Assembly: GCF_014773265.1 (NCBI RefSeq)
Contig: NZ_JACWMY010000001.1
Location: forward strand, 558,001-622,000
DNA length: 64,000 bases
DNA from: Mucilaginibacter pankratovii
GTDB taxonomy: Bacteria > Bacteroidota > Bacteroidia > Sphingobacteriales > Sphingobacteriaceae
Reading direction: 5' to 3'
In this document: one piece after another, positions 1 through 64,000 of the stretch
Numbering within the stretch: position 1 is the first letter of the stretch
Layout: each line of letters opens with the position of its first letter
Translations under genes and position numbers: made by a program
Notes under the pieces: model-generated
The model's database searches: none
What the model was told of the DNA's origin: nothing
Seen by the model: the letters and a program-made list of their open reading frames with translations, nothing else

Positions 1-582
1 ATCAGGATCTACAATCAAGGCGTTAAATTCCGGACTGATCTTTTTATAGACTGCGGTCGGCTCAACAGTAATATAGAATTCAAAGGTTGGACCAACGATC
101 AGTTCCAGCAAATGGCCGCCGTGACAGATGCCGTCACTTGTAGCAACGCTGCCATGAGAATGGGCGAAAGGTTTACCGTTATAAAGCGAAATATCGCCTA
201 CAAGGCCGGTTACTTCGGATGGCTCAGCGATATTCGAAAGCTTGAACATTTTGCGGTCCTTATCGTACCAACCGAATTTAGCTGAGGTGGCGTCACCAAA
301 TGCGGTATAATGAGCGTTTTTTACCTGGTATTTTTGCGCAAATTCTGCGATACCCGAGGTGACTTCATCACCCGTTGCCAGTACCAACAGGTAGGTTTTT
401 GTTTTTCCGTTCGTGCTCAACAGTTTAACTTTTGCACCTGGCGCCTTGCCGGGTTTTGCCGGATTGGTCAGTGACACGTATTCCTGCGCGCTCGCGGTAA
501 AAGTTCCGCATAAAATTAAAAGAGCTGCAAAAGCTAATTTTTTGATTTTACTTAAAGCTGTTATTGTATTTAATCCTTTCAT
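1..582 (-). CDS. Exported PPC/DUF296-domain protein, cut by window edge
   Basis: An open frame runs on the minus strand from an ATG at 580-582 to the left edge with no stop, so the C-terminus lies outside. Residues 1-33 form a signal peptide (basic start, hydrophobic core, ASAQ cleavage). The rest matches the PPC/DUF296 fold: a GDEVTSGI-like entry strand, an HSH pair, and a DGICHGGHLLEL segment whose histidines sit at the metal or trimer site of the family. Family members are trimeric and are often called PD1-like DNA-binding proteins, but the export signal argues for a periplasmic or surface role here, so a DNA-binding function is unlikely. It is followed on the same strand by the Crp-like gene upstream at higher coordinates, about 90 bases away. 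Substrate and role are unknown. Confidence 0.8.
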   Translation of the reverse strand, partial: MKGLNTITALSKIKKLAFAALLILCGTFTASAQEYVSLTNPAKPGKAPGAKVKLLSTNGKTKTYLLVLATGDEVTSGIAEFAQKYQVKNAHYTAFGDATSAKFGWYDKDRKMFKLSNIAEPSEVTGLVGDISLYNGKPFAHSHGSVATSDGICHGGHLLELIVGPTFEFYITVEPTAVYKKISPEFNALIVDPD

Positions 583-674
583 CGTTCCTATTGCTTAACG
601 ATGCAAAGGTGGGCAGCTTTGTTTTCATGGGCCAATAAACTTAGTTAAGAAATATTCTTAAACAAGTTTAAGAA

Positions 675-1277
675 TCAGGATGGGCGCACCCGTTTCTTCC
701 GGACCTTACTCAGGAATTCAGGGGTTATACCCAGGTAAGAGGCAATCTGAATATTAGGCAAACGATTAGCCAGGTCCGGATAACGGTTGATAAAGTTGAC
801 ATATCTGTTCTCCGCGGTCACACTGATATTCTGCATAACACGATTTTGAAGGTCAATATATTTCCTTTCAACGATAATGCGAAAGTTCCGGTCAAACTTA
901 TGGTAAGTGGTATAAAGATACAACAGGTCATCATGTTTGATCTGTAATATCACCGATGGCTCAACTGCCTCTATATAAAGGCCGCTCGGGTCTTCGTTAT
1001 AAAAACTTGAAAGATCGGTGATCCATTCGTTTTCCACAGCAAATTGCAGATTGTGTTCTTTTCCATTTTCATCAACGGCATATTGCCTGAAGCAGCCCGA
1101 AACGATGAAAGTAAAATATTTGCAGATATCACCGGGTTGCAATATAAAGCTACGGCGTTTAATACTCCGGGCAGAAAATTTCTCAGGTATTTCACTTCGC
1201 TCAGCATGATTGAGCGGGAAGTACTTTTCAAAGAACTTCAGCAAGGCCGCAATTGATATATCTTCCATATTCACCAT
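675..1277 (-). CDS. Crp/Fnr-family transcriptional regulator
   Basis: A 200-residue protein with an N-terminal cyclic-nucleotide-binding-like beta-roll (about residues 20-120, including the FILQPGD and FIVSGCFRQY strands) and a short C-terminal region with IQIASYLGITPEFLSKVRKK, which resembles the helix-turn-helix of Bacteroidota Crp/Fnr proteins. These small one-sensor regulators usually lack conserved cAMP ligands and their effector is seldom known. No Fnr-type cysteine cluster is seen. It begins 2 bases after the AraC-type gene stops, so the two regulators are probably co-transcribed away from the hxl genes. A second in-frame ATG three codons downstream is an equally possible start. Function in hxl control is an inference from position only. 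Confidence 0.88.
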   Translation of the reverse strand: MVNMEDISIAALLKFFEKYFPLNHAERSEIPEKFSARSIKRRSFILQPGDICKYFTFIVSGCFRQYAVDENGKEHNLQFAVENEWITDLSSFYNEDPSGLYIEAVEPSVILQIKHDDLLYLYTTYHKFDRNFRIIVERKYIDLQNRVMQNISVTAENRYVNFINRYPDLANRLPNIQIASYLGITPEFLSKVRKKRVRPS

Positions 1278-1279
1278 TA

Positions 1280-2143
1280 TTAAATTAATGTATTAGCTTT
1301 TAATTTCAAATGATTTTGAGCCTGCTTTTGAAATTCCTCGGGCGTCTGTCCTGTTTGTTTTTTAAAGAAACGGCTAAAATAAGGTCGGTCAGAAAATCCA
1401 AGCTCAAAGGCTATCTCTTTAATGGTATGCTCGCTGTGTATGATTAGCCGCTTGGCCTCCAGTATGATCCGGTCATGGATGATCTGCGTACCGGTTTTTC
1501 CCAATTTATCTTTGAGAATTTGATTTAACCGCTTGGAACTGATATCCAGTTTGCCGGCATAAAAGTCAATATTTCGAACCTGCAGGTAGTTTCCTTCCAG
1601 CAGCATCAGAAACTCGTAAACTCTTTTCTGGTGAATATCATGCGTGGTAAACTCCTCCTCTTTAACCTTGATTAGTTTTAACAGAAACACTTTCAGTAAA
1701 GTTTTTAAGATCATCAGGTCCTTTGACGATTTTTGGTATTCACCGATCAATAAATTATAAATGCCACTCAGATCATCCGCCGCAGCCTTGTCTAATCGCA
1801 GGCAGGAGAACTCGCCCTGCACATTAAATATCTTAAAAATGTCCAGTAAAAATTCTTTATCCTCTTCCTCCAGGACCTCTCTTTTAAAAGATATCAATTC
1901 ACCGTTTTTTCCGGCTTTATTTAACTGGTGTACACGGTACGGCGGGATCAGATAGATCCAGTCTCCTTTAACCTCGAAATCATTTGCTTTCAAAGCATGT
2001 AGAGGATCTTCATTTTTTAGCCATACGATCTCAAAGAAGTCTTTTCTTCCCGGATCATTCAAATAACTCGGCGGGCAGTTATTTAAATTCCTGATGTAGA
2101 TCATCGCGCTTTCAAGGCGATTATCCTTCGTGTCATTTACCAT
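1280..2143 (-). CDS. AraC-family transcriptional regulator
   Basis: A 287-residue protein with an N-terminal cupin-like sensor region (about 1-160) and a C-terminal AraC double helix-turn-helix (about 190-280). The second helix region IKEIAFELGFSDRPYFSRFFKKQTGQTPEEF is the usual AraC signature, split here by the motif FSDRPYFSRFFKK. The gene is divergent from hxlB across a 202-base gap that holds three copies of a GTGGACTATT-like sequence, two in direct repeat 21 bases apart, a layout typical of AraC-family operators. It therefore is the best candidate regulator of hxlBA and of its own operon with the Crp-like gene. The inducer is not visible in the sequence; formaldehyde or a related carbonyl is a guess from the neighbours. 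Confidence 0.9.
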   Translation of the reverse strand: MVNDTKDNRLESAMIYIRNLNNCPPSYLNDPGRKDFFEIVWLKNEDPLHALKANDFEVKGDWIYLIPPYRVHQLNKAGKNGELISFKREVLEEEDKEFLLDIFKIFNVQGEFSCLRLDKAAADDLSGIYNLLIGEYQKSSKDLMILKTLLKVFLLKLIKVKEEEFTTHDIHQKRVYEFLMLLEGNYLQVRNIDFYAGKLDISSKRLNQILKDKLGKTGTQIIHDRIILEAKRLIIHSEHTIKEIAFELGFSDRPYFSRFFKKQTGQTPEEFQKQAQNHLKLKANTLI

Positions 2144-2173
2144 TAAGTAAAGGTAGTTACTTCGGCATTAACC

Positions 2174-2275
2174 TGGTGGATAATCGGATAATTATGGTGG
2201 ACTATTCGGAAGCTTTGTAATTAGAGCCCTTTATTTATGACTTTTAAGTGATCTTAATTCCTAATAGTCCACTCA
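2174..2275. promoter_or_regulatory. Three repeated operator-like sites between araC-type gene and hxlB
   Basis: Copies lie at 2174-2187 (TGGTGGATAATCGG) and 2195-2209 (TGGTGGACTATTCGG) in direct repeat, start to start 21 bases, two helical turns. A third copy lies at 2261-2275 on the other strand; read on the minus strand it shares the core GTGGACTATT exactly with the second. This geometry fits binding of the adjacent AraC-type regulator. A possible -7 element TACTTTTG for hxlB lies at 2316-2323, but the nearest TTTG upstream leaves only 15 bases of spacer instead of about 19. Confidence 0.55.
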
Positions 2276-2345
2276 ATGGGGCTATTTGTATAACCGTTTG
2301 CCCTGACAGAGGCGATACTTTTGCCGAAGAATTAAACGCTTTGAA

Positions 2346-2936
2346 ATGGAATTAACAGATCACTACAACGAGGAGACCGCCGCTGCCCTAAAAGCGAACC
2401 TCATGCAAATATTGCACGAGAACTGTATCCTGGCAGAAAAAATCGAGTACAGCAATTTCGGAGAATTGATCAGCGATATAAACGGGGCGTCGGCCATCTT
2501 CCTGATCGCATCGGGCCGTTCCGGCTTTGCTATGCGTTCAATAGCAATGCGCCTGATGCACCTAGGACTGCGCGTTTTTTTTGTTGGCGAAACGACTACC
2601 CCGGCTATCGAAAAAGGGGATCTGTTATGGGCCGCATCAGGATCAGGAACGACGAGTACGATAGTTAAAGCCGCTGAAAAGGCTAAACAGGTGGATGCAC
2701 GCGTCATCGCGATGACGACTAAGGCATCCTCTACGCTGGCCAGGTTAGCGGATGTACACATCCTGATACCAGCAGCAGAAAAAGAGGATCATAACGGTGC
2801 TAAATCAATACAATATGCCGGGAGCCTTTTTGAACAGACTGTGCTCTTATTAGGCGATGCGGTATTTATGGAGTTATGGAAACTTGACGGAACACCTGCC
2901 GAAGAACTTTGGAAACGTCATGCGAACATGGAATAA
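2346..2936 (+). CDS. hxlB: 6-phospho-3-hexuloisomerase
   Basis: A 196-residue SIS-domain protein. It isomerises D-arabino-3-hexulose-6-phosphate to fructose-6-phosphate, the second step of the ribulose-monophosphate route for fixing or detoxifying formaldehyde in the cytoplasm. The phosphosugar-binding segment ASGRSGFAMRSIAMRL (about 56-71) and the C-terminal QYAGSLFEQTVLLLGDAV helix match the hexuloisomerase family, and the length is normal for it. The identity is strongly supported by the hexulose-phosphate synthase gene 44 bases downstream on the same strand. The order isomerase then synthase is reversed from Bacillus, where hxlA comes first. Probably controlled by the divergent AraC-type gene. 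Confidence 0.92.
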   Translation: MELTDHYNEETAAALKANLMQILHENCILAEKIEYSNFGELISDINGASAIFLIASGRSGFAMRSIAMRLMHLGLRVFFVGETTTPAIEKGDLLWAASGSGTTSTIVKAAEKAKQVDARVIAMTTKASSTLARLADVHILIPAAEKEDHNGAKSIQYAGSLFEQTVLLLGDAVFMELWKLDGTPAEELWKRHANME

Positions 2937-2980
2937 TTAATAATCAATCATATCATTTTTTCAAATTAATAAATAAAACA

Positions 2981-3613
2981 ATGGCAAAATTACAAGTAGC
3001 AATAGACTTATTAACAACAGAGGAAGCATTAGCACTTGCAGCAAAAGTTGCGCCTTATGTAGACATTATCGAACTGGGTACCCCGCTAATAAAGAACATG
3101 GGATCCTCTGTAATTACCGCAATGAAACAAGCACATCCCGACAAATTGGTTTTCGCTGACCTAAAAACGGCGGATGCCGGCGAACTGGAAGCTGACATCG
3201 CATTTAAAGCAGGTGCAGACCTGGTTACCGTTATGGGAGCTGCCGGAAATGCCACGATCATTGGTGCAGTTAAAGCAGCCAGGGCACATGGTAAAGGTGT
3301 AGTTGTAGATACCATCGGTTACCCGGATCGTGTAAAACGTGCACAGGAAGTTATTGAATTAGGTGTTGAATTCGTGGAATTACACGCCGGATTAGATGAA
3401 CAATGGACAGCAGGCTATTCTATCCAGGTGCTGATCGATGAAGCAGCAAGAGCTGGTGTACCCGTTTCTATTGCAGGTGGCGTAAACCTGAGCAACATTG
3501 CTGCGGTTATTAAAGCCGGTGCCCAGGTAGCGGTTGCAGGTGCAGCCATTTATGGAGCAGAGGATCCTGCTGCAGCTGCCAAAGCATTGCGTGAAGCTAT
3601 AGATGCAGTATAA
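2981..3613 (+). CDS. hxlA: 3-hexulose-6-phosphate synthase
   Basis: A 210-residue TIM barrel of the orotidine-phosphate-decarboxylase superfamily that condenses formaldehyde with ribulose-5-phosphate. The start at 2981 is chosen because the protein then opens MAKLQVAIDLL as in the family; the longer frame from 2909 overlaps hxlB and adds 24 residues unlike any family member. The barrel carries the DLKTADAGELEADIAF strand with the metal-binding and catalytic acids, VELHAGLDEQ with the family histidine, and the phosphate-binding SIAGGVN and VAGAAIYG loops near the C-terminus. The pair hxlB-hxlA is followed directly by a strong terminator, so this is a two-gene unit. Confidence 0.95.
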   Translation: MAKLQVAIDLLTTEEALALAAKVAPYVDIIELGTPLIKNMGSSVITAMKQAHPDKLVFADLKTADAGELEADIAFKAGADLVTVMGAAGNATIIGAVKAARAHGKGVVVDTIGYPDRVKRAQEVIELGVEFVELHAGLDEQWTAGYSIQVLIDEAARAGVPVSIAGGVNLSNIAAVIKAGAQVAVAGAAIYGAEDPAAAAKALREAIDAV

Positions 3614-3638
3614 TTAATTTTTAGTACAAGACAACATT

Positions 3639-3667
3639 AAACGCTTTCCGGACTTCGGAAAGCGTTT
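3639..3667 (+). terminator. Rho-independent-like terminator after hxlA
   Basis: A perfect 12-base-pair stem (AAACGCTTTCCG at 3639-3650 with its complement at 3656-3667) around a 5-base loop, 26 bases past the hxlA stop codon. It ends in TTT followed by mixed sequence, so the U-tract is short. Confidence 0.8.
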
Positions 3668-3762
3668 CGAAATCCGGAAATTTTTCAGTTTGGCTGTTAA
3701 CATTTCAACTGCTGACTATCAGTTTAATACCGTACTTTTGGCATTTATTAGCACAAAGCTGT

Positions 3763-4860
3763 ATGACGGATAAGGCCACGATAAACCAACATGATTTCGA
3801 TACTAATGAAAAGTTCCCCGAATTAGAAATCGCGAAAATGGCGCTTGATTCTGCCAATGTAGGCATCTGGGTCATGGATGCGGCAACCAGGAAATTTCTT
3901 CCCTCCAGCCGAACTAAAATTTTATTCGGTTTTTTACCAGAGGAAGAAATGTCTTTTGAAGATGCCCTCTCAAAGGTTGCAGACAAAGACAGCGGGCTAT
4001 TTTTAATAACAGTGGAAAATGCCATCAAAGACCGTAGCAATCTTTATGTAGAATGCCCCGTGAGGATCCCTGGTGAGAAAAAGCACCGTTGGCTTAGCAT
4101 CACCGGCGGGTTTAGCACAACTGATGAAAAGAATAGCTACATCTCCGGGATAGTCGTAGATATTACCGAAAAAAAGCAAAACGATTTACGACGGAGCAAA
4201 TTTATCGGCATGGTCAGTCATGAACTCAAAACCCCACTGACAGCTTTAAAAGCTTATATCCAAATGCTCAACAATTGGGCTAAAAAACAAAAGGATAGTT
4301 TTACGATGGGCGCTTTGTCTAAAGCAGAGAAACAGGTCAAAAAAATGCTGAATATGATCAACAGTCTACTCAACCTATCAGGAGCAGAGGCCGGAAAGAT
4401 CCATTTGAACAAGCAGGAGTTTGCGATGGACGAACTGATCAGGGAGGTAATCGAAGAAACGATGTTCATTACTTCTTCGCACAATATCACCGTGGCTCAC
4501 TGCGATCGTGTAATAGCAAACGCCGATAGGGATAAGATCGAGCAGGTTTTGGTCAACCTACTAAGCAATGCGGCAAAGTACTCCAGCAAGGATAAAACCA
4601 TTGAAGTCACCTGCACAAAAGAAGAAAATATACTTACTGTTAGCATCCTCGACCAGGGCATGGGTATTTCAAAAAAGGATATGGACAAGCTGTTTACTCC
4701 GCATTACCGGGCGGAAACCAAGGAAACCGAAAAGATTGCCGGATTTGGCATAGGTCTCTATCTTTGTTCCGAGATCATTAACCGCCACCAGGGCAAGATC
4801 TGGGTGGAAAGCGTACCGGGCCAGGGCAGCATATTCAAATTCACCCTGCCGGTCAACTAA
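3763..4860 (+). CDS. PAS sensor histidine kinase
   Basis: A 365-residue soluble kinase. An N-terminal PAS/PAC sensor covers about residues 25-135. A HisKA dimerisation domain follows with the phospho-acceptor His153 in the H-box SHELKTPLTALKAY, and a HATPase domain with N-box EQVLVNLLSNAAKY, a DQGMGIS G1 box and FGIGLYLCSEII G2 box. No membrane segment or signal peptide is visible, so it senses inside the cell. A TACTTTTG element (3733-3740) matching the -7 consensus lies 22 bases before the start codon, though no good -33 element is seen. The downstream kinase remnant begins 2 bases after its stop codon and shares its C-terminal motifs, suggesting tandem duplication. Its partner may be the CheY-like protein at 5748-6131. 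Confidence 0.93.
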   Translation: MTDKATINQHDFDTNEKFPELEIAKMALDSANVGIWVMDAATRKFLPSSRTKILFGFLPEEEMSFEDALSKVADKDSGLFLITVENAIKDRSNLYVECPVRIPGEKKHRWLSITGGFSTTDEKNSYISGIVVDITEKKQNDLRRSKFIGMVSHELKTPLTALKAYIQMLNNWAKKQKDSFTMGALSKAEKQVKKMLNMINSLLNLSGAEAGKIHLNKQEFAMDELIREVIEETMFITSSHNITVAHCDRVIANADRDKIEQVLVNLLSNAAKYSSKDKTIEVTCTKEENILTVSILDQGMGISKKDMDKLFTPHYRAETKETEKIAGFGIGLYLCSEIINRHQGKIWVESVPGQGSIFKFTLPVN

Positions 4861-4862
4861 TT

Positions 4863-5740
4863 TTGCAATTCCTTGTTATTCCTAAGCTAACAATTATCTT
4901 TATAAGAAACTTTATCAATGACCGGGATAAACGCTTGCAGCAAGAAAACGACGCACTTAAACAAGATAAGATAGTTTACGAAGAGATTCAACACCGCTTT
5001 GAAACTGTTTTTGAATTGTCCCGGCTGGGCAACAAGATCATTGACCCGGATCTGACTATCCTACAGGTGAATCAATCCCTGGTTACTATGCTGGGATATG
5101 ATAAAAAAGAAGACCTGATCGCCACCCGCATCTTCGACTATGCACCAGACGACCGCCGCGACGACTGGCATTTTCTCCAGCAAAAGCTATGGGCTCATTT
5201 AACGCCATCATTCAGTTTAGAAACCTGTTTAATTAGAAAAGACGGCTCATTGATCTGGTGCCAGGTAACATCCAAACTGATCCCAGAAAACGGCGCGAAA
5301 CTGAGTTATACCATTTTAGAGGACGTCACTGAACAGCCAATTCCGGATGGCGGGAGAATACAATCTTATTTATCAGGGCGATCATTCCGTAAAGGTATTT
5401 GCCGACCAGTTTAAAATAGACCAGCTCATGGTTAATCTGGTGAATAATGCCGTTAAATATGGGCCCCAATCGAAAAGATATCATGATTAAGGTCGACCGT
5501 GTGGCGCGCTTTACACGCATCAGCATGACCGACCGGGGCAACGGCATCGCTGAAAATCACCTGAAGCAGTTGGTCGACCGTTTTTTTCGCGTAAAAAAGC
5601 AAGCTTCGGAAGCTTCGGGATTAGGTTTGGGCCTTTACATTTGTGCCGAGATCATCAGGCGCCACTGCGGCGAGATTGGTGTCGAAAGTACCGTGGGCGA
5701 CGGGTCTACTTTCTGGTTTACCCTGCCCGATGCGGACTAA
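4863..5740 (+). pseudogene. Decayed PAS histidine kinase, frameshifted, HisKA lost
   Basis: Pieces of one kinase lie in all three frames. Frame one (4863-5340) gives a coiled start and a PAS domain ending in YTILEDVTEQ. A second frame (about 5345-5485) gives [19 protein letters not shown], the N-box of the ATPase domain, and then stops. A third frame (about 5485-5740) gives [20 protein letters not shown] and [16 protein letters not shown], the G1 and G2 boxes, to a normal end. The segment that should hold the phospho-acceptor histidine is missing between the first two pieces, so this is a deletion plus at least one further frameshift. No functional kinase can be made. It resembles the intact genes at 3763-4860 and 6221-9205. 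Confidence 0.85.
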
Positions 5741-5747
5741 CACACAT

Positions 5748-6131
5748 TTAGGCTGCAAATCGCTTAACATGATCTACCAATTCCGATAGATCGAATGGCT
5801 TCGCGAGAAAATCATCAGGATTGCACTGTTTTTCACGCAGAGTCGGCCAGCTTTGGTTTGCAGAGATCATAATGATGGGAATATGCTGTGTCGCGGGCTG
5901 CGCTTTCAATTCCCTGCATATATCACGGCCATCCCGGTCCCCTAACTGGACATCGAGCAATACAATATCTGGCTGGATTTGCTGTACCGTATCAAGTACC
6001 GCCCGTCCATTGTCCAAGCCGCAAACTTGATAGCCTTCCGATTCCAGCACATACATAATGATGTCCCGGATATCCGGCTCATCATCTACAACCAGTATTT
6101 TCTTTGCCACCGCTAACTTATTCGTTTCCAT
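5748..6131 (-). CDS. Single-domain CheY-like response regulator
   Basis: A 127-residue receiver domain without an output domain. Acidic pocket Asp16/Asp17, phospho-acceptor Asp60 in the strand IVLLDVQLGD, switch Ser90, and Lys111 in FLAKPFDL are all present, so it should be phosphorylated normally. Such stand-alone receivers relay phosphate or bind a target protein. It faces the decayed kinase (7 bases between ends) and is divergent from the 994-residue kinase, with 89 bases between their start codons. Likely partners are the neighbouring kinases; this is inferred from position. Confidence 0.93.
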   Translation of the reverse strand: METNKLAVAKKILVVDDEPDIRDIIMYVLESEGYQVCGLDNGRAVLDTVQQIQPDIVLLDVQLGDRDGRDICRELKAQPATQHIPIIMISANQSWPTLREKQCNPDDFLAKPFDLSELVDHVKRFAA

Positions 6132-6220
6132 GATTTTTTAAGAAGCAAATGTCAAGCCATAAACAAACAAATGTGCTGTCCGGTTGTCTTTTTAAGATAT
6201 TATTACCTTTACGCTAACGC

Positions 6221-9205
6221 ATGTCTATAACTGAACAGCAGCCCGGTCCTTTAGACCTGCATATTTTTGATTGTCTACCGGGTAATTTCCTCCTGCTTTC
6301 ACCAACGTTGCAAATTCTGGGAATGAGCGAAGCTTATCTGCAGGTTACCGGCAAAACAAGGGAAGCGCTAACCGGACACTATCTCTTCGAAGTCTTTCCA
6401 GAGTCTGTCCAATGGTCGCCGGATCAGGACGGTGGTGTCGCCCGATCGCTAACGAAAGTTCTGGAAACAGGTCAAATCGATGAAATGGCGGTTGTTCGTT
6501 TTGATACTCCAACTAAAGATGGCGGCTTACAGGAACGCTATTGGAAAACGATCCACCAGCCCGTAAAAAACGGTGATCAGTTACAGTATATCATCCATCA
6601 TACCACGGAGGTTACGGCTGAAGTCCTGGAAAAGAAACAAATGCGGTCAATGGTTGCCGCTGAGCAAAAGGCCGCTGAAAGTATCCGGCTTCAGGCCGAA
6701 CAATTGGAAAAACTTTTTCATGATATCCCTGCGCAGATTGCCATAGCACGCGGTCCCGATCTGGTTTACGATTATATTAATCCGCAATACCAGCGGGAGC
6801 TTTTCCCAAATAGAGAAGTGCTGGGTCTGCCTGTTTTAGTTGCTCTCCCCGAGGTAAAGGGGCAACCGATCTGGGATATTTTACAAGCCGTCTATAACAG
6901 TGGTAAGCCTTATATACAAAATGAGATGCATATCCCGCTGGCACCACAACTGGGTGCCGAGTTAGTGGATCACTATTTTAATCTGGTCTATCAGCCCTTA
7001 CGGGACGAAACAGGCGGAGTTTACGCCATACTCAGCTTCAAATACGAGGTCACAGCGCATGTTGCGGCACGGAAAGCTGTGGAAGATACTTTAATAGAGC
7101 TACAGGCGGTTCATGAGGAATTGATTTCGAGCAATGAGCAACTCATGCAAGCGCAGGATGAATTGAATTCACTGAACAAAGAGCTGGAAGTCCGGATCGC
7201 TGACCGTACCAGGGAACTGAAAGAAAGTTTCAACGAGCAGCAGGCATTAAATGAGGAGATCAGTGCGGCAAACGAAGAAATGGCTGCGGCCAATGAGGAG
7301 TTGACCGTAACGAACGAAGAGCTTAACGAAACGCAGCGGTTACTTCAGCAAACACTCAGCGGCTTGTCGGAAAGCGAACAACGCTTCCGGAACCTAGTCA
7401 GAGATGCCACGGTTGGCATCATCCTGCTAACCGGCCCGGACTTGCAGGTCTCTATTGTGAATGATTCATATGGAAAGCTCATTGGCCGAACCGCTGCTGA
7501 ACTAGATGGTCATCGCTTATTCGAGGCTATTCCCGAAGCGGAAGCCGTTTTCCGCCCGGTAATTGAACGGGTTCACGACAGCGGCGAACCGCAATATTTA
7601 TATGACCAGCCTTATCTCGTGTATAAAGATGGTGTATCTATCGAAGGCTTTTTGAACCTGATCTACCAACCGTACCGCGAAGCGGACGGTAGTGTTTCAG
7701 GTGTGATGGTGCTTTGCCAAGATGTAAGCGTCCAGGGGCAGGCACGGCGTGAACTGGAGAAAAGTGAAGGGCGCTTCAAGTTCTTACTTAATGCTATTCC
7801 CCAACAAGTGTGGACCGCTTCTCTGGACGGGGCATTGGATTATGTGAACCAAGTCGTAGGTCTGGATTTTGGCCACACCACCAAATCCGTTGTGGGCCAT
7901 GGCTGGCAAGAGTTTGTTCATCCTGATGACCTGCCCGTTGCCCTGGAGAAATGGGTGCGCGCCCTGCAAAGCGGGCAGGAGTATCTTACTGAGTTCCGTC
8001 TCAAATTTGCAAACGGTAACTATTACTGGCACCTGGCGCGAGCTGTACCGCTGGTTGAAGATGGTAAAGTCACCCTTTGGTTGGGTACGAATACCAATAT
8101 CGACGCCCAGAAGACCATTGAATACAAGAAAGACGAATTCCTGAGCATTGCCAGCCATGAACTGAAAACGCCGCTAACAACTATTAGAGCATTTTTCCAG
8201 TTAGCAAAAAAGGATGCCGGCGAGCATAAGGTGCTTAATCGATTCGTAGGCAAAGCAGAGCGGCAATTAGAGCGATTGGGCCGGCTGATCGAGGACCTGT
8301 TGGATGTATCGAAGATCAACGCCGGCAAGATGGTCTATAACATGGAAGATTTCGACTTTTCACAGATGTTAGCGGAGACGGTTGATAGTATTCAGCAAAC
8401 TTCAGCCAAGCACCGGATCGAAATAAATGCAAATTGCAGCACGATATATCATGGTGACCGGCACCGGATCGAGCAGGTATTGGTGAATTTGCTGAATAAC
8501 GCGATCAAATACTCGCCGGATAGTAACCGGGTCATTGTCAATTGCGAAGTGGAACAGCAAAACTTCATCGTTTCCATCCAGGATTTCGGTATTGGCATCG
8601 CTGAGGAGCACCTCAAAGGCCTGTTTGACCGTTTTTACCGGATCGACAATACTTCGGCCCGCTTTCAGGGGCTCGGATTAGGGCTTTTCATTTCTGCGGA
8701 GATCGTTAAACGACATGGCGGCAGCTTCTGGATCGAAAGCCAACCCAGTGAAGGCTCGACTTTTTACTTTCTCCTTCCGCTCGGCGGCAAACAGGAGTTC
8801 AGCGACGTCGCCGGTAACGGTCAGAATTTTTACGAGGGCAGCTTTATCACTATTCTTTACCAGCCTGAAGGCAATTACCTGGATGTGAACTGGAAGGGCT
8901 ATCAGAATTATGAATCGGTCGTTAAGGGCTGTGGTATCATACTTGACCTGATGCAAAAAAACAAGTGTAGCCGGGTATTGAATGATAATACAGAAGTCAA
9001 AGGCAATTGGTCGGAGGCTTCCGACTGGGGGGCTGAGGTTTGGTTTCCAGCTATGACCAAAGCCGGTCTGCAAAAATTTGCCTGGGTGTATTCGCCCAGC
9101 ACTTTTAGCCGCATCGCGGCCAACGTGAGTTTGCCTTCGACTTATGATCCGGTAGCCTTCTTCCATGATAAAGACACGGCCAGGCATTGGTTGATTTCGA
9201 TGTAG
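6221..9205 (+). CDS. Multi-PAS hybrid-like histidine kinase with C-terminal SpoIIAA/STAS-like domain
   Basis: A 994-residue soluble kinase. Order: PAS-like 1 (about 10-130), PAS-like 2 (about 160-280), a long Glu/Asn-rich coiled coil (about 285-385), PAS 3 (about 390-510), PAS 4 (about 520-635), HisKA with the H-box SHELKTPLTTIRAF near residue 645, HATPase (about 740-850, N-box EQVLVNLLNNAIKYS, G2 LGLGLFISAEIVKRHGG). After the usual kinase end (FYFLLPLGG) the chain continues for about 130 residues. That tail, starting FITILYQPEGNYLDVNWKG and including LNDNTEVKGNWSEASDWG, resembles stand-alone Bacteroidota proteins of the SpoIIAA/STAS-SEC14-like fold. A kinase fused to such a domain is unusual and the tail may be an output or regulatory part. 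No membrane segments are seen. Confidence 0.93.
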   Translation: MSITEQQPGPLDLHIFDCLPGNFLLLSPTLQILGMSEAYLQVTGKTREALTGHYLFEVFPESVQWSPDQDGGVARSLTKVLETGQIDEMAVVRFDTPTKDGGLQERYWKTIHQPVKNGDQLQYIIHHTTEVTAEVLEKKQMRSMVAAEQKAAESIRLQAEQLEKLFHDIPAQIAIARGPDLVYDYINPQYQRELFPNREVLGLPVLVALPEVKGQPIWDILQAVYNSGKPYIQNEMHIPLAPQLGAELVDHYFNLVYQPLRDETGGVYAILSFKYEVTAHVAARKAVEDTLIELQAVHEELISSNEQLMQAQDELNSLNKELEVRIADRTRELKESFNEQQALNEEISAANEEMAAANEELTVTNEELNETQRLLQQTLSGLSESEQRFRNLVRDATVGIILLTGPDLQVSIVNDSYGKLIGRTAAELDGHRLFEAIPEAEAVFRPVIERVHDSGEPQYLYDQPYLVYKDGVSIEGFLNLIYQPYREADGSVSGVMVLCQDVSVQGQARRELEKSEGRFKFLLNAIPQQVWTASLDGALDYVNQVVGLDFGHTTKSVVGHGWQEFVHPDDLPVALEKWVRALQSGQEYLTEFRLKFANGNYYWHLARAVPLVEDGKVTLWLGTNTNIDAQKTIEYKKDEFLSIASHELKTPLTTIRAFFQLAKKDAGEHKVLNRFVGKAERQLERLGRLIEDLLDVSKINAGKMVYNMEDFDFSQMLAETVDSIQQTSAKHRIEINANCSTIYHGDRHRIEQVLVNLLNNAIKYSPDSNRVIVNCEVEQQNFIVSIQDFGIGIAEEHLKGLFDRFYRIDNTSARFQGLGLGLFISAEIVKRHGGSFWIESQPSEGSTFYFLLPLGGKQEFSDVAGNGQNFYEGSFITILYQPEGNYLDVNWKGYQNYESVVKGCGIILDLMQKNKCSRVLNDNTEVKGNWSEASDWGAEVWFPAMTKAGLQKFAWVYSPSTFSRIAANVSLPSTYDPVAFFHDKDTARHWLISM

Positions 9206-9230
9206 CCTGATGCAGTCTGCCCGGTTCATC

Positions 9231-9680
9231 CTACTGTAACAAACGAATGGGAGAAACTGTTATCTTGTAAATATCAAACCTGCGCATTCCATCCGAAAAT
9301 GAAATCTCGAATGCCGCCCGGCGAACTGACAACTTCAATACGTGTACCATGATACCGCAATACCTCTGACACCAGATAAAGACCGATGCCAAAACCGGTG
9401 ACCCTTTGATCTTTGACACGGTAAAACCACTGGAATAAGCGCTGTTGATCCTCTTCGCTGATACCCACCCTCTCATCCTGGACAAATTTCTTACCTGGTT
9501 ATCCAGCATTTCATAACCGAGCGTGATCGTGCCGCCTTTCGGAGAATATTTAATGAATGGCGACCCTTCCTTTTTGGCGATGCCCAGCAGAACGTGCAAA
9601 TAGGATTTCATCGTTTCATCCAATTCTTCTTCAGCTTCGCTGAAAAGTTTTCCCAAGTATGAATGTTGAGAACAAGTCAT
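9231..9680 (-). pseudogene. C-terminal remnant of a histidine kinase
   Basis: Two minus-strand frames together spell a kinase ATPase domain. The first gives LLGIAKKEGSPFIKYSPKGG, where the N-box should be, running into a nonsense tail after about LDNQVRN; the other, ending at 9274, gives MGISEEDQQRLFQWFYRV and FGIGLYLVSEVLRYHG, the G1 and G2 boxes. The frame break lies near 9480-9490. No HisKA or sensor part precedes it, so only about 130 codons of a gene survive. It is convergent with the intact 994-residue kinase, 25 bases away. It is the second decayed kinase in this cluster. Confidence 0.8.
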
Positions 9681-9817
9681 CGGCTCGTCGCCGGTCTACC
9701 TGCTAGCAGTATCCTTAACATTTAACGGCTATTTCTAATAGTTAATAATTATTTCTTTTCCTTACGATTCCAAGTGACATTGTCGGCAACTCTATCAGTC
9801 CTTGCCCTTCTTTTTGA

Positions 9818-10296
9818 CTACATAACGTATTGAAAATCATATAATTTGGATTGCTTCATTAACTCGGCTGGTTCGATGTTGCTGTCCGTCAAAATGCAGT
9901 TTTGATGCACCCTCTCTAACTTTCGTAATAATGCTTCGCTACGCTTGACGTAATTGCTATCTGAAATTACGTTGCCATCGAAGGTGATGCGGTTGACCAT
10001 TAAATGGATATGCGGGTGTCCTGCATCATGGTGACGGAAGATCATATACTGATTATCGGTAAACCCCATGCCTTGTAAATAGTCGCTTCCGATTGCAAGA
10101 AGTTGATCATCGAGTTTGTCGATTCTTCCTGTAAGAAGTTAAGGCTGGTATGATACACATAATTACCAAGTGCGGGACGTCTGCGCCTTACCAAGTCGAT
10201 TTCCTTTTTGATAAGCGCTACATCCAGCGATGCCAAATTGGTTTCAAGCAGTTCGGCTCTTTGGCTGTTGTCTTTGAGATTTAGCTTTTTAAGGTT
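9818..10296 (-). pseudogene. Truncated, frameshifted MOB relaxase
   Basis: Minus-strand fragments give RAELLETNLASLDVALIKKE, ALGNYVYHTSLNF and then, after a one-base frame change near 10130, KLDDQLLAIGSDYLQGMGF and HHDAGHPHIHLMVNR. The last is the metal-binding three-histidine motif of relaxases of mobilizable and conjugative elements. The N-terminal region with the nicking tyrosine is gone: a stop codon precedes the first fragment, just after a start-like ATG at 10314 next to mobC. The chain also ends early at 9818. The gene is therefore dead on three counts. Gene order (mobC then relaxase) is the usual one in Bacteroidota mobilization modules. Confidence 0.85.
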
Positions 10297-10321
10297 TTAG
10301 CCTAACGCTCCCATAAAGCTT

Positions 10322-10681
10322 TTACCTCTCTTTTGATCCGCTATCATCTTTTAGTAAAAGCCTTAAGATCTTTTCCTCCTGCCGCAACAGCGCAGCAAGG
10401 GTTTTATCAATACCAAAAGGGAATTTGCCTGAGTCGGCGTGCCTTGTCAATTGGTTTAAGTTAACGCCGATTTTTTTTAATTCGACGTAGGTGTCCTCGT
10501 CAATTTTAGGCAACCGGGTAGCAGGGAAATGACCCTTAAATATCTTAGTCCTGACCAAGTCGCCTGGCTTAGTACCACACGAATCTGCAAGGGTCAACAA
10601 TCGCTGCCGTTGTTTTTCGGTTACCCTGAAAGTGATCTTTAAAGACCGCTTTTCTAATGGAGAAACTTTTGGCCTTGCCAT
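10322..10681 (-). CDS. mobC: MobC-like relaxosome accessory protein
   Basis: A 119-residue basic protein opening with LKITFRVTEKQRQRLLTLAD, a ribbon-helix-helix type DNA-binding start, and containing ELKKIGVNLNQLTRHADSG, the signature of plasmid mobilization relaxosome proteins (MobC/BmgB type). These bind the transfer origin and help the relaxase nick it. It is intact, but its partner relaxase gene downstream is broken, so transfer by this module is not expected without help in trans. The likely transfer origin would lie upstream, in the hairpin-rich 10.7-10.95 kb stretch. Confidence 0.85.
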   Translation of the reverse strand: MARPKVSPLEKRSLKITFRVTEKQRQRLLTLADSCGTKPGDLVRTKIFKGHFPATRLPKIDEDTYVELKKIGVNLNQLTRHADSGKFPFGIDKTLAALLRQEEKILRLLLKDDSGSKER

Positions 10682-11050
10682 AAATACTCAAAAAATGTTT
10701 GATGGAATTGCTTAAGGCAATGAGCAATTTAAGACCCCGCGAGGGCCGCAGGGGAACCCCGCGTTTATCAGCCGTGAAAACGGCTCGGCACTTATGCCAT
10801 ACTCAAAGATATTTATTTGCTGCTCCCTGTCCAAATTTTTATGCAGAACAAAGTGAAAGCATACCGGGTCTGGGTGTCCCGGCAAGCGTTTTGGTCCGAC
10901 CAAAACATGGCTTGCTTTAAAAGAAAGTAATTTTCAGATCGTATAAAACCTGTTAGATTTCAGCTTGCCCAGCGAAATGAAGCCGTTGCACTATACACTA
11001 ATAACGCAAAGGTTTATATCGAAAACAGAAATCGTTTTCCGTTTTATAAG
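10682..11050. other. Hairpin-rich gap, candidate transfer origin remnant
   Basis: No credible gene. The stretch upstream of mobC holds a strong inverted repeat at 10882-10915: outer arms GCAAGC/GCTTGC enclose a near-perfect palindrome GTTTTGGTC/GACCAAAAC (10888-10896 and 10898-10906). A smaller hairpin CCGGG/CCCGG lies just before it (10864-10882). Such paired hairpins upstream of mobC are typical of transfer origins in Bacteroidota mobilizable elements. Assignment as oriT is an inference from position and structure; a nick site is not identified. Confidence 0.45.
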
Positions 11051-11608
11051 CTAATATTGGGCCTTGTTCTTGTTGAAATTGAAGCGGTAGGCTACCCTAA
11101 GGCTTAAAAAATTGATGTCACTACTTTCGTCTTTAACATCCGAACTTTGGTATCTTAAAGCAATGTCGGCATTTTTATAGGAGTAGCCAACAGCGGTTGC
11201 CCAAGCAAAATATGTCTTTGTTTCGCCCTTAAGATTAAAGAAATTAGAAGCATAAACGGTGTTAAATGCTACACCCGCCTGTGGCTCCAGATAGATACTT
11301 CCAAAACTATAACGATATCCGGTATAAATAGGAATACTACGGTATTCAGCCTCAACACCGGAGGGCAAAAATTTATCTTTAATACCAAATCTGTTGTATC
11401 CAACTTCAAACGTTACTTGTTGAGGGCGCGAACTAAAGCCGAAGAGCGCTTTGGCGGATGCCCCAAAACCAAGTTTGGCAATATCCGAAAGCTCACCTGT
11501 AGGCTGCGCTAACTGAACACCTAACTGTAATTGGTTATTTCCTTTTTGTGCTTTTGCATGAAATATAAAAATCACCGACGCTAGACAAATAAGTATTATT
11601 CTTTTCAT
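11051..11608 (-). CDS. Small outer-membrane beta-barrel protein (paralog 1 of 3)
   Basis: A 185-residue exported protein: signal peptide of about 20 residues ending FHAKAQ, then KGNNQLQLGVQLAQPTGEL and alternating strands of an outer-membrane barrel ending in an aromatic-rich strand (VAYRFNF). It is a clear paralog of the products at 12904-13479 and 22317-22847, sharing the QKGNNQLQLG start, QQVTFE(V/A)G(Y/F)NRF, the IPIYTGYRY strand and RYQSSDVKD. The function is unknown; proteins of this size and fold are annotated only as porin-family or outer-membrane beta-barrel. A full consensus promoter lies 21 bases upstream (11629-11658). Confidence 0.82.
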   Translation of the reverse strand: MKRIILICLASVIFIFHAKAQKGNNQLQLGVQLAQPTGELSDIAKLGFGASAKALFGFSSRPQQVTFEVGYNRFGIKDKFLPSGVEAEYRSIPIYTGYRYSFGSIYLEPQAGVAFNTVYASNFFNLKGETKTYFAWATAVGYSYKNADIALRYQSSDVKDESSDINFLSLRVAYRFNFNKNKAQY

Positions 11609-11628
11609 GATAAAATGTATGTATTACA

Positions 11629-11658
11629 CAAATATAGCAGTATTACTATTCTAAGCAA
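11629..11658 (-). promoter_or_regulatory. Consensus Bacteroidota promoter for the 11051-11608 gene
   Basis: On the minus strand TTG (11656-11658), a 19-base spacer, and TATATTTG (11629-11636) fit the TTG-N19-TAnnTTTG consensus of the housekeeping sigma factor. The start codon is about 14 bases past the expected transcription start. The rest of the 11609-11911 gap shows no gene. Confidence 0.7.
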
Positions 11659-11887
11659 TATTTTAGCAATTAGATTCTATTTCTGATGTGAAAATTACAC
11701 TGCTCGTCAGCACTACGCCTACACCGATTAGCATTTGCTATTCAAACAGCCAAGTGTGTATTCTATAGACTATTTTTCATTTACGTAAAAATGCTTAAGA
11801 GAAGAAAAACAATCTTAGCGTCTAAACTCATAGTTAAATTAATAGAATTTGTCACTTGGTAAATTATGAGTAATTACAAAAAACATT

Positions 11888-11895
11888 TATATTTG
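11888..11895 (+). promoter_or_regulatory. -7 element before the CsgG-like gene
   Basis: TATATTTG matches the -7 consensus and lies 17 bases before the start codon. A correctly spaced -33 element is not evident. Confidence 0.4.
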
Positions 11896-11911
11896 AGTTA
11901 AAACACACCCT

Positions 11912-12760
11912 ATGAAAAAAATTTATTTTCTTATTATCGCCGTCATTATAACTTTTAATGTATCGGCGCAAACAAAATTAACTGTAAAGCCAGATGTAAT
12001 TGTAAAAACTAATGGCGATGAGTTAAAAGGTAAATTAACAAAAATTACTGATGATGACGTTACGTTTGTCTACACCGGTGAAACCGTAGAATATACAATT
12101 AAAAAATCAGACATTTTAAAAATCACGCATTCAAGCGGCCGGGTTGAAACGTTTAGTCAAACTGCCGCTCCCGCGCAAATACGTCAAAGCGATCAGGTTT
12201 CAATGACAGCAACACCTTCTGACCATCACAATAAGATTGCCATCCTTCCATTTGCATTCTTAATGGATAATCAACCTGGTGCAGAAGAAATTGGTCTAAG
12301 GGCCCAAGGAGATGCTTACTCTTATCTTTCACAGCATTCAGCTGGTTACACGATACTCGATCCCCGCACTACCAATGCATTGTTAATTAAGGCGGGCGCT
12401 ACCAAAGATAAAATTGCTGGTTTCACGATGAAGGAACTTAGTGATATTTTAGGTGTAGAATATATTATTGATGGCGCAGTAATGCAAAGTAAAGCAGCTG
12501 AAACTAGTTCTTCGAGCGGATACGGTTCTGCAACGGTAAAACGTGATGGGAATAAAGACATTAAAAATGTATCTGGGTATAATTCAAATAATAGCTATTC
12601 ACAACAGCGTTATGCGGTATCAGTAAGTATGCATATATTCATGGATAACAACGCAAGTATTTACAACGAAAGCCACAAAGCATTCTGGACAAATACAGAC
12701 GGTTCTTACAGTAGCCCACTTGAGTATTTGTTAAAAAAATGCCCGCTGTATAGGAAATAA
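11912..12760 (+). CDS. Exported protein with CsgG-like domain
   Basis: A 282-residue protein with a signal peptide (cleavage near FNVSAQ, residue 20). Residues about 25-80 form a small beta-rich unit (DVIVKTNGDELKGKLTKIT and KKSDILKITHSSGRVE) common at the N-terminus of Bacteroidota envelope proteins. Residues about 105-200 (KIAILPFAF, then YTILDPRTTNALLIKAG and LGVEYIIDGAVM) resemble the CsgG/TolB-like alpha-beta fold used by outer-membrane lipoproteins of curli-type systems. A Ser/Gly/Asn-rich stretch (about 196-230) follows. There is no lipobox cysteine. No curli subunit gene is nearby, so a secretion-channel role cannot be claimed. Confidence 0.75.
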   Translation: MKKIYFLIIAVIITFNVSAQTKLTVKPDVIVKTNGDELKGKLTKITDDDVTFVYTGETVEYTIKKSDILKITHSSGRVETFSQTAAPAQIRQSDQVSMTATPSDHHNKIAILPFAFLMDNQPGAEEIGLRAQGDAYSYLSQHSAGYTILDPRTTNALLIKAGATKDKIAGFTMKELSDILGVEYIIDGAVMQSKAAETSSSSGYGSATVKRDGNKDIKNVSGYNSNNSYSQQRYAVSVSMHIFMDNNASIYNESHKAFWTNTDGSYSSPLEYLLKKCPLYRK

Positions 12761-12779
12761 CTATTCCCAAATCAACTAT

Positions 12780-12827
12780 TCATGTCAATTACTATAGCCA
12801 TTTTAACGGCTTTAATAATTGACATGA
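12780..12827 (+). terminator. Long hairpin after the CsgG-like gene
   Basis: A 12-base-pair outer stem (12780-12791 with 12816-12827) encloses a second AGCC/GGCT stem (12796-12799, 12808-12811). It lies 19 bases after the stop codon. There is no clear T-run, so a terminator or mRNA-stabilising hairpin are both possible. Confidence 0.5.
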
Positions 12828-12903
12828 TTGGCAATGGGTATCTATAGCTAAGGCATTAGTTGCCTTGATATAATAACCATCGTTCATTTAGCATCATCAT
12901 TTA

Positions 12904-13479
12904 ATGAAAACAGCTTTAAAGGCGCTACTTTGCTGCATAGCCCCATTGTTTTTTAATCAGAGTGTAAAATCGCAAACTGGCAATAATGAAATTCAGGTTT
13001 CCGGTCAAATTCCTTACCCCATTGGCGACCTCGCAACAATAGTAAAACGCGGTTACGGTTACTCTGCTAAAGGGCTTTGGGGGGTTGGGAAAGCCAAACA
13101 GCAAATTACTGCGGAGTCAGGGAATAATTTTTTTGATATTAAAGAAAAGTATCTAACCAATAAGATTGAAGCATCTTATTCGAGCTGGCCAATTTATGGT
13201 GGATATAGACGTTATGCAGGAGGCTTTTATGCAGAAGGGCAAGTTGGGTTTGCAGTTAATACTATAAACGCCTTTCGCGATGATACATTCGATGATAATT
13301 TTCAAACCAAAACTTATTTTGCCTGGGCATTAGGTGCGGGTTACAAGATTAAGTATTTCGAACTTGGCTCTAGGTTTCAAACGTCGCTTGTAGCAAATAG
13401 TGCTGATATCACATTTATCTCTTTTCATCTCTCCGTTCGTATACCTTTTTTGTATGCAGGTGAAATAAAAAAACTTTAA
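12904..13479 (+). CDS. Small outer-membrane beta-barrel protein (paralog 2 of 3)
   Basis: A 191-residue exported protein with a signal peptide ending near SVKSQ and the shared paralog pattern: TGNNEIQVSGQIPYPIGDL, KGLWGVGKAKQQITAESG, IYGGYRRYAGGFYAEGQVG and a barrel-type end. It is the most diverged of the three; the NRF and SSDVKD blocks have drifted and the C-terminus carries extra residues after the usual closing strand. It lies on the opposite strand from paralog 1. Function unknown; outer-membrane location is inferred from the signal peptide and alternating strands. It converges on the L,D-transpeptidase gene with a 28-base gap. Confidence 0.75.
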   Translation: MKTALKALLCCIAPLFFNQSVKSQTGNNEIQVSGQIPYPIGDLATIVKRGYGYSAKGLWGVGKAKQQITAESGNNFFDIKEKYLTNKIEASYSSWPIYGGYRRYAGGFYAEGQVGFAVNTINAFRDDTFDDNFQTKTYFAWALGAGYKIKYFELGSRFQTSLVANSADITFISFHLSVRIPFLYAGEIKKL

Positions 13480-13507
13480 ATAACTCTAATTTATCAACTT
13501 GTGTTGT

Positions 13508-15127
13508 TCATAGATCGGTTTGCATCAAAAGCTTCAGCAGCTGTTCGTCCCGTTTGTAAATGTCTTCTCTGAAATTTAACTCGCCTTTACTATTTACAAA
13601 AGCGGTAAAGTATCCGATATATACCGGAATTTTATTTTTTAGTATTACAGTATTTTCACGCCCGGCATGCATGGCCGCATCTATTCTTTCGGGCGACCAT
13701 GAGGCATCTTGTTTTAATATCTTTATTGCAAGTTCTTTCGGCTCCCCCACCCTAATGCATCCATGACTAAAAGCCCGTGTATCCTCTGCAAAAAGTGGTT
13801 TCGCAGGTGTATCATGCAAATAAATGTTATTTGAATTTGGGAAAATAAATTTTACCAATCCTAATGAATTTTTTGTCCCTGGCTTTTGTCGTACGTTGCC
13901 ACCATTCCATTCCATGTTATGCGCTGCCAAATAATTGCTATTTCGAGCCATACCCGGTTTAATTTCTTTTTGAATAATGCTCGGTGGTATATACCAATAG
14001 GGGCTAAATACAATGTATTGAAGGTGGCCGCTAAAAATCACGGTTTTAGTCATCGCCTTACCTACAACTACCTTGCAGCTCCAAGTGAGCGCATTGGAAT
14101 TATAATAGTGTAATTGAAACTCAGGGATGTTAACAAGGATAAACTCACCACCATGGTCATCTGCAGGAATCCAGCGCAGGCGTTCCAGATTAACAATAAT
14201 TTGTTCTATCCTTTTATGGACTGGAACACTTAGCTGCTGAATAAATTTAGCGTTTATTTTGCTATCAGGGGTAATACCATGAGTCGATTTAAACAACGTA
14301 ATTGCCACCAGCAATTCTGGATTGTAAGTGTTGAAAGGCGTGAGATTTTGCAGGTACTGCAATTGGTGCAATCGCTTAGTAAGGGGGATTATTAAACTTG
14401 AAGTATCTCCTGGCTTTAAGCCAGCAAAACCTGCGTTATATGATAGTATAACATCCGGGCCCGATTGTTCAATCTGGCGGTAACGGTGCAAAGCTTTTCG
14501 CAGTTCGAGGTACTGTGGTATAACCGCATTTTGTTCAACACTATCTCGTGAACCGTTAAGTTGCTTTTGCAGCAGATCTAAATATTCAAGTTTTTTACGA
14601 GGTAAATACCACCCTATATCTTTAGTCTTATCAACTTCTGCTCCACCCCAAACGTTTTTAGCATAATTGAAATATTCCGCTGTCAACATCAATTCGTAAT
14701 CAACTCGCGGAGATGCACTTCCACTAATACGCAATTGATCGGCCATTCTTTTGAAATCAGTTTTATACGGATATTCTTTTAAAACGCCATCATCCTCTTG
14801 TGTTTGAATATGATTGATCAAATTATTAGCGCTTTCCGTTATTCCGTGGGCATCAAACCAAGCATATTTATGAAGGTGTATGTGATAAAACTGTTTTAAA
14901 TCGGATGAAAACTTTCGAAAGAAAGGCCTGGCATTCAAGAACGAGTCTATACTCACGCTATCAAAAGCTAATCCAGATGCAGGATTAAAGTTGCCCTTTA
15001 CAATTGTGTCCAGATTTACCTTAGTCGGGCTTTTTTTGCTTTGCCCTTTGCAGCCCGAATTTATTAGAAGCAGAATTACGAACAGCAGCTCGAGTTTATA
15101 GCGATTCCTTAAGACGTTCTTCATCAT
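13508..15127 (-). CDS. L,D-transpeptidase, YcbB/LdtD type, lipoprotein
   Basis: A 539-residue protein with a lipoprotein signal (LLLINSGCKG, lipid-anchored Cys about 26). A central helical region (about 60-310) includes the YcbB-type N-terminal and peptidoglycan-binding-like parts (LLVAITLFKSTHGITPDSKI). The YkuD catalytic domain (about 320-500) carries HDTP and the SHGCIRV motif with catalytic Cys457 and His455. Such enzymes make 3-3 peptide cross-links in peptidoglycan or attach proteins to it, acting in the periplasm. Length is normal for the YcbB group. It is divergent from the patatin gene with a 155-base shared upstream region. Confidence 0.93.
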   Translation of the reverse strand: MMKNVLRNRYKLELLFVILLLINSGCKGQSKKSPTKVNLDTIVKGNFNPASGLAFDSVSIDSFLNARPFFRKFSSDLKQFYHIHLHKYAWFDAHGITESANNLINHIQTQEDDGVLKEYPYKTDFKRMADQLRISGSASPRVDYELMLTAEYFNYAKNVWGGAEVDKTKDIGWYLPRKKLEYLDLLQKQLNGSRDSVEQNAVIPQYLELRKALHRYRQIEQSGPDVILSYNAGFAGLKPGDTSSLIIPLTKRLHQLQYLQNLTPFNTYNPELLVAITLFKSTHGITPDSKINAKFIQQLSVPVHKRIEQIIVNLERLRWIPADDHGGEFILVNIPEFQLHYYNSNALTWSCKVVVGKAMTKTVIFSGHLQYIVFSPYWYIPPSIIQKEIKPGMARNSNYLAAHNMEWNGGNVRQKPGTKNSLGLVKFIFPNSNNIYLHDTPAKPLFAEDTRAFSHGCIRVGEPKELAIKILKQDASWSPERIDAAMHAGRENTVILKNKIPVYIGYFTAFVNSKGELNFREDIYKRDEQLLKLLMQTDL

Positions 15128-15282
15128 AACATTTTCGGAGTTAAAACTTTCTGTTTTTCGAAGTTACTCATTCTCAATAAATGACAACAAATGTATTTAA
15201 GAATTAACAGAGAACCGGAAACCTTTTAACCTGCATCTAAATTATTCAATTTTGTGAGACTACAGAGGTATATTTGAATTGA

Positions 15283-17694
15283 ATGTTTCGATTAATGCAC
15301 AAAAAAAGGCTTCTCTACACAATCTTGGCTCTATGCCATTTAGTCCTTTTTACAACAAATACGTTTTCGCAAAATCGTGTCGATGCTGAATACAAAGCTA
15401 CTGACAAGGTTGGCCTGACACTTAGTGGAGGCGGCGCTAAAGGGATAGCTTATATTGGTTTGTTGAAAAAAATTGACTCCCTTGGAATTAGGGTAAGTTT
15501 TATCACCGGCACTAGCATGGGTGGCATAATTGGAGGACTTTACGCTGCCGGCTACTCCGGTAAACAATTAGAGGATATTGTAAGGCATATTGATTGGGAT
15601 AGGGTTTTAAGTAATACTACGCCGCTTAGCAAAGTCAATATTGAAGAAAAATCAGAATATGGCAGTTATTTACTCGAATTGCCTTTAAAAAAAGGAATGC
15701 CCACTTTTCCTGATGCCGCAATAGAAGGGCAATACCTATCTCAAATTTTGAACGATTTCACATTTCCTGTTAGGGATTTTAATGATTTTTCCAAACTATC
15801 AATACCATTACGAATAGCAACATCAGACCTTGTAAATGGTGGGACAATATTCCAACAACATGGATCACTACCGTTAGCTATCCGTGCTACCATGTCAATC
15901 CCCGGGGTATTTTCTAATGTAACTATTGACGGCAGACTATTGGTAGATGGTGGCGTAGACAGAAATTACCCTGTAGGAGAAGTTAGGCGGATGGGAGCAA
16001 ATTTTGTAATTGGTGGATATACGGGTTTCCATCTTTTAAATGCCGAGCAAATGAATTCCCCATTCAGTCAATTAATGCAGGCATTTTCATTCGGCTCTTT
16101 GTCCGATATTAAGACACAAATAGCAAATACCGATTTGCTTGTCGACTATACAGATCTGCTGCAAAATTACAGCGCTGCAGATTTTAATAAATATAAGGAG
16201 ATACTCCGAATAGGCGAAATTGCAGCCGACAAATATCTGCCAAAACTTAAGCAAGTTGCTGACGCCCAAAAGGCAATGAATATGCCGGTTATACGTCCGT
16301 CGCTTCCAATCAGTACAGCAATAACAGTTAAATACAACTTTGTAACAGATAAAAATGAGCCGATTGAAGATAACAATGAACTGGAACAACTACAACAAAA
16401 TTGGGTATTGCAACCAGGAAAGGCTTACAGTTCTGACGAAATAAGTGCTGCTGTCGAAAAAATTTATGGATCACGCCGATACACTAAAGTCTATTATACG
16501 TTCAACACTACTGCTGAAGGGCTGGAAATGAATATCCATGTAAAACAGGCAGCTAAAGGTTATTTCAAAGCGGCTGTTCATTATGACACCGAACAATCCG
16601 CAGGAATTGTATTGAACTATACCCTGTACGACCTTCTTCTAAAAAGCTCGAGACTTTTGGCGACTGTTGACGCAACTGAACGCTTAAAAGTAAGAGTAGA
16701 TTATTATAAATTTTTAACCAAAAGCAACAAAGTATGGATAAGAGCTAATACCGAATACCGCAATCTTAAAAGTAACGATGTACTATTATCCCTTTTATCT
16801 ACCAGCGATTTGAATACTTCTCCGCCGGACTATTTTAATTTTGATTTTAAATCGTCCTTAAGCTTAGGCTATTCTCTAAGTCATTCAGCTTTAGTTGAAG
16901 CCGGATTAGGATACGATGCAGAGAAAGTTTACAAATCAAAATCACTTGCTTCGGCAATATTAGGATTGACCCCTAAAAACACGATTTACCGGCACAATAA
17001 TAAAATCTTTTATGTGCGGCTTGTGCAAAATACATTTTCCTCCAAATATTATCCGGTCAAGGGCAACAGTTTCGAAGCAGAGTTCAGATTTTTTTTCAAT
17101 AATCGCTCAAAATTTACAAAGAGCAGCGATTCTGGTGCGATTTCAATAAATCAGTATTTAAACCCCAATAGTAATCTATATACCCCTAATGGACTGCCTG
17201 GAAATGTTTCGAGAATATTATTTAAAGACGAAGTTGCTATACCAATAAACCGCCATTTAACTATCCGGACATCTGCGTTTGCCGGGGTAATTACCAGTAG
17301 TAATTTTGGGGCTGCATCAGGTGGGTACTTTTATTTAAATAACTATTTCAAACTTGGTGGTGTGGAGCAACTGTTAACTTCTCCCACCATAAATTTTCCG
17401 GGATTAAAACAAAGTGAGCTACCGGTGCGTAGCCTCTCGGTCCTCAATATAGCTGCCCAATTTTCACCTGTAAAAAGGTTTTATGTTACACCTACCTTCA
17501 GCTATGGCGCAGAAGGCAACGGATACAATGTGACAGCGAATTTATTTAACCGAAAAAGCAATTTTAAAGGATACGGGCTGCATTTAGGTTACATGTCTAT
17601 CATTGGGCCTGTTGACCTTGCTGTCGATAAAGCCGAAGTATATAATATCCGTTTCCCGCTACGCACGTATCTATCATTCGGATATAAATTCTGA
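15283..17694 (+). CDS. Patatin-like phospholipase fused to POTRA/outer-membrane barrel (PlpD/type Vd-like)
   Basis: An 803-residue exported protein. After a signal peptide (cleavage near TNTFSQ) a patatin domain spans about 40-340: oxyanion loop SGGGAKGIAYIGLL, nucleophile Ser78 in TGTSMGG, and catalytic Asp222 in LLVDGGVDRNYPV. A POTRA-like unit follows (about 345-435, with YSSDEISAAVEKIYGSRRY), then a 16-strand-type barrel of the bacterial surface antigen family ending YLSFGYKF. This is the layout of type Vd autotransporter-like lipases, in which the barrel exports or displays the lipase. A TATATTTG at 15269-15276 would place transcription start at about 15283, which favours the second ATG (15295, MHKKRLLYTI) as the true start; both are possible. 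Confidence 0.92.
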   Translation: MFRLMHKKRLLYTILALCHLVLFTTNTFSQNRVDAEYKATDKVGLTLSGGGAKGIAYIGLLKKIDSLGIRVSFITGTSMGGIIGGLYAAGYSGKQLEDIVRHIDWDRVLSNTTPLSKVNIEEKSEYGSYLLELPLKKGMPTFPDAAIEGQYLSQILNDFTFPVRDFNDFSKLSIPLRIATSDLVNGGTIFQQHGSLPLAIRATMSIPGVFSNVTIDGRLLVDGGVDRNYPVGEVRRMGANFVIGGYTGFHLLNAEQMNSPFSQLMQAFSFGSLSDIKTQIANTDLLVDYTDLLQNYSAADFNKYKEILRIGEIAADKYLPKLKQVADAQKAMNMPVIRPSLPISTAITVKYNFVTDKNEPIEDNNELEQLQQNWVLQPGKAYSSDEISAAVEKIYGSRRYTKVYYTFNTTAEGLEMNIHVKQAAKGYFKAAVHYDTEQSAGIVLNYTLYDLLLKSSRLLATVDATERLKVRVDYYKFLTKSNKVWIRANTEYRNLKSNDVLLSLLSTSDLNTSPPDYFNFDFKSSLSLGYSLSHSALVEAGLGYDAEKVYKSKSLASAILGLTPKNTIYRHNNKIFYVRLVQNTFSSKYYPVKGNSFEAEFRFFFNNRSKFTKSSDSGAISINQYLNPNSNLYTPNGLPGNVSRILFKDEVAIPINRHLTIRTSAFAGVITSSNFGAASGGYFYLNNYFKLGGVEQLLTSPTINFPGLKQSELPVRSLSVLNIAAQFSPVKRFYVTPTFSYGAEGNGYNVTANLFNRKSNFKGYGLHLGYMSIIGPVDLAVDKAEVYNIRFPLRTYLSFGYKF

Positions 17695-17820
17695 ACAAAC
17701 GCTATTTAATATAAAAGCTAACAAAATTTTTCTTCTAGAGCAAAACTTGCTATTTTTAAAGGTGACAATCTATTCCGGTGAACGACATATTAAATTATCA
17801 TTATTTAAATTAAAAATATT

Positions 17821-18429
17821 ATGATCAGAGTTATATACTGCGTTGTGTTATTGTTTGTTTGTGCCTGTACTTCCAGCCCGAAAAAAAATATAGCAACTGA
17901 AACCCTGAAGCAAATCCAGGCAGACTCCAATACGGATTCTGTAGGTAACGCAAATAAAAGTAGAGTCACACGCGAGAATATCAAATCTGCTGGACCGACC
18001 TCGTTGGATACAGCCAAACTCTTTTTGAAAGATTACTTTAAAATAGATATCTCAAAACAGCTGCTAACTCAAGGCAGTCGAAAATTTCTTTTTGATGTAT
18101 ATGATTTAAATAACGATGGTAAAAGGGAGTATTTTATAGGGTTAATCGGTCCGTATTTCTGCGGCTCGGGTGGCTGTACCTGTTTGCTGTTAAATGCCAA
18201 ATATCAAATAATAAATCGCTTCACGGTTACCAATTTTCCAATAACCATTTTGGAAAATAAACCCGGCAAATGGGCCAACCTGGTTATAGAAAGTAGCGGT
18301 AAACATCACTTATTGAAATATGATGGCGTAAAATACCCATCAAACCCCAGTATGCAACAAACAATCGTCGGCAAATCCTCGGACTCTCTAAAGACTGTTT
18401 TAAACAACTTAAAAGTTAACAGTTTTTAA
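17821..18429 (+). CDS. Lipoprotein of unknown function
   Basis: A 202-residue protein with a lipobox LFVCAC (lipid-anchored Cys near 16). A linker rich in Ser, Thr and Asn runs to about 60. The folded part has VYDLNNDGKREYFIGLIGPYF, split by an EF-hand-like DLNNDGKRE loop, and a CGSGGCTCLLLN segment with three cysteines. This pattern recalls FG-GAP/VCBS-like or dockerin-like calcium loops, but no family is recognised. It is followed with one intervening base by the MscS gene, so the two are almost certainly co-transcribed and possibly translationally coupled; the lipoprotein may act with the channel. Confidence 0.8.
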   Translation: MIRVIYCVVLLFVCACTSSPKKNIATETLKQIQADSNTDSVGNANKSRVTRENIKSAGPTSLDTAKLFLKDYFKIDISKQLLTQGSRKFLFDVYDLNNDGKREYFIGLIGPYFCGSGGCTCLLLNAKYQIINRFTVTNFPITILENKPGKWANLVIESSGKHHLLKYDGVKYPSNPSMQQTIVGKSSDSLKTVLNNLKVNSF

Positions 18430-18430
18430 T

Positions 18431-20920
18431 ATGTATATCCACAAGATACTTATCAGAGCTGCCCTTGTTTTTCCGTTGTTAACGGCGCACTTTCATGGGT
18501 ATTCTCAAGCGAAATCGACTAGTGATACACTCGTCGCAGATAGTAAAATCGCGTATGTGAAGAAGATGCAGCAAATAGGCCTTGCAGAAGCTGCCAGAAG
18601 CATTGTGAAATTTAAAATTGAACAAACTTCACTAAAACAAAAACGCCTGCTTGATGAGATTAGCAAAACTGCCGGGCGTGCCAATATTTATTTAAGAACG
18701 GGGATTGATACAACAGGCACAAGTGAAGAGATTAAGCGTATTGAGCGTTGGATATTGCTGGCAGGAGATGGAATATTCACTAACAGAGGCTCGGCTCAGA
18801 CATACAGAAACCTTAATTCTACATCCAAAATCTTACATGAATTTTCAAACCGTCTCACAGTAAGAAAAAAGCAGATCGATAAATTTGAGCAGGATCTTTT
18901 TTCTTTAAATGCAGAAATCGATTCATTGTCTGCCGATCCAGTTTTGTATGCCTTTTCTAATGACTCGTTGCAGATTGCAGACTACATTCAGCAAATAAAA
19001 ATTATTTCTCCTGACTTATCATCAGCAGAGCAGCGATTACCGGTTGCAATTGGAAATGTGCACAGATTACAGTACCGGATAAATATAATTGTAAACCAGC
19101 TAAATCTTCAGTTGAAACAAATAGAGGATTATCAGACTGAATTATCACACCGATATTGGGATCGTGAATTCACCAACCTGGGAGACGTTATTGGCTTTAA
19201 CAGACCTATCAGCGAGATTATTCATTACTCTTTAATAAAAGCCATTTTAAATCTCCGTTTTTATACCCAAAATAACATTGGCAAGTTGCTTTTACTGTTT
19301 TTTTTATGTGGGTTAGTTACTTTCTTTTTAAGATCCCTTAAGCACCTTGTTAGCGGGGACGAAGAAGAATCAGAGGCGTTTAAACAGGTGCTCGTTTTAA
19401 AGCATCCGTTTTTATCATCAATAGTAATCGTCTTAAGTTTCGGCCAATTTATTTTTATAGACTCTCCTTTTATATTTAGCTGTTTTTTCTGGCTTCCGTC
19501 TGCTTTGGCCTTAGCATATATCTTCAGGGGTTTTATAACCACGCCATGGTTAAAAATGTGGCTAATTTTTGTAGCGTTATTTACATTTTGTTGTATCGAT
19601 AATCTGTTATTGCAAGCATCAAGGGGAGAGCGGTGGTTCATGATCTTTATATCTTTGATAGGAATAGTGGCAAGCTTGTTATATCTTTTTAAAGGGAGAA
19701 GGGACGAGCTACGCGAAAAGCTCATCCTCTATTTTATTGCATTTGCTGCAATTCTTGAACTAGGTTCGATTATCGGTAATATTTTTGGGCGTTATAACCT
19801 TGCTAAAACATTATTACTTACCGGGTATTTAAATGTCGTTATAGGTATCCTGTTCTTATGGACTATTCGATTAATCAACGAGGGATTACAAGTCGCATCG
19901 AAAACATATTCCCGGCCTGATAAAAAAACGTTGTATTTAAACTTTCATCTGGTAGGAGAAAAATCATCCCCGTTATTGTACATATTACTGGTGTTAGGGT
20001 GGTTTATTTTATTGGGAAGGAATTTTTATGTTTTTAGATTTATTGCAGAACCTGTAAAGGGCTTTTTTACCAATGAACGAACTATAGGTAGCTACACTTT
20101 TACAATCATCAATATTTTAACGTTTTTTTTCATAGTTGCCTTTTCTGTGTTACTGTCCAAAGTAGTTTCCTATTTTGCTTCAGATACGCCATCCTCTCAT
20201 GCAAATAACAAAAAACGAAATGCAGGAATAGGTAGCTGGCTACTTTTAATACGGGTTACCATCATTAGTATCGGACTTTTCTTTGGCCTGGCAGCCGCAG
20301 GGTTTCCACTTGAACGTATTACACTGATTGTAGGGGCACTGGGTGTGGGCATTGGGTTTGGCCTACAAACATTGGTAAATAATTTAGTGAGCGGATTAAT
20401 TATCGCTTTTGAAAAGCCGGTAAACGTGGGTGATATCGTTGAAATAGGCGGGCAATCCGGAACTATGAAATCCATTGGCTTTCGTAGCAGTATCATATCT
20501 AAATGGGATGGGCCTGATGTGGTAATACCTAACGGTGATCTTTTAAACGAACACCTCATTAACTGGACGCTTGCCGGTAATAAACGACAAATGGAGATCG
20601 TAGTTGGCGTAGCTTACGGATCAGATCTTGACAGGACTAAAGTCATTATTAACGAGTTGTTATCCAAAGAGGAACGAATACTTGAGCACCCGTCGCCAGC
20701 CATTCAGTTTTTGGGCTTCGGAGAAAGTTCAATTGATATAAAGATATTTTTTTGGGTAAGGGATTTTAGGGATGGGGGCAATGTGAGAAGTAATATTATC
20801 GCTGCAATTAACAAAGCCTTTAGCGAAGCAGGAATTGAAATTCCATTTCCGCAACAGCATATACACTTTGATACGCCGGTTGTTACCCCTGATGAAGGCA
20901 ATTTGCCAACCAAAAAGTAA
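18431..20920 (+). CDS. Large mechanosensitive channel of the MscS/MscK type
   Basis: An 829-residue membrane protein with a signal peptide (near FHGYSQ), a periplasmic coiled-coil region (about 35-270), a set of about eight hydrophobic segments (about 280-580), and a C-terminal MscS core (about 590-800). The core shows the pore helix GALGVGIGFGLQTLVNNLVSG and the beta-domain opening KPVNVGDIVEIGGQSG. MscS-type channels in the inner membrane vent solutes on sudden hypo-osmotic shock; the long N-terminus is like the MscK/YbiO group. It begins 1 base after the upstream lipoprotein gene. The gene is convergent with the carbonic anhydrase gene. Confidence 0.93.
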   Translation: MYIHKILIRAALVFPLLTAHFHGYSQAKSTSDTLVADSKIAYVKKMQQIGLAEAARSIVKFKIEQTSLKQKRLLDEISKTAGRANIYLRTGIDTTGTSEEIKRIERWILLAGDGIFTNRGSAQTYRNLNSTSKILHEFSNRLTVRKKQIDKFEQDLFSLNAEIDSLSADPVLYAFSNDSLQIADYIQQIKIISPDLSSAEQRLPVAIGNVHRLQYRINIIVNQLNLQLKQIEDYQTELSHRYWDREFTNLGDVIGFNRPISEIIHYSLIKAILNLRFYTQNNIGKLLLLFFLCGLVTFFLRSLKHLVSGDEEESEAFKQVLVLKHPFLSSIVIVLSFGQFIFIDSPFIFSCFFWLPSALALAYIFRGFITTPWLKMWLIFVALFTFCCIDNLLLQASRGERWFMIFISLIGIVASLLYLFKGRRDELREKLILYFIAFAAILELGSIIGNIFGRYNLAKTLLLTGYLNVVIGILFLWTIRLINEGLQVASKTYSRPDKKTLYLNFHLVGEKSSPLLYILLVLGWFILLGRNFYVFRFIAEPVKGFFTNERTIGSYTFTIINILTFFFIVAFSVLLSKVVSYFASDTPSSHANNKKRNAGIGSWLLLIRVTIISIGLFFGLAAAGFPLERITLIVGALGVGIGFGLQTLVNNLVSGLIIAFEKPVNVGDIVEIGGQSGTMKSIGFRSSIISKWDGPDVVIPNGDLLNEHLINWTLAGNKRQMEIVVGVAYGSDLDRTKVIINELLSKEERILEHPSPAIQFLGFGESSIDIKIFFWVRDFRDGGNVRSNIIAAINKAFSEAGIEIPFPQQHIHFDTPVVTPDEGNLPTKK

Positions 20921-21015
20921 TTTTATACTAAGGAGTTAAATCCTCTTGAACTTATTGAACATTGTTCCAATCTTATTTCAGGAAGTGTTTGCTGCCTTAG
21001 AACTAACCCAGGGCC

Positions 21016-21777
21016 TTAAAGAAACACAACTTCTCCGGTATTGATATTATAGTAACCCCCAACTATTTTAAGTTGGCCGTTTTGTTCCATTTTATTCAAC
21101 AATGGGCTGTTTTTCCTGATCTCCTTGATGGTATTGACGATGTTATTTTTGGAAACCAGTTCGACAAATGAAGCGTCATCACCCGTTTTATTGCCGTTGA
21201 AGGTATCCGACATTTTTATCGCTGGTTTAATTTTACTTAGCATCTCTGTTATGTTGCCCAATTTATAATTACCAATTGCAGCCTTTATAGCACCACACGA
21301 TTGATGCCCTAAAACTAAAATTAATTTAGCACCGGAAACCTTGCATCCGTATTCGAGGCTGCCTAAAATATCCGGATTAGCAAAATTCCCTGCTATGCGG
21401 ACAACAAACATATCGCCGATACCCTTATCAAATACATCTTCAACCGGTACCCGACTGTCGATGCATGATAAAATTACAGCTTTGGGATATTGGCCAAGGG
21501 CTGCCTTACGGACCATCTCGGTATGATTGCGTAAAGTCAGATCATTATCAACAAATCGCCTATTCCCAGATTTAAGACTGTCAAGCACCTGGCCTGGAGT
21601 CAAAGCCGCCTGTTCTGCTGCAGTAAGTACCCTTTCTCTTAGCGGCTTAGCAGGAATTTCCAATTCCTGCCCGGAAACGGCATCCGTGATGAACAGATCA
21701 TGATCAGCATGATTGCTTTTACAGGATAACGTAGCCAATAGAGATATTAAACAAAATATCTTAAAATTATTTTTCAT
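21016..21777 (-). CDS. Beta-class carbonic anhydrase, lipoprotein form
   Basis: A beta-carbonic anhydrase of 253 residues from the start at 21777, chosen because MKNNFKIFCLISLLATLSCK is then a normal lipoprotein signal; a longer frame from 21807 adds ten residues before it. Zinc ligands and the Asp/Arg dyad are present: Cys105, Asp107, Arg109 in SCIDSRVP and His158, Cys161 in LGHQSCGA. The enzyme hydrates CO2 to bicarbonate. An acylated periplasmic or outer-membrane location, rather than the usual cytoplasmic one, is implied by the lipobox cysteine (Cys19). It is read in the same direction as the lipocalin-like gene upstream. Confidence 0.92.
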   Translation of the reverse strand: MKNNFKIFCLISLLATLSCKSNHADHDLFITDAVSGQELEIPAKPLRERVLTAAEQAALTPGQVLDSLKSGNRRFVDNDLTLRNHTEMVRKAALGQYPKAVILSCIDSRVPVEDVFDKGIGDMFVVRIAGNFANPDILGSLEYGCKVSGAKLILVLGHQSCGAIKAAIGNYKLGNITEMLSKIKPAIKMSDTFNGNKTGDDASFVELVSKNNIVNTIKEIRKNSPLLNKMEQNGQLKIVGGYYNINTGEVVFL

Positions 21778-21830
21778 CTTTATGGGTAATTCAGTGTGTT
21801 TAAACAATCCGATGAATCTTATTTATTGAG

Positions 21831-22187
21831 TTATTCGACTTTTTGATATTCGAGGGTTCCTAACTGATCAGAGGTAATAATTCTCTTTTTTGTATCGAAA
21901 TAATCAATCTTAAAGTTAACAGTAATAATGCCCGAACGGATTGTCAGCTTATCATTGTTTTTAGACAATTTCCATTTACCTCCTGTCTCTTTACCTTCAT
22001 ATATGCTAACAAATTTGTTTTTGTCATTAAATACCTGGAAAGTTGAATCTTTAACCTCTTTATCTTTGCCGTTTTGGCTGGTCCATTTAACAAGTTTCCA
22101 TTTGCCTAATAATTCAGTGGCTGTTTGCGCTTTTACACTAAAAGTTAGCATGGTGCTAATAGCTGCTAATAAAAATACATTTTTCAT
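21831..22187 (-). CDS. Small exported lipocalin-like protein
   Basis: A 118-residue protein with a signal peptide (FSVKAQ, about residue 21). The mature part starts ELLGKWKLVKWTSQNGK and goes on as an up-and-down beta pattern (GGKWKLSKNNDKLTIRSG), as in the small lipocalin-like families of Bacteroidota. No ligand can be predicted. It lies 53 bases upstream of the carbonic anhydrase gene on the same strand and may be co-transcribed with it. Confidence 0.72.
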   Translation of the reverse strand: MKNVFLLAAISTMLTFSVKAQTATELLGKWKLVKWTSQNGKDKEVKDSTFQVFNDKNKFVSIYEGKETGGKWKLSKNNDKLTIRSGIITVNFKIDYFDTKKRIITSDQLGTLEYQKVE

Positions 22188-22264
22188 ACTTAATATTTAT
22201 ATGGGTTACTTCGCTGAGTAGCTTTGTTGTAAAAGTGTGTTGTTAAAATGCTTAAGCTTGAATT

Positions 22265-22290
22265 AAGTGCCAGCCATAAGGCTGGCACTT
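22265..22290 (-). terminator. Terminator hairpin after beta-barrel paralog 3
   Basis: An 11-base-pair perfect stem (AAGTGCCAGCC at 22265-22275 with 22280-22290) with a 4-base loop, 27 bases beyond the stop of the gene at 22317-22847. The T-tract is weak. Confidence 0.7.
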
Positions 22291-22316
22291 ATTATATATA
22301 AATGTTGACTATTGGC

Positions 22317-22847
22317 TTAGAGACCAAAATTGCAAGCTAATCTTACTCCTACAAAAGTTAGATCAACGTCAGAGTCTTTTACATCAGAACTTTGGTATCT
22401 TACGCTTAGCTCTATATTATTAAATTCGTAACCAATGCTTGTGGCCCAGCCAAAATTTGCTTCACTGCTGCTTACTGTTTGATTGCCGGCCGAGCCCACC
22501 ACTCTATTGATAGATATACCTGCTTGTGGCTCCAAAGAAAGACCGCCAATAAGATACCGATAACCTGTGTAGATCGGAATTGCAGAGTAGTGGCCATCAA
22601 CGCCTGAAGGTAGATTCTTTACAGTAAACCGATTGAACCCAGCCTCAAATGTAACTTGTTGACTTGAAGTCCCAATTCCGTACATTCCCTTGCCGGAAAA
22701 ACCAAATCCCGTTTTTGTTACGTCGCCTAATTCGCTTACCGGGAATGCTGCCTGTCCCCCTAATTGCAACTGGTTGTTCCCTTTTTGGGCTTTAGCGCTG
22801 ATCATAAAACTGGTTAATGCAATGATGAATGTTAGTGCCTTTTTCAT
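22317..22847 (-). CDS. Small outer-membrane beta-barrel protein (paralog 3 of 3)
   Basis: A 176-residue exported protein (signal peptide ending MISAKAQ) with KGNNQLQLGGQAAFPVSEL, GMYGIGTSSQQVTFEAGFN and SAIPIYTGYRYLIGG. It is closest to the product at 11051-11608 and keeps the RYQSSDVKD block. A barrel in the outer membrane is inferred. A single-gene unit is suggested by the hairpin just downstream and the 260-base gap upstream (22848-23110), which shows no gene and no clear consensus promoter. Confidence 0.82.
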   Translation of the reverse strand: MKKALTFIIALTSFMISAKAQKGNNQLQLGGQAAFPVSELGDVTKTGFGFSGKGMYGIGTSSQQVTFEAGFNRFTVKNLPSGVDGHYSAIPIYTGYRYLIGGLSLEPQAGISINRVVGSAGNQTVSSSEANFGWATSIGYEFNNIELSVRYQSSDVKDSDVDLTFVGVRLACNFGL

Positions 22848-23110
22848 TTGGTGATGTGTTTAATACCGGCATATGTTTTCGGATACCGGTTGGTGATTTA
22901 TTGTGATTAAAACGTTTTTTATATCTGTGTTTTATTGTCTTAATGACCTCTGTCATTTATTGCTGCGAATCGCATAATACTCTTGATACGTTTTGCTTAA
23001 ATACAGATCGCCGACACAGATTTATTTATCTTCTACGCCACTGTGCTCTTTTGTTTCTTAACGAAATTATTAATCGAAAGTTTAGATGTTATTTAAATAA
23101 TTCTTTGTTG

Positions 23111-24460
23111 TTATAATTTGTAACCTAAAGAAAATCGAGCAAAAGGGTAGACCTCAGCAACATTGTCAAATCCTTTAAAAAAACCGTTTAAAGTGTATTG
23201 CCCAACACCCGCAGCCAACGAAAAACGTTTGCCCAGAAAGCCGCGGACATCTGCCGCTAAAGTATTAAGTATATAGGAAGACGGGTTGCCGTTCACCGTT
23301 TCAAAACGGCTTCCTTTATAGTTAAACTCTGCTTCTAACAGGTTATTAAAGTTTATTGTGCCGCCTGCAGTCATCATAATACCCACACCATAATCGTAAT
23401 TACGGCCTTCACCATAATATAGATATTTGTCTTGTACGGCTCCGAGAGCAACAATACCGCTGCCAATTTCGCTTGTGAATTTTATCTTTGAATGTTCGTT
23501 CCAGTTAGACATTAATTTAAACGTAAAGCTTTGCCCGCCATATTGAAAAGCGTTATTTTTTATAAAGTCGTAATTCATGGTTACGGTATAAAGGTGGCGG
23601 CCATCTCCGGCTGACTGCATTGGCCAGGTTTTTAATGCGCCGCTTACTTGTAAGTTGTTGATATAGGTGGAGTCTCCGTTTCCCAATTCCATAACGGTTG
23701 AGAAATGTTCGAAAGGAGTTTCAGATTCTTCAAACTTTTCACCGTAGATGAGGCGTAAACGGAGGTAAATTTCTTCTCTGCCGCGAAGGTTTTGCTGATA
23801 GGTTTTTATATTAAAATGCCGGGAACCGATGTTGATGTATGCAGTGAGTTTTTGAGCGGTATCGACCATGCCATGTACCTTTCCCCATTCACCGTTTAAA
23901 ATTCGATTGACGCCATTTAAGGGGCTTACAATCAATCCGAATACTTCCTGGGCCTGCCGTTTGGCTCCTCTCGAGCGGTTATTAACGATTTTTCTGGATA
24001 ATCGGTAGGTCATTTCTCCCAATGCAATTCCACCCAAGCTTGTGTTTATAAAGTCATTCGGCGCAAATTTGTTAGTTTCAGCAGCCACCTCCCAAATGAA
24101 GCTGCCTGATACAGCAGCAGGCGCGGATTGCCAGAAAGAATAACCGTTGGTTCGAAAAGTACTGTAGTATAAATTACCATGGTAAGGGTGCCCAAACTGG
24201 TTTGTCTTAAAGCTATTATCATCCCATTCCCAGTTTTTAGGATTCAGGTTGCTGCCAATACTTTTAATACTAAGCTTAGCCCAATCAGCTTTAGTAATAA
24301 ATTTATCATAACTCCATGGCAAAAGTTGTACAACAAACAACTCCGCTGCTGCCCTGCCAAATCTTTTCTTTTGTACAAACACACTATCATTTGGTGTCTG
24401 CGTCCAGCCAGATAGAAATGTAAATAGCAACAAAAGTGTTATACAGAAGCGTTGCTGCAT
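23111..24460 (-). CDS. DUF3943-family outer-membrane protein
   Basis: A 449-residue exported protein (signal peptide ending FLSGWTQ). The segment NPKNWEWDDNSFKTNQFGH followed by PYHGNLYYSTFRTNGYSFW is the hallmark of DUF3943. The remainder alternates like a barrel and ends FARFSLGYKL. The family has no defined function; members are thought to be outer-membrane proteins. Its start codon overlaps the stop codon of the DUF4421 gene by one base (TAATG arrangement), which points to translational coupling and a shared role. Confidence 0.85.
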   Translation of the reverse strand: MQQRFCITLLLLFTFLSGWTQTPNDSVFVQKKRFGRAAAELFVVQLLPWSYDKFITKADWAKLSIKSIGSNLNPKNWEWDDNSFKTNQFGHPYHGNLYYSTFRTNGYSFWQSAPAAVSGSFIWEVAAETNKFAPNDFINTSLGGIALGEMTYRLSRKIVNNRSRGAKRQAQEVFGLIVSPLNGVNRILNGEWGKVHGMVDTAQKLTAYINIGSRHFNIKTYQQNLRGREEIYLRLRLIYGEKFEESETPFEHFSTVMELGNGDSTYINNLQVSGALKTWPMQSAGDGRHLYTVTMNYDFIKNNAFQYGGQSFTFKLMSNWNEHSKIKFTSEIGSGIVALGAVQDKYLYYGEGRNYDYGVGIMMTAGGTINFNNLLEAEFNYKGSRFETVNGNPSSYILNTLAADVRGFLGKRFSLAAGVGQYTLNGFFKGFDNVAEVYPFARFSLGYKL

Positions 24461-25497
24461 TAGTGAAATATTTTATGGTAACTGTTACTTATAAACTTAG
24501 GAGCTGGTAATCTGAAGCCTACAAATATTTGAAAAAAGAGATTGACATTCTGATTTTCTGCAGACGTTAGGCCCTGCGAATATTTAGCTGATGTTGCAGT
24601 AAGGTAGGTGCCGGCAAAAAAGCGGTGACTATTATAACCTAAACCAAAGCTACCATCCCACTGGTATATTGGGCCACGTTGGGTAAACCTGGATGTAAAG
24701 TCCGTACTTGTTGTTCGTACCTTTGTAACGATGTAACCAAATGCAGGCGTAAACGCGCCTACCAAATAAAAGGACCTTTTTAAAACTAAGGTGTACTGAA
24801 AACCTGCACCTAACAAAGCCTGTAAATTATTAGATTTTTGATTGGAACTGCTGGTGGGGGTTCGATCATCAATAATGTAATAGCGAAAAATAGCCTTTGG
24901 TAAAAAAGATCCGCTGCTTTTAAGCTGTCGCTCGGTTTGCGAAACCGAAGCCGGCAAAGATAAATGCGAATTAATATTATATCCTACCGATGCATCGTAA
25001 CTCGTTACATGAAGATCAGGTATTTGTATATATGGATCCCCGTCCTGCCAGTCATCACGAAAATCGCGGGTATTTACAACGTAATAGCCTTTTGTTTTTG
25101 AGTAATTAAAGCCACCAAACCAATGGGGAGTATTAATATTTGTGCCCAGCGTAAATAACTGTGTTTTGCCTTTCTCAAGGTTATCGTTATTTGTTAATGC
25201 GGAACGTGGCAGATAATCAAAATAAAACGAAATGAATTGATAACTAAAATAAGTACGGAGGATTTCTGAAGTATTGGGCTCTAATGCAATATTAAAATTA
25301 CCGGTTTTGGCGGTAAGCACTTCGGCTGTGTTAACAATAGAAGTTTTTAAAACAAACCAATCATCAAATTTCTCTAAATATGCGCTATCCGCCAATTGAA
25401 ATACTTTAGTAGTATCCTGAGCTTTTATTGCAATACTGTAAAAGCAAAGTAGGGTGCATAAACAGCCGCGAGCTATGTTGAACAGATTTAAATTCAA
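24460..25497 (-). CDS. DUF4421-family outer-membrane protein
   Basis: A 345-residue exported protein (signal peptide ending AIKAQ, about residue 26). The mature part matches DUF4421: LEPNTSEILRTYFSYQFISF, FYFDYLPRS, and barrel strands ending FFQIFVGFRLPAPKF. Members are predicted outer-membrane barrels of unknown role in Bacteroidota. First gene of a tightly coupled pair with the DUF3943 gene. Confidence 0.83.
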   Translation of the reverse strand: MNLNLFNIARGCLCTLLCFYSIAIKAQDTTKVFQLADSAYLEKFDDWFVLKTSIVNTAEVLTAKTGNFNIALEPNTSEILRTYFSYQFISFYFDYLPRSALTNNDNLEKGKTQLFTLGTNINTPHWFGGFNYSKTKGYYVVNTRDFRDDWQDGDPYIQIPDLHVTSYDASVGYNINSHLSLPASVSQTERQLKSSGSFLPKAIFRYYIIDDRTPTSSSNQKSNNLQALLGAGFQYTLVLKRSFYLVGAFTPAFGYIVTKVRTTSTDFTSRFTQRGPIYQWDGSFGLGYNSHRFFAGTYLTATSAKYSQGLTSAENQNVNLFFQIFVGFRLPAPKFISNSYHKIFH

Positions 25498-25825
25498 AAT
25501 TACACTTTAAAGTAAACATTGTTGCTCGAAGCGTAAATATACAAATCGCAGAAGTATTAAAAAAGTAAGTTGATAACAAATAGGCTATCTGACTTAAATT
25601 ATTGTCAAATGCCCTTTATCAATAAAGTAATGATTGGTGCAAAATAAACCAATATAAAATATACCATGTCTGTCTCTAAACGCACACACAGAAGAGCCTG
25701 AAAAAGCGTGAGAAAGCTAAAGATTTAACAATCTAGATTGGATGATAATTTAATTTACCTATTTGTGAGAAGAAACTTTTCCCAGGGCATTCTGAATACT
25801 GAAACCAACATTAAAGTGTAGGTGA
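25498..25825. other. Gap without a gene
   Basis: No intact gene. The last third (from about 25760) reads FVRRNFSQGILNTETNI in one frame, which may be a worn piece of the ATP-grasp gene that follows. The rest shows nothing recognisable. Confidence 0.5.
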
Positions 25826-26224
25826 TGATCTCCAATACAATGGATTGATACAAAATTTTCAGATCTCTTATATCGTCGCTACAGAGCCTTCAGCACAAGA
25901 GCTGATTCGATGACCGGCAATTTGCATATTTCAAGAAATTGGTATTTACATGGAGACAATACAATTAGAAATCAGGAGATGGAAAATGAACAGCAGCAAT
26001 TTATGCAAACGATATATAGTGCAACAGAAAAAAAAATATTTTCAAAAGCAATCGAAGTTTTAGATTTAGATTTTGGAGCTATTGATTATTCATACGATAA
26101 AAACGGAGAACTTATTATTTGGGAGGTTAATCCTCATCCCGCCTTTCCTCAATGGATTGAGGAAGAGCCATCAAAATCCAAGATCATAAAGCTATTAACT
26201 GACTACTATCATTCGTTTTTATAG
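25826..26224 (+). pseudogene. C-terminal remnant of an ATP-grasp protein
   Basis: An open frame without a credible start encodes SPIQWIDTKFSDLLYRRYRA, then a longer stretch with ISRNWYLHGDN, and ends with AIEVLDLDFGAIDYSYDKNG and IIWEVNPHP. The last part is the magnesium-binding end of an ATP-grasp domain (Asp, Glu and the E-x-N-P-x-P pattern), as in RimK-like ligases. The ATP-binding front half is missing or in other frames, and a stop codon precedes 25829. An ATG at 25910 would give only 104 residues, too short to work. Best read as a decayed gene. Confidence 0.65.
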
Positions 26225-26460
26225 TTCATAGTCCAATTATCTTAATATTATCACCATTAATTTCCAATTTTTCGCAATTTATCTATAAAATGGTTCGAAA
26301 ATTACCCATTGTCCGGACATACAGTATCCCAAGGCACGCTACCCTATTTCATCCCCAGATTGGGCTCGAAACCATTTCATTCAACTTGCTAATTCTTTCA
26401 AATTCCTAAAAATGATTCTAAAATTCCAATTGTGTTCTGCCAAGTCTGTAAATAATTGTA

Positions 26461-28143
26461 TCAGTCCAGACCTTTTGGCTCACCGTATTTCGCCATGATT
26501 ACGGTGGATTTGTCCGTGATCTCCCTTATGATGTCGTCCAGTTCATGAGCAGATAGATTCAGAAAGTTGATGAGCTCGGTACGCTCCAGGTCATCGGCTG
26601 CGTTTGGTAACATCGGCAACAACCCCATAATGCGCGCTAATGGCGCACGAACAAGATGTGACTGCATCCAGGATATTTCCCGGAAAGTTTTGTTTTGTTC
26701 CTCAACAGAACGCAAGTATAATTTCCTTTCGGTGACGTCCCTTCCAGTTATACAGGCCCCGACTATACGCTGTTCTTCCCATACGGGGTTAAGGGTATAA
26801 CGGATCCATTGGACCGCCCCATTTGTTCGGAACATCCGGTCATAATCAACTGTATCTCCATTATAAACCTTGGTAATGATCTCATGGAAATAGGCCAGGC
26901 GCGATGTCTCAACATAATCAAAAATACTGCACCCGATTTTGAAGGGGCTTTGATGTTTATTGAACTTCATGGACTCCGAAGCTTTTGGGTTAAATAATTT
27001 AACCTTATGCTGCTGGTCTAATAGTACAAAGCCATCGATAGCATTATCAAACAACGTCCTAAGGTTGGACTCTGATTCTTTAACTTTCAGATTGGCCTCG
27101 TATAATTCCAACTGATGTTCCAATTGAGTGGTAATATCTGTCGATTGTACAAGTCGGACTTGACGCCCGTCCAGGCTCAACAAATTACTTTCAACGTTGA
27201 CATAAATAATTTCGCCGTTTTTTTTTAGGTGCCGCGAAACGCCCCCGTAATATTCACCCGATAATTTATTTGTACGAACCAGTTCTTCCGTTTGACGGAT
27301 ATTTTCTTTTTGTCTGATATCCATGATCGTCATAGACAGAAACTCTTCTCTAGTATAGCCATAATGCTCGGTTGCAGCCTCATTTATATCAAGGAATTTA
27401 AAAGTATCCGTATCGAATAACCACATGGGCAACGGACTCTTATTAAATATCTGGAGGTAGCGTTGCTGCAAATGGGTTTTGTCAACGATGGTCGACTGGA
27501 GACTCTGAAAGATTTTATCAATAAGTAAGACGATAACAGTACTTGCAAAGATCAGGTTCACACTGAATGCGATCCATTTCCCTGCACTGTATTCGTTTAT
27601 CAATGCAGAATGGAAAAGTTTAAAGCCAATGATAAAGGCGAAGACGGCAAGCAGTGCTGCGTTTAAAAATATAGAAAAATAAGAATAGCGTATTGGAAAT
27701 ATCAATGCTGACAACATGGTAATAAAAAAGAGGTAAAATACGCCGGGGCCAAGGTAACCTAGCGTATTGATCAGAAAAATAGCCAGGACATAGAAAATGG
27801 TTATCACACTGATCTTCCGATAACGCAGTTTGACCTTTGGCGCAACGGTCACTAGCATGATCAGGCCGAAACAAACAAGATCCACGACCGCGATTAGTAG
27901 GAACCCATCTTTTAAGGCCATGAACACACCGGGTAATAGTGCTATTAAACTTATAGGAAGGCAATAAACAAGAAAATTACTAAACAATCGGTCCTGCCAA
28001 TAACGCAGGTCGCGATCATTGTTGTCTGAGTAGCTCGAAATGTTAGCCCGGATAAAGGCTTCGTACCCTAATAAAATTCTTTTCATATCGCTGCCGTTAA
28101 TTAATAGTCGGGCGCTTGTGGACACCACAATGGTCTGTATCAC
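26461..28143 (-). CDS. Membrane PAS sensor protein with HisKA-like end but no ATPase domain
   Basis: A 560-residue protein. Six or so membrane segments fill about residues 50-210 (LIALLPGVFMALKDGFLLIA, FAFIIGFKLF and others). Two PAS domains follow (about 230-350 and 365-480). The end holds EISWMQSHLVRAPLARIMG, a HisKA-type helix with His496, as in many Bacteroidota kinases, but the chain stops 64 residues later with no N, G1 or G2 boxes. It cannot phosphorylate itself alone; a partner kinase or a non-phospho signalling role is needed. An internal ATG at 28086 (MKRILLGYEAF) is a possible alternative start. It is divergent from the response regulator at 28422. Confidence 0.88.
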   Translation of the reverse strand: MIQTIVVSTSARLLINGSDMKRILLGYEAFIRANISSYSDNNDRDLRYWQDRLFSNFLVYCLPISLIALLPGVFMALKDGFLLIAVVDLVCFGLIMLVTVAPKVKLRYRKISVITIFYVLAIFLINTLGYLGPGVFYLFFITMLSALIFPIRYSYFSIFLNAALLAVFAFIIGFKLFHSALINEYSAGKWIAFSVNLIFASTVIVLLIDKIFQSLQSTIVDKTHLQQRYLQIFNKSPLPMWLFDTDTFKFLDINEAATEHYGYTREEFLSMTIMDIRQKENIRQTEELVRTNKLSGEYYGGVSRHLKKNGEIIYVNVESNLLSLDGRQVRLVQSTDITTQLEHQLELYEANLKVKESESNLRTLFDNAIDGFVLLDQQHKVKLFNPKASESMKFNKHQSPFKIGCSIFDYVETSRLAYFHEIITKVYNGDTVDYDRMFRTNGAVQWIRYTLNPVWEEQRIVGACITGRDVTERKLYLRSVEEQNKTFREISWMQSHLVRAPLARIMGLLPMLPNAADDLERTELINFLNLSAHELDDIIREITDKSTVIMAKYGEPKGLD

Positions 28144-28421
28144 CCATTTGCTAACTTACTGAAATCTTACTGAAGTACACCTGCAGCAAAGTTTTAAATA
28201 AGGTATTAGGATCTCTCCGGATTTGAAACGAGGATGAATAAGACGGCTAATTTTATCTCAAAGAAGCCTGCCTGAAAAAGACAAGGAAGACAAGAAGATG
28301 TCTTTATTGTTTGCGTGAGCCGCGAGTTGCCCTCTCTTGCGTGCAGTTGCATAAAGGTTATTAAAGCGTGATGGGGCTTTAGCTATATTAATGACTATAT
28401 TACCGAACCTAAAGTTTAGCA

Positions 28422-28784
28422 ATGAAAAAAATTCTTATTATCGAGGATGATGAGGCTACGTTGGAATTGCTCGGCATCATTTGCGAGAATAGCGAAGTGG
28501 AAATAGTACTGAAGTCCAACGTGATAGGCCTCGCAGAGATTGAACGCATGAAGCCCGACCTGATTTTTTTGGACCACTGGATAGGGAGCAGCCTGGGAGG
28601 CGACCTGTGCTTGGAGATAAAGCAAAATGAAGCCACCAAGGATGTCCCGGTAATAATCATATCGGCCCTTACCGACATCGGGCAAATTTCCATGGACAAT
28701 TGCGCTGACGGCTGCATCATGAAGCCGTTCGATATAGAAGAAATCAGCGATGTTGTCGAGGCCTACATCGGCCGAGAACCCTGA
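28422..28784 (+). CDS. Single-domain response regulator
   Basis: A 120-residue receiver domain: acidic pocket Glu8-Asp9-Asp10, phospho-acceptor Asp51 in LIFLDHWIG, Ser81 and Lys101 (MKPFDI). No output domain. It starts with MKKILIIEDDEA 10 or so bases after an AAAG-rich stretch and is followed by a strong terminator at 28915-28935. It is divergent from the ATPase-less PAS protein, an arrangement that suggests a shared pathway. Confidence 0.92.
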   Translation: MKKILIIEDDEATLELLGIICENSEVEIVLKSNVIGLAEIERMKPDLIFLDHWIGSSLGGDLCLEIKQNEATKDVPVIIISALTDIGQISMDNCADGCIMKPFDIEEISDVVEAYIGREP

Positions 28785-28914
28785 GCAACGGCGCCGCCGA
28801 CGCCATTAGTCTCCGGAAACGTGTCATTGCACCGGAAAGCATCGCTACCTTGCAGCGGCATTTCAAGATCGTCCTCCAAACGCCTCGTCGCTTTTCCCCC
28901 GTCTTTATATGCAG

Positions 28915-28935
28915 AAAGCCTCCTCTGGAGGCTTT
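28915..28935 (+). terminator. Rho-independent terminator after response regulator
   Basis: A 9-base-pair stem (AAAGCCTCC, 28915-28923, with GGAGGCTTT, 28927-28935), 3-base loop, followed by more T residues to 28939. It also sits 60 bases past the stop codon of the minus-strand membrane gene and may serve both. Confidence 0.85.
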
Positions 28936-28994
28936 TTTTGCCTGATAGTTTCTGGCAGGATCGGCAAGCGACAAACGCTGCCTCTGTTAGCGAA

Positions 28995-29486
28995 CTATCT
29001 CGGCGTTTCAGGCGATTTCGCCGGTCGCTTTTGACGAATGGGAAACAATACGAACTCGATTGCGGTCGCTATCAGCGCGGGAAAGAAATAGCAGAGGAGA
29101 ACGACGGCTTGAACATACGGGCTGTGCACTCTTTGGCGAGTGATGAAAATTGCCGCGCAAAAAATCGCGGCCATGGCCGCAAAGAGAACTTTCAGGCTGG
29201 TGCTTTTCCTGAGCCCGATGAGCCCGAAAAGGCGGCAATAGGTCTTCGCGAGAGCAAAATATACCAGCGGATAGGGAAATAGCTGCATTGCCGCAAAAGG
29301 CCAAAACGGCTGCATTGCCGCATCGGGTGACGGCAGGATGACGAGAACGTACAGCAGGGGCGTGTTCGTCAAAACGAGCAGGCTGACAACGCTTAGGGCC
29401 TTGGCGAGCCAGCTCGCGCGCAGAAAGGTGGACTTAACAATATTCACAGATATGATTTTCGGCTTTAAACAAATTGCATTGCCCAA
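28995..29486 (-). CDS. Four-helix membrane protein of unknown family
   Basis: Up to 163 residues from a TTG at 29486; a GTG at 29447 is an alternative and no ATG lies near the front. Four hydrophobic segments are seen (about residues 28-52, 60-82, 95-115 and 125-150), followed by a basic tail (IRQKRPAKSPETPR). I do not recognise the family. Base and codon use is richer in G and C than in the flanking genes, as in the two zinc-ribbon genes just upstream. It begins 15 bases after the second zinc-ribbon gene and in the same reading frame, with only a TAG codon and five codons between them. Probably the third gene of one operon. Confidence 0.6.
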   Translation of the reverse strand: MGNAICLKPKIISVNIVKSTFLRASWLAKALSVVSLLVLTNTPLLYVLVILPSPDAAMQPFWPFAAMQLFPYPLVYFALAKTYCRLFGLIGLRKSTSLKVLFAAMAAIFCAAIFITRQRVHSPYVQAVVLLCYFFPALIATAIEFVLFPIRQKRPAKSPETPR

Positions 29487-29501
29487 TAAAGATTTAATGT
29501 G

Positions 29502-29678
29502 CTAAGGCATCATCCAGCGCCTGCGACCGCAGTTTCGGCACCGGTACCGCTTCAGCCGCAGCCACGAAAGCGTGATTTTGGCCGCCGCAGGCAACGGCAG
29601 TCGCTCGTATGACGCCGGACTGCGGGGGTCGCAGCCGCAGGCGGTAAAAACCGTCGTCTTTGAGTACAGTTTGGCCAT
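29502..29678 (-). CDS. Zinc-ribbon microprotein 2
   Basis: A 58-residue protein, start ATG at 29676-29678, stop TAG at 29502-29504. It has two cysteine pairs, ACGC near residue 14 and RYRCRNCGRRRW near the end, split by a 25-residue region with a leucine-rich stretch (ITLSWLRLKRY). It aligns with the neighbouring 57-residue protein: a CxC knuckle, a spacer with LR(L/R)xRY, a CxxC knuckle and a closing RxRW. The shared pattern between two adjacent frames is strong evidence that both are real. The fold is probably a zinc ribbon that binds nucleic acid or protein; the function is unknown. It is G+C-rich like its neighbours and ends 15 bases before the membrane gene. Confidence 0.62.
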   Translation of the reverse strand: MAKLYSKTTVFTACGCDPRSPASYERLPLPAAAKITLSWLRLKRYRCRNCGRRRWMMP

Positions 29679-29718
29679 CACGTCGAAATAATTATTTGCA
29701 GCGAAAATAGTCCCCCCA

Positions 29719-29892
29719 TCACTTTCCCAGCGTCCATCGCTTCCGGTCGCACATGTAGCACTTGTACCGCCTGAGCGGCAGCCAGAAGAGCAGCACTTTT
29801 GCCAGCAGCGGCCGGGGCGTTCGGATCCAGTCTGTTCTGCCGCAAATACAGGCTCTGAAAGGCTGCTGTCTCGTCGAGGAATTCGAAGTCAT
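29719..29892 (-). CDS. Zinc-ribbon microprotein 1
   Basis: A 57-residue basic protein, start ATG at 29890-29892, stop TGA at 29719-29721. Cysteines lie in CICGRTDW and in RRYKCYMCDRKRW, with a hydrophobic stretch PLLAKVLLFWLPL just before the second pair. It is a tandem paralog of the 58-residue product 40 bases downstream. A consensus promoter (29949-29977) points at it. Small Bacteroidota proteins with a CxxC, hydrophobic linker, RRYxCxxC layout are known only as hypothetical zinc-ribbon proteins, as far as I recall. First gene of a candidate three-gene operon. Confidence 0.62.
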   Translation of the reverse strand: MTSNSSTRQQPFRACICGRTDWIRTPRPLLAKVLLFWLPLRRYKCYMCDRKRWTLGK

Positions 29893-29948
29893 CGGTCTAA
29901 AAATAAGGTAAAACCAAGCCTCTCTTGCTTCGGCAATAAACGGTTGCT

Positions 29949-29977
29949 CAAATATAGCAATCGCCGCTTGAAATCAA
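29949..29977 (-). promoter_or_regulatory. Promoter of the zinc-ribbon operon
   Basis: On the minus strand TTG (29975-29977), 18-base spacer, TATATTTG (29949-29956), close to the TTG-N19-TAnnTTTG consensus. It leaves a leader of about 50 bases before the ATG at 29892. Confidence 0.6.
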
Positions 29978-30177
29978 GGAAGTATTGAATTTTCTAAGTT
30001 ATAATAGCCCCCGGAATCCCTTGCATCCTTTCAATCTGCGCGCAGACAGCCAAGTCGTAAGATGACAGCTTCGTCCGGCACGGCTATTTTGCACTGAAAT
30101 ACAAAGCCCCCTAACACTCGCTGCTCGGGGGTTCTAACCTAAGTATTATGATTTGAAAAACACCCGGGCTCATAAAA

Positions 30178-30770
30178 ATGCATATCATAAATAATCAACG
30201 GAGGACATTTTTGAAACAACAAGTAATTGAAGATGTGAACATTATGCCTCAATTAGATAAAGCCTGTGGTTTAGATATGCACAAAGACAAGATCGTAGGC
30301 TTTATTTCCGGGAAAGATGGCAACAATCAAGAGTTCAGGGAATTTGGTACTTACACCTGCGAATTCAAACAGATCAGAGACTGGTTACAGGAGAATGATA
30401 TTCATCATTGCCTGATGGAAAGCATGGGTATTTATTGGATGAGCTTATACCACTTACTCACTAAGCCGGTATTGAAGTCATTGTTGCAAATCCGGTTCAT
30501 ATCAAGCAAATGCCTAAGCGGAAAACTGATCGCAAGGATGCTAAATGGCTTTGTAGACTGTTATTACAAGGATCGGTACGGCCAAGTTTTATGCCAGATA
30601 ACACGCAACGAATAATCAGAGATTATTGCCGCAATCGGTTATTCTATAACAACATTACCAGTCATTTAAAAAAACCGGAAGATCATCATAAGCTTCGGAT
30701 AAAACCCAAAAAGCACCTCCTGCTCCGGGAGGTGCGATTACTATTAACTGATCTTCATATCACGTCATGA
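30178..30770 (+). pseudogene. IS110-family transposase remnant
   Basis: The front of an IS110-type DEDD transposase: KACGLDMHKDKIVGFISG with the first Asp, HHCLMESMGIYWMSLYHLL with the Glu, then, after a frame change near 30461-30466, AGIEVIVANPVHIKQMPKRK and TDRKDAKWLCRLLLQGS with the next Asp. It breaks off after CRNRLFYNN, about 160 residues into a protein normally over 300 long; the serine-containing second half is absent. The likely original start is the ATG at 30244. No terminal repeats are expected in this family. The element is dead. Confidence 0.85.
30713..30735 (-). terminator. Terminator for the M16 peptidase gene
   Basis: An 8-base-pair stem GCACCTCC/GGAGGTGC (30713-30720 with 30728-30735), 7-base loop. 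On the minus strand it is followed by TTTTTGGGTTTT, a good U-tract. It lies about 160 bases past the peptidase stop codon. Confidence 0.7.
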
Positions 30771-30896
30771 AAAAACGTAAGAACAACTGGAGCAATAACT
30801 CTGATTTTTGTCATCGTAGATCTGAATCATGATCTTCTCTGTTCACCCGCACCTATCAACATGGCCAACAGGCTACTTTTGCAAACATGACGATCT

Positions 30897-33698
30897 TCAT
30901 GATTTGGCTTGATTTTCGGGCAGTAACACGAGCTGGATATAATTCTCTCCACCCAGGTACATGTTTGCAGCCGCTTTGATTCTTTCAGGTGTTACCTTTT
31001 GCAGATCCGATTGATAAGTATCCAATGCATGCAGATCATCGCTATTGGATTCCTGACCGTTGAGGTAGCTAAGCCACCAACGGTTGGTTTGGCTTTCTGA
31101 CTCCCGGGCCCGGATGCTTTCCGCCCGCCACTTGTCCACATTCATCTGCGAAGGACCTTGTGTTTTCAATTTACTGATCTCATCAAGTGTGGAAGCAATT
31201 AACTTATTAACGTTGTGCGGTCCGCAGCCGAATTGTACCTCGAATGTGTAACGTTTCTTCGGATATTTGGAAGTCTGTACTAAAACACCAGGAGAATACA
31301 CCCCGCTTTCACCTTCCCTCAACCGTTCCAGCAAGCGAATTTCCAGGCATTCCCTGAGCGCATCAATCGTTACCTTTTCAGCAGTGTTATACGTAAAATT
31401 GCCAGACCAATATAGCTGAACGCTGGCTTTGGGCTCTGTGCCTTTGTAAACTATTTTTTCGATCTTGCCGACCGGTATATTGATGTTCAGGTCCTTTGCC
31501 GGAGTATGATGTCCGCTGGCTGGGAGGCTGCCGATATATTTTTCGAGCAGCGGTTGGAGTTGTTCCACATCAAAACTACCTACAAAAGTAAAAACAAGGC
31601 CGGATGCGTCGCCAAAGCGCTCCTTATAAATCGCAAAAGAGCGGTCTAAACTGATCTGGTCGAGTTTAGCTAAAGTCGGGCCTGTACGACGTATGTTATA
31701 TTTTCCTAATACAGCACTGATCGTATCCTTGAAAACGCTGCCTGGCTCGTTGGCCCGATTTTGCAAACTGGCTTTCGAGCGGGCCAGGATGCCCTGAAAC
31801 AATTCCGTATCTTTTCTGGGCGATGTATAATAAGTATACAAAAGTTCTAAAGCTGTTTCGAGGTCTTTTAGAGTTGCCGCTCCGCTTACACCCTGCATAC
31901 GTTCACTGATATAAGGCCTCACTACCAGCTGTTTGCCCGATAGGAACTTATCCAATTGCGTGGGATTAAAATTCCCTGCGCCAAAGGAAGGAATGATACC
32001 TGCAGCATTGGCGGCGCTTTGATAATCTGAATCCGGGTACAGGGAAGTACCTCCGGGGGCAAAGGCTGTAAACAGCACCTCGTTGTCTTTATAGCCGGTG
32101 GGTTTGAGCAACACTTTGACCCCGTTACTGAGAGTGAGCAGTGTTGTGCCCAACTTATCGTCCTTGATCGTGCTGGTTACCTTACCGCTTAAGGGCTGTA
32201 CGGCTATTAAAGGCTCGGTGCTTACTTCATCTTTGTAAGGCCCCAGTTTTTCATCAGCCACGGTCTTTATCCAGCTATTAACCGTTGCTTCATCTGGCAG
32301 GCTGTTTTTATCCTTTTCAGGAGCCATCAGCAAAATGTCCCGGTTAACCTGGGTAAAATATTCGCCTGATAACCGGTTGACTTCGTTGAGCGCAATCCCC
32401 GGCAGATCCTTCCTGACCATTTCATATTCCTGTTGAATACCGGGTGCTGCAGTCCCTTTTAAAAAATAAGCAAGGTACTCCTGGACATAATTATCCGAAT
32501 TGGTCTTGTTTTTTTCTTTCAATGCGGCGTCCATATTGTTAAGATAACTTTGCTTTGCCCTATCGAGCTCTGTGGAAGTAAAACCAAAGCGTTTAACCCG
32601 TTCCGTTTCGCGCCAGACAGCTTTAAATCCTTTTTCCAGTTGACCGGGCCTTGCAACCAGGCTGACATCGAAATTATCCAGACCACCGATAAAGCTGCCG
32701 ATCCCGGCCCCCCCGCTCACAAACGGGGGGTTAGCCTGACGGGATAATTCTGCATAGCGCTCACTCAGCATCTGGTTGTAGAGTTCGCGAATAATGGAAT
32801 TGCGATATTCTGAAGCAGTACGCAAGGGCATCATCGGCCTTTTAAATAACACTTCTATTGTGGTGGAAGTCACTTCCTTATCCGTTAGGGAGATAAACTG
32901 ATTCGTCCCTGCAAGAGCAACGGTATATTTCGCACGCGCTTTTTCATTAGCCGGGTTCTTTAGGTTGCCGAACTGTGTTTTAATGGTTTGCTCCATTTGA
33001 TCTATATCCACGTCACCCACTACGATCAACGCCTGCAGGTCAGGGCGGTACCAGTCATGATAGAATCTCCTGATAGTTTCGGGTTTAAAATTGTTCAGCA
33101 CTTCGTCCGTTCCGATAGGGATACGTTCTGCATAACGGGAATTATTCAGGATCAGCGGCCAGTATTTCGTCCGCATACGTTCCTGTGCACCCTTACCCAG
33201 GCGTTTTTCCTCCAGCACTACGCCGCGTTCTTTATTGATCTCTACCGGGTCCAGGGTAGCTTCCTGTGCCCAGTCCCGCATGATAGCGATACCTTTTTGC
33301 AAGAGTTCCGGATTATCGGTTGGTAGCGGCAGTTGGTAGACGGTTTCATCAAAACTCGTGTAGGCATTCAGGTCTGCTCCAAACCGTACGCCGCTTTTTT
33401 GTAAGTAGTTCACCAGTTCATTTTTGGGGAAATGTTTGGTGCCATTAAAACTCATATGTTCCATGAAGTGCGCCAAACCGCGCTGGTCTTCAGATTCCAG
33501 TACCGAACCAACTTTGTTGGCAAGGTAAAAAACAACCCGCTTTTTGGGTTCTGCATTATGCCGGATGTAATAACTAAACCCGTTGGCAAGTTTGCCTGTG
33601 CGAACAGCGGGGTCCAGTGGCAGGGGCTTTTCCTGAGCTATTGCTGCTGCGGAAAAGAATAATAACCCTGCGAAAAAGGTTAATTTGGAAATTTGCAT
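30897..33698 (-). CDS. M16-family zinc metallopeptidase (PqqL-like, two-domain)
   Basis: A 933-residue exported protein with a signal peptide (FSAAAIAQ, about residue 22). The inverted zinc motif HFMEH is at 77-81 and the third ligand Glu157 lies the family-typical 76 residues later in INKERGVVLEEKR. Four M16 repeats are expected over the length: the active first half and a non-catalytic second half from about residue 500, including a YISERMQGVSGAAT-type segment. Such periplasmic proteases degrade short peptides in a closed chamber. It is a single gene, with a terminator downstream and the ABC operon ending 164 bases upstream. Confidence 0.95.
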   Translation of the reverse strand: MQISKLTFFAGLLFFSAAAIAQEKPLPLDPAVRTGKLANGFSYYIRHNAEPKKRVVFYLANKVGSVLESEDQRGLAHFMEHMSFNGTKHFPKNELVNYLQKSGVRFGADLNAYTSFDETVYQLPLPTDNPELLQKGIAIMRDWAQEATLDPVEINKERGVVLEEKRLGKGAQERMRTKYWPLILNNSRYAERIPIGTDEVLNNFKPETIRRFYHDWYRPDLQALIVVGDVDIDQMEQTIKTQFGNLKNPANEKARAKYTVALAGTNQFISLTDKEVTSTTIEVLFKRPMMPLRTASEYRNSIIRELYNQMLSERYAELSRQANPPFVSGGAGIGSFIGGLDNFDVSLVARPGQLEKGFKAVWRETERVKRFGFTSTELDRAKQSYLNNMDAALKEKNKTNSDNYVQEYLAYFLKGTAAPGIQQEYEMVRKDLPGIALNEVNRLSGEYFTQVNRDILLMAPEKDKNSLPDEATVNSWIKTVADEKLGPYKDEVSTEPLIAVQPLSGKVTSTIKDDKLGTTLLTLSNGVKVLLKPTGYKDNEVLFTAFAPGGTSLYPDSDYQSAANAAGIIPSFGAGNFNPTQLDKFLSGKQLVVRPYISERMQGVSGAATLKDLETALELLYTYYTSPRKDTELFQGILARSKASLQNRANEPGSVFKDTISAVLGKYNIRRTGPTLAKLDQISLDRSFAIYKERFGDASGLVFTFVGSFDVEQLQPLLEKYIGSLPASGHHTPAKDLNINIPVGKIEKIVYKGTEPKASVQLYWSGNFTYNTAEKVTIDALRECLEIRLLERLREGESGVYSPGVLVQTSKYPKKRYTFEVQFGCGPHNVNKLIASTLDEISKLKTQGPSQMNVDKWRAESIRARESESQTNRWWLSYLNGQESNSDDLHALDTYQSDLQKVTPERIKAAANMYLGGENYIQLVLLPENQAKS

Positions 33699-33861
33699 AT
33701 TGATTGGTTGTGATTCATTTATAAAGGGCGGTGTAAACAGCTTTTAATTCATTTAAAGTTCGAAATTGGTTTACAAATATTGCAGTCCGCCATAGCATGC
33801 CGGTGAAAAGCAGGCAATGGCCGATAACCGGAATATATCTGTTAACTTTTTCTATAAAGTC

Positions 33862-36150
33862 TTATCGCCTTTTTCTCGCAATTAAAGTCCATGACACAGA
33901 AAGTGCTATAAGAAAAGGCAAAATACCCATCCAAGCCCAGCGTAACCAGGTTAGCTGGACACTATTCATCAGAATCTGATTATCCTGAGGCTCGGGTCGG
34001 GTAGTATCTATAGGAAATTCTCCATTACTGAACCACTTAAATAAATCGGTCATGAAAGAAAAATTGATAGATCGTGGGTTCCCTCTCCTAAGTTCGGAAT
34101 TATTCATAAAATCGGCATCGCCGGTAACAAAAACACGCTGTTCACCGTGCGGCGTCTCCCGGCGAAGTGCCATGGCTACAGGGTAGGATTTTTTGTCTTC
34201 ATTTTTCCGGGTATCCACCAGTTCTTTGGTCTTGTCTACCTGAAGGTCCGGGATCAGCCAGGTGTTTGCGGCCTGTGTTACGAGGACCGGTAAGTTTCGG
34301 AAAGGTGAATTAGGTAACATTCTAACGGATGTCGCCGTTGGTGTCGTTACAAATGCACTGTCACGCATTAAGTATCCGCCGTTGCCCACTATTTGCATCC
34401 AGTTTTTTGCAGCCAACCCGCTTAACACAAAGGAAGGCTCAAAGTTCTGGCTCTTTTGTACGAGCATGCCCTCTCCCATCTCAGCACCCACTAAACTAAA
34501 AATAGGATTTAATATAGCTTGACTAGCCGGTTCACCGGCGATCAAAAGGTTTCCGCCTTCACTGATGTAGCCGGCAAGGTTTTTTAATTCCACCGGCGTA
34601 TAAGCTGTTAACGGGTCAGCGATCACCAGCACATTGACCTTTTTTTTGAGTCCGGCATCCTCAAGGGTCACTGACCGGATATCAAAGCCCTGATTTAATA
34701 GAGAATAACGAAAAGCTATTTCATTGGTTGATACTTCATAGTCATTGTCTCCTGTTCTAGTAATATTTCGTTCCCTATGCCCGGTGACAAAACCTACGCT
34801 TGGAGATTTAGTCACCAATTTTTTCAATGCAGCAGAGGTCTCTTTCTCTGATGGATATTTCATCATATCATCGAACATCCGGAGAAACACTGTTTTCCCT
34901 TTGTAGGAAAGTGTCCGGACTAACCTGTTTCTTTCAGGTTTCAGATCAATGATTTTTTTGATCTGTTTCGGCCGCAGGATCTTTTCAAAAGGCATATCGT
35001 TGATCTTTGCCATTTTTCGCGCCAATTGTTCATCACTTAGTCCTGGATTCTCTTTGTATAAGCGTTCGTTTTCAGAATGGTCCCAGTAATACACATATTG
35101 CAGCCGCATATATGGCATAAACCTGATAAATTTATCGAAAGACCTCCGATCATTATTCTGACTGTTAGGCATTCCGAAAAAATAATTCTCATCGAGCAGG
35201 TTAACATAAGTGGTCATCACCACGGGCTCGTTGATCTTTGCGATCACCTCCCTGCTTGGTTTTGTTAATGTGCGGTCTTTATTTTTAGTCATATCAATAT
35301 AGTAAACATATTGAGGCAACGAGCCGAGATAGCCGAGTAAAAGCATGAAAGTGATCAAACCGGTGTACCCCGCGATTTTCCGCTCTAGGGTGATTGTCCT
35401 GCGTTCGAATTGCAGCTTCAAAAAGGTTAAGCCGATGAACATCGCAATGACGATAATGAAATACAAAATATCATTGCTTCCCAGGAGCCCTGCGATTGAT
35501 TCTTCGGCTCGCCCTGAAATAGAAAGAAAGTAAGTTATATCCCGGACAAACGCGATGTCCTGCCATAGGCCACCAATAAAATTTAAGATAGCCAGTACAA
35601 CCAGGGTGCTGATCGCCGCCACGACCTGGTAGCTCGTTAAACTGGACATAAAAAGGCCTACTGCAGAGTATGCACAAATCAACAGATAGAGGCCTATGAT
35701 ACCCGACAGAATGAAGGTAAAATCGACGTTCTTAATTGTAAATATGGAAAGTACGCCCAGTCCAAGTAGCAAAGTCATCAAAAGAAAACAGTACGTGATC
35801 ATCGCCAGGTACTTTCCGGCAACAATGTCAAACACCCTGATTGGCGAGGAATACAACAGTTTGATCGACCCGCTATGGGTTTCCCTGCTGATCAGCCCCA
35901 TCGTTAATAGCGGGATATACAGGTACAAATATTCCTGCATTTTAGGAAACAAGCCCCTAAAACCAGCAAAAAGACTATCAGTCAGTCCATTAAGGATCAT
36001 ACCCATTTGTTGCGCCTGCTCTAGGCGTTCCATTAGGGACATATAACCCCATCCTGACTGAATGATAAATACCAGCAATACGATCCAGGCTACCGGCGAA
36101 TAGAATAAAAGGCTAAGCTCGATCCGGGCAATCCTCAATATATTTTTCAT
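33862..36150 (-). CDS. GldF-GldG-like fused ABC transporter permease
   Basis: A 762-residue fusion. Residues about 1-245 are an ABC-2 permease with six membrane segments (GldF-like; MLRIARIELSLLFYSPVAW start, EETHSGSIKLLYSSPI-type loop here as SRETHSGSIKLLYSSPI). Residues about 255-730 are a GldG-like extracytoplasmic domain, anchored by a helix at each side (ITFMLLLGYLGSL; WMGILPFLIALSVSWTLI). In gliding Bacteroidota GldF and GldG are separate proteins working with the ATPase GldA. Here they are one chain, as in many non-gliding relatives. The ATPase gene starts upstream with 2 bases between, forming one operon. The substrate is unknown; no other gld gene is in the window. Confidence 0.9.
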   Translation of the reverse strand: MKNILRIARIELSLLFYSPVAWIVLLVFIIQSGWGYMSLMERLEQAQQMGMILNGLTDSLFAGFRGLFPKMQEYLYLYIPLLTMGLISRETHSGSIKLLYSSPIRVFDIVAGKYLAMITYCFLLMTLLLGLGVLSIFTIKNVDFTFILSGIIGLYLLICAYSAVGLFMSSLTSYQVVAAISTLVVLAILNFIGGLWQDIAFVRDITYFLSISGRAEESIAGLLGSNDILYFIIVIAMFIGLTFLKLQFERRTITLERKIAGYTGLITFMLLLGYLGSLPQYVYYIDMTKNKDRTLTKPSREVIAKINEPVVMTTYVNLLDENYFFGMPNSQNNDRRSFDKFIRFMPYMRLQYVYYWDHSENERLYKENPGLSDEQLARKMAKINDMPFEKILRPKQIKKIIDLKPERNRLVRTLSYKGKTVFLRMFDDMMKYPSEKETSAALKKLVTKSPSVGFVTGHRERNITRTGDNDYEVSTNEIAFRYSLLNQGFDIRSVTLEDAGLKKKVNVLVIADPLTAYTPVELKNLAGYISEGGNLLIAGEPASQAILNPIFSLVGAEMGEGMLVQKSQNFEPSFVLSGLAAKNWMQIVGNGGYLMRDSAFVTTPTATSVRMLPNSPFRNLPVLVTQAANTWLIPDLQVDKTKELVDTRKNEDKKSYPVAMALRRETPHGEQRVFVTGDADFMNNSELRRGNPRSINFSFMTDLFKWFSNGEFPIDTTRPEPQDNQILMNSVQLTWLRWAWMGILPFLIALSVSWTLIARKRR

Positions 36151-36152
36151 AT

Positions 36153-37085
36153 TTAATTCTTAGGTGATTTATTTGATAATTGGGCAAATATTTGGTCGAG
36201 AGAACTTTTTTCGAGCGTGATCTCGCGCATTTTCCAGTCCTGTTCTATGCCGCGGTAGATGAGCCGTTCACAGATCTCAGGCCCTCCTGAAAAGTGAATG
36301 CGGAATTTGGTATCACTGATCACCTCCACACTGTTTACTTCATCGAGGTTCTCCAGGGCTGCTATTGGTGGTGGGTTTTGAAGTGACATCACCAGACTAT
36401 CCGGCTCGATGTAGTTATTAAAAGCATCCATGCTGTCGGCAAAAACCATTTTCCCGTTCTCGACCATCTTCACATGACTGCATGTTGCCTGTATCTCTGA
36501 AAGGATATGAGAAGAAAAAATAACCGATTTTTCTTCGCCTATCGCTTTGATTAGCTTCCGTACCTCGGTGATCTGGTTTGGATCAAGGCCGTTTGTAGGT
36601 TCATCAAGTACCACCAGCCGCGGTTCATGAATGATGGCTTGTGCAATACCCACCCGTTGTTTGTAACCTCCGGAAAGATTAGAGATCAGCCGGTTTTTAA
36701 AATGAGAAACGCCGCATTTCGCCATCGCTTTATCGACTGCGTAAGGGACATCCTTCTTAGAAATCAGCCGGAGATAAGCGCATTGGGTAAGATATTCTTT
36801 TACGGTAAGCTCCATATAAAGCGGTGCATTTTGTGGGAGAAACCCGATTAGTTTTTTGGCAGCGATGGGGTTATCCTGCATGGTAAAACCACCTACTTCA
36901 ACCGTGCCTTCGGTTTGATTAAGTACACCGCACATGATGTTCATCGTGGTTGATTTTCCCGCGCCATTGGAACCCAATAACCCTAACACACCGTGTTCGC
37001 TGATCTCAAAATTAATGTCACGAATAGCCCAGGAGGTCCCATACCGGTGCGAAAGCCCGGTCAACCTTACAATATTATTGTTCAT
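36153..37085 (-). CDS. ABC transporter ATPase, GldA-like
   Basis: A 310-residue ATPase: Walker A LGSNGAGKST (37-46), signature LSGGYKQ (137-143), Walker B LVVLDEP (157-163), H-loop His193 in FSSHILSEI. A C-terminal extension of about 90 residues carries the regulatory part common to ABC-2 exporters (YIEPDSLVMSL to the end). It powers the fused GldF-GldG-like permease encoded 2 bases downstream. It is separated from the SusD gene upstream by 63 bases that hold a hairpin at 37107-37135. Confidence 0.95.
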   Translation of the reverse strand: MNNNIVRLTGLSHRYGTSWAIRDINFEISEHGVLGLLGSNGAGKSTTMNIMCGVLNQTEGTVEVGGFTMQDNPIAAKKLIGFLPQNAPLYMELTVKEYLTQCAYLRLISKKDVPYAVDKAMAKCGVSHFKNRLISNLSGGYKQRVGIAQAIIHEPRLVVLDEPTNGLDPNQITEVRKLIKAIGEEKSVIFSSHILSEIQATCSHVKMVENGKMVFADSMDAFNNYIEPDSLVMSLQNPPPIAALENLDEVNSVEVISDTKFRIHFSGGPEICERLIYRGIEQDWKMREITLEKSSLDQIFAQLSNKSPKN

Positions 37086-37106
37086 TGAATTTAATTTAGA
37101 GGCAGA

Positions 37107-37135
37107 ATATCCCGCACCTGCTCAGCGCGGGATAT
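37107..37135 (-). terminator. Hairpin between susD-like and gldA-like genes
   Basis: A 9-base-pair perfect stem (ATATCCCGC, 37107-37115, with GCGGGATAT, 37127-37135) around an 11-base loop, 14 bases past the SusD stop codon. No U-tract follows, so termination may be partial. Confidence 0.55.
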
Positions 37136-37148
37136 CAACCATGGTGAA

Positions 37149-38561
37149 TTATCTGTACCCTTGATTTTGTGTGAGGTTTGGATTAGAATCAATTGCTGTT
37201 TGTGGTATAGGGTATAACTGCGCGAAAGGTTGCCATGTTGGTTTGGAAGCCCCAAGTACTGCGTTAATCCGTCCTGTTCTTTTTAAGGTCAGCCAACGGT
37301 CGCCATGCTCGCAGAATAACTCGACCCTGCGCTCGTGTTCGATAGCTAAAGCCAGACTGACACCTGCAGTAAGTGAGGACAGGCCGGCTCTGTTACGAAT
37401 AATATTCAAGTCGGCCAGAGCTGCGGCAGTATTTCCAAGCCCTGCGTTTGCTTCCGCACGTATCAAATACAGTTCGGCCAGCCTGATAACAGTGGGCGCC
37501 TCATTTCTGCCCGATGCGATAGCATCATCATTATCAGAGTTTTGATATTTAAATGGCTCGGATGCGTTTACGCCATTTAGTGATACCTGCCGAACCCAGG
37601 CTGTACGCCGCAAGTCATTAGGCTCAAAAGAGCCCAACAATGCAGGGGTTAAGGTATAAGGTAAGGCAAAGGTGTACATATTGCTAACGAATTCCTGTCC
37701 TTCGTTGGTGTACCCGGAGGTTTCGTTAAAGGCCGAACCGAGCTGAAAGATCGCCTCCCTGGAACCGGCAAGAAAAACGTTGTTCAGCTGATTTCCGGGT
37801 AATAACTCATACAGGTCCGTATGGTTAATGACTTCAGTTGCGTTACTGATAGCTCCCTGCCGGTCGCCCGTCGTTAAATACGCCCTTGCCAGTAAAGCTG
37901 CAGCGGCACTGCGGTTAATCTGAGACCGGCCGTTTACACCGGAATTGGAAACATACGCTTCGTTCAAACCGGTTTTTGCTTCTGTCAGATCTTGTATGAT
38001 TTGTACATAAACAGCAGCAATCGGGCTTTTGGGTAACAGCGCTGTAACGTTGACGTTGGTGGTAATTACCAGGGGTACATCACCGAAATGTTCTGTCAAA
38101 ACCATATAGCAGTAAGCCCTCATCGCTTTGGCCTCCGAGAGCATTTGCATAGCAACTGGCGCACTGATCGCCGTGTTGTTTGCCAATCGTTCTATGATGG
38201 TATTGAAACTGTAAATCGACGTGTAAGTTTCTCCCCATATATCATTTGTATAGCTGCTATTTAGCGGATCATAGGTGTTATTTTCCAATACGGCGTATCG
38301 CGCGGAACTTGAAAGCGCATGTAGTTCGTCCGCAGCAAGTGCATCAGCCAGCGTCAGGTTAACGCTATATGTTTGCGATCCGGAGAGCTGACTGTATGCT
38401 CCTGACAATGCCCCCCTTGCGGTCTCGGCTGAACTGAAAATCACCTCAGATGGAAGTTCATTCTTTGGCGGATCGATATCCAATAATTTTTTACAGCCTG
38501 AGCCAATCAGAATAAAAGAGGCTAAGCAAGCTGACATAATAAGTTTTGTGATATTATTCAT
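37149..38561 (-). CDS. SusD/RagB-family outer-membrane lipoprotein
   Basis: A 470-residue protein from the start at 38561 (MNNITKLIMSACLASF), chosen because it gives a lipoprotein signal with lipobox LIGSGC; a longer frame from 38600 would overlap the SusC gene. The SusD start LLDIDPPKNELPSEVIFSSA, TPR-like helices, AEANAGLGNTAAALADLNII and the end EHERRVELFCEHGDRWLTLK are all present. It caps the SusC barrel and binds the nutrient at the cell surface. Eleven bases separate it from the SusC stop codon; the pair is regulated by the ECF sigma/FecR genes further upstream. Confidence 0.95.
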   Translation of the reverse strand: MNNITKLIMSACLASFILIGSGCKKLLDIDPPKNELPSEVIFSSAETARGALSGAYSQLSGSQTYSVNLTLADALAADELHALSSSARYAVLENNTYDPLNSSYTNDIWGETYTSIYSFNTIIERLANNTAISAPVAMQMLSEAKAMRAYCYMVLTEHFGDVPLVITTNVNVTALLPKSPIAAVYVQIIQDLTEAKTGLNEAYVSNSGVNGRSQINRSAAAALLARAYLTTGDRQGAISNATEVINHTDLYELLPGNQLNNVFLAGSREAIFQLGSAFNETSGYTNEGQEFVSNMYTFALPYTLTPALLGSFEPNDLRRTAWVRQVSLNGVNASEPFKYQNSDNDDAIASGRNEAPTVIRLAELYLIRAEANAGLGNTAAALADLNIIRNRAGLSSLTAGVSLALAIEHERRVELFCEHGDRWLTLKRTGRINAVLGASKPTWQPFAQLYPIPQTAIDSNPNLTQNQGYR

Positions 38562-38571
38562 GGCAGTTAAA

Positions 38572-41500
38572 TTAAAAGGTGAATTGAACAACCCCGACAA
38601 TAGTTTTTAATGGCGGTACGCTTAAACCCTGTGATTCAGGATCAAAACCTAGGTAATTTGTTACGGTGAACAGGTTTTGAGCCTGTACCTGAAGCCTGAG
38701 ATTTTGCAGCTTCATCCGTTTTACCCAATCACCTTTAAAATCATAGGCAACATTTATATTCTTCAAACGAATAAAAGAAGCGTTGGTCAGTATCGCGTCA
38801 GATGTGGTATAATTTGAATATGCTGTATAGGCCGCATCATAAGTACTGGTAATCTGAGGTTGTCCTGGTAAGCCCGCATTGATATATGCCAGAATCGGCT
38901 GGGCTGCCCCGTTATACATCATTCCGGGAGGATAGAATGATTGAGATAAAACCGACCTGCCTTTTTGTTTAACAAACTGGAACAAAAAGTCGAGCGTGAT
39001 ATTTTTGTAAACTAAAGTATTGGTAAGTCCTCCGAAGTACTGGGGCTGCGTATAACCTGCATAATACCGGTCACCGCGGCCTGTTTCAGAAAACCCAAAA
39101 TTAATTCTTCCATTTCCGTTGATATCTTCTACAGTTGGCAAGCCGGTTTGCGGACTAAATCCCGTAAAGCGATAGAGATAAACACTGCTCAGTGGTTTTC
39201 CTACAAGGTAGCGCGAGTAATAAGAGGTATTTTCTATATTGGGAAAGGATAGCAGTTTGTTCCGGTTAAACGAGATATTAAACGTACTTGACCATTGGAG
39301 GGCTGAAGTTTTGATAATTTGTGAGCTTAACGTAAATTCCCAACCGGTGTTCTGCACTTCCGCCGGCATATTTGCCTGGTAGCTGGTAAAGCCGGACTGA
39401 ATACTGAGCGGATAGGAAACCAGCTGGTTCCCGGTCCGGTTTCGGTAATACGCTGCAGTCAGTGATATTTTATCTTTTAGAAACGACAGGTCAACCGCAG
39501 CTTCTAATTTTCTGGTTTGCTCCCAGCGGTAAGAGGAATTGGCGATACGGGTCGGCACCAGGCCTGTTGCCCCATTATAAACATAAGGCACAGATGCATA
39601 GGAATCTAAATACTGGTAATCACCGATCTGATCACTACCCACTACACCATAACTTCCCCGTAGTTTACCAAAGCTGATGACTGGGAAGGCTTTTGCAAAG
39701 GTTTCTTCGGTAAAAACCCATGCCGCTCCTGCTGACCCGAAATTACCGTATCGGTAGTCCGGTCCGAAACGCGAGGAACCATCTCTTCTGAAGTTCAGGT
39801 TGACGATATATTTCCGTTCCCAGTTATAATTGATACGACCAAAAACAGATGCATATTTATACTGACTGGAGGAGCTGCTGGTGCTTACGTTCTGGGCAGA
39901 GGCCAGGTTTTCGAGGAGATTGTCCGAAGGGAAATCGCTGGCAAAGGTCGTAAATGGTGTCCTTATGCTCTGGTATTGCCATGTCCCTCCAAGCAAGGTG
40001 CTCAAATCTCCTTTTGCTATTTTGGCGGTATAAGTGAGCTGAGGTTCTACGATATAATTATTGGCTACATTATAAGAGAATGCACTGCCTGATACATTAT
40101 AACTGATACCCGGATCCATCGATGACATCGGATTAAGCCGCTTTTGGTCCATGTCCGACCTGCTGAAGCCAAGCGATGTTTTGAAAGCCAGCCCCTGGGT
40201 AATATGATAAGTCAGCATCATGTTACTGATCAGGTTACTCCCTCTGCTGGATTGCTCAGCATTAAGCTGCCCCAGTGGATTGGTGGGAATGCTGAAAGCG
40301 ACTCCACTCCAGTACAGACTACCGTCAGGATTATGCAAGGGGTAATTTGGCGGCAGATAATAGGCGGCGGATGTCTGATCCAACACGGTAATGTTATTCT
40401 CGTCTGCACTGTAGATCGCGGACAGGCTAACCTCAAATTTTTCGTTAAAGGATTTGTGACCCATATTAAAGTTTAATGAGCTACGCCTATAACCCTGATC
40501 CCCGATAAACACATTCCCCTCATAGTGATGAGTTCCGCTTATTCTGAAGTTGTTCAGTGCGTCTCCGCCGCTCAATGCAACATTGGCTTCTGTCGAATGT
40601 GCCGTATTACCGATCAACAACTTTTGGAAATCGGTATAAGCGTTCTGATCCCATTGGGTCAAATCTAATGCCGCGTCCGCTACCGGGTCGATACCCGTAT
40701 TTCGATACGCAGTCCGTCGTATCGCCAGATATTCAGGAGTAGAAAGCGTTTTAACGTTGTGATTAACATTTGATACCCCGTTTTTAACAAATCCTTCCAG
40801 GTGCGTATCACCCTGTTTACCCTTTTTTGTGTTGATCAGGACAACTCCGTTTGAACCCCGCGACCCATATATAGCCGTAGCATCAGCATCCTTGAGTACG
40901 GTGATGTTCTCAATATCTGCCGGGTTTATACTGTTTAAGGGACTGGTTGCACCGTTAGCTGCCGCCATGCCGGGGAGCGCCTCCGCCAGGTATGGTACGC
41001 CGTCAACGATGAAAAGCGGATTATTCCCGCCTATAAGCGAATTGGTTCCCCTGATCGAGAATGTCATCGGGCTTCCTGGTAAACCATTGGCCTGCGTAAC
41101 ATAAACACCGGCCATCCTGCCCTGGATGGCCGAGGCGGGGTTCGTTGCAGGTGTATTCATCAGATCCTTAGCGGAAATTTTAACCTGGGAACCTGTACTT
41201 GTTCTCCTTGTAGAGGTTCCGTAACCGATGATCTGAACTTCGTCAAGTTTACCCGGATCAGGTTCCAACAAAAAGGTCATTTCCTGATTCCTGGTTGCTT
41301 TTCGTTCGACTTGCTTGTAACCGATAAAAGTAAAGATCAGCGTCGATTCATCGTTTGGAATACCAATATTAAAAACCCCGTTGCGGTCACTCTGGCCTGC
41401 ATTGGAAGCATTGCTAAGGCGGATATTAACGCCGGGCATAGGATCGCCGTTTTCATCTTTAATCACACCTGATTGAATAAAACCGGTGGTTGAGGGTTGT

Positions 41501-41967
41501 TGGCCACCAACAGCTGGTGCTTGCGGAAGTACCGCTGATCTTATGCTTTTTAAAACAATAAACTGATCGTCTATCACCTCAAAATCAATCGCAAATTGGT
41601 CCCGCATCCAATTAAGTACCGTGGAAAGGCGCTGATTTTGAAATGAACGGTTAAGTATTACTTTCTTATCCAGTAACTTATCGTTATAAACGAATTTAAT
41701 GCGACTCTGCTTTTCCAGTAATTTGATCCCGCTTTCGAGCGAAACATTCTTAAAAGTAACCGTGACGGTTTTATCTGCAGATGACTGGGCATTAGCGGAA
41801 TAAGAGAGGACCATGAATACCCCAAGCAAAATGAACGTTGCCTGACGAACAGAAAAAAACAAGTTACTTATACTCAACTCGACGGAGGGGGTTTTACCCG
41901 GATGCGGTTTGTGAACAAGCCGTTTAGAGACGGCACAAAAGAGCCATGTCAAATCTTTTTTATACAT
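38572..41967 (-). CDS. SusC/RagA TonB-linked receptor with STN signalling domain
   Basis: A 1131-residue outer-membrane receptor. After an extended N-terminus with a signal-anchor-like core (ATFILLGVFMVLSYSANAQ, about 43-61) comes an STN domain (about 68-140), which signals to an anti-sigma factor, then a carboxypeptidase-D-like beta domain (about 165-250), the plug (about 255-375: IQGRMAGVYVTQANGLPGS, ATAIYGSRGSNGVVLINTKK) and a 22-strand-type barrel ending VGVVQFTF. It imports a polymer-derived nutrient with the SusD lipoprotein. The STN domain together with the FecR and ECF genes upstream fits cell-surface signalling. The nutrient is unknown: no degrading enzyme is linked. Confidence 0.95.
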   Translation of the reverse strand: MYKKDLTWLFCAVSKRLVHKPHPGKTPSVELSISNLFFSVRQATFILLGVFMVLSYSANAQSSADKTVTVTFKNVSLESGIKLLEKQSRIKFVYNDKLLDKKVILNRSFQNQRLSTVLNWMRDQFAIDFEVIDDQFIVLKSIRSAVLPQAPAVGGQQPSTTGFIQSGVIKDENGDPMPGVNIRLSNASNAGQSDRNGVFNIGIPNDESTLIFTFIGYKQVERKATRNQEMTFLLEPDPGKLDEVQIIGYGTSTRRTSTGSQVKISAKDLMNTPATNPASAIQGRMAGVYVTQANGLPGSPMTFSIRGTNSLIGGNNPLFIVDGVPYLAEALPGMAAANGATSPLNSINPADIENITVLKDADATAIYGSRGSNGVVLINTKKGKQGDTHLEGFVKNGVSNVNHNVKTLSTPEYLAIRRTAYRNTGIDPVADAALDLTQWDQNAYTDFQKLLIGNTAHSTEANVALSGGDALNNFRISGTHHYEGNVFIGDQGYRRSSLNFNMGHKSFNEKFEVSLSAIYSADENNITVLDQTSAAYYLPPNYPLHNPDGSLYWSGVAFSIPTNPLGQLNAEQSSRGSNLISNMMLTYHITQGLAFKTSLGFSRSDMDQKRLNPMSSMDPGISYNVSGSAFSYNVANNYIVEPQLTYTAKIAKGDLSTLLGGTWQYQSIRTPFTTFASDFPSDNLLENLASAQNVSTSSSSSQYKYASVFGRINYNWERKYIVNLNFRRDGSSRFGPDYRYGNFGSAGAAWVFTEETFAKAFPVISFGKLRGSYGVVGSDQIGDYQYLDSYASVPYVYNGATGLVPTRIANSSYRWEQTRKLEAAVDLSFLKDKISLTAAYYRNRTGNQLVSYPLSIQSGFTSYQANMPAEVQNTGWEFTLSSQIIKTSALQWSSTFNISFNRNKLLSFPNIENTSYYSRYLVGKPLSSVYLYRFTGFSPQTGLPTVEDINGNGRINFGFSETGRGDRYYAGYTQPQYFGGLTNTLVYKNITLDFLFQFVKQKGRSVLSQSFYPPGMMYNGAAQPILAYINAGLPGQPQITSTYDAAYTAYSNYTTSDAILTNASFIRLKNINVAYDFKGDWVKRMKLQNLRLQVQAQNLFTVTNYLGFDPESQGLSVPPLKTIVGVVQFTF

Positions 41968-42012
41968 TTGTTTGGTTTGAATTTTGAGATTAAAAAAATT
42001 AGGAACCGATTG

Positions 42013-42037
42013 ACGGGGGTGTTGGTAGCACCTCCGT
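42013..42037. other. Hairpin between fecR-like and susC-like genes
   Basis: Arms ACGGGGGTG (42013-42021) and CACCTCCGT (42029-42037), one wobble pair if read on the plus strand, 7-base loop. On the plus strand TTTT follows. It lies in the 90-base gap between two minus-strand genes. Confidence 0.5.
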
Positions 42038-42057
42038 TTTAATTTAGTAAAGACTAT

Positions 42058-43041
42058 CTATTCATCGAAACAGCCTCCCCCCGTTAACTGAATTTTATTA
42101 TCATGAATTTTATAGGTGGCGTTAATCGCCCCGCAAAGGAGCCTGAGCGATTGTTGAAGAGGTTGGTTCGTGAGATCGGCAGTGATTTTGCAGGACTTGT
42201 ATTCGCCGGTGTATCCTTCAAAATGAACATCAAATTTTTGTTCAAAGCGATGCATGATTTCTTCAACCGGCGTTTTTTCAAAAGCCATGTCATATTGCGT
42301 TCCTGCTGTTATCTCTTGAATAATTTCTTTTTTAGGCAGACTGCCCAAGCTTTGTACCTTATCTGACTCCGCTTTGAATGTTTGATTGGCAGAAACGAAA
42401 ACCACCTTCGAATCCTGTCCTGATATAATTTTCATTACTCCAACTTTCCCCGTCAGAACGGAAATGTCGAAGTCCCGGTCACCTGCTCCTGTTTTCAGGT
42501 TAAAGCTGGTTCCTAATACGGTGGTTGTATAATGGCCCGACCTTACAACGAACGGCCATCGCGTGTCATGCCTGATTTCAAAAAGTGCCTCACCGCTAAG
42601 CGACACATCTCTTGTGGTTTTCCCAAAAGTTGCCGGATAACTAAGCTTGCTCTTTCCCTTCAACCATACAATACTACTATCGGGCAATATAACACGTCGT
42701 ATTTCTCCGGCACTTACAACCTGTTCGTTTGCCGCTGGCACGACCGCTTTATTAAAATATTGATAGGCCAGGAATGACATGCCAAAGAACAAAATAACAG
42801 CCGCCGCCACTTTTAGCCAGACTGGAAATTTTACTATTGTTCTTTGCTCTTCATACCCTAACGCGTTCTTAATCTTTTTGAACAATAGTGCTTTCAGTTC
42901 CTGCTCATCAGATCCTTCCAATTCCAAAGATGTAGGAAGTGGTGTGTCATACCAGTTCCTTAACTCAATTTTTTCCTGTTCAGTTAAGGTGCCTTTTTTC
43001 CATTTAAGACTAAGATATTTGATATTTTCCGGAACATCCAT
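42058..43041 (-). CDS. FecR-type anti-sigma factor
   Basis: A 327-residue inner-membrane protein: cytoplasmic front (about 1-75), one membrane helix (WLKVAAAVILFFGMSFLAY, about 75-93), FecR domain (about 110-205: RRVILPDSSIVWLKGKSKL, VVRSGHYTTTVLGTSFNL) and C-terminal DUF4974 (about 250-327) that contacts the receptor STN domain. It holds the ECF sigma factor in check until the receptor signals. Gene order sigma-FecR-SusC-SusD is complete here. The gap to the sigma gene is 114 bases. Confidence 0.95.
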   Translation of the reverse strand: MDVPENIKYLSLKWKKGTLTEQEKIELRNWYDTPLPTSLELEGSDEQELKALLFKKIKNALGYEEQRTIVKFPVWLKVAAAVILFFGMSFLAYQYFNKAVVPAANEQVVSAGEIRRVILPDSSIVWLKGKSKLSYPATFGKTTRDVSLSGEALFEIRHDTRWPFVVRSGHYTTTVLGTSFNLKTGAGDRDFDISVLTGKVGVMKIISGQDSKVVFVSANQTFKAESDKVQSLGSLPKKEIIQEITAGTQYDMAFEKTPVEEIMHRFEQKFDVHFEGYTGEYKSCKITADLTNQPLQQSLRLLCGAINATYKIHDNKIQLTGGGCFDE

Positions 43042-43155
43042 GGCTATTGTATCAATTTACTAATACTATAGCGTGCTTTTTCGCTAACAACACGTATGCA
43101 AGATGAAAAAAAAGTTAAATTTTTGTTATCTTTTTTAACAAAAGGCTGAATAAAT

Positions 43156-43728
43156 CTAAAAAAATAGTGAGTTCATATTTTTCAGAGCTCCCCTAAGCGT
43201 CCTGATAGCTTTGCTTATCTGGGTTTCAACTGTCCGGTGCGACAAATTGAGTTCATTAGCAATTTCACGGGAACTTAAACCGTCATTTCGACTCATTTTA
43301 AATATCAATTGACATTTTTCGGGAAGGTTATCTATCATTTCGTTCATTTGGTGTTGAAGTTCTTTCATTTCCAGTGAATGATACCCTTCGTGCTGAACTA
43401 AAAACTGCAGATGATCAGTTTCATCAATAGACAGATGATTTTTCCGATGTAATTGTTTCGCTAAGAAATCAAGAATTTCATAACGAAGGGCGGCAAAAAT
43501 ATAGGTCTTGAAAGAAAACTGCAGCTCGATCCTTTCCCTCCTGCGCCATATTTTTATAAAAAGTTCCTGAACTACTTCTTCTGCATCCTCCTGGCTTTTT
43601 AACCGGTCAAAAGCTTTTGCCAGCATTGGATTCCAGTATCGTTCATATAGTTCACCAAACGCAATGAAAACACCATCTTTTAGCATGGCGATCAATTCTT
43701 CATCGGATGAGGCGCTTATTTTATTCAT
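43156..43728 (-). CDS. ECF-family RNA polymerase sigma factor
   Basis: A 190-residue sigma-70 of the extracytoplasmic-function group. Region 2 (about 20-90) has AEEVVQELFIKIWRRRERI and the RYEILDFLAKQ helix; region 4 (about 130-180) has LIFKMSRNDGLSSREIANEL and LSHRTVETQISKAIRTLR. FecI-like members of this type in Bacteroidota drive one SusC/SusD operon each. Its own promoter was not identified. Confidence 0.95.
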   Translation of the reverse strand: MNKISASSDEELIAMLKDGVFIAFGELYERYWNPMLAKAFDRLKSQEDAEEVVQELFIKIWRRRERIELQFSFKTYIFAALRYEILDFLAKQLHRKNHLSIDETDHLQFLVQHEGYHSLEMKELQHQMNEMIDNLPEKCQLIFKMSRNDGLSSREIANELNLSHRTVETQISKAIRTLRGALKNMNSLFF

Positions 43729-43837
43729 TAGGGGTTACCGAAAAACTTTCTAAGATATAAAACAATCTTTAATCCTCTCTTATGCACGATGAATTCCAAC
43801 GTGTCAGAATGAACAACCGTACGGACAAAAAAAGGAT

Positions 43838-44116
43838 TGCCGGTATGGGGATAAAGAAGATCTACAGGAATTTGGAAATAACCTGTTAAATCAAATCAAG
43901 GGATTATTAGGTCAATCCTTTGAAGCACTGAAAAGATGGTTAAAAACCTACCAGGTTAAAAACCTTTTGAAAATATCCGATAATACGTCGCAACCCATAA
44001 GGGATAACGGAACAATCCCATTTACAACGATCGGTGGGATCTTGTATTATGAGTACGAAGACATTAACCGGGTTTTGAGTGGCGAAGTAAAAAGTAAACG
44101 GATCAAGAATCGATAA
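43838..44116 (+). pseudogene. 5'-truncated HTH (excisionase-like) gene remnant
   Basis: An open frame with no start codon encodes EDLQEFGNNLLNQIKGLLGQ followed by EALKRWLKTYQVKNLLKISD and DNGTIPFTTIGGILYYEYED, ending EVKSKRIKNR. This is the MerR-like helix-turn-helix protein that is common on Bacteroidota integrative elements. A stop codon lies in frame at 43790-43792 and the intervening codons (through CRYGDK) are unlike the family, so the front is lost. The rest of the gap 43729-44273 holds only a small hairpin (44211-44230). Confidence 0.65.
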
Positions 44117-44273
44117 ACCGCCGGAGGCGATCTAAAAAGAATATAAGACCTCAAGCAAATCCTTCCGTTTTCTCCCGAATCGTGTCGGGCTTATTTATAA
44201 GATGACTGGTGATCCCCGTTGTACGGGGTCATAACTTCTCGCTTAACAAGCCCGATTAATAAACGTGAGCGGT

Positions 44274-44633
44274 TCAAAGCTGGCGGCGTGGGCGTTTGGG
44301 TCTTGCCGCTTCGGTACCGTTGTCGCGGCGTGGCGAATACGTCTGGTCTTTTTGAATTGGGCGCGGATCTGCCGTAGTTTTTGCCTGCTGCTTCTCTTCG
44401 GCCATCCTGACGCTGATCGTGCGATCATCGATCGTTACACCATCCAACGCGTGAATAGCCCTTTCGGCACCAGCATCATCCGTCATGGTGATAAAACCGT
44501 AACCCTTGCTATCGCCGGTAGTTTTGTCCGTAACGATAGTTACTGTATTGACCGTCCCGTGCGCAGTAAACATCTCGACCAGCTCCAGCTCCTGCATATC
44601 TTTGGGAAAGCCGACGATAAATAATTTTGCCAT
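44274..44633 (-). CDS. Single-RRM RNA-binding protein
   Basis: A 119-residue protein: an RRM domain at about 3-80 with RNP2 LFIVGF (4-9) and RNP1 KGYGFITM (43-50), followed by a basic Lys/Arg/Gln-rich tail (AEEKQQAKTTAD, RPKRPRRQL). Bacterial single-RRM proteins of this size bind single-stranded RNA in the cytoplasm and are often cold-responsive; this one is not tied to a specific target. It stands alone, with a hairpin (44211-44230) downstream. Confidence 0.92.
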   Translation of the reverse strand: MAKLFIVGFPKDMQELELVEMFTAHGTVNTVTIVTDKTTGDSKGYGFITMTDDAGAERAIHALDGVTIDDRTISVRMAEEKQQAKTTADPRPIQKDQTYSPRRDNGTEAARPKRPRRQL

Positions 44634-44766
44634 AGCAGGTGCAAATATACGAATGGGTTTTACATAAACGGATTCCGGCCTGCCTAACCAACCCAGAATA
44701 TTAAATATAAAGATTTCGTGGTGCTATTTTTGTAGTGTATTGATTTTCAGATACTAATTCGTTTAT

Positions 44767-44859
44767 ATGAGCAAACTGATCATGATTGATGACAATCCAA
44801 TGGAACATCTCATCATGCAGAAGATATTTAACCGGCATGAACTATTCCCTGGCACATAG
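44767..44859 (+). pseudogene. Stub of a response-regulator gene
   Basis: A 30-codon frame opens MSKLIMIDDNPMEHLIMQKI and ends FNRHELFPGT then stops. The first strand with the acidic pair (IDDN) and first helix match receiver domains; everything from the second strand on, including the phospho-acceptor, is missing. It lies between the RRM gene and the tRNA fragment, in line with a deletion or element junction. Confidence 0.6.
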
Positions 44860-45020
44860 CAAACCATTGATCATCCTGATTAAAATTACAATTGAAAAGT
44901 GTGAAAAGTAAAAAAAATGCTATATTTGGCTTAACAATTAGAGTAAACTTGCTTTTTGCGTCATTCGTAGAGTAAGGAACTTTTCAAAATGTAAATTACT
45001 GATAATAAGCACATAAGAGT

Positions 45021-45047
45021 GATGGTTCGAATCCCTAGCTCTCCGCA
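45021..45047 (+). other. 3' end of a serine-type tRNA, candidate attachment site
   Basis: The sequence contains GGTTCGAATCCCTAGCTC followed by TCCGCA, that is T-loop, T-stem, acceptor strand GCTCTCC, and a G discriminator, as at the 3' end of a serine tRNA. No matching 5' half (GGAGAGC) lies upstream, and the T-stem pairs poorly on its left side, as expected where foreign DNA joins. A strong terminator follows. Integrases often use such tRNA ends. Confidence 0.55.
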
Positions 45048-45053
45048 GATATT

Positions 45054-45087
45054 AAAAGCTATTCATTTTATGGATAGCTTTTTTTTT
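45054..45087 (+). terminator. Terminator behind the tRNA fragment
   Basis: A 13-position stem with one wobble: AAAAGCTAT (45054-45062) pairs with ATAGCTTTT (45074-45082), plus CAT/ATG inside; a run of nine T ends it. It looks like the native tRNA terminator. Confidence 0.8.
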
Positions 45088-45192
45088 GCTTTCAAGCCAC
45101 CGTTTGCCTTGCCACGCAGAAGTTTTGTCTTTTCAAAGACATATCGACGGCATTTAACATGTTCCAACACGTATTCTTACCCGGTTGATTGT

Positions 45193-45200
45193 TATCTTTG
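45193..45200 (+). promoter_or_regulatory. -7 element before the LLM monooxygenase gene
   Basis: TATCTTTG fits TAnnTTTG and lies 28 bases before the ATG chosen at 45229. No well-spaced -33 element is seen. Confidence 0.4.
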
Positions 45201-45228
45201 CATGGGTTACATCAAACCAAAAAAACTT

Positions 45229-46251
45229 ATGAAAAAAATAGGGTTTTTATCGTTCGGGCACTGGTCCAATCATCCTGCATATAAAAGCCGCACCGCAGGT
45301 GATACCTTGCTTCAGTCGATTGATCTGGCCGTAGCTGCCGAAGAGATCGGTATAGATGGCGCATATTTTAGGGTGCACCATTTTGCGGCCCAGTTAGCCT
45401 CGCCGTTCCCTTTGCTATCGGCTATAGGTGCTAAAACAAGCAAGATAGAAATTGGTACGGGTGTAATTGATATGCGTTACGAAAACCCGCTATACATGGT
45501 TGAAGACGCCGGCGCGGCTGATCTGATCTCGGGCGGGCGATTACAATTAGGCATAAGCAGAGGCTCGCCGGAACAGGTGATAGATGGATGGCGCTACTTT
45601 GGCTATGAACCTGGCGAAGGAGAAACAGACGCCGAGATGGGCCGCAATAAGGCATTGCAGTTTTTAGATAAGCTAAGCGGTGCTGGCTTTGCTGCGCCGA
45701 ACCCCTACCCTATGTTCCCCAACCCGCCGGGTTTACTGCGCCTCGAGCCGCATTCTGAAGGCCTGCGCGAACGGATTTGGTGGGGTGCTGCATCTAACGC
45801 TACGGCTGTATGGGCGGCCGAAAATGCCATGCATCTTCAAAGCTCTACCCTGAAATTTGACGAAAGTGGTAAACCATTTCATGTACAACAGGCCGAACAG
45901 ATAAGGCTGTATAAGGAAGCATGGAAAAAAGCAGGGCATGAACGCGAGCCGAGGGTTTCGGTGAGCCGTTCGATCTTTGCTTTAGTGAACGACCAGGACA
46001 GGTATTTATTTGGAAGAGAGGCCGGCCAGGCCGACAAGATAGGTTACATTGAAAGCGACAAACGTGCTATATTTGGCAGAAGCTATGCTGCAGAACCGGA
46101 TCAATTGATAAAAGAGCTGGCTAAGGATGAAGCCATCCAGGAAGCAGATACACTCCTGTTAACTATACCCAATACCTTAGGTGTTGATTACAATGTGCAC
46201 GTGCTTTCGTCTATTTTAAAGCATGTTGCTCCCGGGTTAGGTTGGCGTTAA
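45229..46251 (+). CDS. LLM-class flavin-dependent oxidoreductase
   Basis: A 340-residue luciferase-like monooxygenase fold. The start at 45229 (MKKIGFLSFGHWSNHPAYKS) is chosen because family members begin with this strand; a longer frame from 45019 crosses the tRNA fragment and is not coding. Features: AEEIGIDGAYFRVHHFA, KIEIGTGVIDMRYENPLYM, ISGGRLQLGISRGSPEQVI (flavin phosphate-binding area) and the C-terminal barrel helices. It uses reduced flavin to oxidise an unknown organic substrate in the cytoplasm. A single-gene unit with a good terminator downstream. It sits just to the right of the putative attachment site and so may belong to the core chromosome. Confidence 0.92.
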   Translation: MKKIGFLSFGHWSNHPAYKSRTAGDTLLQSIDLAVAAEEIGIDGAYFRVHHFAAQLASPFPLLSAIGAKTSKIEIGTGVIDMRYENPLYMVEDAGAADLISGGRLQLGISRGSPEQVIDGWRYFGYEPGEGETDAEMGRNKALQFLDKLSGAGFAAPNPYPMFPNPPGLLRLEPHSEGLRERIWWGAASNATAVWAAENAMHLQSSTLKFDESGKPFHVQQAEQIRLYKEAWKKAGHEREPRVSVSRSIFALVNDQDRYLFGREAGQADKIGYIESDKRAIFGRSYAAEPDQLIKELAKDEAIQEADTLLLTIPNTLGVDYNVHVLSSILKHVAPGLGWR

Positions 46252-46360
46252 TCTTTCATTTAGTCCATATCGCCAGGTAGAGTTAATGTGGAATAAGGAT
46301 TTGATTGGCTCCGCAAGGTTGTACACCCAATTCAAAGCTGCTTAAACGATATGTTTTTTT

Positions 46361-46389
46361 AAAGGGCAGCGCCAAAACGCTGCCCTTTT
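46361..46389 (+). terminator. Terminator after the LLM monooxygenase gene
   Basis: An 11-base-pair perfect stem (AAAGGGCAGCG, 46361-46371, with 46378-46388), 6-base loop, ending in TTTT. An A-run precedes on the other strand only as T residues (46353-46360), so it favours the plus strand. Confidence 0.85.
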
Positions 46390-46463
46390 AGTTAAAAATG
46401 GCCGGGATGATACTACTAATTTTTCCTTTAGCAGCATAAAAGCCGGTGAGGCAGTAACAAATA

Positions 46464-47288
46464 TTATCGCGGAAACAGTTGCACAAGTTCGTACTGCTCC
46501 AGATAGAAATTTGTTCCGTCTGCTGGCTTTCGGTTTAAATAAACACTCTGTACTTTACCCGGAGAAACGCCAACGTACGGAAGCTCCATATTAATCACAC
46601 TCCGATCCCTGTCCTTATCGATATAATATTCCTGGGTCTTCGAATCCCTTACCACTACTATGGGGTATAGATCTGTACCACTTTGTTGCGGGATTACCAC
46701 AGGTGCCGGAATTTTCACGTAAGCTGTCCACTCCCCCGGCTGGATGTTTTTTGCCAAAGGGAAAACAGTTGTGTTTACCACAATTAGCGGATCGGGTTTG
46801 GTGTCGTCATAGCGGTACTCAAGCACCTCAAGGTTGATGTCGACAGGTGCAGAAGCACCTTTACTATCCACAAAAAAATTAGTGGTATAATCGTTGCCCT
46901 GTACGGCCGGGTAAGTGTACTGATTACTGAACTGCGATCCGTTAAAATAAAATTTTGGAACCACGTTGTCCTTATCGTTTATACTGAACTTTTGCTGGTA
47001 AACCGTTTCCCCGGTACTTTTCTTTCTCAGTTCCATATTTACCTCGTCGGTTACAAAAGCCATTTGGTTTTGAGCATAAGATTGGCTTACCCGCCCATAA
47101 TATTCGCGCATTTTAAGGCCGTCAAAATACTGTTCAATGGTATCGCCCAACACAAATCCGCTGATCTCAAAGTTTTTATTGATAGCTTTTATCGTCGGCA
47201 TGATATGGGTACCCTCCTTTTCACAGGCACTGAACAAGAGAACAGGCAGAATAGCTGCCAGGTATGATATTTTAATTTTTTTGATCAT
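46464..47288 (-). CDS. Lipoprotein encoded with a TonB receptor
   Basis: A 274-residue protein with lipobox LLFSAC (lipid-anchored Cys near 21). The rest is beta-rich (EISGFVLGDTIEQYFDGLK, VNMELRKKSTGETVYQQKF, PGKVQSVYLNRKPADG) and no family is recognised. It begins 10 bases after the stop of the TonB receptor gene, where a SusD gene would normally sit, so it probably is the surface partner of that receptor or an accessory that is displayed with it. Last gene of the operon ECF-FecR-receptor-lipoprotein. Confidence 0.8.
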   Translation of the reverse strand: MIKKIKISYLAAILPVLLFSACEKEGTHIMPTIKAINKNFEISGFVLGDTIEQYFDGLKMREYYGRVSQSYAQNQMAFVTDEVNMELRKKSTGETVYQQKFSINDKDNVVPKFYFNGSQFSNQYTYPAVQGNDYTTNFFVDSKGASAPVDINLEVLEYRYDDTKPDPLIVVNTTVFPLAKNIQPGEWTAYVKIPAPVVIPQQSGTDLYPIVVVRDSKTQEYYIDKDRDRSVINMELPYVGVSPGKVQSVYLNRKPADGTNFYLEQYELVQLFPR

Positions 47289-47298
47289 GATTAATAAA

Positions 47299-50200
47299 TT
47301 AAAAATTATAGGATAAAGAAAGACTGAATGTGCGGCCTACGTAACGGGTAAAAGTTTCCCGGTCGCCAACCCGCCTGTTCGTCACCGGATCAACATAGCC
47401 TTCTTCAAATTTCTCCGAGAAACCAAATTTATACGCGTATTTGTCGTTCCATTCCAGGTTCACTTTGCCTTCGTTTCCGGGTTTTAATTCATACGTTGTG
47501 GGGTCGTTGATGAAATAACGGATAGGGGCATCAAGCAGGTTGCTCATATTCAGCTTGGTTTCTATTTTTCCTTTAAGAAATTTATAGCTGATCTGCGCAT
47601 CCATTTGTGTGCGCGGCCTTTCATATTCCACATAAGCCGGCTCTATACCGGTGATAAAGGTTTTATAGCCGGAGTGGTTTAAGGTAACGTTTACACCAAG
47701 TTTTTTGCCGGCGTACTGTATCCCGGCATTGTACAATAACGGCACCTGCCCATACAAAGCACGCGGATATTTCAGGTATTTGTAATACATGGTATCAACA
47801 CCGGCAGCCGTTGTTTCGTACTGTACCTCGCGTGCCCTTACCTGCGATTTTTGAAGGGTGAGGTTACCGCTTACAAATACATCCTTTAGAAAAGGAAGCC
47901 CTGCATACACAAAACCTAAACTTTTACGAAGCTGAAATTCCCATCCTTTTACTTTTGCCCAGTCGGAATTGGAAATCGTGATGTACCCCCTGCCATTATT
48001 TTCATTATCTAACCTGTAATATTCTGCCGGTTTATCAAAGTATTTATAGAAATAGGCCACCGACAAAAGCTCACCCGCACCCGGAAACAGTTCTATCTTG
48101 GCATCGAAATTATCAATAAGGGTACTGCTAACCCCATTGCTCCTCACAACAGAGCCGTAGTTGGGGTTGTAACGCGAGAATCTCGAATTTTCCATCAGGC
48201 CCGGGCGAACGGCTGACTTGGCATAGGATGCACGCACATTCAGGTCCTTTATAGGAGAGTACGTAATGTTTGCCGAAGGCAGAAAATACCAATCCTTTGG
48301 TTCTGCAAAAAAGATCTTACTGTTCTTGTCTCTCAGCAAACTGGCTGAGTTCTTCATGGTATCCAGTTTAAAGTATTCGGCCCTGGCTCCCCATACCACC
48401 CGCAGGCCGGGCAACAATTTATGATCTAACATTAAAAATGTGCCTCCGTTTACGCTTGTAGCCTCAAACTCATTGGAGGTGTAGTCCTGCTTAAAGTAGA
48501 ATAAACTGTGTCCCACATCCTCCATGCCCATATAATTGCCCCAGTCCTGTACAGGGATCAATTCGATAGGAACAGTGGAATTTGGCCCTTTTGCGATAGG
48601 AAGGATCTGCCAATCGTAAAAAGCATGCTTTTTTAAATAGTTGGCACCCGTTTTAAAGGTATGTTTGGTTTTGCCCAGTTTAAAATCATAAGCGGCACTA
48701 AGCACGGCATCAAGGTTGTTTTCTTTATAGATGTATTCATCCCGATGCAGCGGACCAGAACCAGGGTCGCTTATTGTACCGGTACTATAAGTGTAAAGCA
48801 CCCTGTTAGAAATTTCTTTGGCCGATTGTGATGCCGAAATGGCATCCCGTTCCACCGATTTTAAAGAGGTCCTGGCAAGCCCCCATTCAATGGTAAACGA
48901 ATTTATACGATGGGTACCACTTACTTTATTCTGAAGCAGATCTGTAAATTTAGGCCGGTCATCTTCCAGTATACTCGGGTATTTCGTATCCGTATCGTTT
49001 TTCGGGCTTTCGAAGGTCCAGCCACTGTAGCGGCTAAACCTGTCATCAAATATGCGGGTATATAGGTTATAAGTATTTATCTGGTGCTTTTCTGTTTTAA
49101 AACCACCGTTTAGCAGTAAGCCCAAAGTGGTGTTAAACCCATAAATATTACCGGTATTTACATCAGCAGGGTCATCCCCCCGTGCAGGCTCGTGCGACCA
49201 GTCGCCCCGGCGCATATTGGGTACATAATCATTGGTTTGCGTGTTACGGTAACTTAAAGAGCCCACAAAACCAAATTTGCGTACTTTATCGGGACTAAGC
49301 GAATATGTCCTGCCCAAACTCAGCTGGTAATTTTGTGATGGCAAAGATTGAAAACTGCGTGCGCCTAACCGCTCTGTTCCTCCAATACGTTTGTTCTGTG
49401 CTGCAACCTCGGAGGCTTTGATTTTATTTTGGCTGTCGTCCTTGGTTGGGTCAAACTGGCCAATCAGATTCAAAAGGCCAGTCGGAAAGTGATTTCTTGT
49501 TCCGTCGTCAAAACCTAAATAATCATATTTACCACGGCCGTAACCCAGAAACTCATTCCCGGTGGTGCGGCTGTTAAACGAATTACCTAAGCTTATGGAA
49601 AAAAAGTTGCTTTCGGGTACCGATTTGGTGGTGATCTGCACCAGGCCCCCGGCAAAGCTATAAGGCATATCTGCGGTCATAGATTTTGCCACTACTATAT
49701 TTTCTACCAGGTTGGAAGGGATAAGGTTAAACTCAAAATCGCGCTCCTGCACATCTGTGCTTGGCAACGAGCTACCGTTTAGCAGCGATACGTTATAGCG
49801 CTCAGCAATGCCTCGTATAACTACTTTTCTGTTTTCGTTGGTAGATACGCCCGCGATGCGTTTCAGCGTTTCGCCTACATGTTTATCGGGCGTGGCTTCG
49901 ATCTGATCGCCGGAGATCCCGTCTGAAAGATTGGAAGTATTCTTTTGCTGTGCATACAAACCTGCAACCGAGGCCTTTTTATAGCCGGTTGTAATTACCA
50001 CTTCTTTTAATCCTTTTGTATCTGTTCTGAGTGCGACATCCAGCGGCGTGTTTTTGTCTTCGGTTACCACAACACCGGTAACCCGCTGGGTTTGGAAAGA
50101 CATGAAACTAAATTCAAGCGTATAAGTCCCCGGCGGCAGGTTCAGTACGTAGGTTCCATCAACAGCAGCCACAGCCCCGCTACCTGTCTCAATTACACGC

Positions 50201-50730
50201 ACCGATGCGCCCGACAGGGCTTCGCCTCTGTCATCTACAATTTTACCAGAGATGCGGCCGGGTTTAGGCGGAACCGGCTTTGCTTCGATAACGATAAACT
50301 CATTCACAAGTTTGTAGTTTAATCGTGTGCCCGATAAGATCTTTTTCAGCGCATCGCTTACCGAGATCTGCTGAGTGTTGAGGGTTACTTTTTTATCTTC
50401 TTTCGCTAACAGTTGGTTAAACAAAGTGAATTTAATGGCGCTGTTTTCTTGCAGCTGAAGCAGGCTTTCTTTTACGGTAGCGTTATTGAGTTTAAGGGCA
50501 ACTTTAACCTCATTGAGATTTTGGCCCTTAACCGCCGAAGCCAACAGCAAGCCGGCAAAAGTAAACTGGATGAGGAGGGCAATAAATGAACATTTCATCA
50601 GGAAATACCAGCTATAACCCGGTTCGCGTTCCTGCTTGTAGCTATATGGCAGTGATGATACATGACGAGGGTTTAATATAATTCTGTCAGCAAAATAGGG
50701 TTCTGCTAATTTTTGTATAAATTTGAACAT
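47299..50730 (-). CDS. TonB-dependent receptor with STN signalling domain
   Basis: A 1143-residue outer-membrane receptor. Signal sequence core at about 45-70 (MKCSFIALLIQFTFAG), which makes an internal ATG at 50598 a possible start. Then STN (about 75-150, ESLLQLQENSAIKFTLFNQL), a carboxypeptidase-D-like domain (about 155-240), plug (about 245-390: GETLKRIAGVSTNENRKVVI, SYAGGLVQITTKSV-like SFAGGLVQITTKSV) and a long barrel ending RTFSLSLSYNF. Unlike SusC, the plug lacks the DGVP loop, so it belongs to the non-Sus TonB receptors and pairs with the 274-residue lipoprotein. The STN domain fits regulation by the FecR and ECF proteins upstream. Confidence 0.93.
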   Translation of the reverse strand: MFKFIQKLAEPYFADRIILNPRHVSSLPYSYKQEREPGYSWYFLMKCSFIALLIQFTFAGLLLASAVKGQNLNEVKVALKLNNATVKESLLQLQENSAIKFTLFNQLLAKEDKKVTLNTQQISVSDALKKILSGTRLNYKLVNEFIVIEAKPVPPKPGRISGKIVDDRGEALSGASVRVIETGSGAVAAVDGTYVLNLPPGTYTLEFSFMSFQTQRVTGVVVTEDKNTPLDVALRTDTKGLKEVVITTGYKKASVAGLYAQQKNTSNLSDGISGDQIEATPDKHVGETLKRIAGVSTNENRKVVIRGIAERYNVSLLNGSSLPSTDVQERDFEFNLIPSNLVENIVVAKSMTADMPYSFAGGLVQITTKSVPESNFFSISLGNSFNSRTTGNEFLGYGRGKYDYLGFDDGTRNHFPTGLLNLIGQFDPTKDDSQNKIKASEVAAQNKRIGGTERLGARSFQSLPSQNYQLSLGRTYSLSPDKVRKFGFVGSLSYRNTQTNDYVPNMRRGDWSHEPARGDDPADVNTGNIYGFNTTLGLLLNGGFKTEKHQINTYNLYTRIFDDRFSRYSGWTFESPKNDTDTKYPSILEDDRPKFTDLLQNKVSGTHRINSFTIEWGLARTSLKSVERDAISASQSAKEISNRVLYTYSTGTISDPGSGPLHRDEYIYKENNLDAVLSAAYDFKLGKTKHTFKTGANYLKKHAFYDWQILPIAKGPNSTVPIELIPVQDWGNYMGMEDVGHSLFYFKQDYTSNEFEATSVNGGTFLMLDHKLLPGLRVVWGARAEYFKLDTMKNSASLLRDKNSKIFFAEPKDWYFLPSANITYSPIKDLNVRASYAKSAVRPGLMENSRFSRYNPNYGSVVRSNGVSSTLIDNFDAKIELFPGAGELLSVAYFYKYFDKPAEYYRLDNENNGRGYITISNSDWAKVKGWEFQLRKSLGFVYAGLPFLKDVFVSGNLTLQKSQVRAREVQYETTAAGVDTMYYKYLKYPRALYGQVPLLYNAGIQYAGKKLGVNVTLNHSGYKTFITGIEPAYVEYERPRTQMDAQISYKFLKGKIETKLNMSNLLDAPIRYFINDPTTYELKPGNEGKVNLEWNDKYAYKFGFSEKFEEGYVDPVTNRRVGDRETFTRYVGRTFSLSLSYNF

Positions 50731-50847
50731 TGACTGTTTTGTGTCTGTATGGCATAATTCTGTTAATACCGCCGGGTAAAACCTGCGGGTGGATTGTTTT
50801 TAAGCCCGTGTCTTCGAAAACTTTTGGCTTAAGATTAATCTGATCAG

Positions 50848-50874
50848 ATCTGCTCCCGGCTTCCGGGAGTAGAT
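50848..50874. other. Hairpin between fecR-like and TonB-receptor genes
   Basis: A 12-position stem (50848-50859 with 50863-50874) with one wobble and a 3-base loop. It lies in the 193-base gap downstream of the FecR gene and about 120 bases before the receptor start. No U-tract follows on the minus strand; an attenuator or processing site is possible. Confidence 0.55.
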
Positions 50875-50923
50875 TTCTTTGTTTAAGGGTAAAATTATTT
50901 TTACATAGTTTCTCCTGTAGTAT

Positions 50924-51922
50924 TTATTGGGGTGATATGATGATTTGATTTTGATCAATACGGTACTTTAAGCCCGTGGCCCCCGTAATTGCATCCAGTG
51001 CCAGCGTTATAGGCGCCTTACCATTGACATTTATACTTAAACTGTAGGCTTTCAGCTTATCGCCTTTGATAATGATCTTTACGTTGTACCACCTTTCCAG
51101 TTCGCGGAATATTTCGTCAAGGCGGGCATCGGTGAAAGCTAAACTACCGTCCACCCAGCCTTTTATATCTACTATAGCTACTGTGTTGATCTCCGCTTTA
51201 TTTACCGCATTCACGCTTACTTCTTTTCCCGGCGTAAGTACAGCCAGTGATCTTAATGCATTGGCTTGGTCTTTATAGCCAACACTTACCTTTCCGGTAG
51301 CAACGGCAACGGTGAGGCGCTGATCTTTAAAGGCTTCTATTTTAAATGAGGTACCCAATACCTGGGTTTGCACCTTGCCGGTATGCACTATAAAAGGATG
51401 CTTAACATCGTGTTTCACCTCAAAAAAGGCTTCTCCTTCTAAAAATATCTCACGGGTACTACCATTCAATAATTCAGGATACCGCAACCTACTGTCGGCA
51501 CCGAGGTAAACAACCGAGCTATCCTGTAAGGTGATCCTCGTACGTTGCCCGCGTGGGTTATATTTCTCTACCAGTGCAATCTGGCCCAAAGTTTCTTTGG
51601 GTTGCCGTTCCAACAGTAACCACGCGCCAATGCCCGTTACCATAATAAAAATGGCTGCATACTTTAACCATGAATACCGGGCAGTAAAAGAGGGGGCTGT
51701 ATGTTGTTTGATCCTGGCATCCAGCAGCGCGTGCCATTGTTCTGAATGCCCTGGTTCAGCATCATCAGCTTCAAAAGCATTCCATTCATTTAAAAGAAGG
51801 TATTCTAATGCCTGTCTTCCTTCAGGTAACTGAATATACTTCAATACAAGGGCCAATTCCTCGGGCGAGCATTGGTGACCGATATATTTCTTTAGTAAAT
51901 CTTTATTTTCTGGTTCCTGCAT
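50924..51922 (-). CDS. FecR-type anti-sigma factor
   Basis: A 332-residue inner-membrane protein: cytoplasmic part (1-83), one membrane helix (LKYAAIFIMVTGIGAWLLL, about 86-104), FecR domain (about 125-220: TRITLQDSSVVYLGADSRL, FIVHTGKVQTQVLGTSFKI) and DUF4974 at the end (about 255-332). It relays the receptor signal to the ECF sigma factor upstream, 79 bases away. It is diverged from the FecR at 42058-43041, so the two systems are separate. Confidence 0.95.
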   Translation of the reverse strand: MQEPENKDLLKKYIGHQCSPEELALVLKYIQLPEGRQALEYLLLNEWNAFEADDAEPGHSEQWHALLDARIKQHTAPSFTARYSWLKYAAIFIMVTGIGAWLLLERQPKETLGQIALVEKYNPRGQRTRITLQDSSVVYLGADSRLRYPELLNGSTREIFLEGEAFFEVKHDVKHPFIVHTGKVQTQVLGTSFKIEAFKDQRLTVAVATGKVSVGYKDQANALRSLAVLTPGKEVSVNAVNKAEINTVAIVDIKGWVDGSLAFTDARLDEIFRELERWYNVKIIIKGDKLKAYSLSINVNGKAPITLALDAITGATGLKYRIDQNQIIISPQ

Positions 51923-52001
51923 ACCCGTCTTCTTACCTGCTAATACGTAAGTATTGGTACATGGTACTAATGAGAAAGTAAAAAAATATTAGAGCGCTTA
52001 C

Positions 52002-52592
52002 TTACTGGAATGATACAATTGCTAAAAGAACCGTGAAAGCTACATCAGTATGCTCTTTCATGGTTTCTCTTAATACGCCGAGTGTGGCATTTATGTGTTG
52101 CTTAACCGTGCTAACAGAAATATCCATCTCCGCGGCAATTTCCTTATGGCTTTTGCCTTCCTGCCGGCTCAGCTCAAACGTGCGCTTACGCTTGGGGCTT
52201 AAACCGGTAAGGGTTTCAAGGTATATCGCATTCAACTCCAACTGATGAAGCTGGTTTTCATGGCTGGGAACGCCGGGGTGCTCCATGACTAAACCATCCA
52301 GAGACAGGGTTTGTATGGCATTTTTTCTTAAGTGATCAACAATACCGTTCATCACCGAACGGAATAAATAGGCATTCAGGGAGTTTTCCGCATTCAGATT
52401 GTCCCGGTGCTGCCATAAGCGAAATAATACATCCATGACCAGTTCTTCTGCCAGTTCTTTATCGTTTATACGTTTTACAGTAAATTGAAGTAGTTTATTA
52501 AAGTAACGGTTAAACAAAACATTAAAGGCCTGTTTACTACCCTGTTTCCATTGCGCTAAAAGTTGATCATCATTATATTCTTGCAATGGCAT
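52002..52592 (-). CDS. ECF-family RNA polymerase sigma factor
   Basis: A 196-residue sigma factor with region 2 (ELAEELVMDVLFRLWQHRDN, AYLFRSVMNGIVDHLRK) and region 4 (LSPKRKRTFELSRQEGKSHK, AEMDISVSTVKQHINATLG). A hydrophobic tail of about 12 residues (VAFTVLLAIVSFQ) follows region 4, a feature not seen in the other sigma factor here. The upstream gap 52593-52937 carries two repeated promoter-like elements. Confidence 0.94.
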   Translation of the reverse strand: MPLQEYNDDQLLAQWKQGSKQAFNVLFNRYFNKLLQFTVKRINDKELAEELVMDVLFRLWQHRDNLNAENSLNAYLFRSVMNGIVDHLRKNAIQTLSLDGLVMEHPGVPSHENQLHQLELNAIYLETLTGLSPKRKRTFELSRQEGKSHKEIAAEMDISVSTVKQHINATLGVLRETMKEHTDVAFTVLLAIVSFQ

Positions 52593-52749
52593 ACCGCAGG
52601 TGTTAACGCGTCAAAGTTAATAAGCCAAGGATACGGCTACATTAATAACATATTAACTTATTGTAGCAACTCATTTTAGTATCACCAAAGCATAGCTTGT
52701 TTAAAGCAGTTATATAAAAAATCTTATAAAGATATACCGATATAAAGGA

Positions 52750-52813
52750 CAAAGTTATTTTTGATACTTCCCGCCAAGAAGTAATGCAAATTTTAAGGCA
52801 AAGTTATTTTTGG
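52750..52813 (-). promoter_or_regulatory. Tandem promoter-like repeats before the second ECF sigma gene
   Basis: CAAAGTTATTTTTG occurs at 52750-52763 and again at 52799-52812, 49 bases apart. On the minus strand each contains TAACTTTG, a match to the -7 element TAnnTTTG. Only the first has a TTG at a nearly fitting distance (52775-52777). No other feature is seen in this 345-base gap. Confidence 0.5.
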
Positions 52814-52937
52814 TTAAAAACAGGGCTGAAAATTTGCTTAAATCCATATACTTACTTAGTTTATATCATTAAATCGATTCATTGAATGCAGTTGCCTTAA
52901 TTCAAGAAATTAGCAGGCTAACTAATCGGCGGTATGC

Positions 52938-54623
52938 TTAGCCGCCCGCCCGGGGTTCTACAGCAGGTTTTGGCTTTATTTTGTACCATATAATTGCAGC
53001 CATTATCAAAATAAAAAGCCCTACGCCTATCACCACACCCGAAAAATTCGGTGCCAGCACACCCAGTGCAATGATTCCCACACCTATCACGGACATAGAG
53101 ATAGCAATAACCTTTACGCCAAAAACATTTTGTTGTTGCGAAGCAGCATGCTCAGCAAGGGTTTGTGTGTTGGGCGTTTCCGGTGCAGCAACCATATAAT
53201 CGGGGCCTTGTAAACTATTTAGCTGATAATAAAGTTCAAACGCAATTAGCAACAAAACGGGCAAACCAACGCCAACGATGGTTTCCATGGTGCGGTTAAA
53301 TTTAAAATCGAACAAGGAAGGCGTTACCACTTTAAAAAAGAGGCTTACCAGCAGCGATATGACCGAAACTGTAACCAGCGAAAATGCCGTTTGCCGCCTG
53401 GTAAATAAAGACCATATAATGGGGCCGAACAATGCGCCACCGGCAATCGAAGCCGTACTTAACACCACCTCCACTACCCCACCTGCCCTGGGAATCAGGA
53501 TAGCTACAATAATTGTTAAAGCCCCAAATAACAGTGTAAACAAACGCGCCATCAGGATCAACTCTTTCTCGGATGATTTCGGGCGTATAAGCGGCTTATA
53601 AATATCATTTGCAAAAACGGTAGCCACCAAATTGATGGTGGTGTTCGCTTTGCTCGATGTAGCGGATATCATCCCGGCAAGCACCAGGCCTATTAAACCT
53701 GCGGGCAATACTTTCTGGCAGATCATCATATAGGCGCCTTCGGGTTCCAGTCCTTGCAGGTTGGGGTTAATAATGCGGTAGATCATCGGTGGCAGCATCC
53801 ATATCACCGGGCTAACGAGGTATAAAGCCGTAAACAGGTATGCCACTTTTTTTGATTCTTTAACAGTGGCCACACTGGTATAACGTTGTACATAGGCCCA
53901 GTTACCACCAATATAAAACAGCTGGTAAACAATAAAGGCCAGCATAAATTCAAAAGTGTAATCGGCATTAAAGGGTTGAAAAAAGCCGGGTGGCGCTTTG
54001 GCAAAAAGTTGCGATACACCGCCTATCTCGCTAAACGCAATGGGGATTACGATAAATACGGACGCGGAAAGGATGACAAACTGCACCACGTCCGTAACCA
54101 GCACTGCCCATAAGCCCCCAGCTGCAGTGTACAAAACGATGATGAGCCCAATAACAATGATACAGGTATTAAGCGGAAAGAGCGTAGCCACATGTACCAT
54201 CTTCCCTACCGGGTATAGTACCGCCGCAGTGGAGAACAAACTAAGCAGTAATATTAAGTACGTATAAAACTGCTGTGTTTTTACGCCGAAGCGCCTGCCC
54301 AGGTAATCGGCAGCGGTCATAGCGCCTGTTTTTTTCCATTTCCCGGCAATAAAGCGGGCTACCAGCAAACCACTGATGGCCATGGTAAGCTGGATAACGT
54401 TGGACACCAGCCCGCTTTTGTATGCTATAGAGCCCCAAACCACAAATGTACCCGCCGAAAAGTAACTGATGAATAAGGATAAACCGTTTATCCACCAGGG
54501 GGTGGCGCCGCCTGCCTCGAAAAAGGCCTGCCCGTTTTTACTGCCTGCTTTTGTAAAAGTTAATCCTATTGCAAATATTAATAAGGCGAAGATCGCCATT
54601 ACGTAGAAGTCTATTTGTACCAT
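52938..54623 (-). CDS. Sodium:solute symporter (SSS family)
   Basis: A 561-residue inner-membrane protein with about 13-14 hydrophobic helices. The start MVQIDFYVMAIFALLIFAIG, the loop GGATPWWINGLSLFISYFSA and the segment AGMISATSSKANTTINLVAT are usual for SSS symporters. It takes up a small solute with sodium. The linked genes suggest a sugar, uronate or sialic-acid-like compound freed from a glycan. The FAD oxidoreductase gene ends 15 bases upstream of its start, so both are in one operon. Confidence 0.94.
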   Translation of the reverse strand: MVQIDFYVMAIFALLIFAIGLTFTKAGSKNGQAFFEAGGATPWWINGLSLFISYFSAGTFVVWGSIAYKSGLVSNVIQLTMAISGLLVARFIAGKWKKTGAMTAADYLGRRFGVKTQQFYTYLILLLSLFSTAAVLYPVGKMVHVATLFPLNTCIIVIGLIIVLYTAAGGLWAVLVTDVVQFVILSASVFIVIPIAFSEIGGVSQLFAKAPPGFFQPFNADYTFEFMLAFIVYQLFYIGGNWAYVQRYTSVATVKESKKVAYLFTALYLVSPVIWMLPPMIYRIINPNLQGLEPEGAYMMICQKVLPAGLIGLVLAGMISATSSKANTTINLVATVFANDIYKPLIRPKSSEKELILMARLFTLLFGALTIIVAILIPRAGGVVEVVLSTASIAGGALFGPIIWSLFTRRQTAFSLVTVSVISLLVSLFFKVVTPSLFDFKFNRTMETIVGVGLPVLLLIAFELYYQLNSLQGPDYMVAAPETPNTQTLAEHAASQQQNVFGVKVIAISMSVIGVGIIALGVLAPNFSGVVIGVGLFILIMAAIIWYKIKPKPAVEPRAGG

Positions 54624-54638
54624 ATTTAGAGAGGCAAG

Positions 54639-56918
54639 TTAAGCATAACATCTTACAGCAAATAAAGCAGCCGGCACCAAAGCCGATGGATGTTCCATAT
54701 GTATAATTAGTTTTTTTGTTTTTACCGGGTTAGCAAGTATAATGATGTTGCGGGTTTGATAATTACCTTTTTTTTCATAGATCAGTTGACCGCTTTCATC
54801 GCTTATAGTATAATTACGAACGCAAAAAGGCATTACCGATTCTGGGTGATGTATGAGCACGGTTTCCATCGGGTGGTCGTAATCGGTATCAAAAATGAGG
54901 TGAATAGTGCCAATGCTTTGCGCCTCTTCCCATTCCAACGTTAGTTTGGGGCTGGCATCATCATAGGAAGCCGCCCAGGCATTGGGTTGTACGGTTGGCC
55001 TATCTATGCCGTTGCGGATATTATCCACCCTAAAAACATCAAGCCCGGGCTTAAAATTAAGCGCCAAATTTAAGCCCCACGGCCTGCGCTGCGGGCACCA
55101 AAATTCAAACTCTTCTACACCTATATCTTCGGTTTGGGTTTGTCGCCCGTAGTTGGATACGTTCTTATTCACCAGGTTAAAGACCGACAGCATACCTGTT
55201 ATGCGCTGCCCTGTAAACTGTAATTTAACCCTCGGGTTTTTGCCGAACATTATAAACACGTAAGCAGCATTTGATTGCTCGTACCCGAAATTAAGCATGA
55301 GGGTATTATTACCTTTTTTAAGGTAGAAGACGGTACTGGCAATGGTATTATCAGGTGTAAAATTACCGATCTTCAGGCTGGTACGTAATTCCACTTTCAA
55401 CTGGGTTTCCTCGTCAGCTTCGGCATTAAAAACTATCCTGGGACATTCGCCCTCAGCCAATGGGATGAGTTGTGCCGTAGCTATCTCCAAAGGCAGGTAT
55501 TGCGTATCAGCGTCCATGGCGTTAATAACCAGTTCGCTGGATGCATGTATTTTTGCCGATTGCACCAGGTCCGCATCGTCATGTAATGCTATTCCGGGGA
55601 TATACTGCCCGGATTTAAGAAGTTCTTTTTGGAGAACCGCGAGACTGTTATCCTTAATAATATCGGCAGGGTAAATTGATCGATCTTTACAAATTTTAGC
55701 CGCTACGCCAACCGCCTGCGCCACGTAAGCGCTGGTTGCCATAACCCTTGTAGAAGCAAAGGCAACATGGCTGGCACTGATGATACGCCCCGCCAAAAAA
55801 AGATTTTTAATATTCTTGCTATATAAACACCTGTAAGGAATTTGATAAATACCTTTGCTATGCCATTGGTTACAGCCCGGTTTTTCGCTGAATACACCAT
55901 CGGCCGGGTGCAGGTCTATCGACCATCCGCCGTAGGCCACCGCATCAAAATGTGTATTTTGGTTTACCACATCCTGTTGATTCAGCATATAGTCGCCTTC
56001 AAATCGCCTGCTCTCCCGTTTGCCGGGGATAGTGCCCACCCACTCCAGTGCCAGGTTTTCGGCCTCGGGGAAGTTTCCCGAATTCTTAATATAATTCCAG
56101 GTGCCATAAACTACTTTCCATAGTTCCCATTTTATCTGCTCTGTATCATGTACAGTATCTAAACGGCCGCCATATTCTATCCACCACAACTTGCAGCCAA
56201 ACTCCTGCGCGTTAAAACTTTTAAAGCGCGGAATTTTGGTGATATCATCCAATGCAAAATCCGGCGCAATATATTTAACGGGCTTGCCGGTATCCTTGGA
56301 GTAAAAATATAACGAGTGCCCCAGTAATTCTCCGTAAGCCTCGGTTGGGGCAAACTTTTCATCAAATTCTTCCTTTGCTTCCGCCCCCATACGGAACGCC
56401 GCCCCTGATAGAAAGCCCACAATACCGTCGCCGGAGCAATCGCAAAATAAGGGGGCTTGAAGCAGGTATTGCGTAGAATTTTGGCTACAAAAGGCAGTCA
56501 ATGATGAAATGATATCAGCTGAGGATTTATCAACTTGGTAAACCGCGGTATTTAATAATAGTTGAATATTTTTCTCAGCAACTACTTTATCCAGCAATAT
56601 CGTGTCAAATATCAACGGATTGCCTTCGGGGTTGCGGTACATATTTTCCACAAGTATCTCATCCACCAAACCTCCTTCCCTCGCCCACCTGTTATTATTT
56701 CCCATGTGCGATGTTGCACCCAATACCCATAACCTTACCTCGCTTGATGAGTTACCGCCAAGCACCGGCCTATCCTGTACAAGTATCACCTTTAACCCGG
56801 CCCGTGCCGCTGTGATGGCCGCGCATACACCCGATAAGCCCCCGCCTGTTACCACAAGATCTGCAGACCGCTCTTCTAATTTCAATTCCCTTTGCGCTAC
56901 ATAGTCCGCTGTTAACAT
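54639..56918 (-). CDS. FAD-dependent oxidoreductase with C-terminal beta-sandwich region
   Basis: A 759-residue protein. Residues about 18-440 are a two-part FAD-binding domain: GGGLSGVCAAITAARAGLKV (25-44) with the dinucleotide motif, LGGNSSSEVRLWVLGA, and the closing NLFLAGRIISASHVAFAST. Residues about 460-759 are beta-rich and may bind carbohydrate. It has no signal peptide, which argues for cytoplasmic work on a substrate brought in by the symporter. This family (FAD_oxidored, PF12831 type) is often found in polysaccharide-utilization loci but its reaction is mostly undefined. It lies between the symporter and the esterase genes. Confidence 0.9.
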   Translation of the reverse strand: MLTADYVAQRELKLEERSADLVVTGGGLSGVCAAITAARAGLKVILVQDRPVLGGNSSSEVRLWVLGATSHMGNNNRWAREGGLVDEILVENMYRNPEGNPLIFDTILLDKVVAEKNIQLLLNTAVYQVDKSSADIISSLTAFCSQNSTQYLLQAPLFCDCSGDGIVGFLSGAAFRMGAEAKEEFDEKFAPTEAYGELLGHSLYFYSKDTGKPVKYIAPDFALDDITKIPRFKSFNAQEFGCKLWWIEYGGRLDTVHDTEQIKWELWKVVYGTWNYIKNSGNFPEAENLALEWVGTIPGKRESRRFEGDYMLNQQDVVNQNTHFDAVAYGGWSIDLHPADGVFSEKPGCNQWHSKGIYQIPYRCLYSKNIKNLFLAGRIISASHVAFASTRVMATSAYVAQAVGVAAKICKDRSIYPADIIKDNSLAVLQKELLKSGQYIPGIALHDDADLVQSAKIHASSELVINAMDADTQYLPLEIATAQLIPLAEGECPRIVFNAEADEETQLKVELRTSLKIGNFTPDNTIASTVFYLKKGNNTLMLNFGYEQSNAAYVFIMFGKNPRVKLQFTGQRITGMLSVFNLVNKNVSNYGRQTQTEDIGVEEFEFWCPQRRPWGLNLALNFKPGLDVFRVDNIRNGIDRPTVQPNAWAASYDDASPKLTLEWEEAQSIGTIHLIFDTDYDHPMETVLIHHPESVMPFCVRNYTISDESGQLIYEKKGNYQTRNIIILANPVKTKKLIIHMEHPSALVPAALFAVRCYA

Positions 56919-56978
56919 ATTTCCAATTATTTTATACGTGTTTAGTTCTATTAATTTTGCCCATGCCCGGCATTGTTA

Positions 56979-59645
56979 TTATGGCACCCATGCATCTGTC
57001 CTGAAAGGTGCCGCCGGTAAACCCGCCTTGTTAAAAACGCTCACCACAGGCACTGCTTCCCAGGCGTACCTTACCGCTGCCGGCTGTTTTACCATTGGCG
57101 AACTCACTAAGAGTTCTTCGCCCTTTTGCTTTACCCTTGCAGGATAAAAAATGTGGTCATTCCCGGCTATAGAAAAGCCATTCCCTGCCGCATTATTTTT
57201 AAATACAAGCGGACTTGTTGATCTTTTGAAACTGATGCGGATAACACTGTCTTCTATCACTGCCCCACTGTAAATTGGCCCCTGGTAGTCCCCGGTGCCT
57301 TTATAGGCAACGTGTAGCGCCAGCAAAGCCAACCGTTCGCCTATGGGTTGTTTATTGTGCGGATGCAGGTCGTAGCTATCGCCGGCATCAATTGCTACCG
57401 CCATACCTGTATTGGGTTGGTTTAACGATGCGGCTTGCGCTTCGCGCATCCATGGCAAGGGGATGGCCCCCTGCAAATTGGGCAACTGCACAAACAGGAA
57501 AGGCATGGTTAAATTCCTCCAACGCGTGCGCCAATCTGTAAACAGTAAGGGTTGCAGTGTTTTGTACGAGGTATAATTACTGGCATTTGATTCCCCCTGG
57601 TACCAAAGGATGCCTTTTATACCGTAAGGGATCAAGGGGTTGATCATCCCGTTAAACAAAGCCGCCGGATTATTTTGATAGCCGCCACCCAAAACCAGTT
57701 TAGGTTCCAGCGCGTAGTTATACTGCCAGGCTCCGGTAAGTGGTATAATTAATTTGCCCCCTGTACCCTTTAGCGATGGCGAATCTATAGGACCGCCAAT
57801 CTGCCCATTTCCCCATTGCGAAACCAACCGGATAGCGATGACGTTTTTCCCCGCCCTGATGACCCCATTTGGAATGGTGTAAACCGTTCGGTCCAACTGT
57901 TTGCTTCGCCCTACTTCTATACCGTTAATGTACGTAACGTCAGACTCCAGCACCTTGCCTAAATCAAGCGTATAGCTTTGGCTAAGATCGGCGGCAGCCG
58001 GTACATCAATAGTTTTGCGAAACCAAACAATGCTATAAGCCGGGGCACCAATATCCGGCGTGCGGATAGGGTAATTACGCCAGAGCCAGTCGCTATCGTT
58101 AAAGGTTGGCTGCTGCACACCCAGCTTTTGCCCATTGGCTGCTGTTTGTATAACCCTGTCTTTCTCCCTGTTCACACTGTCAGATCTTGCCTGCATGGCT
58201 CCCCAATCAGTTTTATCGCTTAGCAGCTGCGGTAGTTTTTCTTTATAATCGGGATGGGTTAACAAGGCTTCTTTGCTCGTCCAGGTTTCAATAACAGTAC
58301 CACCGTATGAAGCATGGATGATGCCTATAGCCACCTTCTTTTTCAAATACAGTTTACGCGCAAAAAAATAGGCTACCGCCGAAAATTTTGGCGCGTTGCC
58401 GCTATTGCAAAGCAGCCACTCTCCTCCTTTTACATCATCGAGCGGGTTTCTGCTTACCTGCCGGAGTACATTAAACTCACGTATCATGGGGTAATTGGCG
58501 GCGGCAACCACCTTTTCCATATCTGCTATGGGGCGGCCAATTTCAAAATTCATGTTGGATTGCCCCGAAGCCAGCCACACTTCGCCCACCATTACATTTT
58601 TGTAGCTTATGCTTTGCTGCTTTGTTTTAATCCGCAGCACATACGGCCCGCCGTAATTATGCGCAGGCAAAGCCGCCAGCCACCGGCCATTGTTATCGGC
58701 TTTAACCATTATTGTTTTCAAATCCAGCTTAACAGTTACAGGTGCCCCCGCCATGGCATAACCCCATATTTTTATAGGGATGCCTTGCTGCAGAACCATG
58801 TTATCGCCAAAAATTTTGGCAGTGCTTAAATGCGGGCTAAGCCGATAAACGGTATCGGCAATGGCTTTTCCCACCTCGTTCAGGGCACTTTGGTTGTAAT
58901 GTATTTCGTCCTTAAGCCTGTTTTGCGCCATAAACTTAGCCGTTTTAAAAACCAGGAAAACATGGGGTATGGTTAAGGTAATCCGCTGTTGTACAGCTTG
59001 CACAGAATCAAAACCCCCTGCGGGATGATTTTTGTAATACCCTGTTTGAACGATATAGAACGGCACATTCAAACCCAAATACCGCCTGAAACGTGCTACG
59101 AGTTGCCTTAAACTCTCCTCATAATCAGCTGCGGTAATAATGCCTGCGTTAATGGCATTTGCATCGCGCTCGCCCTGCGCCCAAATGATGCCATTTATGG
59201 GCTGGCCAACTTTTTTAATAGCCTGCTGTGTTTTAAGTACGGCGTTTTTAAATAGCATACCGGTTGTATCCCAGGTACCGTAACTCCCCTGCTCGGCTTT
59301 GCCATTGCAGGAGCTGCCGTTCCTGGCGGCGGGAATAATGATGATACTTTTTTGCGTTAGCTGATGTAATTGTGCTGCAAAGGCAGGCCAGGCGCTACCT
59401 GTAGCAGCGCGCTCAAAACTAAGCTCGTTGGCACCAACAGGGTCTGCCAGCCGGTGAAGTGCGTTACCTGTGTAGCGGTATTCAAAGGCCTGTTCCAGCC
59501 CAGACTTTACCGACAAGCCCGAATCTCCCTGACCAACAGCATTGCTTTGCCCTGCAACCAGGAACAATAATTTCTCCTGCGCAAAACAATTGTCGCAAAG
59601 CGTCCCGCAAAACCATACTAAAATTGCTGTTCTTAATAAATTCAT
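56979..59645 (-). CDS. Two-domain SGNH acetylesterase (sialate O-acetylesterase type)
   Basis: An 888-residue exported enzyme from the start at 59645, chosen since MNLLRTAILVWFCGTL then opens a signal peptide cut near DNCFAQ. Two esterase domains follow. The first (about 25-265) has Ser34 in VAGQSNAVGQG and Asp246/His249 in DEIHYNQSA. The second (about 270-888) is the sialate O-acetylesterase form: Ser363 in LASGQSNMNF, WYQGESNASN, Asp759/His761 in YDLHPHN, with a jelly-roll insertion (about 530-660). Both active sites look intact. Together they remove acetyl groups from a glycan, possibly at two positions. A longer frame from 59666 adds seven residues. Confidence 0.9.
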   Translation of the reverse strand: MNLLRTAILVWFCGTLCDNCFAQEKLLFLVAGQSNAVGQGDSGLSVKSGLEQAFEYRYTGNALHRLADPVGANELSFERAATGSAWPAFAAQLHQLTQKSIIIIPAARNGSSCNGKAEQGSYGTWDTTGMLFKNAVLKTQQAIKKVGQPINGIIWAQGERDANAINAGIITAADYEESLRQLVARFRRYLGLNVPFYIVQTGYYKNHPAGGFDSVQAVQQRITLTIPHVFLVFKTAKFMAQNRLKDEIHYNQSALNEVGKAIADTVYRLSPHLSTAKIFGDNMVLQQGIPIKIWGYAMAGAPVTVKLDLKTIMVKADNNGRWLAALPAHNYGGPYVLRIKTKQQSISYKNVMVGEVWLASGQSNMNFEIGRPIADMEKVVAAANYPMIREFNVLRQVSRNPLDDVKGGEWLLCNSGNAPKFSAVAYFFARKLYLKKKVAIGIIHASYGGTVIETWTSKEALLTHPDYKEKLPQLLSDKTDWGAMQARSDSVNREKDRVIQTAANGQKLGVQQPTFNDSDWLWRNYPIRTPDIGAPAYSIVWFRKTIDVPAAADLSQSYTLDLGKVLESDVTYINGIEVGRSKQLDRTVYTIPNGVIRAGKNVIAIRLVSQWGNGQIGGPIDSPSLKGTGGKLIIPLTGAWQYNYALEPKLVLGGGYQNNPAALFNGMINPLIPYGIKGILWYQGESNASNYTSYKTLQPLLFTDWRTRWRNLTMPFLFVQLPNLQGAIPLPWMREAQAASLNQPNTGMAVAIDAGDSYDLHPHNKQPIGERLALLALHVAYKGTGDYQGPIYSGAVIEDSVIRISFKRSTSPLVFKNNAAGNGFSIAGNDHIFYPARVKQKGEELLVSSPMVKQPAAVRYAWEAVPVVSVFNKAGLPAAPFRTDAWVP

Positions 59646-59712
59646 TCCCTGTATTTTACAAAGCATCGCAAAAAATAATCACTGCATATTGGCTATGCAG
59701 TGATTGCCATAC

Positions 59713-61371
59713 TTACCACCCCGGGTTTTGCCCTAAGCCGCTGTTCAAGGCCAACTCGTTAAAGGGTACCGGCCATAAATAATATTTAGGGTCGAATACA
59801 CGCTTATCAATTACGGTAAGTTTTGATGCAAAAGCGTCGTACGATGGGATATCATCTGCATCAAAAACCGGCGTGCCCGGGTATGGGTAATCAACTTTAT
59901 TAAGCGGTATGCCATACACCTGCTTGCTAAAAACTTTATCAACAAGCTTCCAGCGCAACAGATCCATGTAGCGCCTTCCTTCCAGGGCCAGTTCTATGCG
60001 GCGCTCCCTGCGCAATATTTTCCTTAAATCGGCCTGCACTATTGTGGTAACGGCGGGGTATGCAGTAGTTGCTCCTACTGCTACACCATATCCTCGCGCC
60101 CGGATGGTATTAATGGCATCTAAAACTGTTTGGTCTATTTGGTTAAGTTCTATTTTAGCTTCGGCGTAGATCAACAGGATCTCGGCATAACGCAACACAA
60201 TTTGGTCGAGATCAACCTTGTTGATGTTAGCTAACTGGCTGTCGTCGATACCTTTCTTCCATAAATGCCCTGTAAAACTGGCGAATGGGTTGGCGGCACC
60301 TTTGTTATCCTTGTTGGTCACCTTTTTATTATCCTTAGCGCTAAAAACCAAGGTGCTATCCGGATGATTTTGAAAAACATAACCTAAAAAGGTATCGCCA
60401 GGCGTAACTATGGTAGCATTTAAGCGGGGATCCCGGTTGGCGAATGGTTTACTCACATCGTACAAAGGCGATTTGTCGATGGTTTTACCATCGGTACATT
60501 CGTAGCTGTCTATCAGCTCGTGTGATGGAATGCTTGAAGCAAAACCACCGGCTAACCTGGATATGGTGTACTGGATATCATAAGTATTAAGGTATGTTAC
60601 CGACCGTGGAAAAGACAGCATTACTTCTGAACTATGCTGGCCTGCCCTCAAAAACAAATTGCGGTACGAAGGATACAAGCTGTACACCTTCATATCCATG
60701 ATCTGTTTGGATGCATCCGCGGCTGTTGCCCAATCGTTAAGCGAGATGGCTAAACGGGCCTTCATGCCCAACACCACACCTTTGGTAAAATACTGCAGGC
60801 CCGCCGTGTAGCTTACCGGCAATACCGATGCTGCAAAATCAAACTCGCTGTTGATAAACTTTTGAATTTCTGCGGCTGATGTTCTTTTAATAGTATAAGA
60901 ATCGGCAAGGGAAAGCGTAGTTTTAATTAAGGGTACATCGCCGAAGTGAACGATTAGTAAAGAGTATTCATAAGCACGGGCAAACCTTGCCTGCGCTTCA
61001 ATTTGCTGCCGGTAAGCGTCAGTAACATCTGTTGCTTTGTTAATATTATCTAAAATTCCGTTCGCCCTGGCTATACCTTTATAGCAGGCTAACCAGGTGT
61101 TTGAGAAGTTACCAGATTGTATGGTAGCTGTGCTGTGGATAATTTCGTTACCGATGGTTGTTCTGTTCCAGAAGTTATCAGACCATTCTTCCGAATCCTG
61201 CGGGTAGATACCGCCATTATACAGTGCGCTTACAGCCAGTTCTAATTCGGTTTTATTGGAGTAGAACGTGGACGTGCTGGGGCTATCCAGGGGGAAACGA
61301 TCCAGCTTGCGGCAACCGGCCATTGTTAATAACGTTAACAACAATATTTTGTATGTGTATGTCTTTTTCAT
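59713..61371 (-). CDS. SusD/RagB-family outer-membrane lipoprotein
   Basis: A 552-residue lipoprotein (lipobox LLTMAGC, Cys20) with SusD features: LDRFPLDSPSTSTFYSNKTE, helices typical of the TPR-like core, LIYAEAKIELNQ and ILRRERRIELALEGRRYMDL. It binds the glycan together with the SusC receptor encoded 11 bases upstream. Its order behind SusC and ahead of the acetylesterase fits a polysaccharide-utilization locus. Confidence 0.96.
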   Translation of the reverse strand: MKKTYTYKILLLTLLTMAGCRKLDRFPLDSPSTSTFYSNKTELELAVSALYNGGIYPQDSEEWSDNFWNRTTIGNEIIHSTATIQSGNFSNTWLACYKGIARANGILDNINKATDVTDAYRQQIEAQARFARAYEYSLLIVHFGDVPLIKTTLSLADSYTIKRTSAAEIQKFINSEFDFAASVLPVSYTAGLQYFTKGVVLGMKARLAISLNDWATAADASKQIMDMKVYSLYPSYRNLFLRAGQHSSEVMLSFPRSVTYLNTYDIQYTISRLAGGFASSIPSHELIDSYECTDGKTIDKSPLYDVSKPFANRDPRLNATIVTPGDTFLGYVFQNHPDSTLVFSAKDNKKVTNKDNKGAANPFASFTGHLWKKGIDDSQLANINKVDLDQIVLRYAEILLIYAEAKIELNQIDQTVLDAINTIRARGYGVAVGATTAYPAVTTIVQADLRKILRRERRIELALEGRRYMDLLRWKLVDKVFSKQVYGIPLNKVDYPYPGTPVFDADDIPSYDAFASKLTVIDKRVFDPKYYLWPVPFNELALNSGLGQNPGW

Positions 61372-61382
61372 GATGTGTTGAA

Positions 61383-64000
61383 TTAAAAAGTAACACTTAA
61401 GCCAGAGTAATAAGTTACCACCAGTGGGTTATTACCCTGTGTGCCTTCCGGGTCCCAGCCTTTTGGGTAATGGCTTGCGGTAAACAAGTCTGTAGCGCTT
61501 ATAAACACTCTCGCGTTTTTCACACCGAAACGTTTAAGCAACCCGGGGCTAAATGTGTAGCCAAAGGTTACATCCTTAAGCCTGATGTAGGAGCCATTGA
61601 AGAACCAAAAATCGGAGCTTTGATCGTAGTTGATATTTTTGTTATTGTAGCTTAACCTGGGATATTTGGCATTGGGGCGGTCGGGCGTCCAGTAATTATC
61701 AACGTAGTAGGTGTTCACATTACCAAAGTTGCTATCAAAAGGCTGTATCATGAACCCGCCTAAGCGGCTAAGCTGCTTCCCGATCCCCTGGAACGAGAAC
61801 CCGAAATCAAAATTCTTATACTTCACGTTACCGTTACCGCCAAATAAATAACGTGGCAAAGAGTTGCCCAATGGTACCTGGTCTTTATCGGCCGTTATTT
61901 TGCCGTCGCCGTTTAAGTCGGCGTATTTAAGATCGCCCGGTTTTTCGGCACCGGTTAACTTGGCCGAGGCTGCAACATCTGCGGCATCTTTAAAGTAGCC
62001 AAGGTTACGGTATCCGTACCAAACATTGTATGGCTGCCCTTCCAGTAAGGCGTACGAGCCAAGCGTTGAGGTGCCTTTCAGATCGGCAATCTTATTTTTA
62101 TAGTCGGACAGGTTAACCGAAAAACTGTATTTCCAGTCCTTACCTATCTTGTCGTTCCAGCCCACCTGTAGCTCCCAGCCCTTGTTCAACATTTTACCGC
62201 CATTTTGCGGGGTTGCCAATAGCCCGGTGTTTAGCGGGATAGGTAAGTTCAGTAAAATATCAAAGGTGGTTTTATTGAAATAATCGGCAGTTAACGACAG
62301 GCGATCTTTAAAAAATGCAACGTCCACACCGATATCAAAATCCTGCTTGGTTTCCCATGTGATATCTTTAACAGCGTAGTTTAACTGGTTGCCTGCGGTA
62401 GCCGGCACAATTTGCCCGGCCGTATTGTAAAACAACACGGTATTTAAATTGATAAGCGATTGATAGCTATAGTTGCCTATTTGCTGATTGCCATTGCGGC
62501 CCCATGACCCTCTGATCTTCAGGAACGAAAATGGCATTTTGCCTTTAAACATTTCCTCTTCTGAGGCTACCCAACCGCCGGATATTGCAGGGAAAAATCC
62601 CCAACGATTTTCGGGCGCAAAGCGCGAAGAACCATCATACCGGGCATTTACCTGTAATAGATATTTTCCTTTGTAACTGTAGTTTATTCGCCCAAAAAAC
62701 GATCGCAGAGCACTTTCTGATGCGTTACCGGAATTAGTGGCATTCAGTTTCGCGCCGGCGTCAATTACCTGGTATGCGGGCAATACGTAGCCATCGCGAA
62801 AGGCGCTTGAGTTTTCATCACGAAAATCGTTGCTCTCATAACCTAACAAAGCTGTGATGTTATGATCGTGCGCTACCGTTACCTGGTAATTGGCTAAAAA
62901 CTGCGCGTTTAATGCCTGGTTGTATGAGCTTGATTGCGTTAACGCGTTGGTATTATTAAACCTGTTTAAAACAACCGAGGGATCGGTTAACGATGTGTAG
63001 GATACAATTTGCGAGAAAGCGCTTGAATTTAAGAAGCCGAGTTGTGGCGCAAATATCCCGCTCAATTTTAAGCCCTTCACCGGCGAGTAATTTAGCTGCA
63101 TACGAGCGCTGAACTGGTTATTACGCACATTGGTACGCCCGCCTAATATATTGTTTGCTATAGGGTTGGCACCATCTTTACCCGGCGCGTAACGGCCATC
63201 GGTATAATAATCATCGTAAATTGCAGGTAGTTGCCTAACCAAATTAATGTCTGACGTGGTGGCCGACAGCGATTGTGCCCTGTAGTACGAAAAATCAACA
63301 TTGGCACTTAATTTATCGTTAAACCTCAAATCGTTATTTACGCGGAACGAGTATCGGTTAAACGACCGGTTTGGCTCCAGGCCGCCCTGGTTAATATAGC
63401 CTGCTATTACCTTCGTTTTTACGTTTTTGGTGCCGATGGTGAAATTCAGGTCGTGCCTTTGCTGAAAGGCGCTCTTTTTAAAGTAATCGTTTTGCCAGTT
63501 AGTGTTAGGATATTTATCAGGTTCGGCGGCGCTTAGTGCCTCATAATCCTTAATTATAGCCGCATCGTAAATGGGGGTAGCACCATCGTTAACCTTCATC
63601 TCGTTAAACAGGGCCATATAGGTTTGCGCATTTACAAATTTTGGCATAGTAATGGGCCTCTGCGAACCAAAATCTACACTATAGGTAAGGTCTGTTTGTC
63701 CTTCCTTGGCACGTTTGGTGGTAATTAAAATAACGCCCGCCGCAGCCCGCGAGCCGTAGATAGCAGAAGATGCTGCGTCCTTAAGTACCGAGATACTCTC
63801 TACGTTATCCGGGTTTAAGTTATCAATGCTTCCGGGCACCCCATCAATAATAACCAACGGGTCATTCACACCCAAAGTGGTAACCCCCCTTATCAGAATA
63901 CTGCCGCTGGCACCCGGAGTTCCGGTATTTCGCGTTACCTGCACGCCGGGTATAGCACCTTGTAAAGCCTGGCTTACGCGGGTGGTTTTACGCTCGGTAA
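61383..64000 (-). CDS. SusC/RagA TonB-linked receptor, 5' end outside window
   Basis: The frame is open to the right edge; at least 872 residues are visible. The plug part is present (RVSQALQGAIPGVQVTRN, LVIIDGVPGSIDNLNPDNVE, AIYGSRAAAGVILITTKRA) and the barrel ends TYYSGLSVTF. The signal peptide, beta-domain and any STN domain lie outside. It imports the locus substrate with the SusD lipoprotein next to it. Confidence 0.95.
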   Translation of the reverse strand, partial: TERKTTRVSQALQGAIPGVQVTRNTGTPGASGSILIRGVTTLGVNDPLVIIDGVPGSIDNLNPDNVESISVLKDAASSAIYGSRAAAGVILITTKRAKEGQTDLTYSVDFGSQRPITMPKFVNAQTYMALFNEMKVNDGATPIYDAAIIKDYEALSAAEPDKYPNTNWQNDYFKKSAFQQRHDLNFTIGTKNVKTKVIAGYINQGGLEPNRSFNRYSFRVNNDLRFNDKLSANVDFSYYRAQSLSATTSDINLVRQLPAIYDDYYTDGRYAPGKDGANPIANNILGGRTNVRNNQFSARMQLNYSPVKGLKLSGIFAPQLGFLNSSAFSQIVSYTSLTDPSVVLNRFNNTNALTQSSSYNQALNAQFLANYQVTVAHDHNITALLGYESNDFRDENSSAFRDGYVLPAYQVIDAGAKLNATNSGNASESALRSFFGRINYSYKGKYLLQVNARYDGSSRFAPENRWGFFPAISGGWVASEEEMFKGKMPFSFLKIRGSWGRNGNQQIGNYSYQSLINLNTVLFYNTAGQIVPATAGNQLNYAVKDITWETKQDFDIGVDVAFFKDRLSLTADYFNKTTFDILLNLPIPLNTGLLATPQNGGKMLNKGWELQVGWNDKIGKDWKYSFSVNLSDYKNKIADLKGTSTLGSYALLEGQPYNVWYGYRNLGYFKDAADVAASAKLTGAEKPGDLKYADLNGDGKITADKDQVPLGNSLPRYLFGGNGNVKYKNFDFGFSFQGIGKQLSRLGGFMIQPFDSNFGNVNTYYVDNYWTPDRPNAKYPRLSYNNKNINYDQSSDFWFFNGSYIRLKDVTFGYTFSPGLLKRFGVKNARVFISATDLFTASHYPKGWDPEGTQGNNPLVVTYYSGLSVTF

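Follow-up and report, generated by a model that had tools for sequence, protein, structure and literature searches.

Two adjacent short ORFs, P1 and P2, in the window (the whole 64,000-nucleotide stretch of Mucilaginibacter pankratovii DNA that was analyzed) are genuine, conserved coding genes, and they belong to a microprotein family that is native to the genus and near-universal there. The family is genetically linked to response regulators beyond chance, with few origins of the link. We tentatively prefer, over several rival readings, the proposal that P1 and P2 are basic zinc-ribbon proteins that bind nucleic acid or polymerase and act as outputs of stand-alone receivers, with the neighboring membrane protein (MP) as a local accessory. 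An unnamed pair of tiny ORFs thus becomes a defined conserved family with 1 to 16 copies per genome and its own consensus promoters, and it offers a link, open to testing, with the receiver-only response regulators, a class whose outputs are in many cases unidentified. The family is also a clean case of genes that almost all sampled species of a genus carry and for which annotation libraries have no model.

Gene content of the cassette

The minus-strand gene order is P1, then P2, then MP, converging on a plus-strand response regulator gene, RR (Table 1). P1, which has four conserved cysteines, and P2 have in common a C-x-C knuckle, a hydrophobic stretch, and L-[RK]-R-Y-x-C-x-x-C-x-R-x-R-W. An earlier note on this DNA had described this pattern and judged the agreement of the two frames unlikely to arise by chance. 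The CxC, hydrophobic, CxxC, and RxRW parts of its description stand, its LRxRY being slightly off since P1 and P2 give L-[RK]-R-Y, and its judgment is borne out by the two short ORFs in the window that match the motif regular expression versus none in 60 first-order Markov shuffles. The G+C contents of P1, P2, and MP (0.58, 0.63, and 0.54) exceed those of the flanking HK and M16 genes (0.42 to 0.47), as had also been noted. The mean G+C content of the other family members is 0.40, and high G+C is therefore no property of the family.

Table 1. Features of the window at and around the duplicated cassette
Feature	Position	Strand	Description
RR	28422..28784	(+)	Receiver-only response regulator, 120 aa; PF00072, E 1e-14; convergent, within duplicated segment
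T-tailed hairpin in the RR-MP gap	28915..28939	(+)	AAAGCCTCC-TCT-GGAGGCTTTTTTT, read directly from sequence
MP	28995..29447	(-)	Small membrane protein, 150 aa; about four hydrophobic segments (predicted), GTG start
P2	29502..29678	(-)	MAKLYSKTTVFTACGCDPRSPASYERLPLPAAAKITLSWLRLKRYRCRNCGRRRWMMP; 58 aa, putative zinc-ribbon microprotein, paralogous to P1, net charge +11
P1	29719..29892	(-)	MTSNSSTRQQPFRACICGRTDWIRTPRPLLAKVLLFWLPLRRYKCYMCDRKRWTLGK; 57 aa, putative CxC...CxxC zinc-ribbon microprotein, net charge +11
Promoter, Bacteroidota type (predicted)	29949..29977	(-)	TTG 29975-29977, TATATTTG 29949-29956; leader to P1 ~50 nt
Duplicated cassette promoter-P1-P2-MP><RR	28388..29986	.	blastn match to C28:215895-217421
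Decayed IS110-type transposase	30178..30770	(+)	Frame broken; between cassette and M16 peptidase gene

The MP start is most likely GTG 29447 rather than TTG 29486, because the second genomic copy, on C28, carries a TTG at the same place, closely preceded by an in-frame stop and directly preceded by a 1-nt indel. With this start the gap from P2 to MP is 54 nt; the gene order that had been proposed is retained, and the 15-base gap is not. The MP topology is a prediction from two sources only, hydropathy and a structure model of low confidence (pLDDT, 57). MP is present in only 1 of 149 genomes of the genus, that of M. pankratovii, in two copies, and no homologs were found among 301 genomes of the taxonomic family (its own apart) or in plasmids. 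Two further weak matches in the genus search were rejected, since they lie on the antisense strand of a conserved membrane-protein gene (424 aa). The three-gene arrangement that the earlier note called an operon therefore recurs in both copies of the segment but is not a general rule, being one genome's variant within a microprotein family of much wider spread.

The hairpin between RR and MP is a probable terminator of RR; its stem is kept in the C28 copy, and a scan of the sequence did not list it. No Rfam elements were found in the 28.3- to 30.2-kb region. Divergent from RR, a MASE11-PAS-PAS protein gene (26461 to 28143) stops right after a weak HisKA match and has no HATPase domain; it is possibly a kinase lacking its catalytic part.

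Second genomic copy and purifying selection

A search of the M. pankratovii genome (6.37 Mb in 34 contigs) found a second copy of the segment, aligned to the first in one blastn match of 72.6% identity across 1,608 columns. The P1, P2, and MP ORFs are under purifying selection. P1 is 72% identical to its C28 paralog, with a dN/dS (Nei-Gojobori) of 0.26 in frame against 0.84 and 1.21 for its alternative frames; the dN/dS of P2 is 0.19, that of MP 0.23 (70% identity), and that of RR 0.12 (77% identity). For P1, P2, and MP, the two alternative frames on the same strand together span 0.84 to 1.9, so that the substitution-rate comparison proposed in the earlier note speaks for all three genes. When these three genes are read in their proposed frames, differences between the copies are most frequent at third codon positions, and indels are absent from P1 and P2 and present in the intergenic stretches. 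Orthologous tandem pairs in other species give median dN/dS values of 0.10 and 0.09 (9 and 8 comparisons; dS, ~1.2).

Promoter and transcription unit

The promoter upstream of P1 has the layout TTG-N18-TATATTTG. The earlier note had placed a promoter at this site. It is not sigma-70-like, and a scan for such promoters did not list it; it matches the Bacteroidota consensus, which has TTTG at -33 and TAnnTTTG at -7 (PMC6847099, PMC7366714). The TATATTTG box is identical in the window, the C28 copy, a C1 homolog, and M. pedocola, and the sequence around it has diverged among these four homologous loci. TAHHTTTG occurs within 150 nt upstream of 36 of the 76 first or single family genes (shuffle mean, 7.5; maximum, 13), mostly 36 to 76 nt before the start, and upstream of only 2 of the 24 second genes of pairs, a scarcity that fits a bicistronic unit. 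These motifs are most naturally read as one housekeeping-type Bacteroidota promoter that would drive P1 and P2 as a bicistronic unit behind a ~50-nt leader.

Distribution and pairing of the microprotein family

A profile built from an alignment of 28 members detected the family in 59 of the 60 sampled genomes of the genus, with 1 to 16 copies each, and detected at least one member in 10 of the 25 genera sampled from the taxonomic family and in 7 of the 139 genera in a phylum-wide sample. The cysteine columns of the alignment are invariant. Both cysteine knuckles (CxC/CxxC...CxxC, 15 to 45 residues apart) are kept in 100 of 100 analyzed members, a conservation that is partly circular, the search profile and the regular expression themselves containing the cysteines. 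These 100 members average 65 aa in length and +10 in net charge. The homolog search with neighborhood comparison that the earlier note had suggested found relatives with conserved cysteines in other genomes. Its view that such short genes are usually missed also fits; neither Pfam nor NCBIfam holds a model, and a relative on a Spirosoma plasmid sits in a stretch with no listed gene, in an incomplete gene table.

Family members often form maintained tandem pairs. In the tree, the common pair splits into one clade of first members and another of second members, which indicates that this pair is old and that both copies were retained. P1 and P2 fall in other subclades (the tree is weak, the proteins being short), and tandem pairing therefore seems to have arisen more than once. 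Both the C28 copy and M. pedocola have homologs of P1 and P2 in tandem. In the latter (L017, 5001 to 5352), the two overlap by 8 nt, which suggests translational coupling, and MP is not downstream. Two loci (L142 and L143, genus g36) contain five-gene family clusters on both strands near polysaccharide-type genes, of which one resembles a pyruvyl transferase and one an acyltransferase by eye.

Predicted fold and comparison with known families

P1 and P2 are, as a best guess, paralogous, strongly basic zinc beta-ribbon microproteins. The AlphaFold microprotein model, of moderate confidence (pLDDT, 68), has the order E-H-E-E (E22-25, H29-34, E40-45, and E51-55), and the structures that it matches best are, with few exceptions, zinc ribbons or fingers, including NrdR, RPB9, TFIIS, and ribosomal ribbons, all weak matches (Foldseek/VIA; Foldseek E, 0.4 at best; Z, <3). 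The NrdR, TFIIS, and RPB9 ribbons share with the P1/P2 model two cysteine knuckles, beta hairpins, and a basic hairpin. NrdR itself has about 150 aa and an ATP-cone, whereas P1 and P2 have 57 to 58 aa without an ATP-cone or other domain, and the NrdR model has no match in the seven genomes searched, that of M. pankratovii included. Pfam, NCBIfam, and PHROG hold no fitting model for P1, P2, or the family, and a named-family assignment from PDB sequence profile matches was rejected, these being eukaryotic C2H2 fingers. The Pfam scan of the family listed 25 of 56 matching models. Among the matches listed, DUF6431 (PF20020) matches 7 of 28 members weakly; the likeness lies over the second knuckle, only part of the profile is covered, and P2 scores 13.9 bits, below the curated cutoff of 26.6, and P1 has no match. 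The YacG Pfam model matches neither P1 nor P2 at E values up to 1. As far as the searched libraries go, the family and its context are new; the predicted fold is already known.

Ruc (Rv0991c) is a small zinc-ribbon chaperone (PMC7448276), and its small size and four cysteines are shared with P1 and P2, as is the zinc ribbon predicted for them. That the family consists of redox- or zinc-responsive chaperones or zinc stores of this kind is improbable. The size class and cysteine number agree, and 5 of 28 members match Zn_ribbon_8 (PF09723), but these matches are not significant (best E, 0.012, among the matches listed), neither P1 nor P2 matches this model, the long disordered C-terminal tail of Ruc is absent, and both the conserved hydrophobic turn and the response regulator linkage would be left unexplained.

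Weak matches to transposase ribbons, namely, Zn_ribbon_InsA in one member (E, 0.00065) and Zn_ribbon_IS1595 in five (best E, 0.0063), both among the matches listed, and the PHROG 5749 transposase in seven (best E, 0.0011), agree with solo ribbons derived from IS1 InsA- or IS1595-type transposases. An origin of the family from such a ribbon is possible. That the ribbons are now functionless is very hard to credit; no catalytic domain is attached, the genes have their own conserved promoters, and the strong purifying selection seen in dN/dS largely refutes it.

Linkage to receiver-only response regulators

Response regulators of the receiver-only kind have no output domain. Both conserved neighbors described here (RR-A and RR-B) and the window RR are receiver only, like single-domain response regulators. 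Sixty flanks were picked by profile score regardless of context, and 53 loci of the genus were counted for adjacency. A receiver-only regulator adjoins the family gene in 22 of the 53, and such regulators make up 36 of 106 adjacent genes versus 0 of 205 more distant ones; all 36 are codirectional with the family gene. The raw Fisher P value of 1e-19 was set aside as a headline because orthologous loci are not independent. Collapsed by shared synteny, 3 of 25 contexts have an adjacent regulator (P, ~0.001, against a rough background of 0.9%), and the link is thus well conserved where present but of few independent origins; one locus, L133, may be the same cassette moved. The M. pankratovii genome has 24 receiver-only regulator genes by frame length, and four of its eight family loci lie within 2.1 kb of such a gene (expected, 0.13; P, ~1e-5, or 4e-4 with the duplicated cassette counted once).

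A recurring order, with Z standing for a family gene, is RR-Z-Z-RR on a single strand with the two distinct types RR-A and RR-B; the regulators stand 166 to 388 nt from the pair, for which a separate promoter is mostly present. Searches of open-license papers found no such pair between two receiver-only regulators. Further orders are M16 peptidase-Z-Z-RR and TPR/transmembrane regulator-RR-Z. The latter is conserved in L114, L120, L123, and L134, with a regulator of 592 to 595 aa whose C terminus looks HTH-like by eye, a 121-aa receiver-only protein, and the family gene; a gap in this order in L120 is 43 nt. Relatives in other genera adjoin LytTR response regulators, and one member in the genus adjoins a hybrid regulator. 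The window RR has no close homologs in other species that adjoin family genes.

The neighborhood with phosphorylation-switch proteins suggests a role in cell signaling. Zinc ribbons of transcription proteins contact nucleic acid or RNA polymerase, and by analogy the basic hairpin K/R-R-Y-x-C-x-x-C-x-R/K may do the same; the LLFWLP turn that links the knuckles, hydrophobic and conserved, is a possible docking surface for a partner. That partner would, in many loci of the genus, most likely be a receiver-only response regulator, and the microproteins could serve as its separate output, since these regulators have no output domain of their own. In the window, MP might tether or modulate the P1/P2 pair and the convergent RR might be the cognate switch, these being the two weakest points of the proposal. 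Against such a split output, most family contexts have no response regulator, the window RR is convergent and separated from the pair by MP, and the gaps and separate promoters of the RR-Z-Z-RR loci make cotranscription with the regulators no more than a possibility. A bolder version, in which split response regulators occur genus-wide as receivers with detachable tandem zinc-ribbon outputs that are also packaged with a membrane protein as integrative-element cargo, appears unlikely.

Relatives with a transmembrane helix

Three distant relatives from another class (L150, 1497 to 1739; L153, 1512 to 1760; and L154, 1414 to 1662) have a transmembrane helix N-terminal to the ribbon (KD19 maxima, 2.0 to 2.9), the sole recognizable N-terminal additions among the family genes examined. 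Long open frames around some other family genes were rejected as fusions, being upstream read-through or N-terminal extensions with nothing recognizable in them. YacG, a small zinc protein and gyrase inhibitor, binds DNA gyrase, and the microproteins could likewise be membrane-proximal adaptors or enzyme inhibitors whose ribbon binds a protein at the inner membrane, with MP as the anchor and a target other than nucleic acid. The helices of these relatives, the LLFWLP motif, and the co-operonic membrane gene in both cassette copies are in its favor. We consider it somewhat unlikely, given that MP is absent from every other searched genome having the family, that neither P1 nor P2 has a segment of membrane length (KD19 maxima, 0.84 and 0.38), and that a net charge of +11 also suits nucleic acid.

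Mobile elements around the cassette

The C28 cassette copy is cargo of a ~16-kb element (C28:201960-217950; L179 and L180), in which it occupies one end; the element also encodes a pair of large serine recombinases along with T4SS coupling-protein-like ATPases. Its insertion splits comM/yifB, a Mg-chelatase-like gene that is intact in L129, into an N part (200895 to 201959) and a C part (217951 to 218439). The window copy stands beside the IS110 remnant and at the edge of a 17-kb low-G+C stretch (11 to 28 kb) with many probable secreted-protein genes; the stretch starts beside a truncated relaxase (PF03432) and a NikA/MobC-like gene (9818 to 10681), a remnant ~18 kb from the cassette. This remnant and the 11- to 28-kb stretch possibly form a decayed mobilizable island. 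Beyond the cassette, the window and the C28 region have just a 52-bp match in common.

From the C28 element and the IS110 and relaxase/MobC remnants, we conclude that the four-gene cassette has probably been mobile, the microprotein family itself being native to the genus. The transfer proposed in the earlier note thus probably holds for the cassette and not for the near-universal family, and the G+C richness on which it was based is insufficient alone. The same remnants, the serine-recombinase element, and the end of shared homology at the cassette boundaries would also suit Z-Z-MP-RR as cargo of integrative elements that serves the element (in regulation, stability, or exclusion) and not the host. 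This seems quite unlikely for a family that 59 of the 60 sampled genomes of the genus contain, in many cases at conserved chromosomal sites and in old maintained pairs, and that has no well-matching PHROG family and no phage match.
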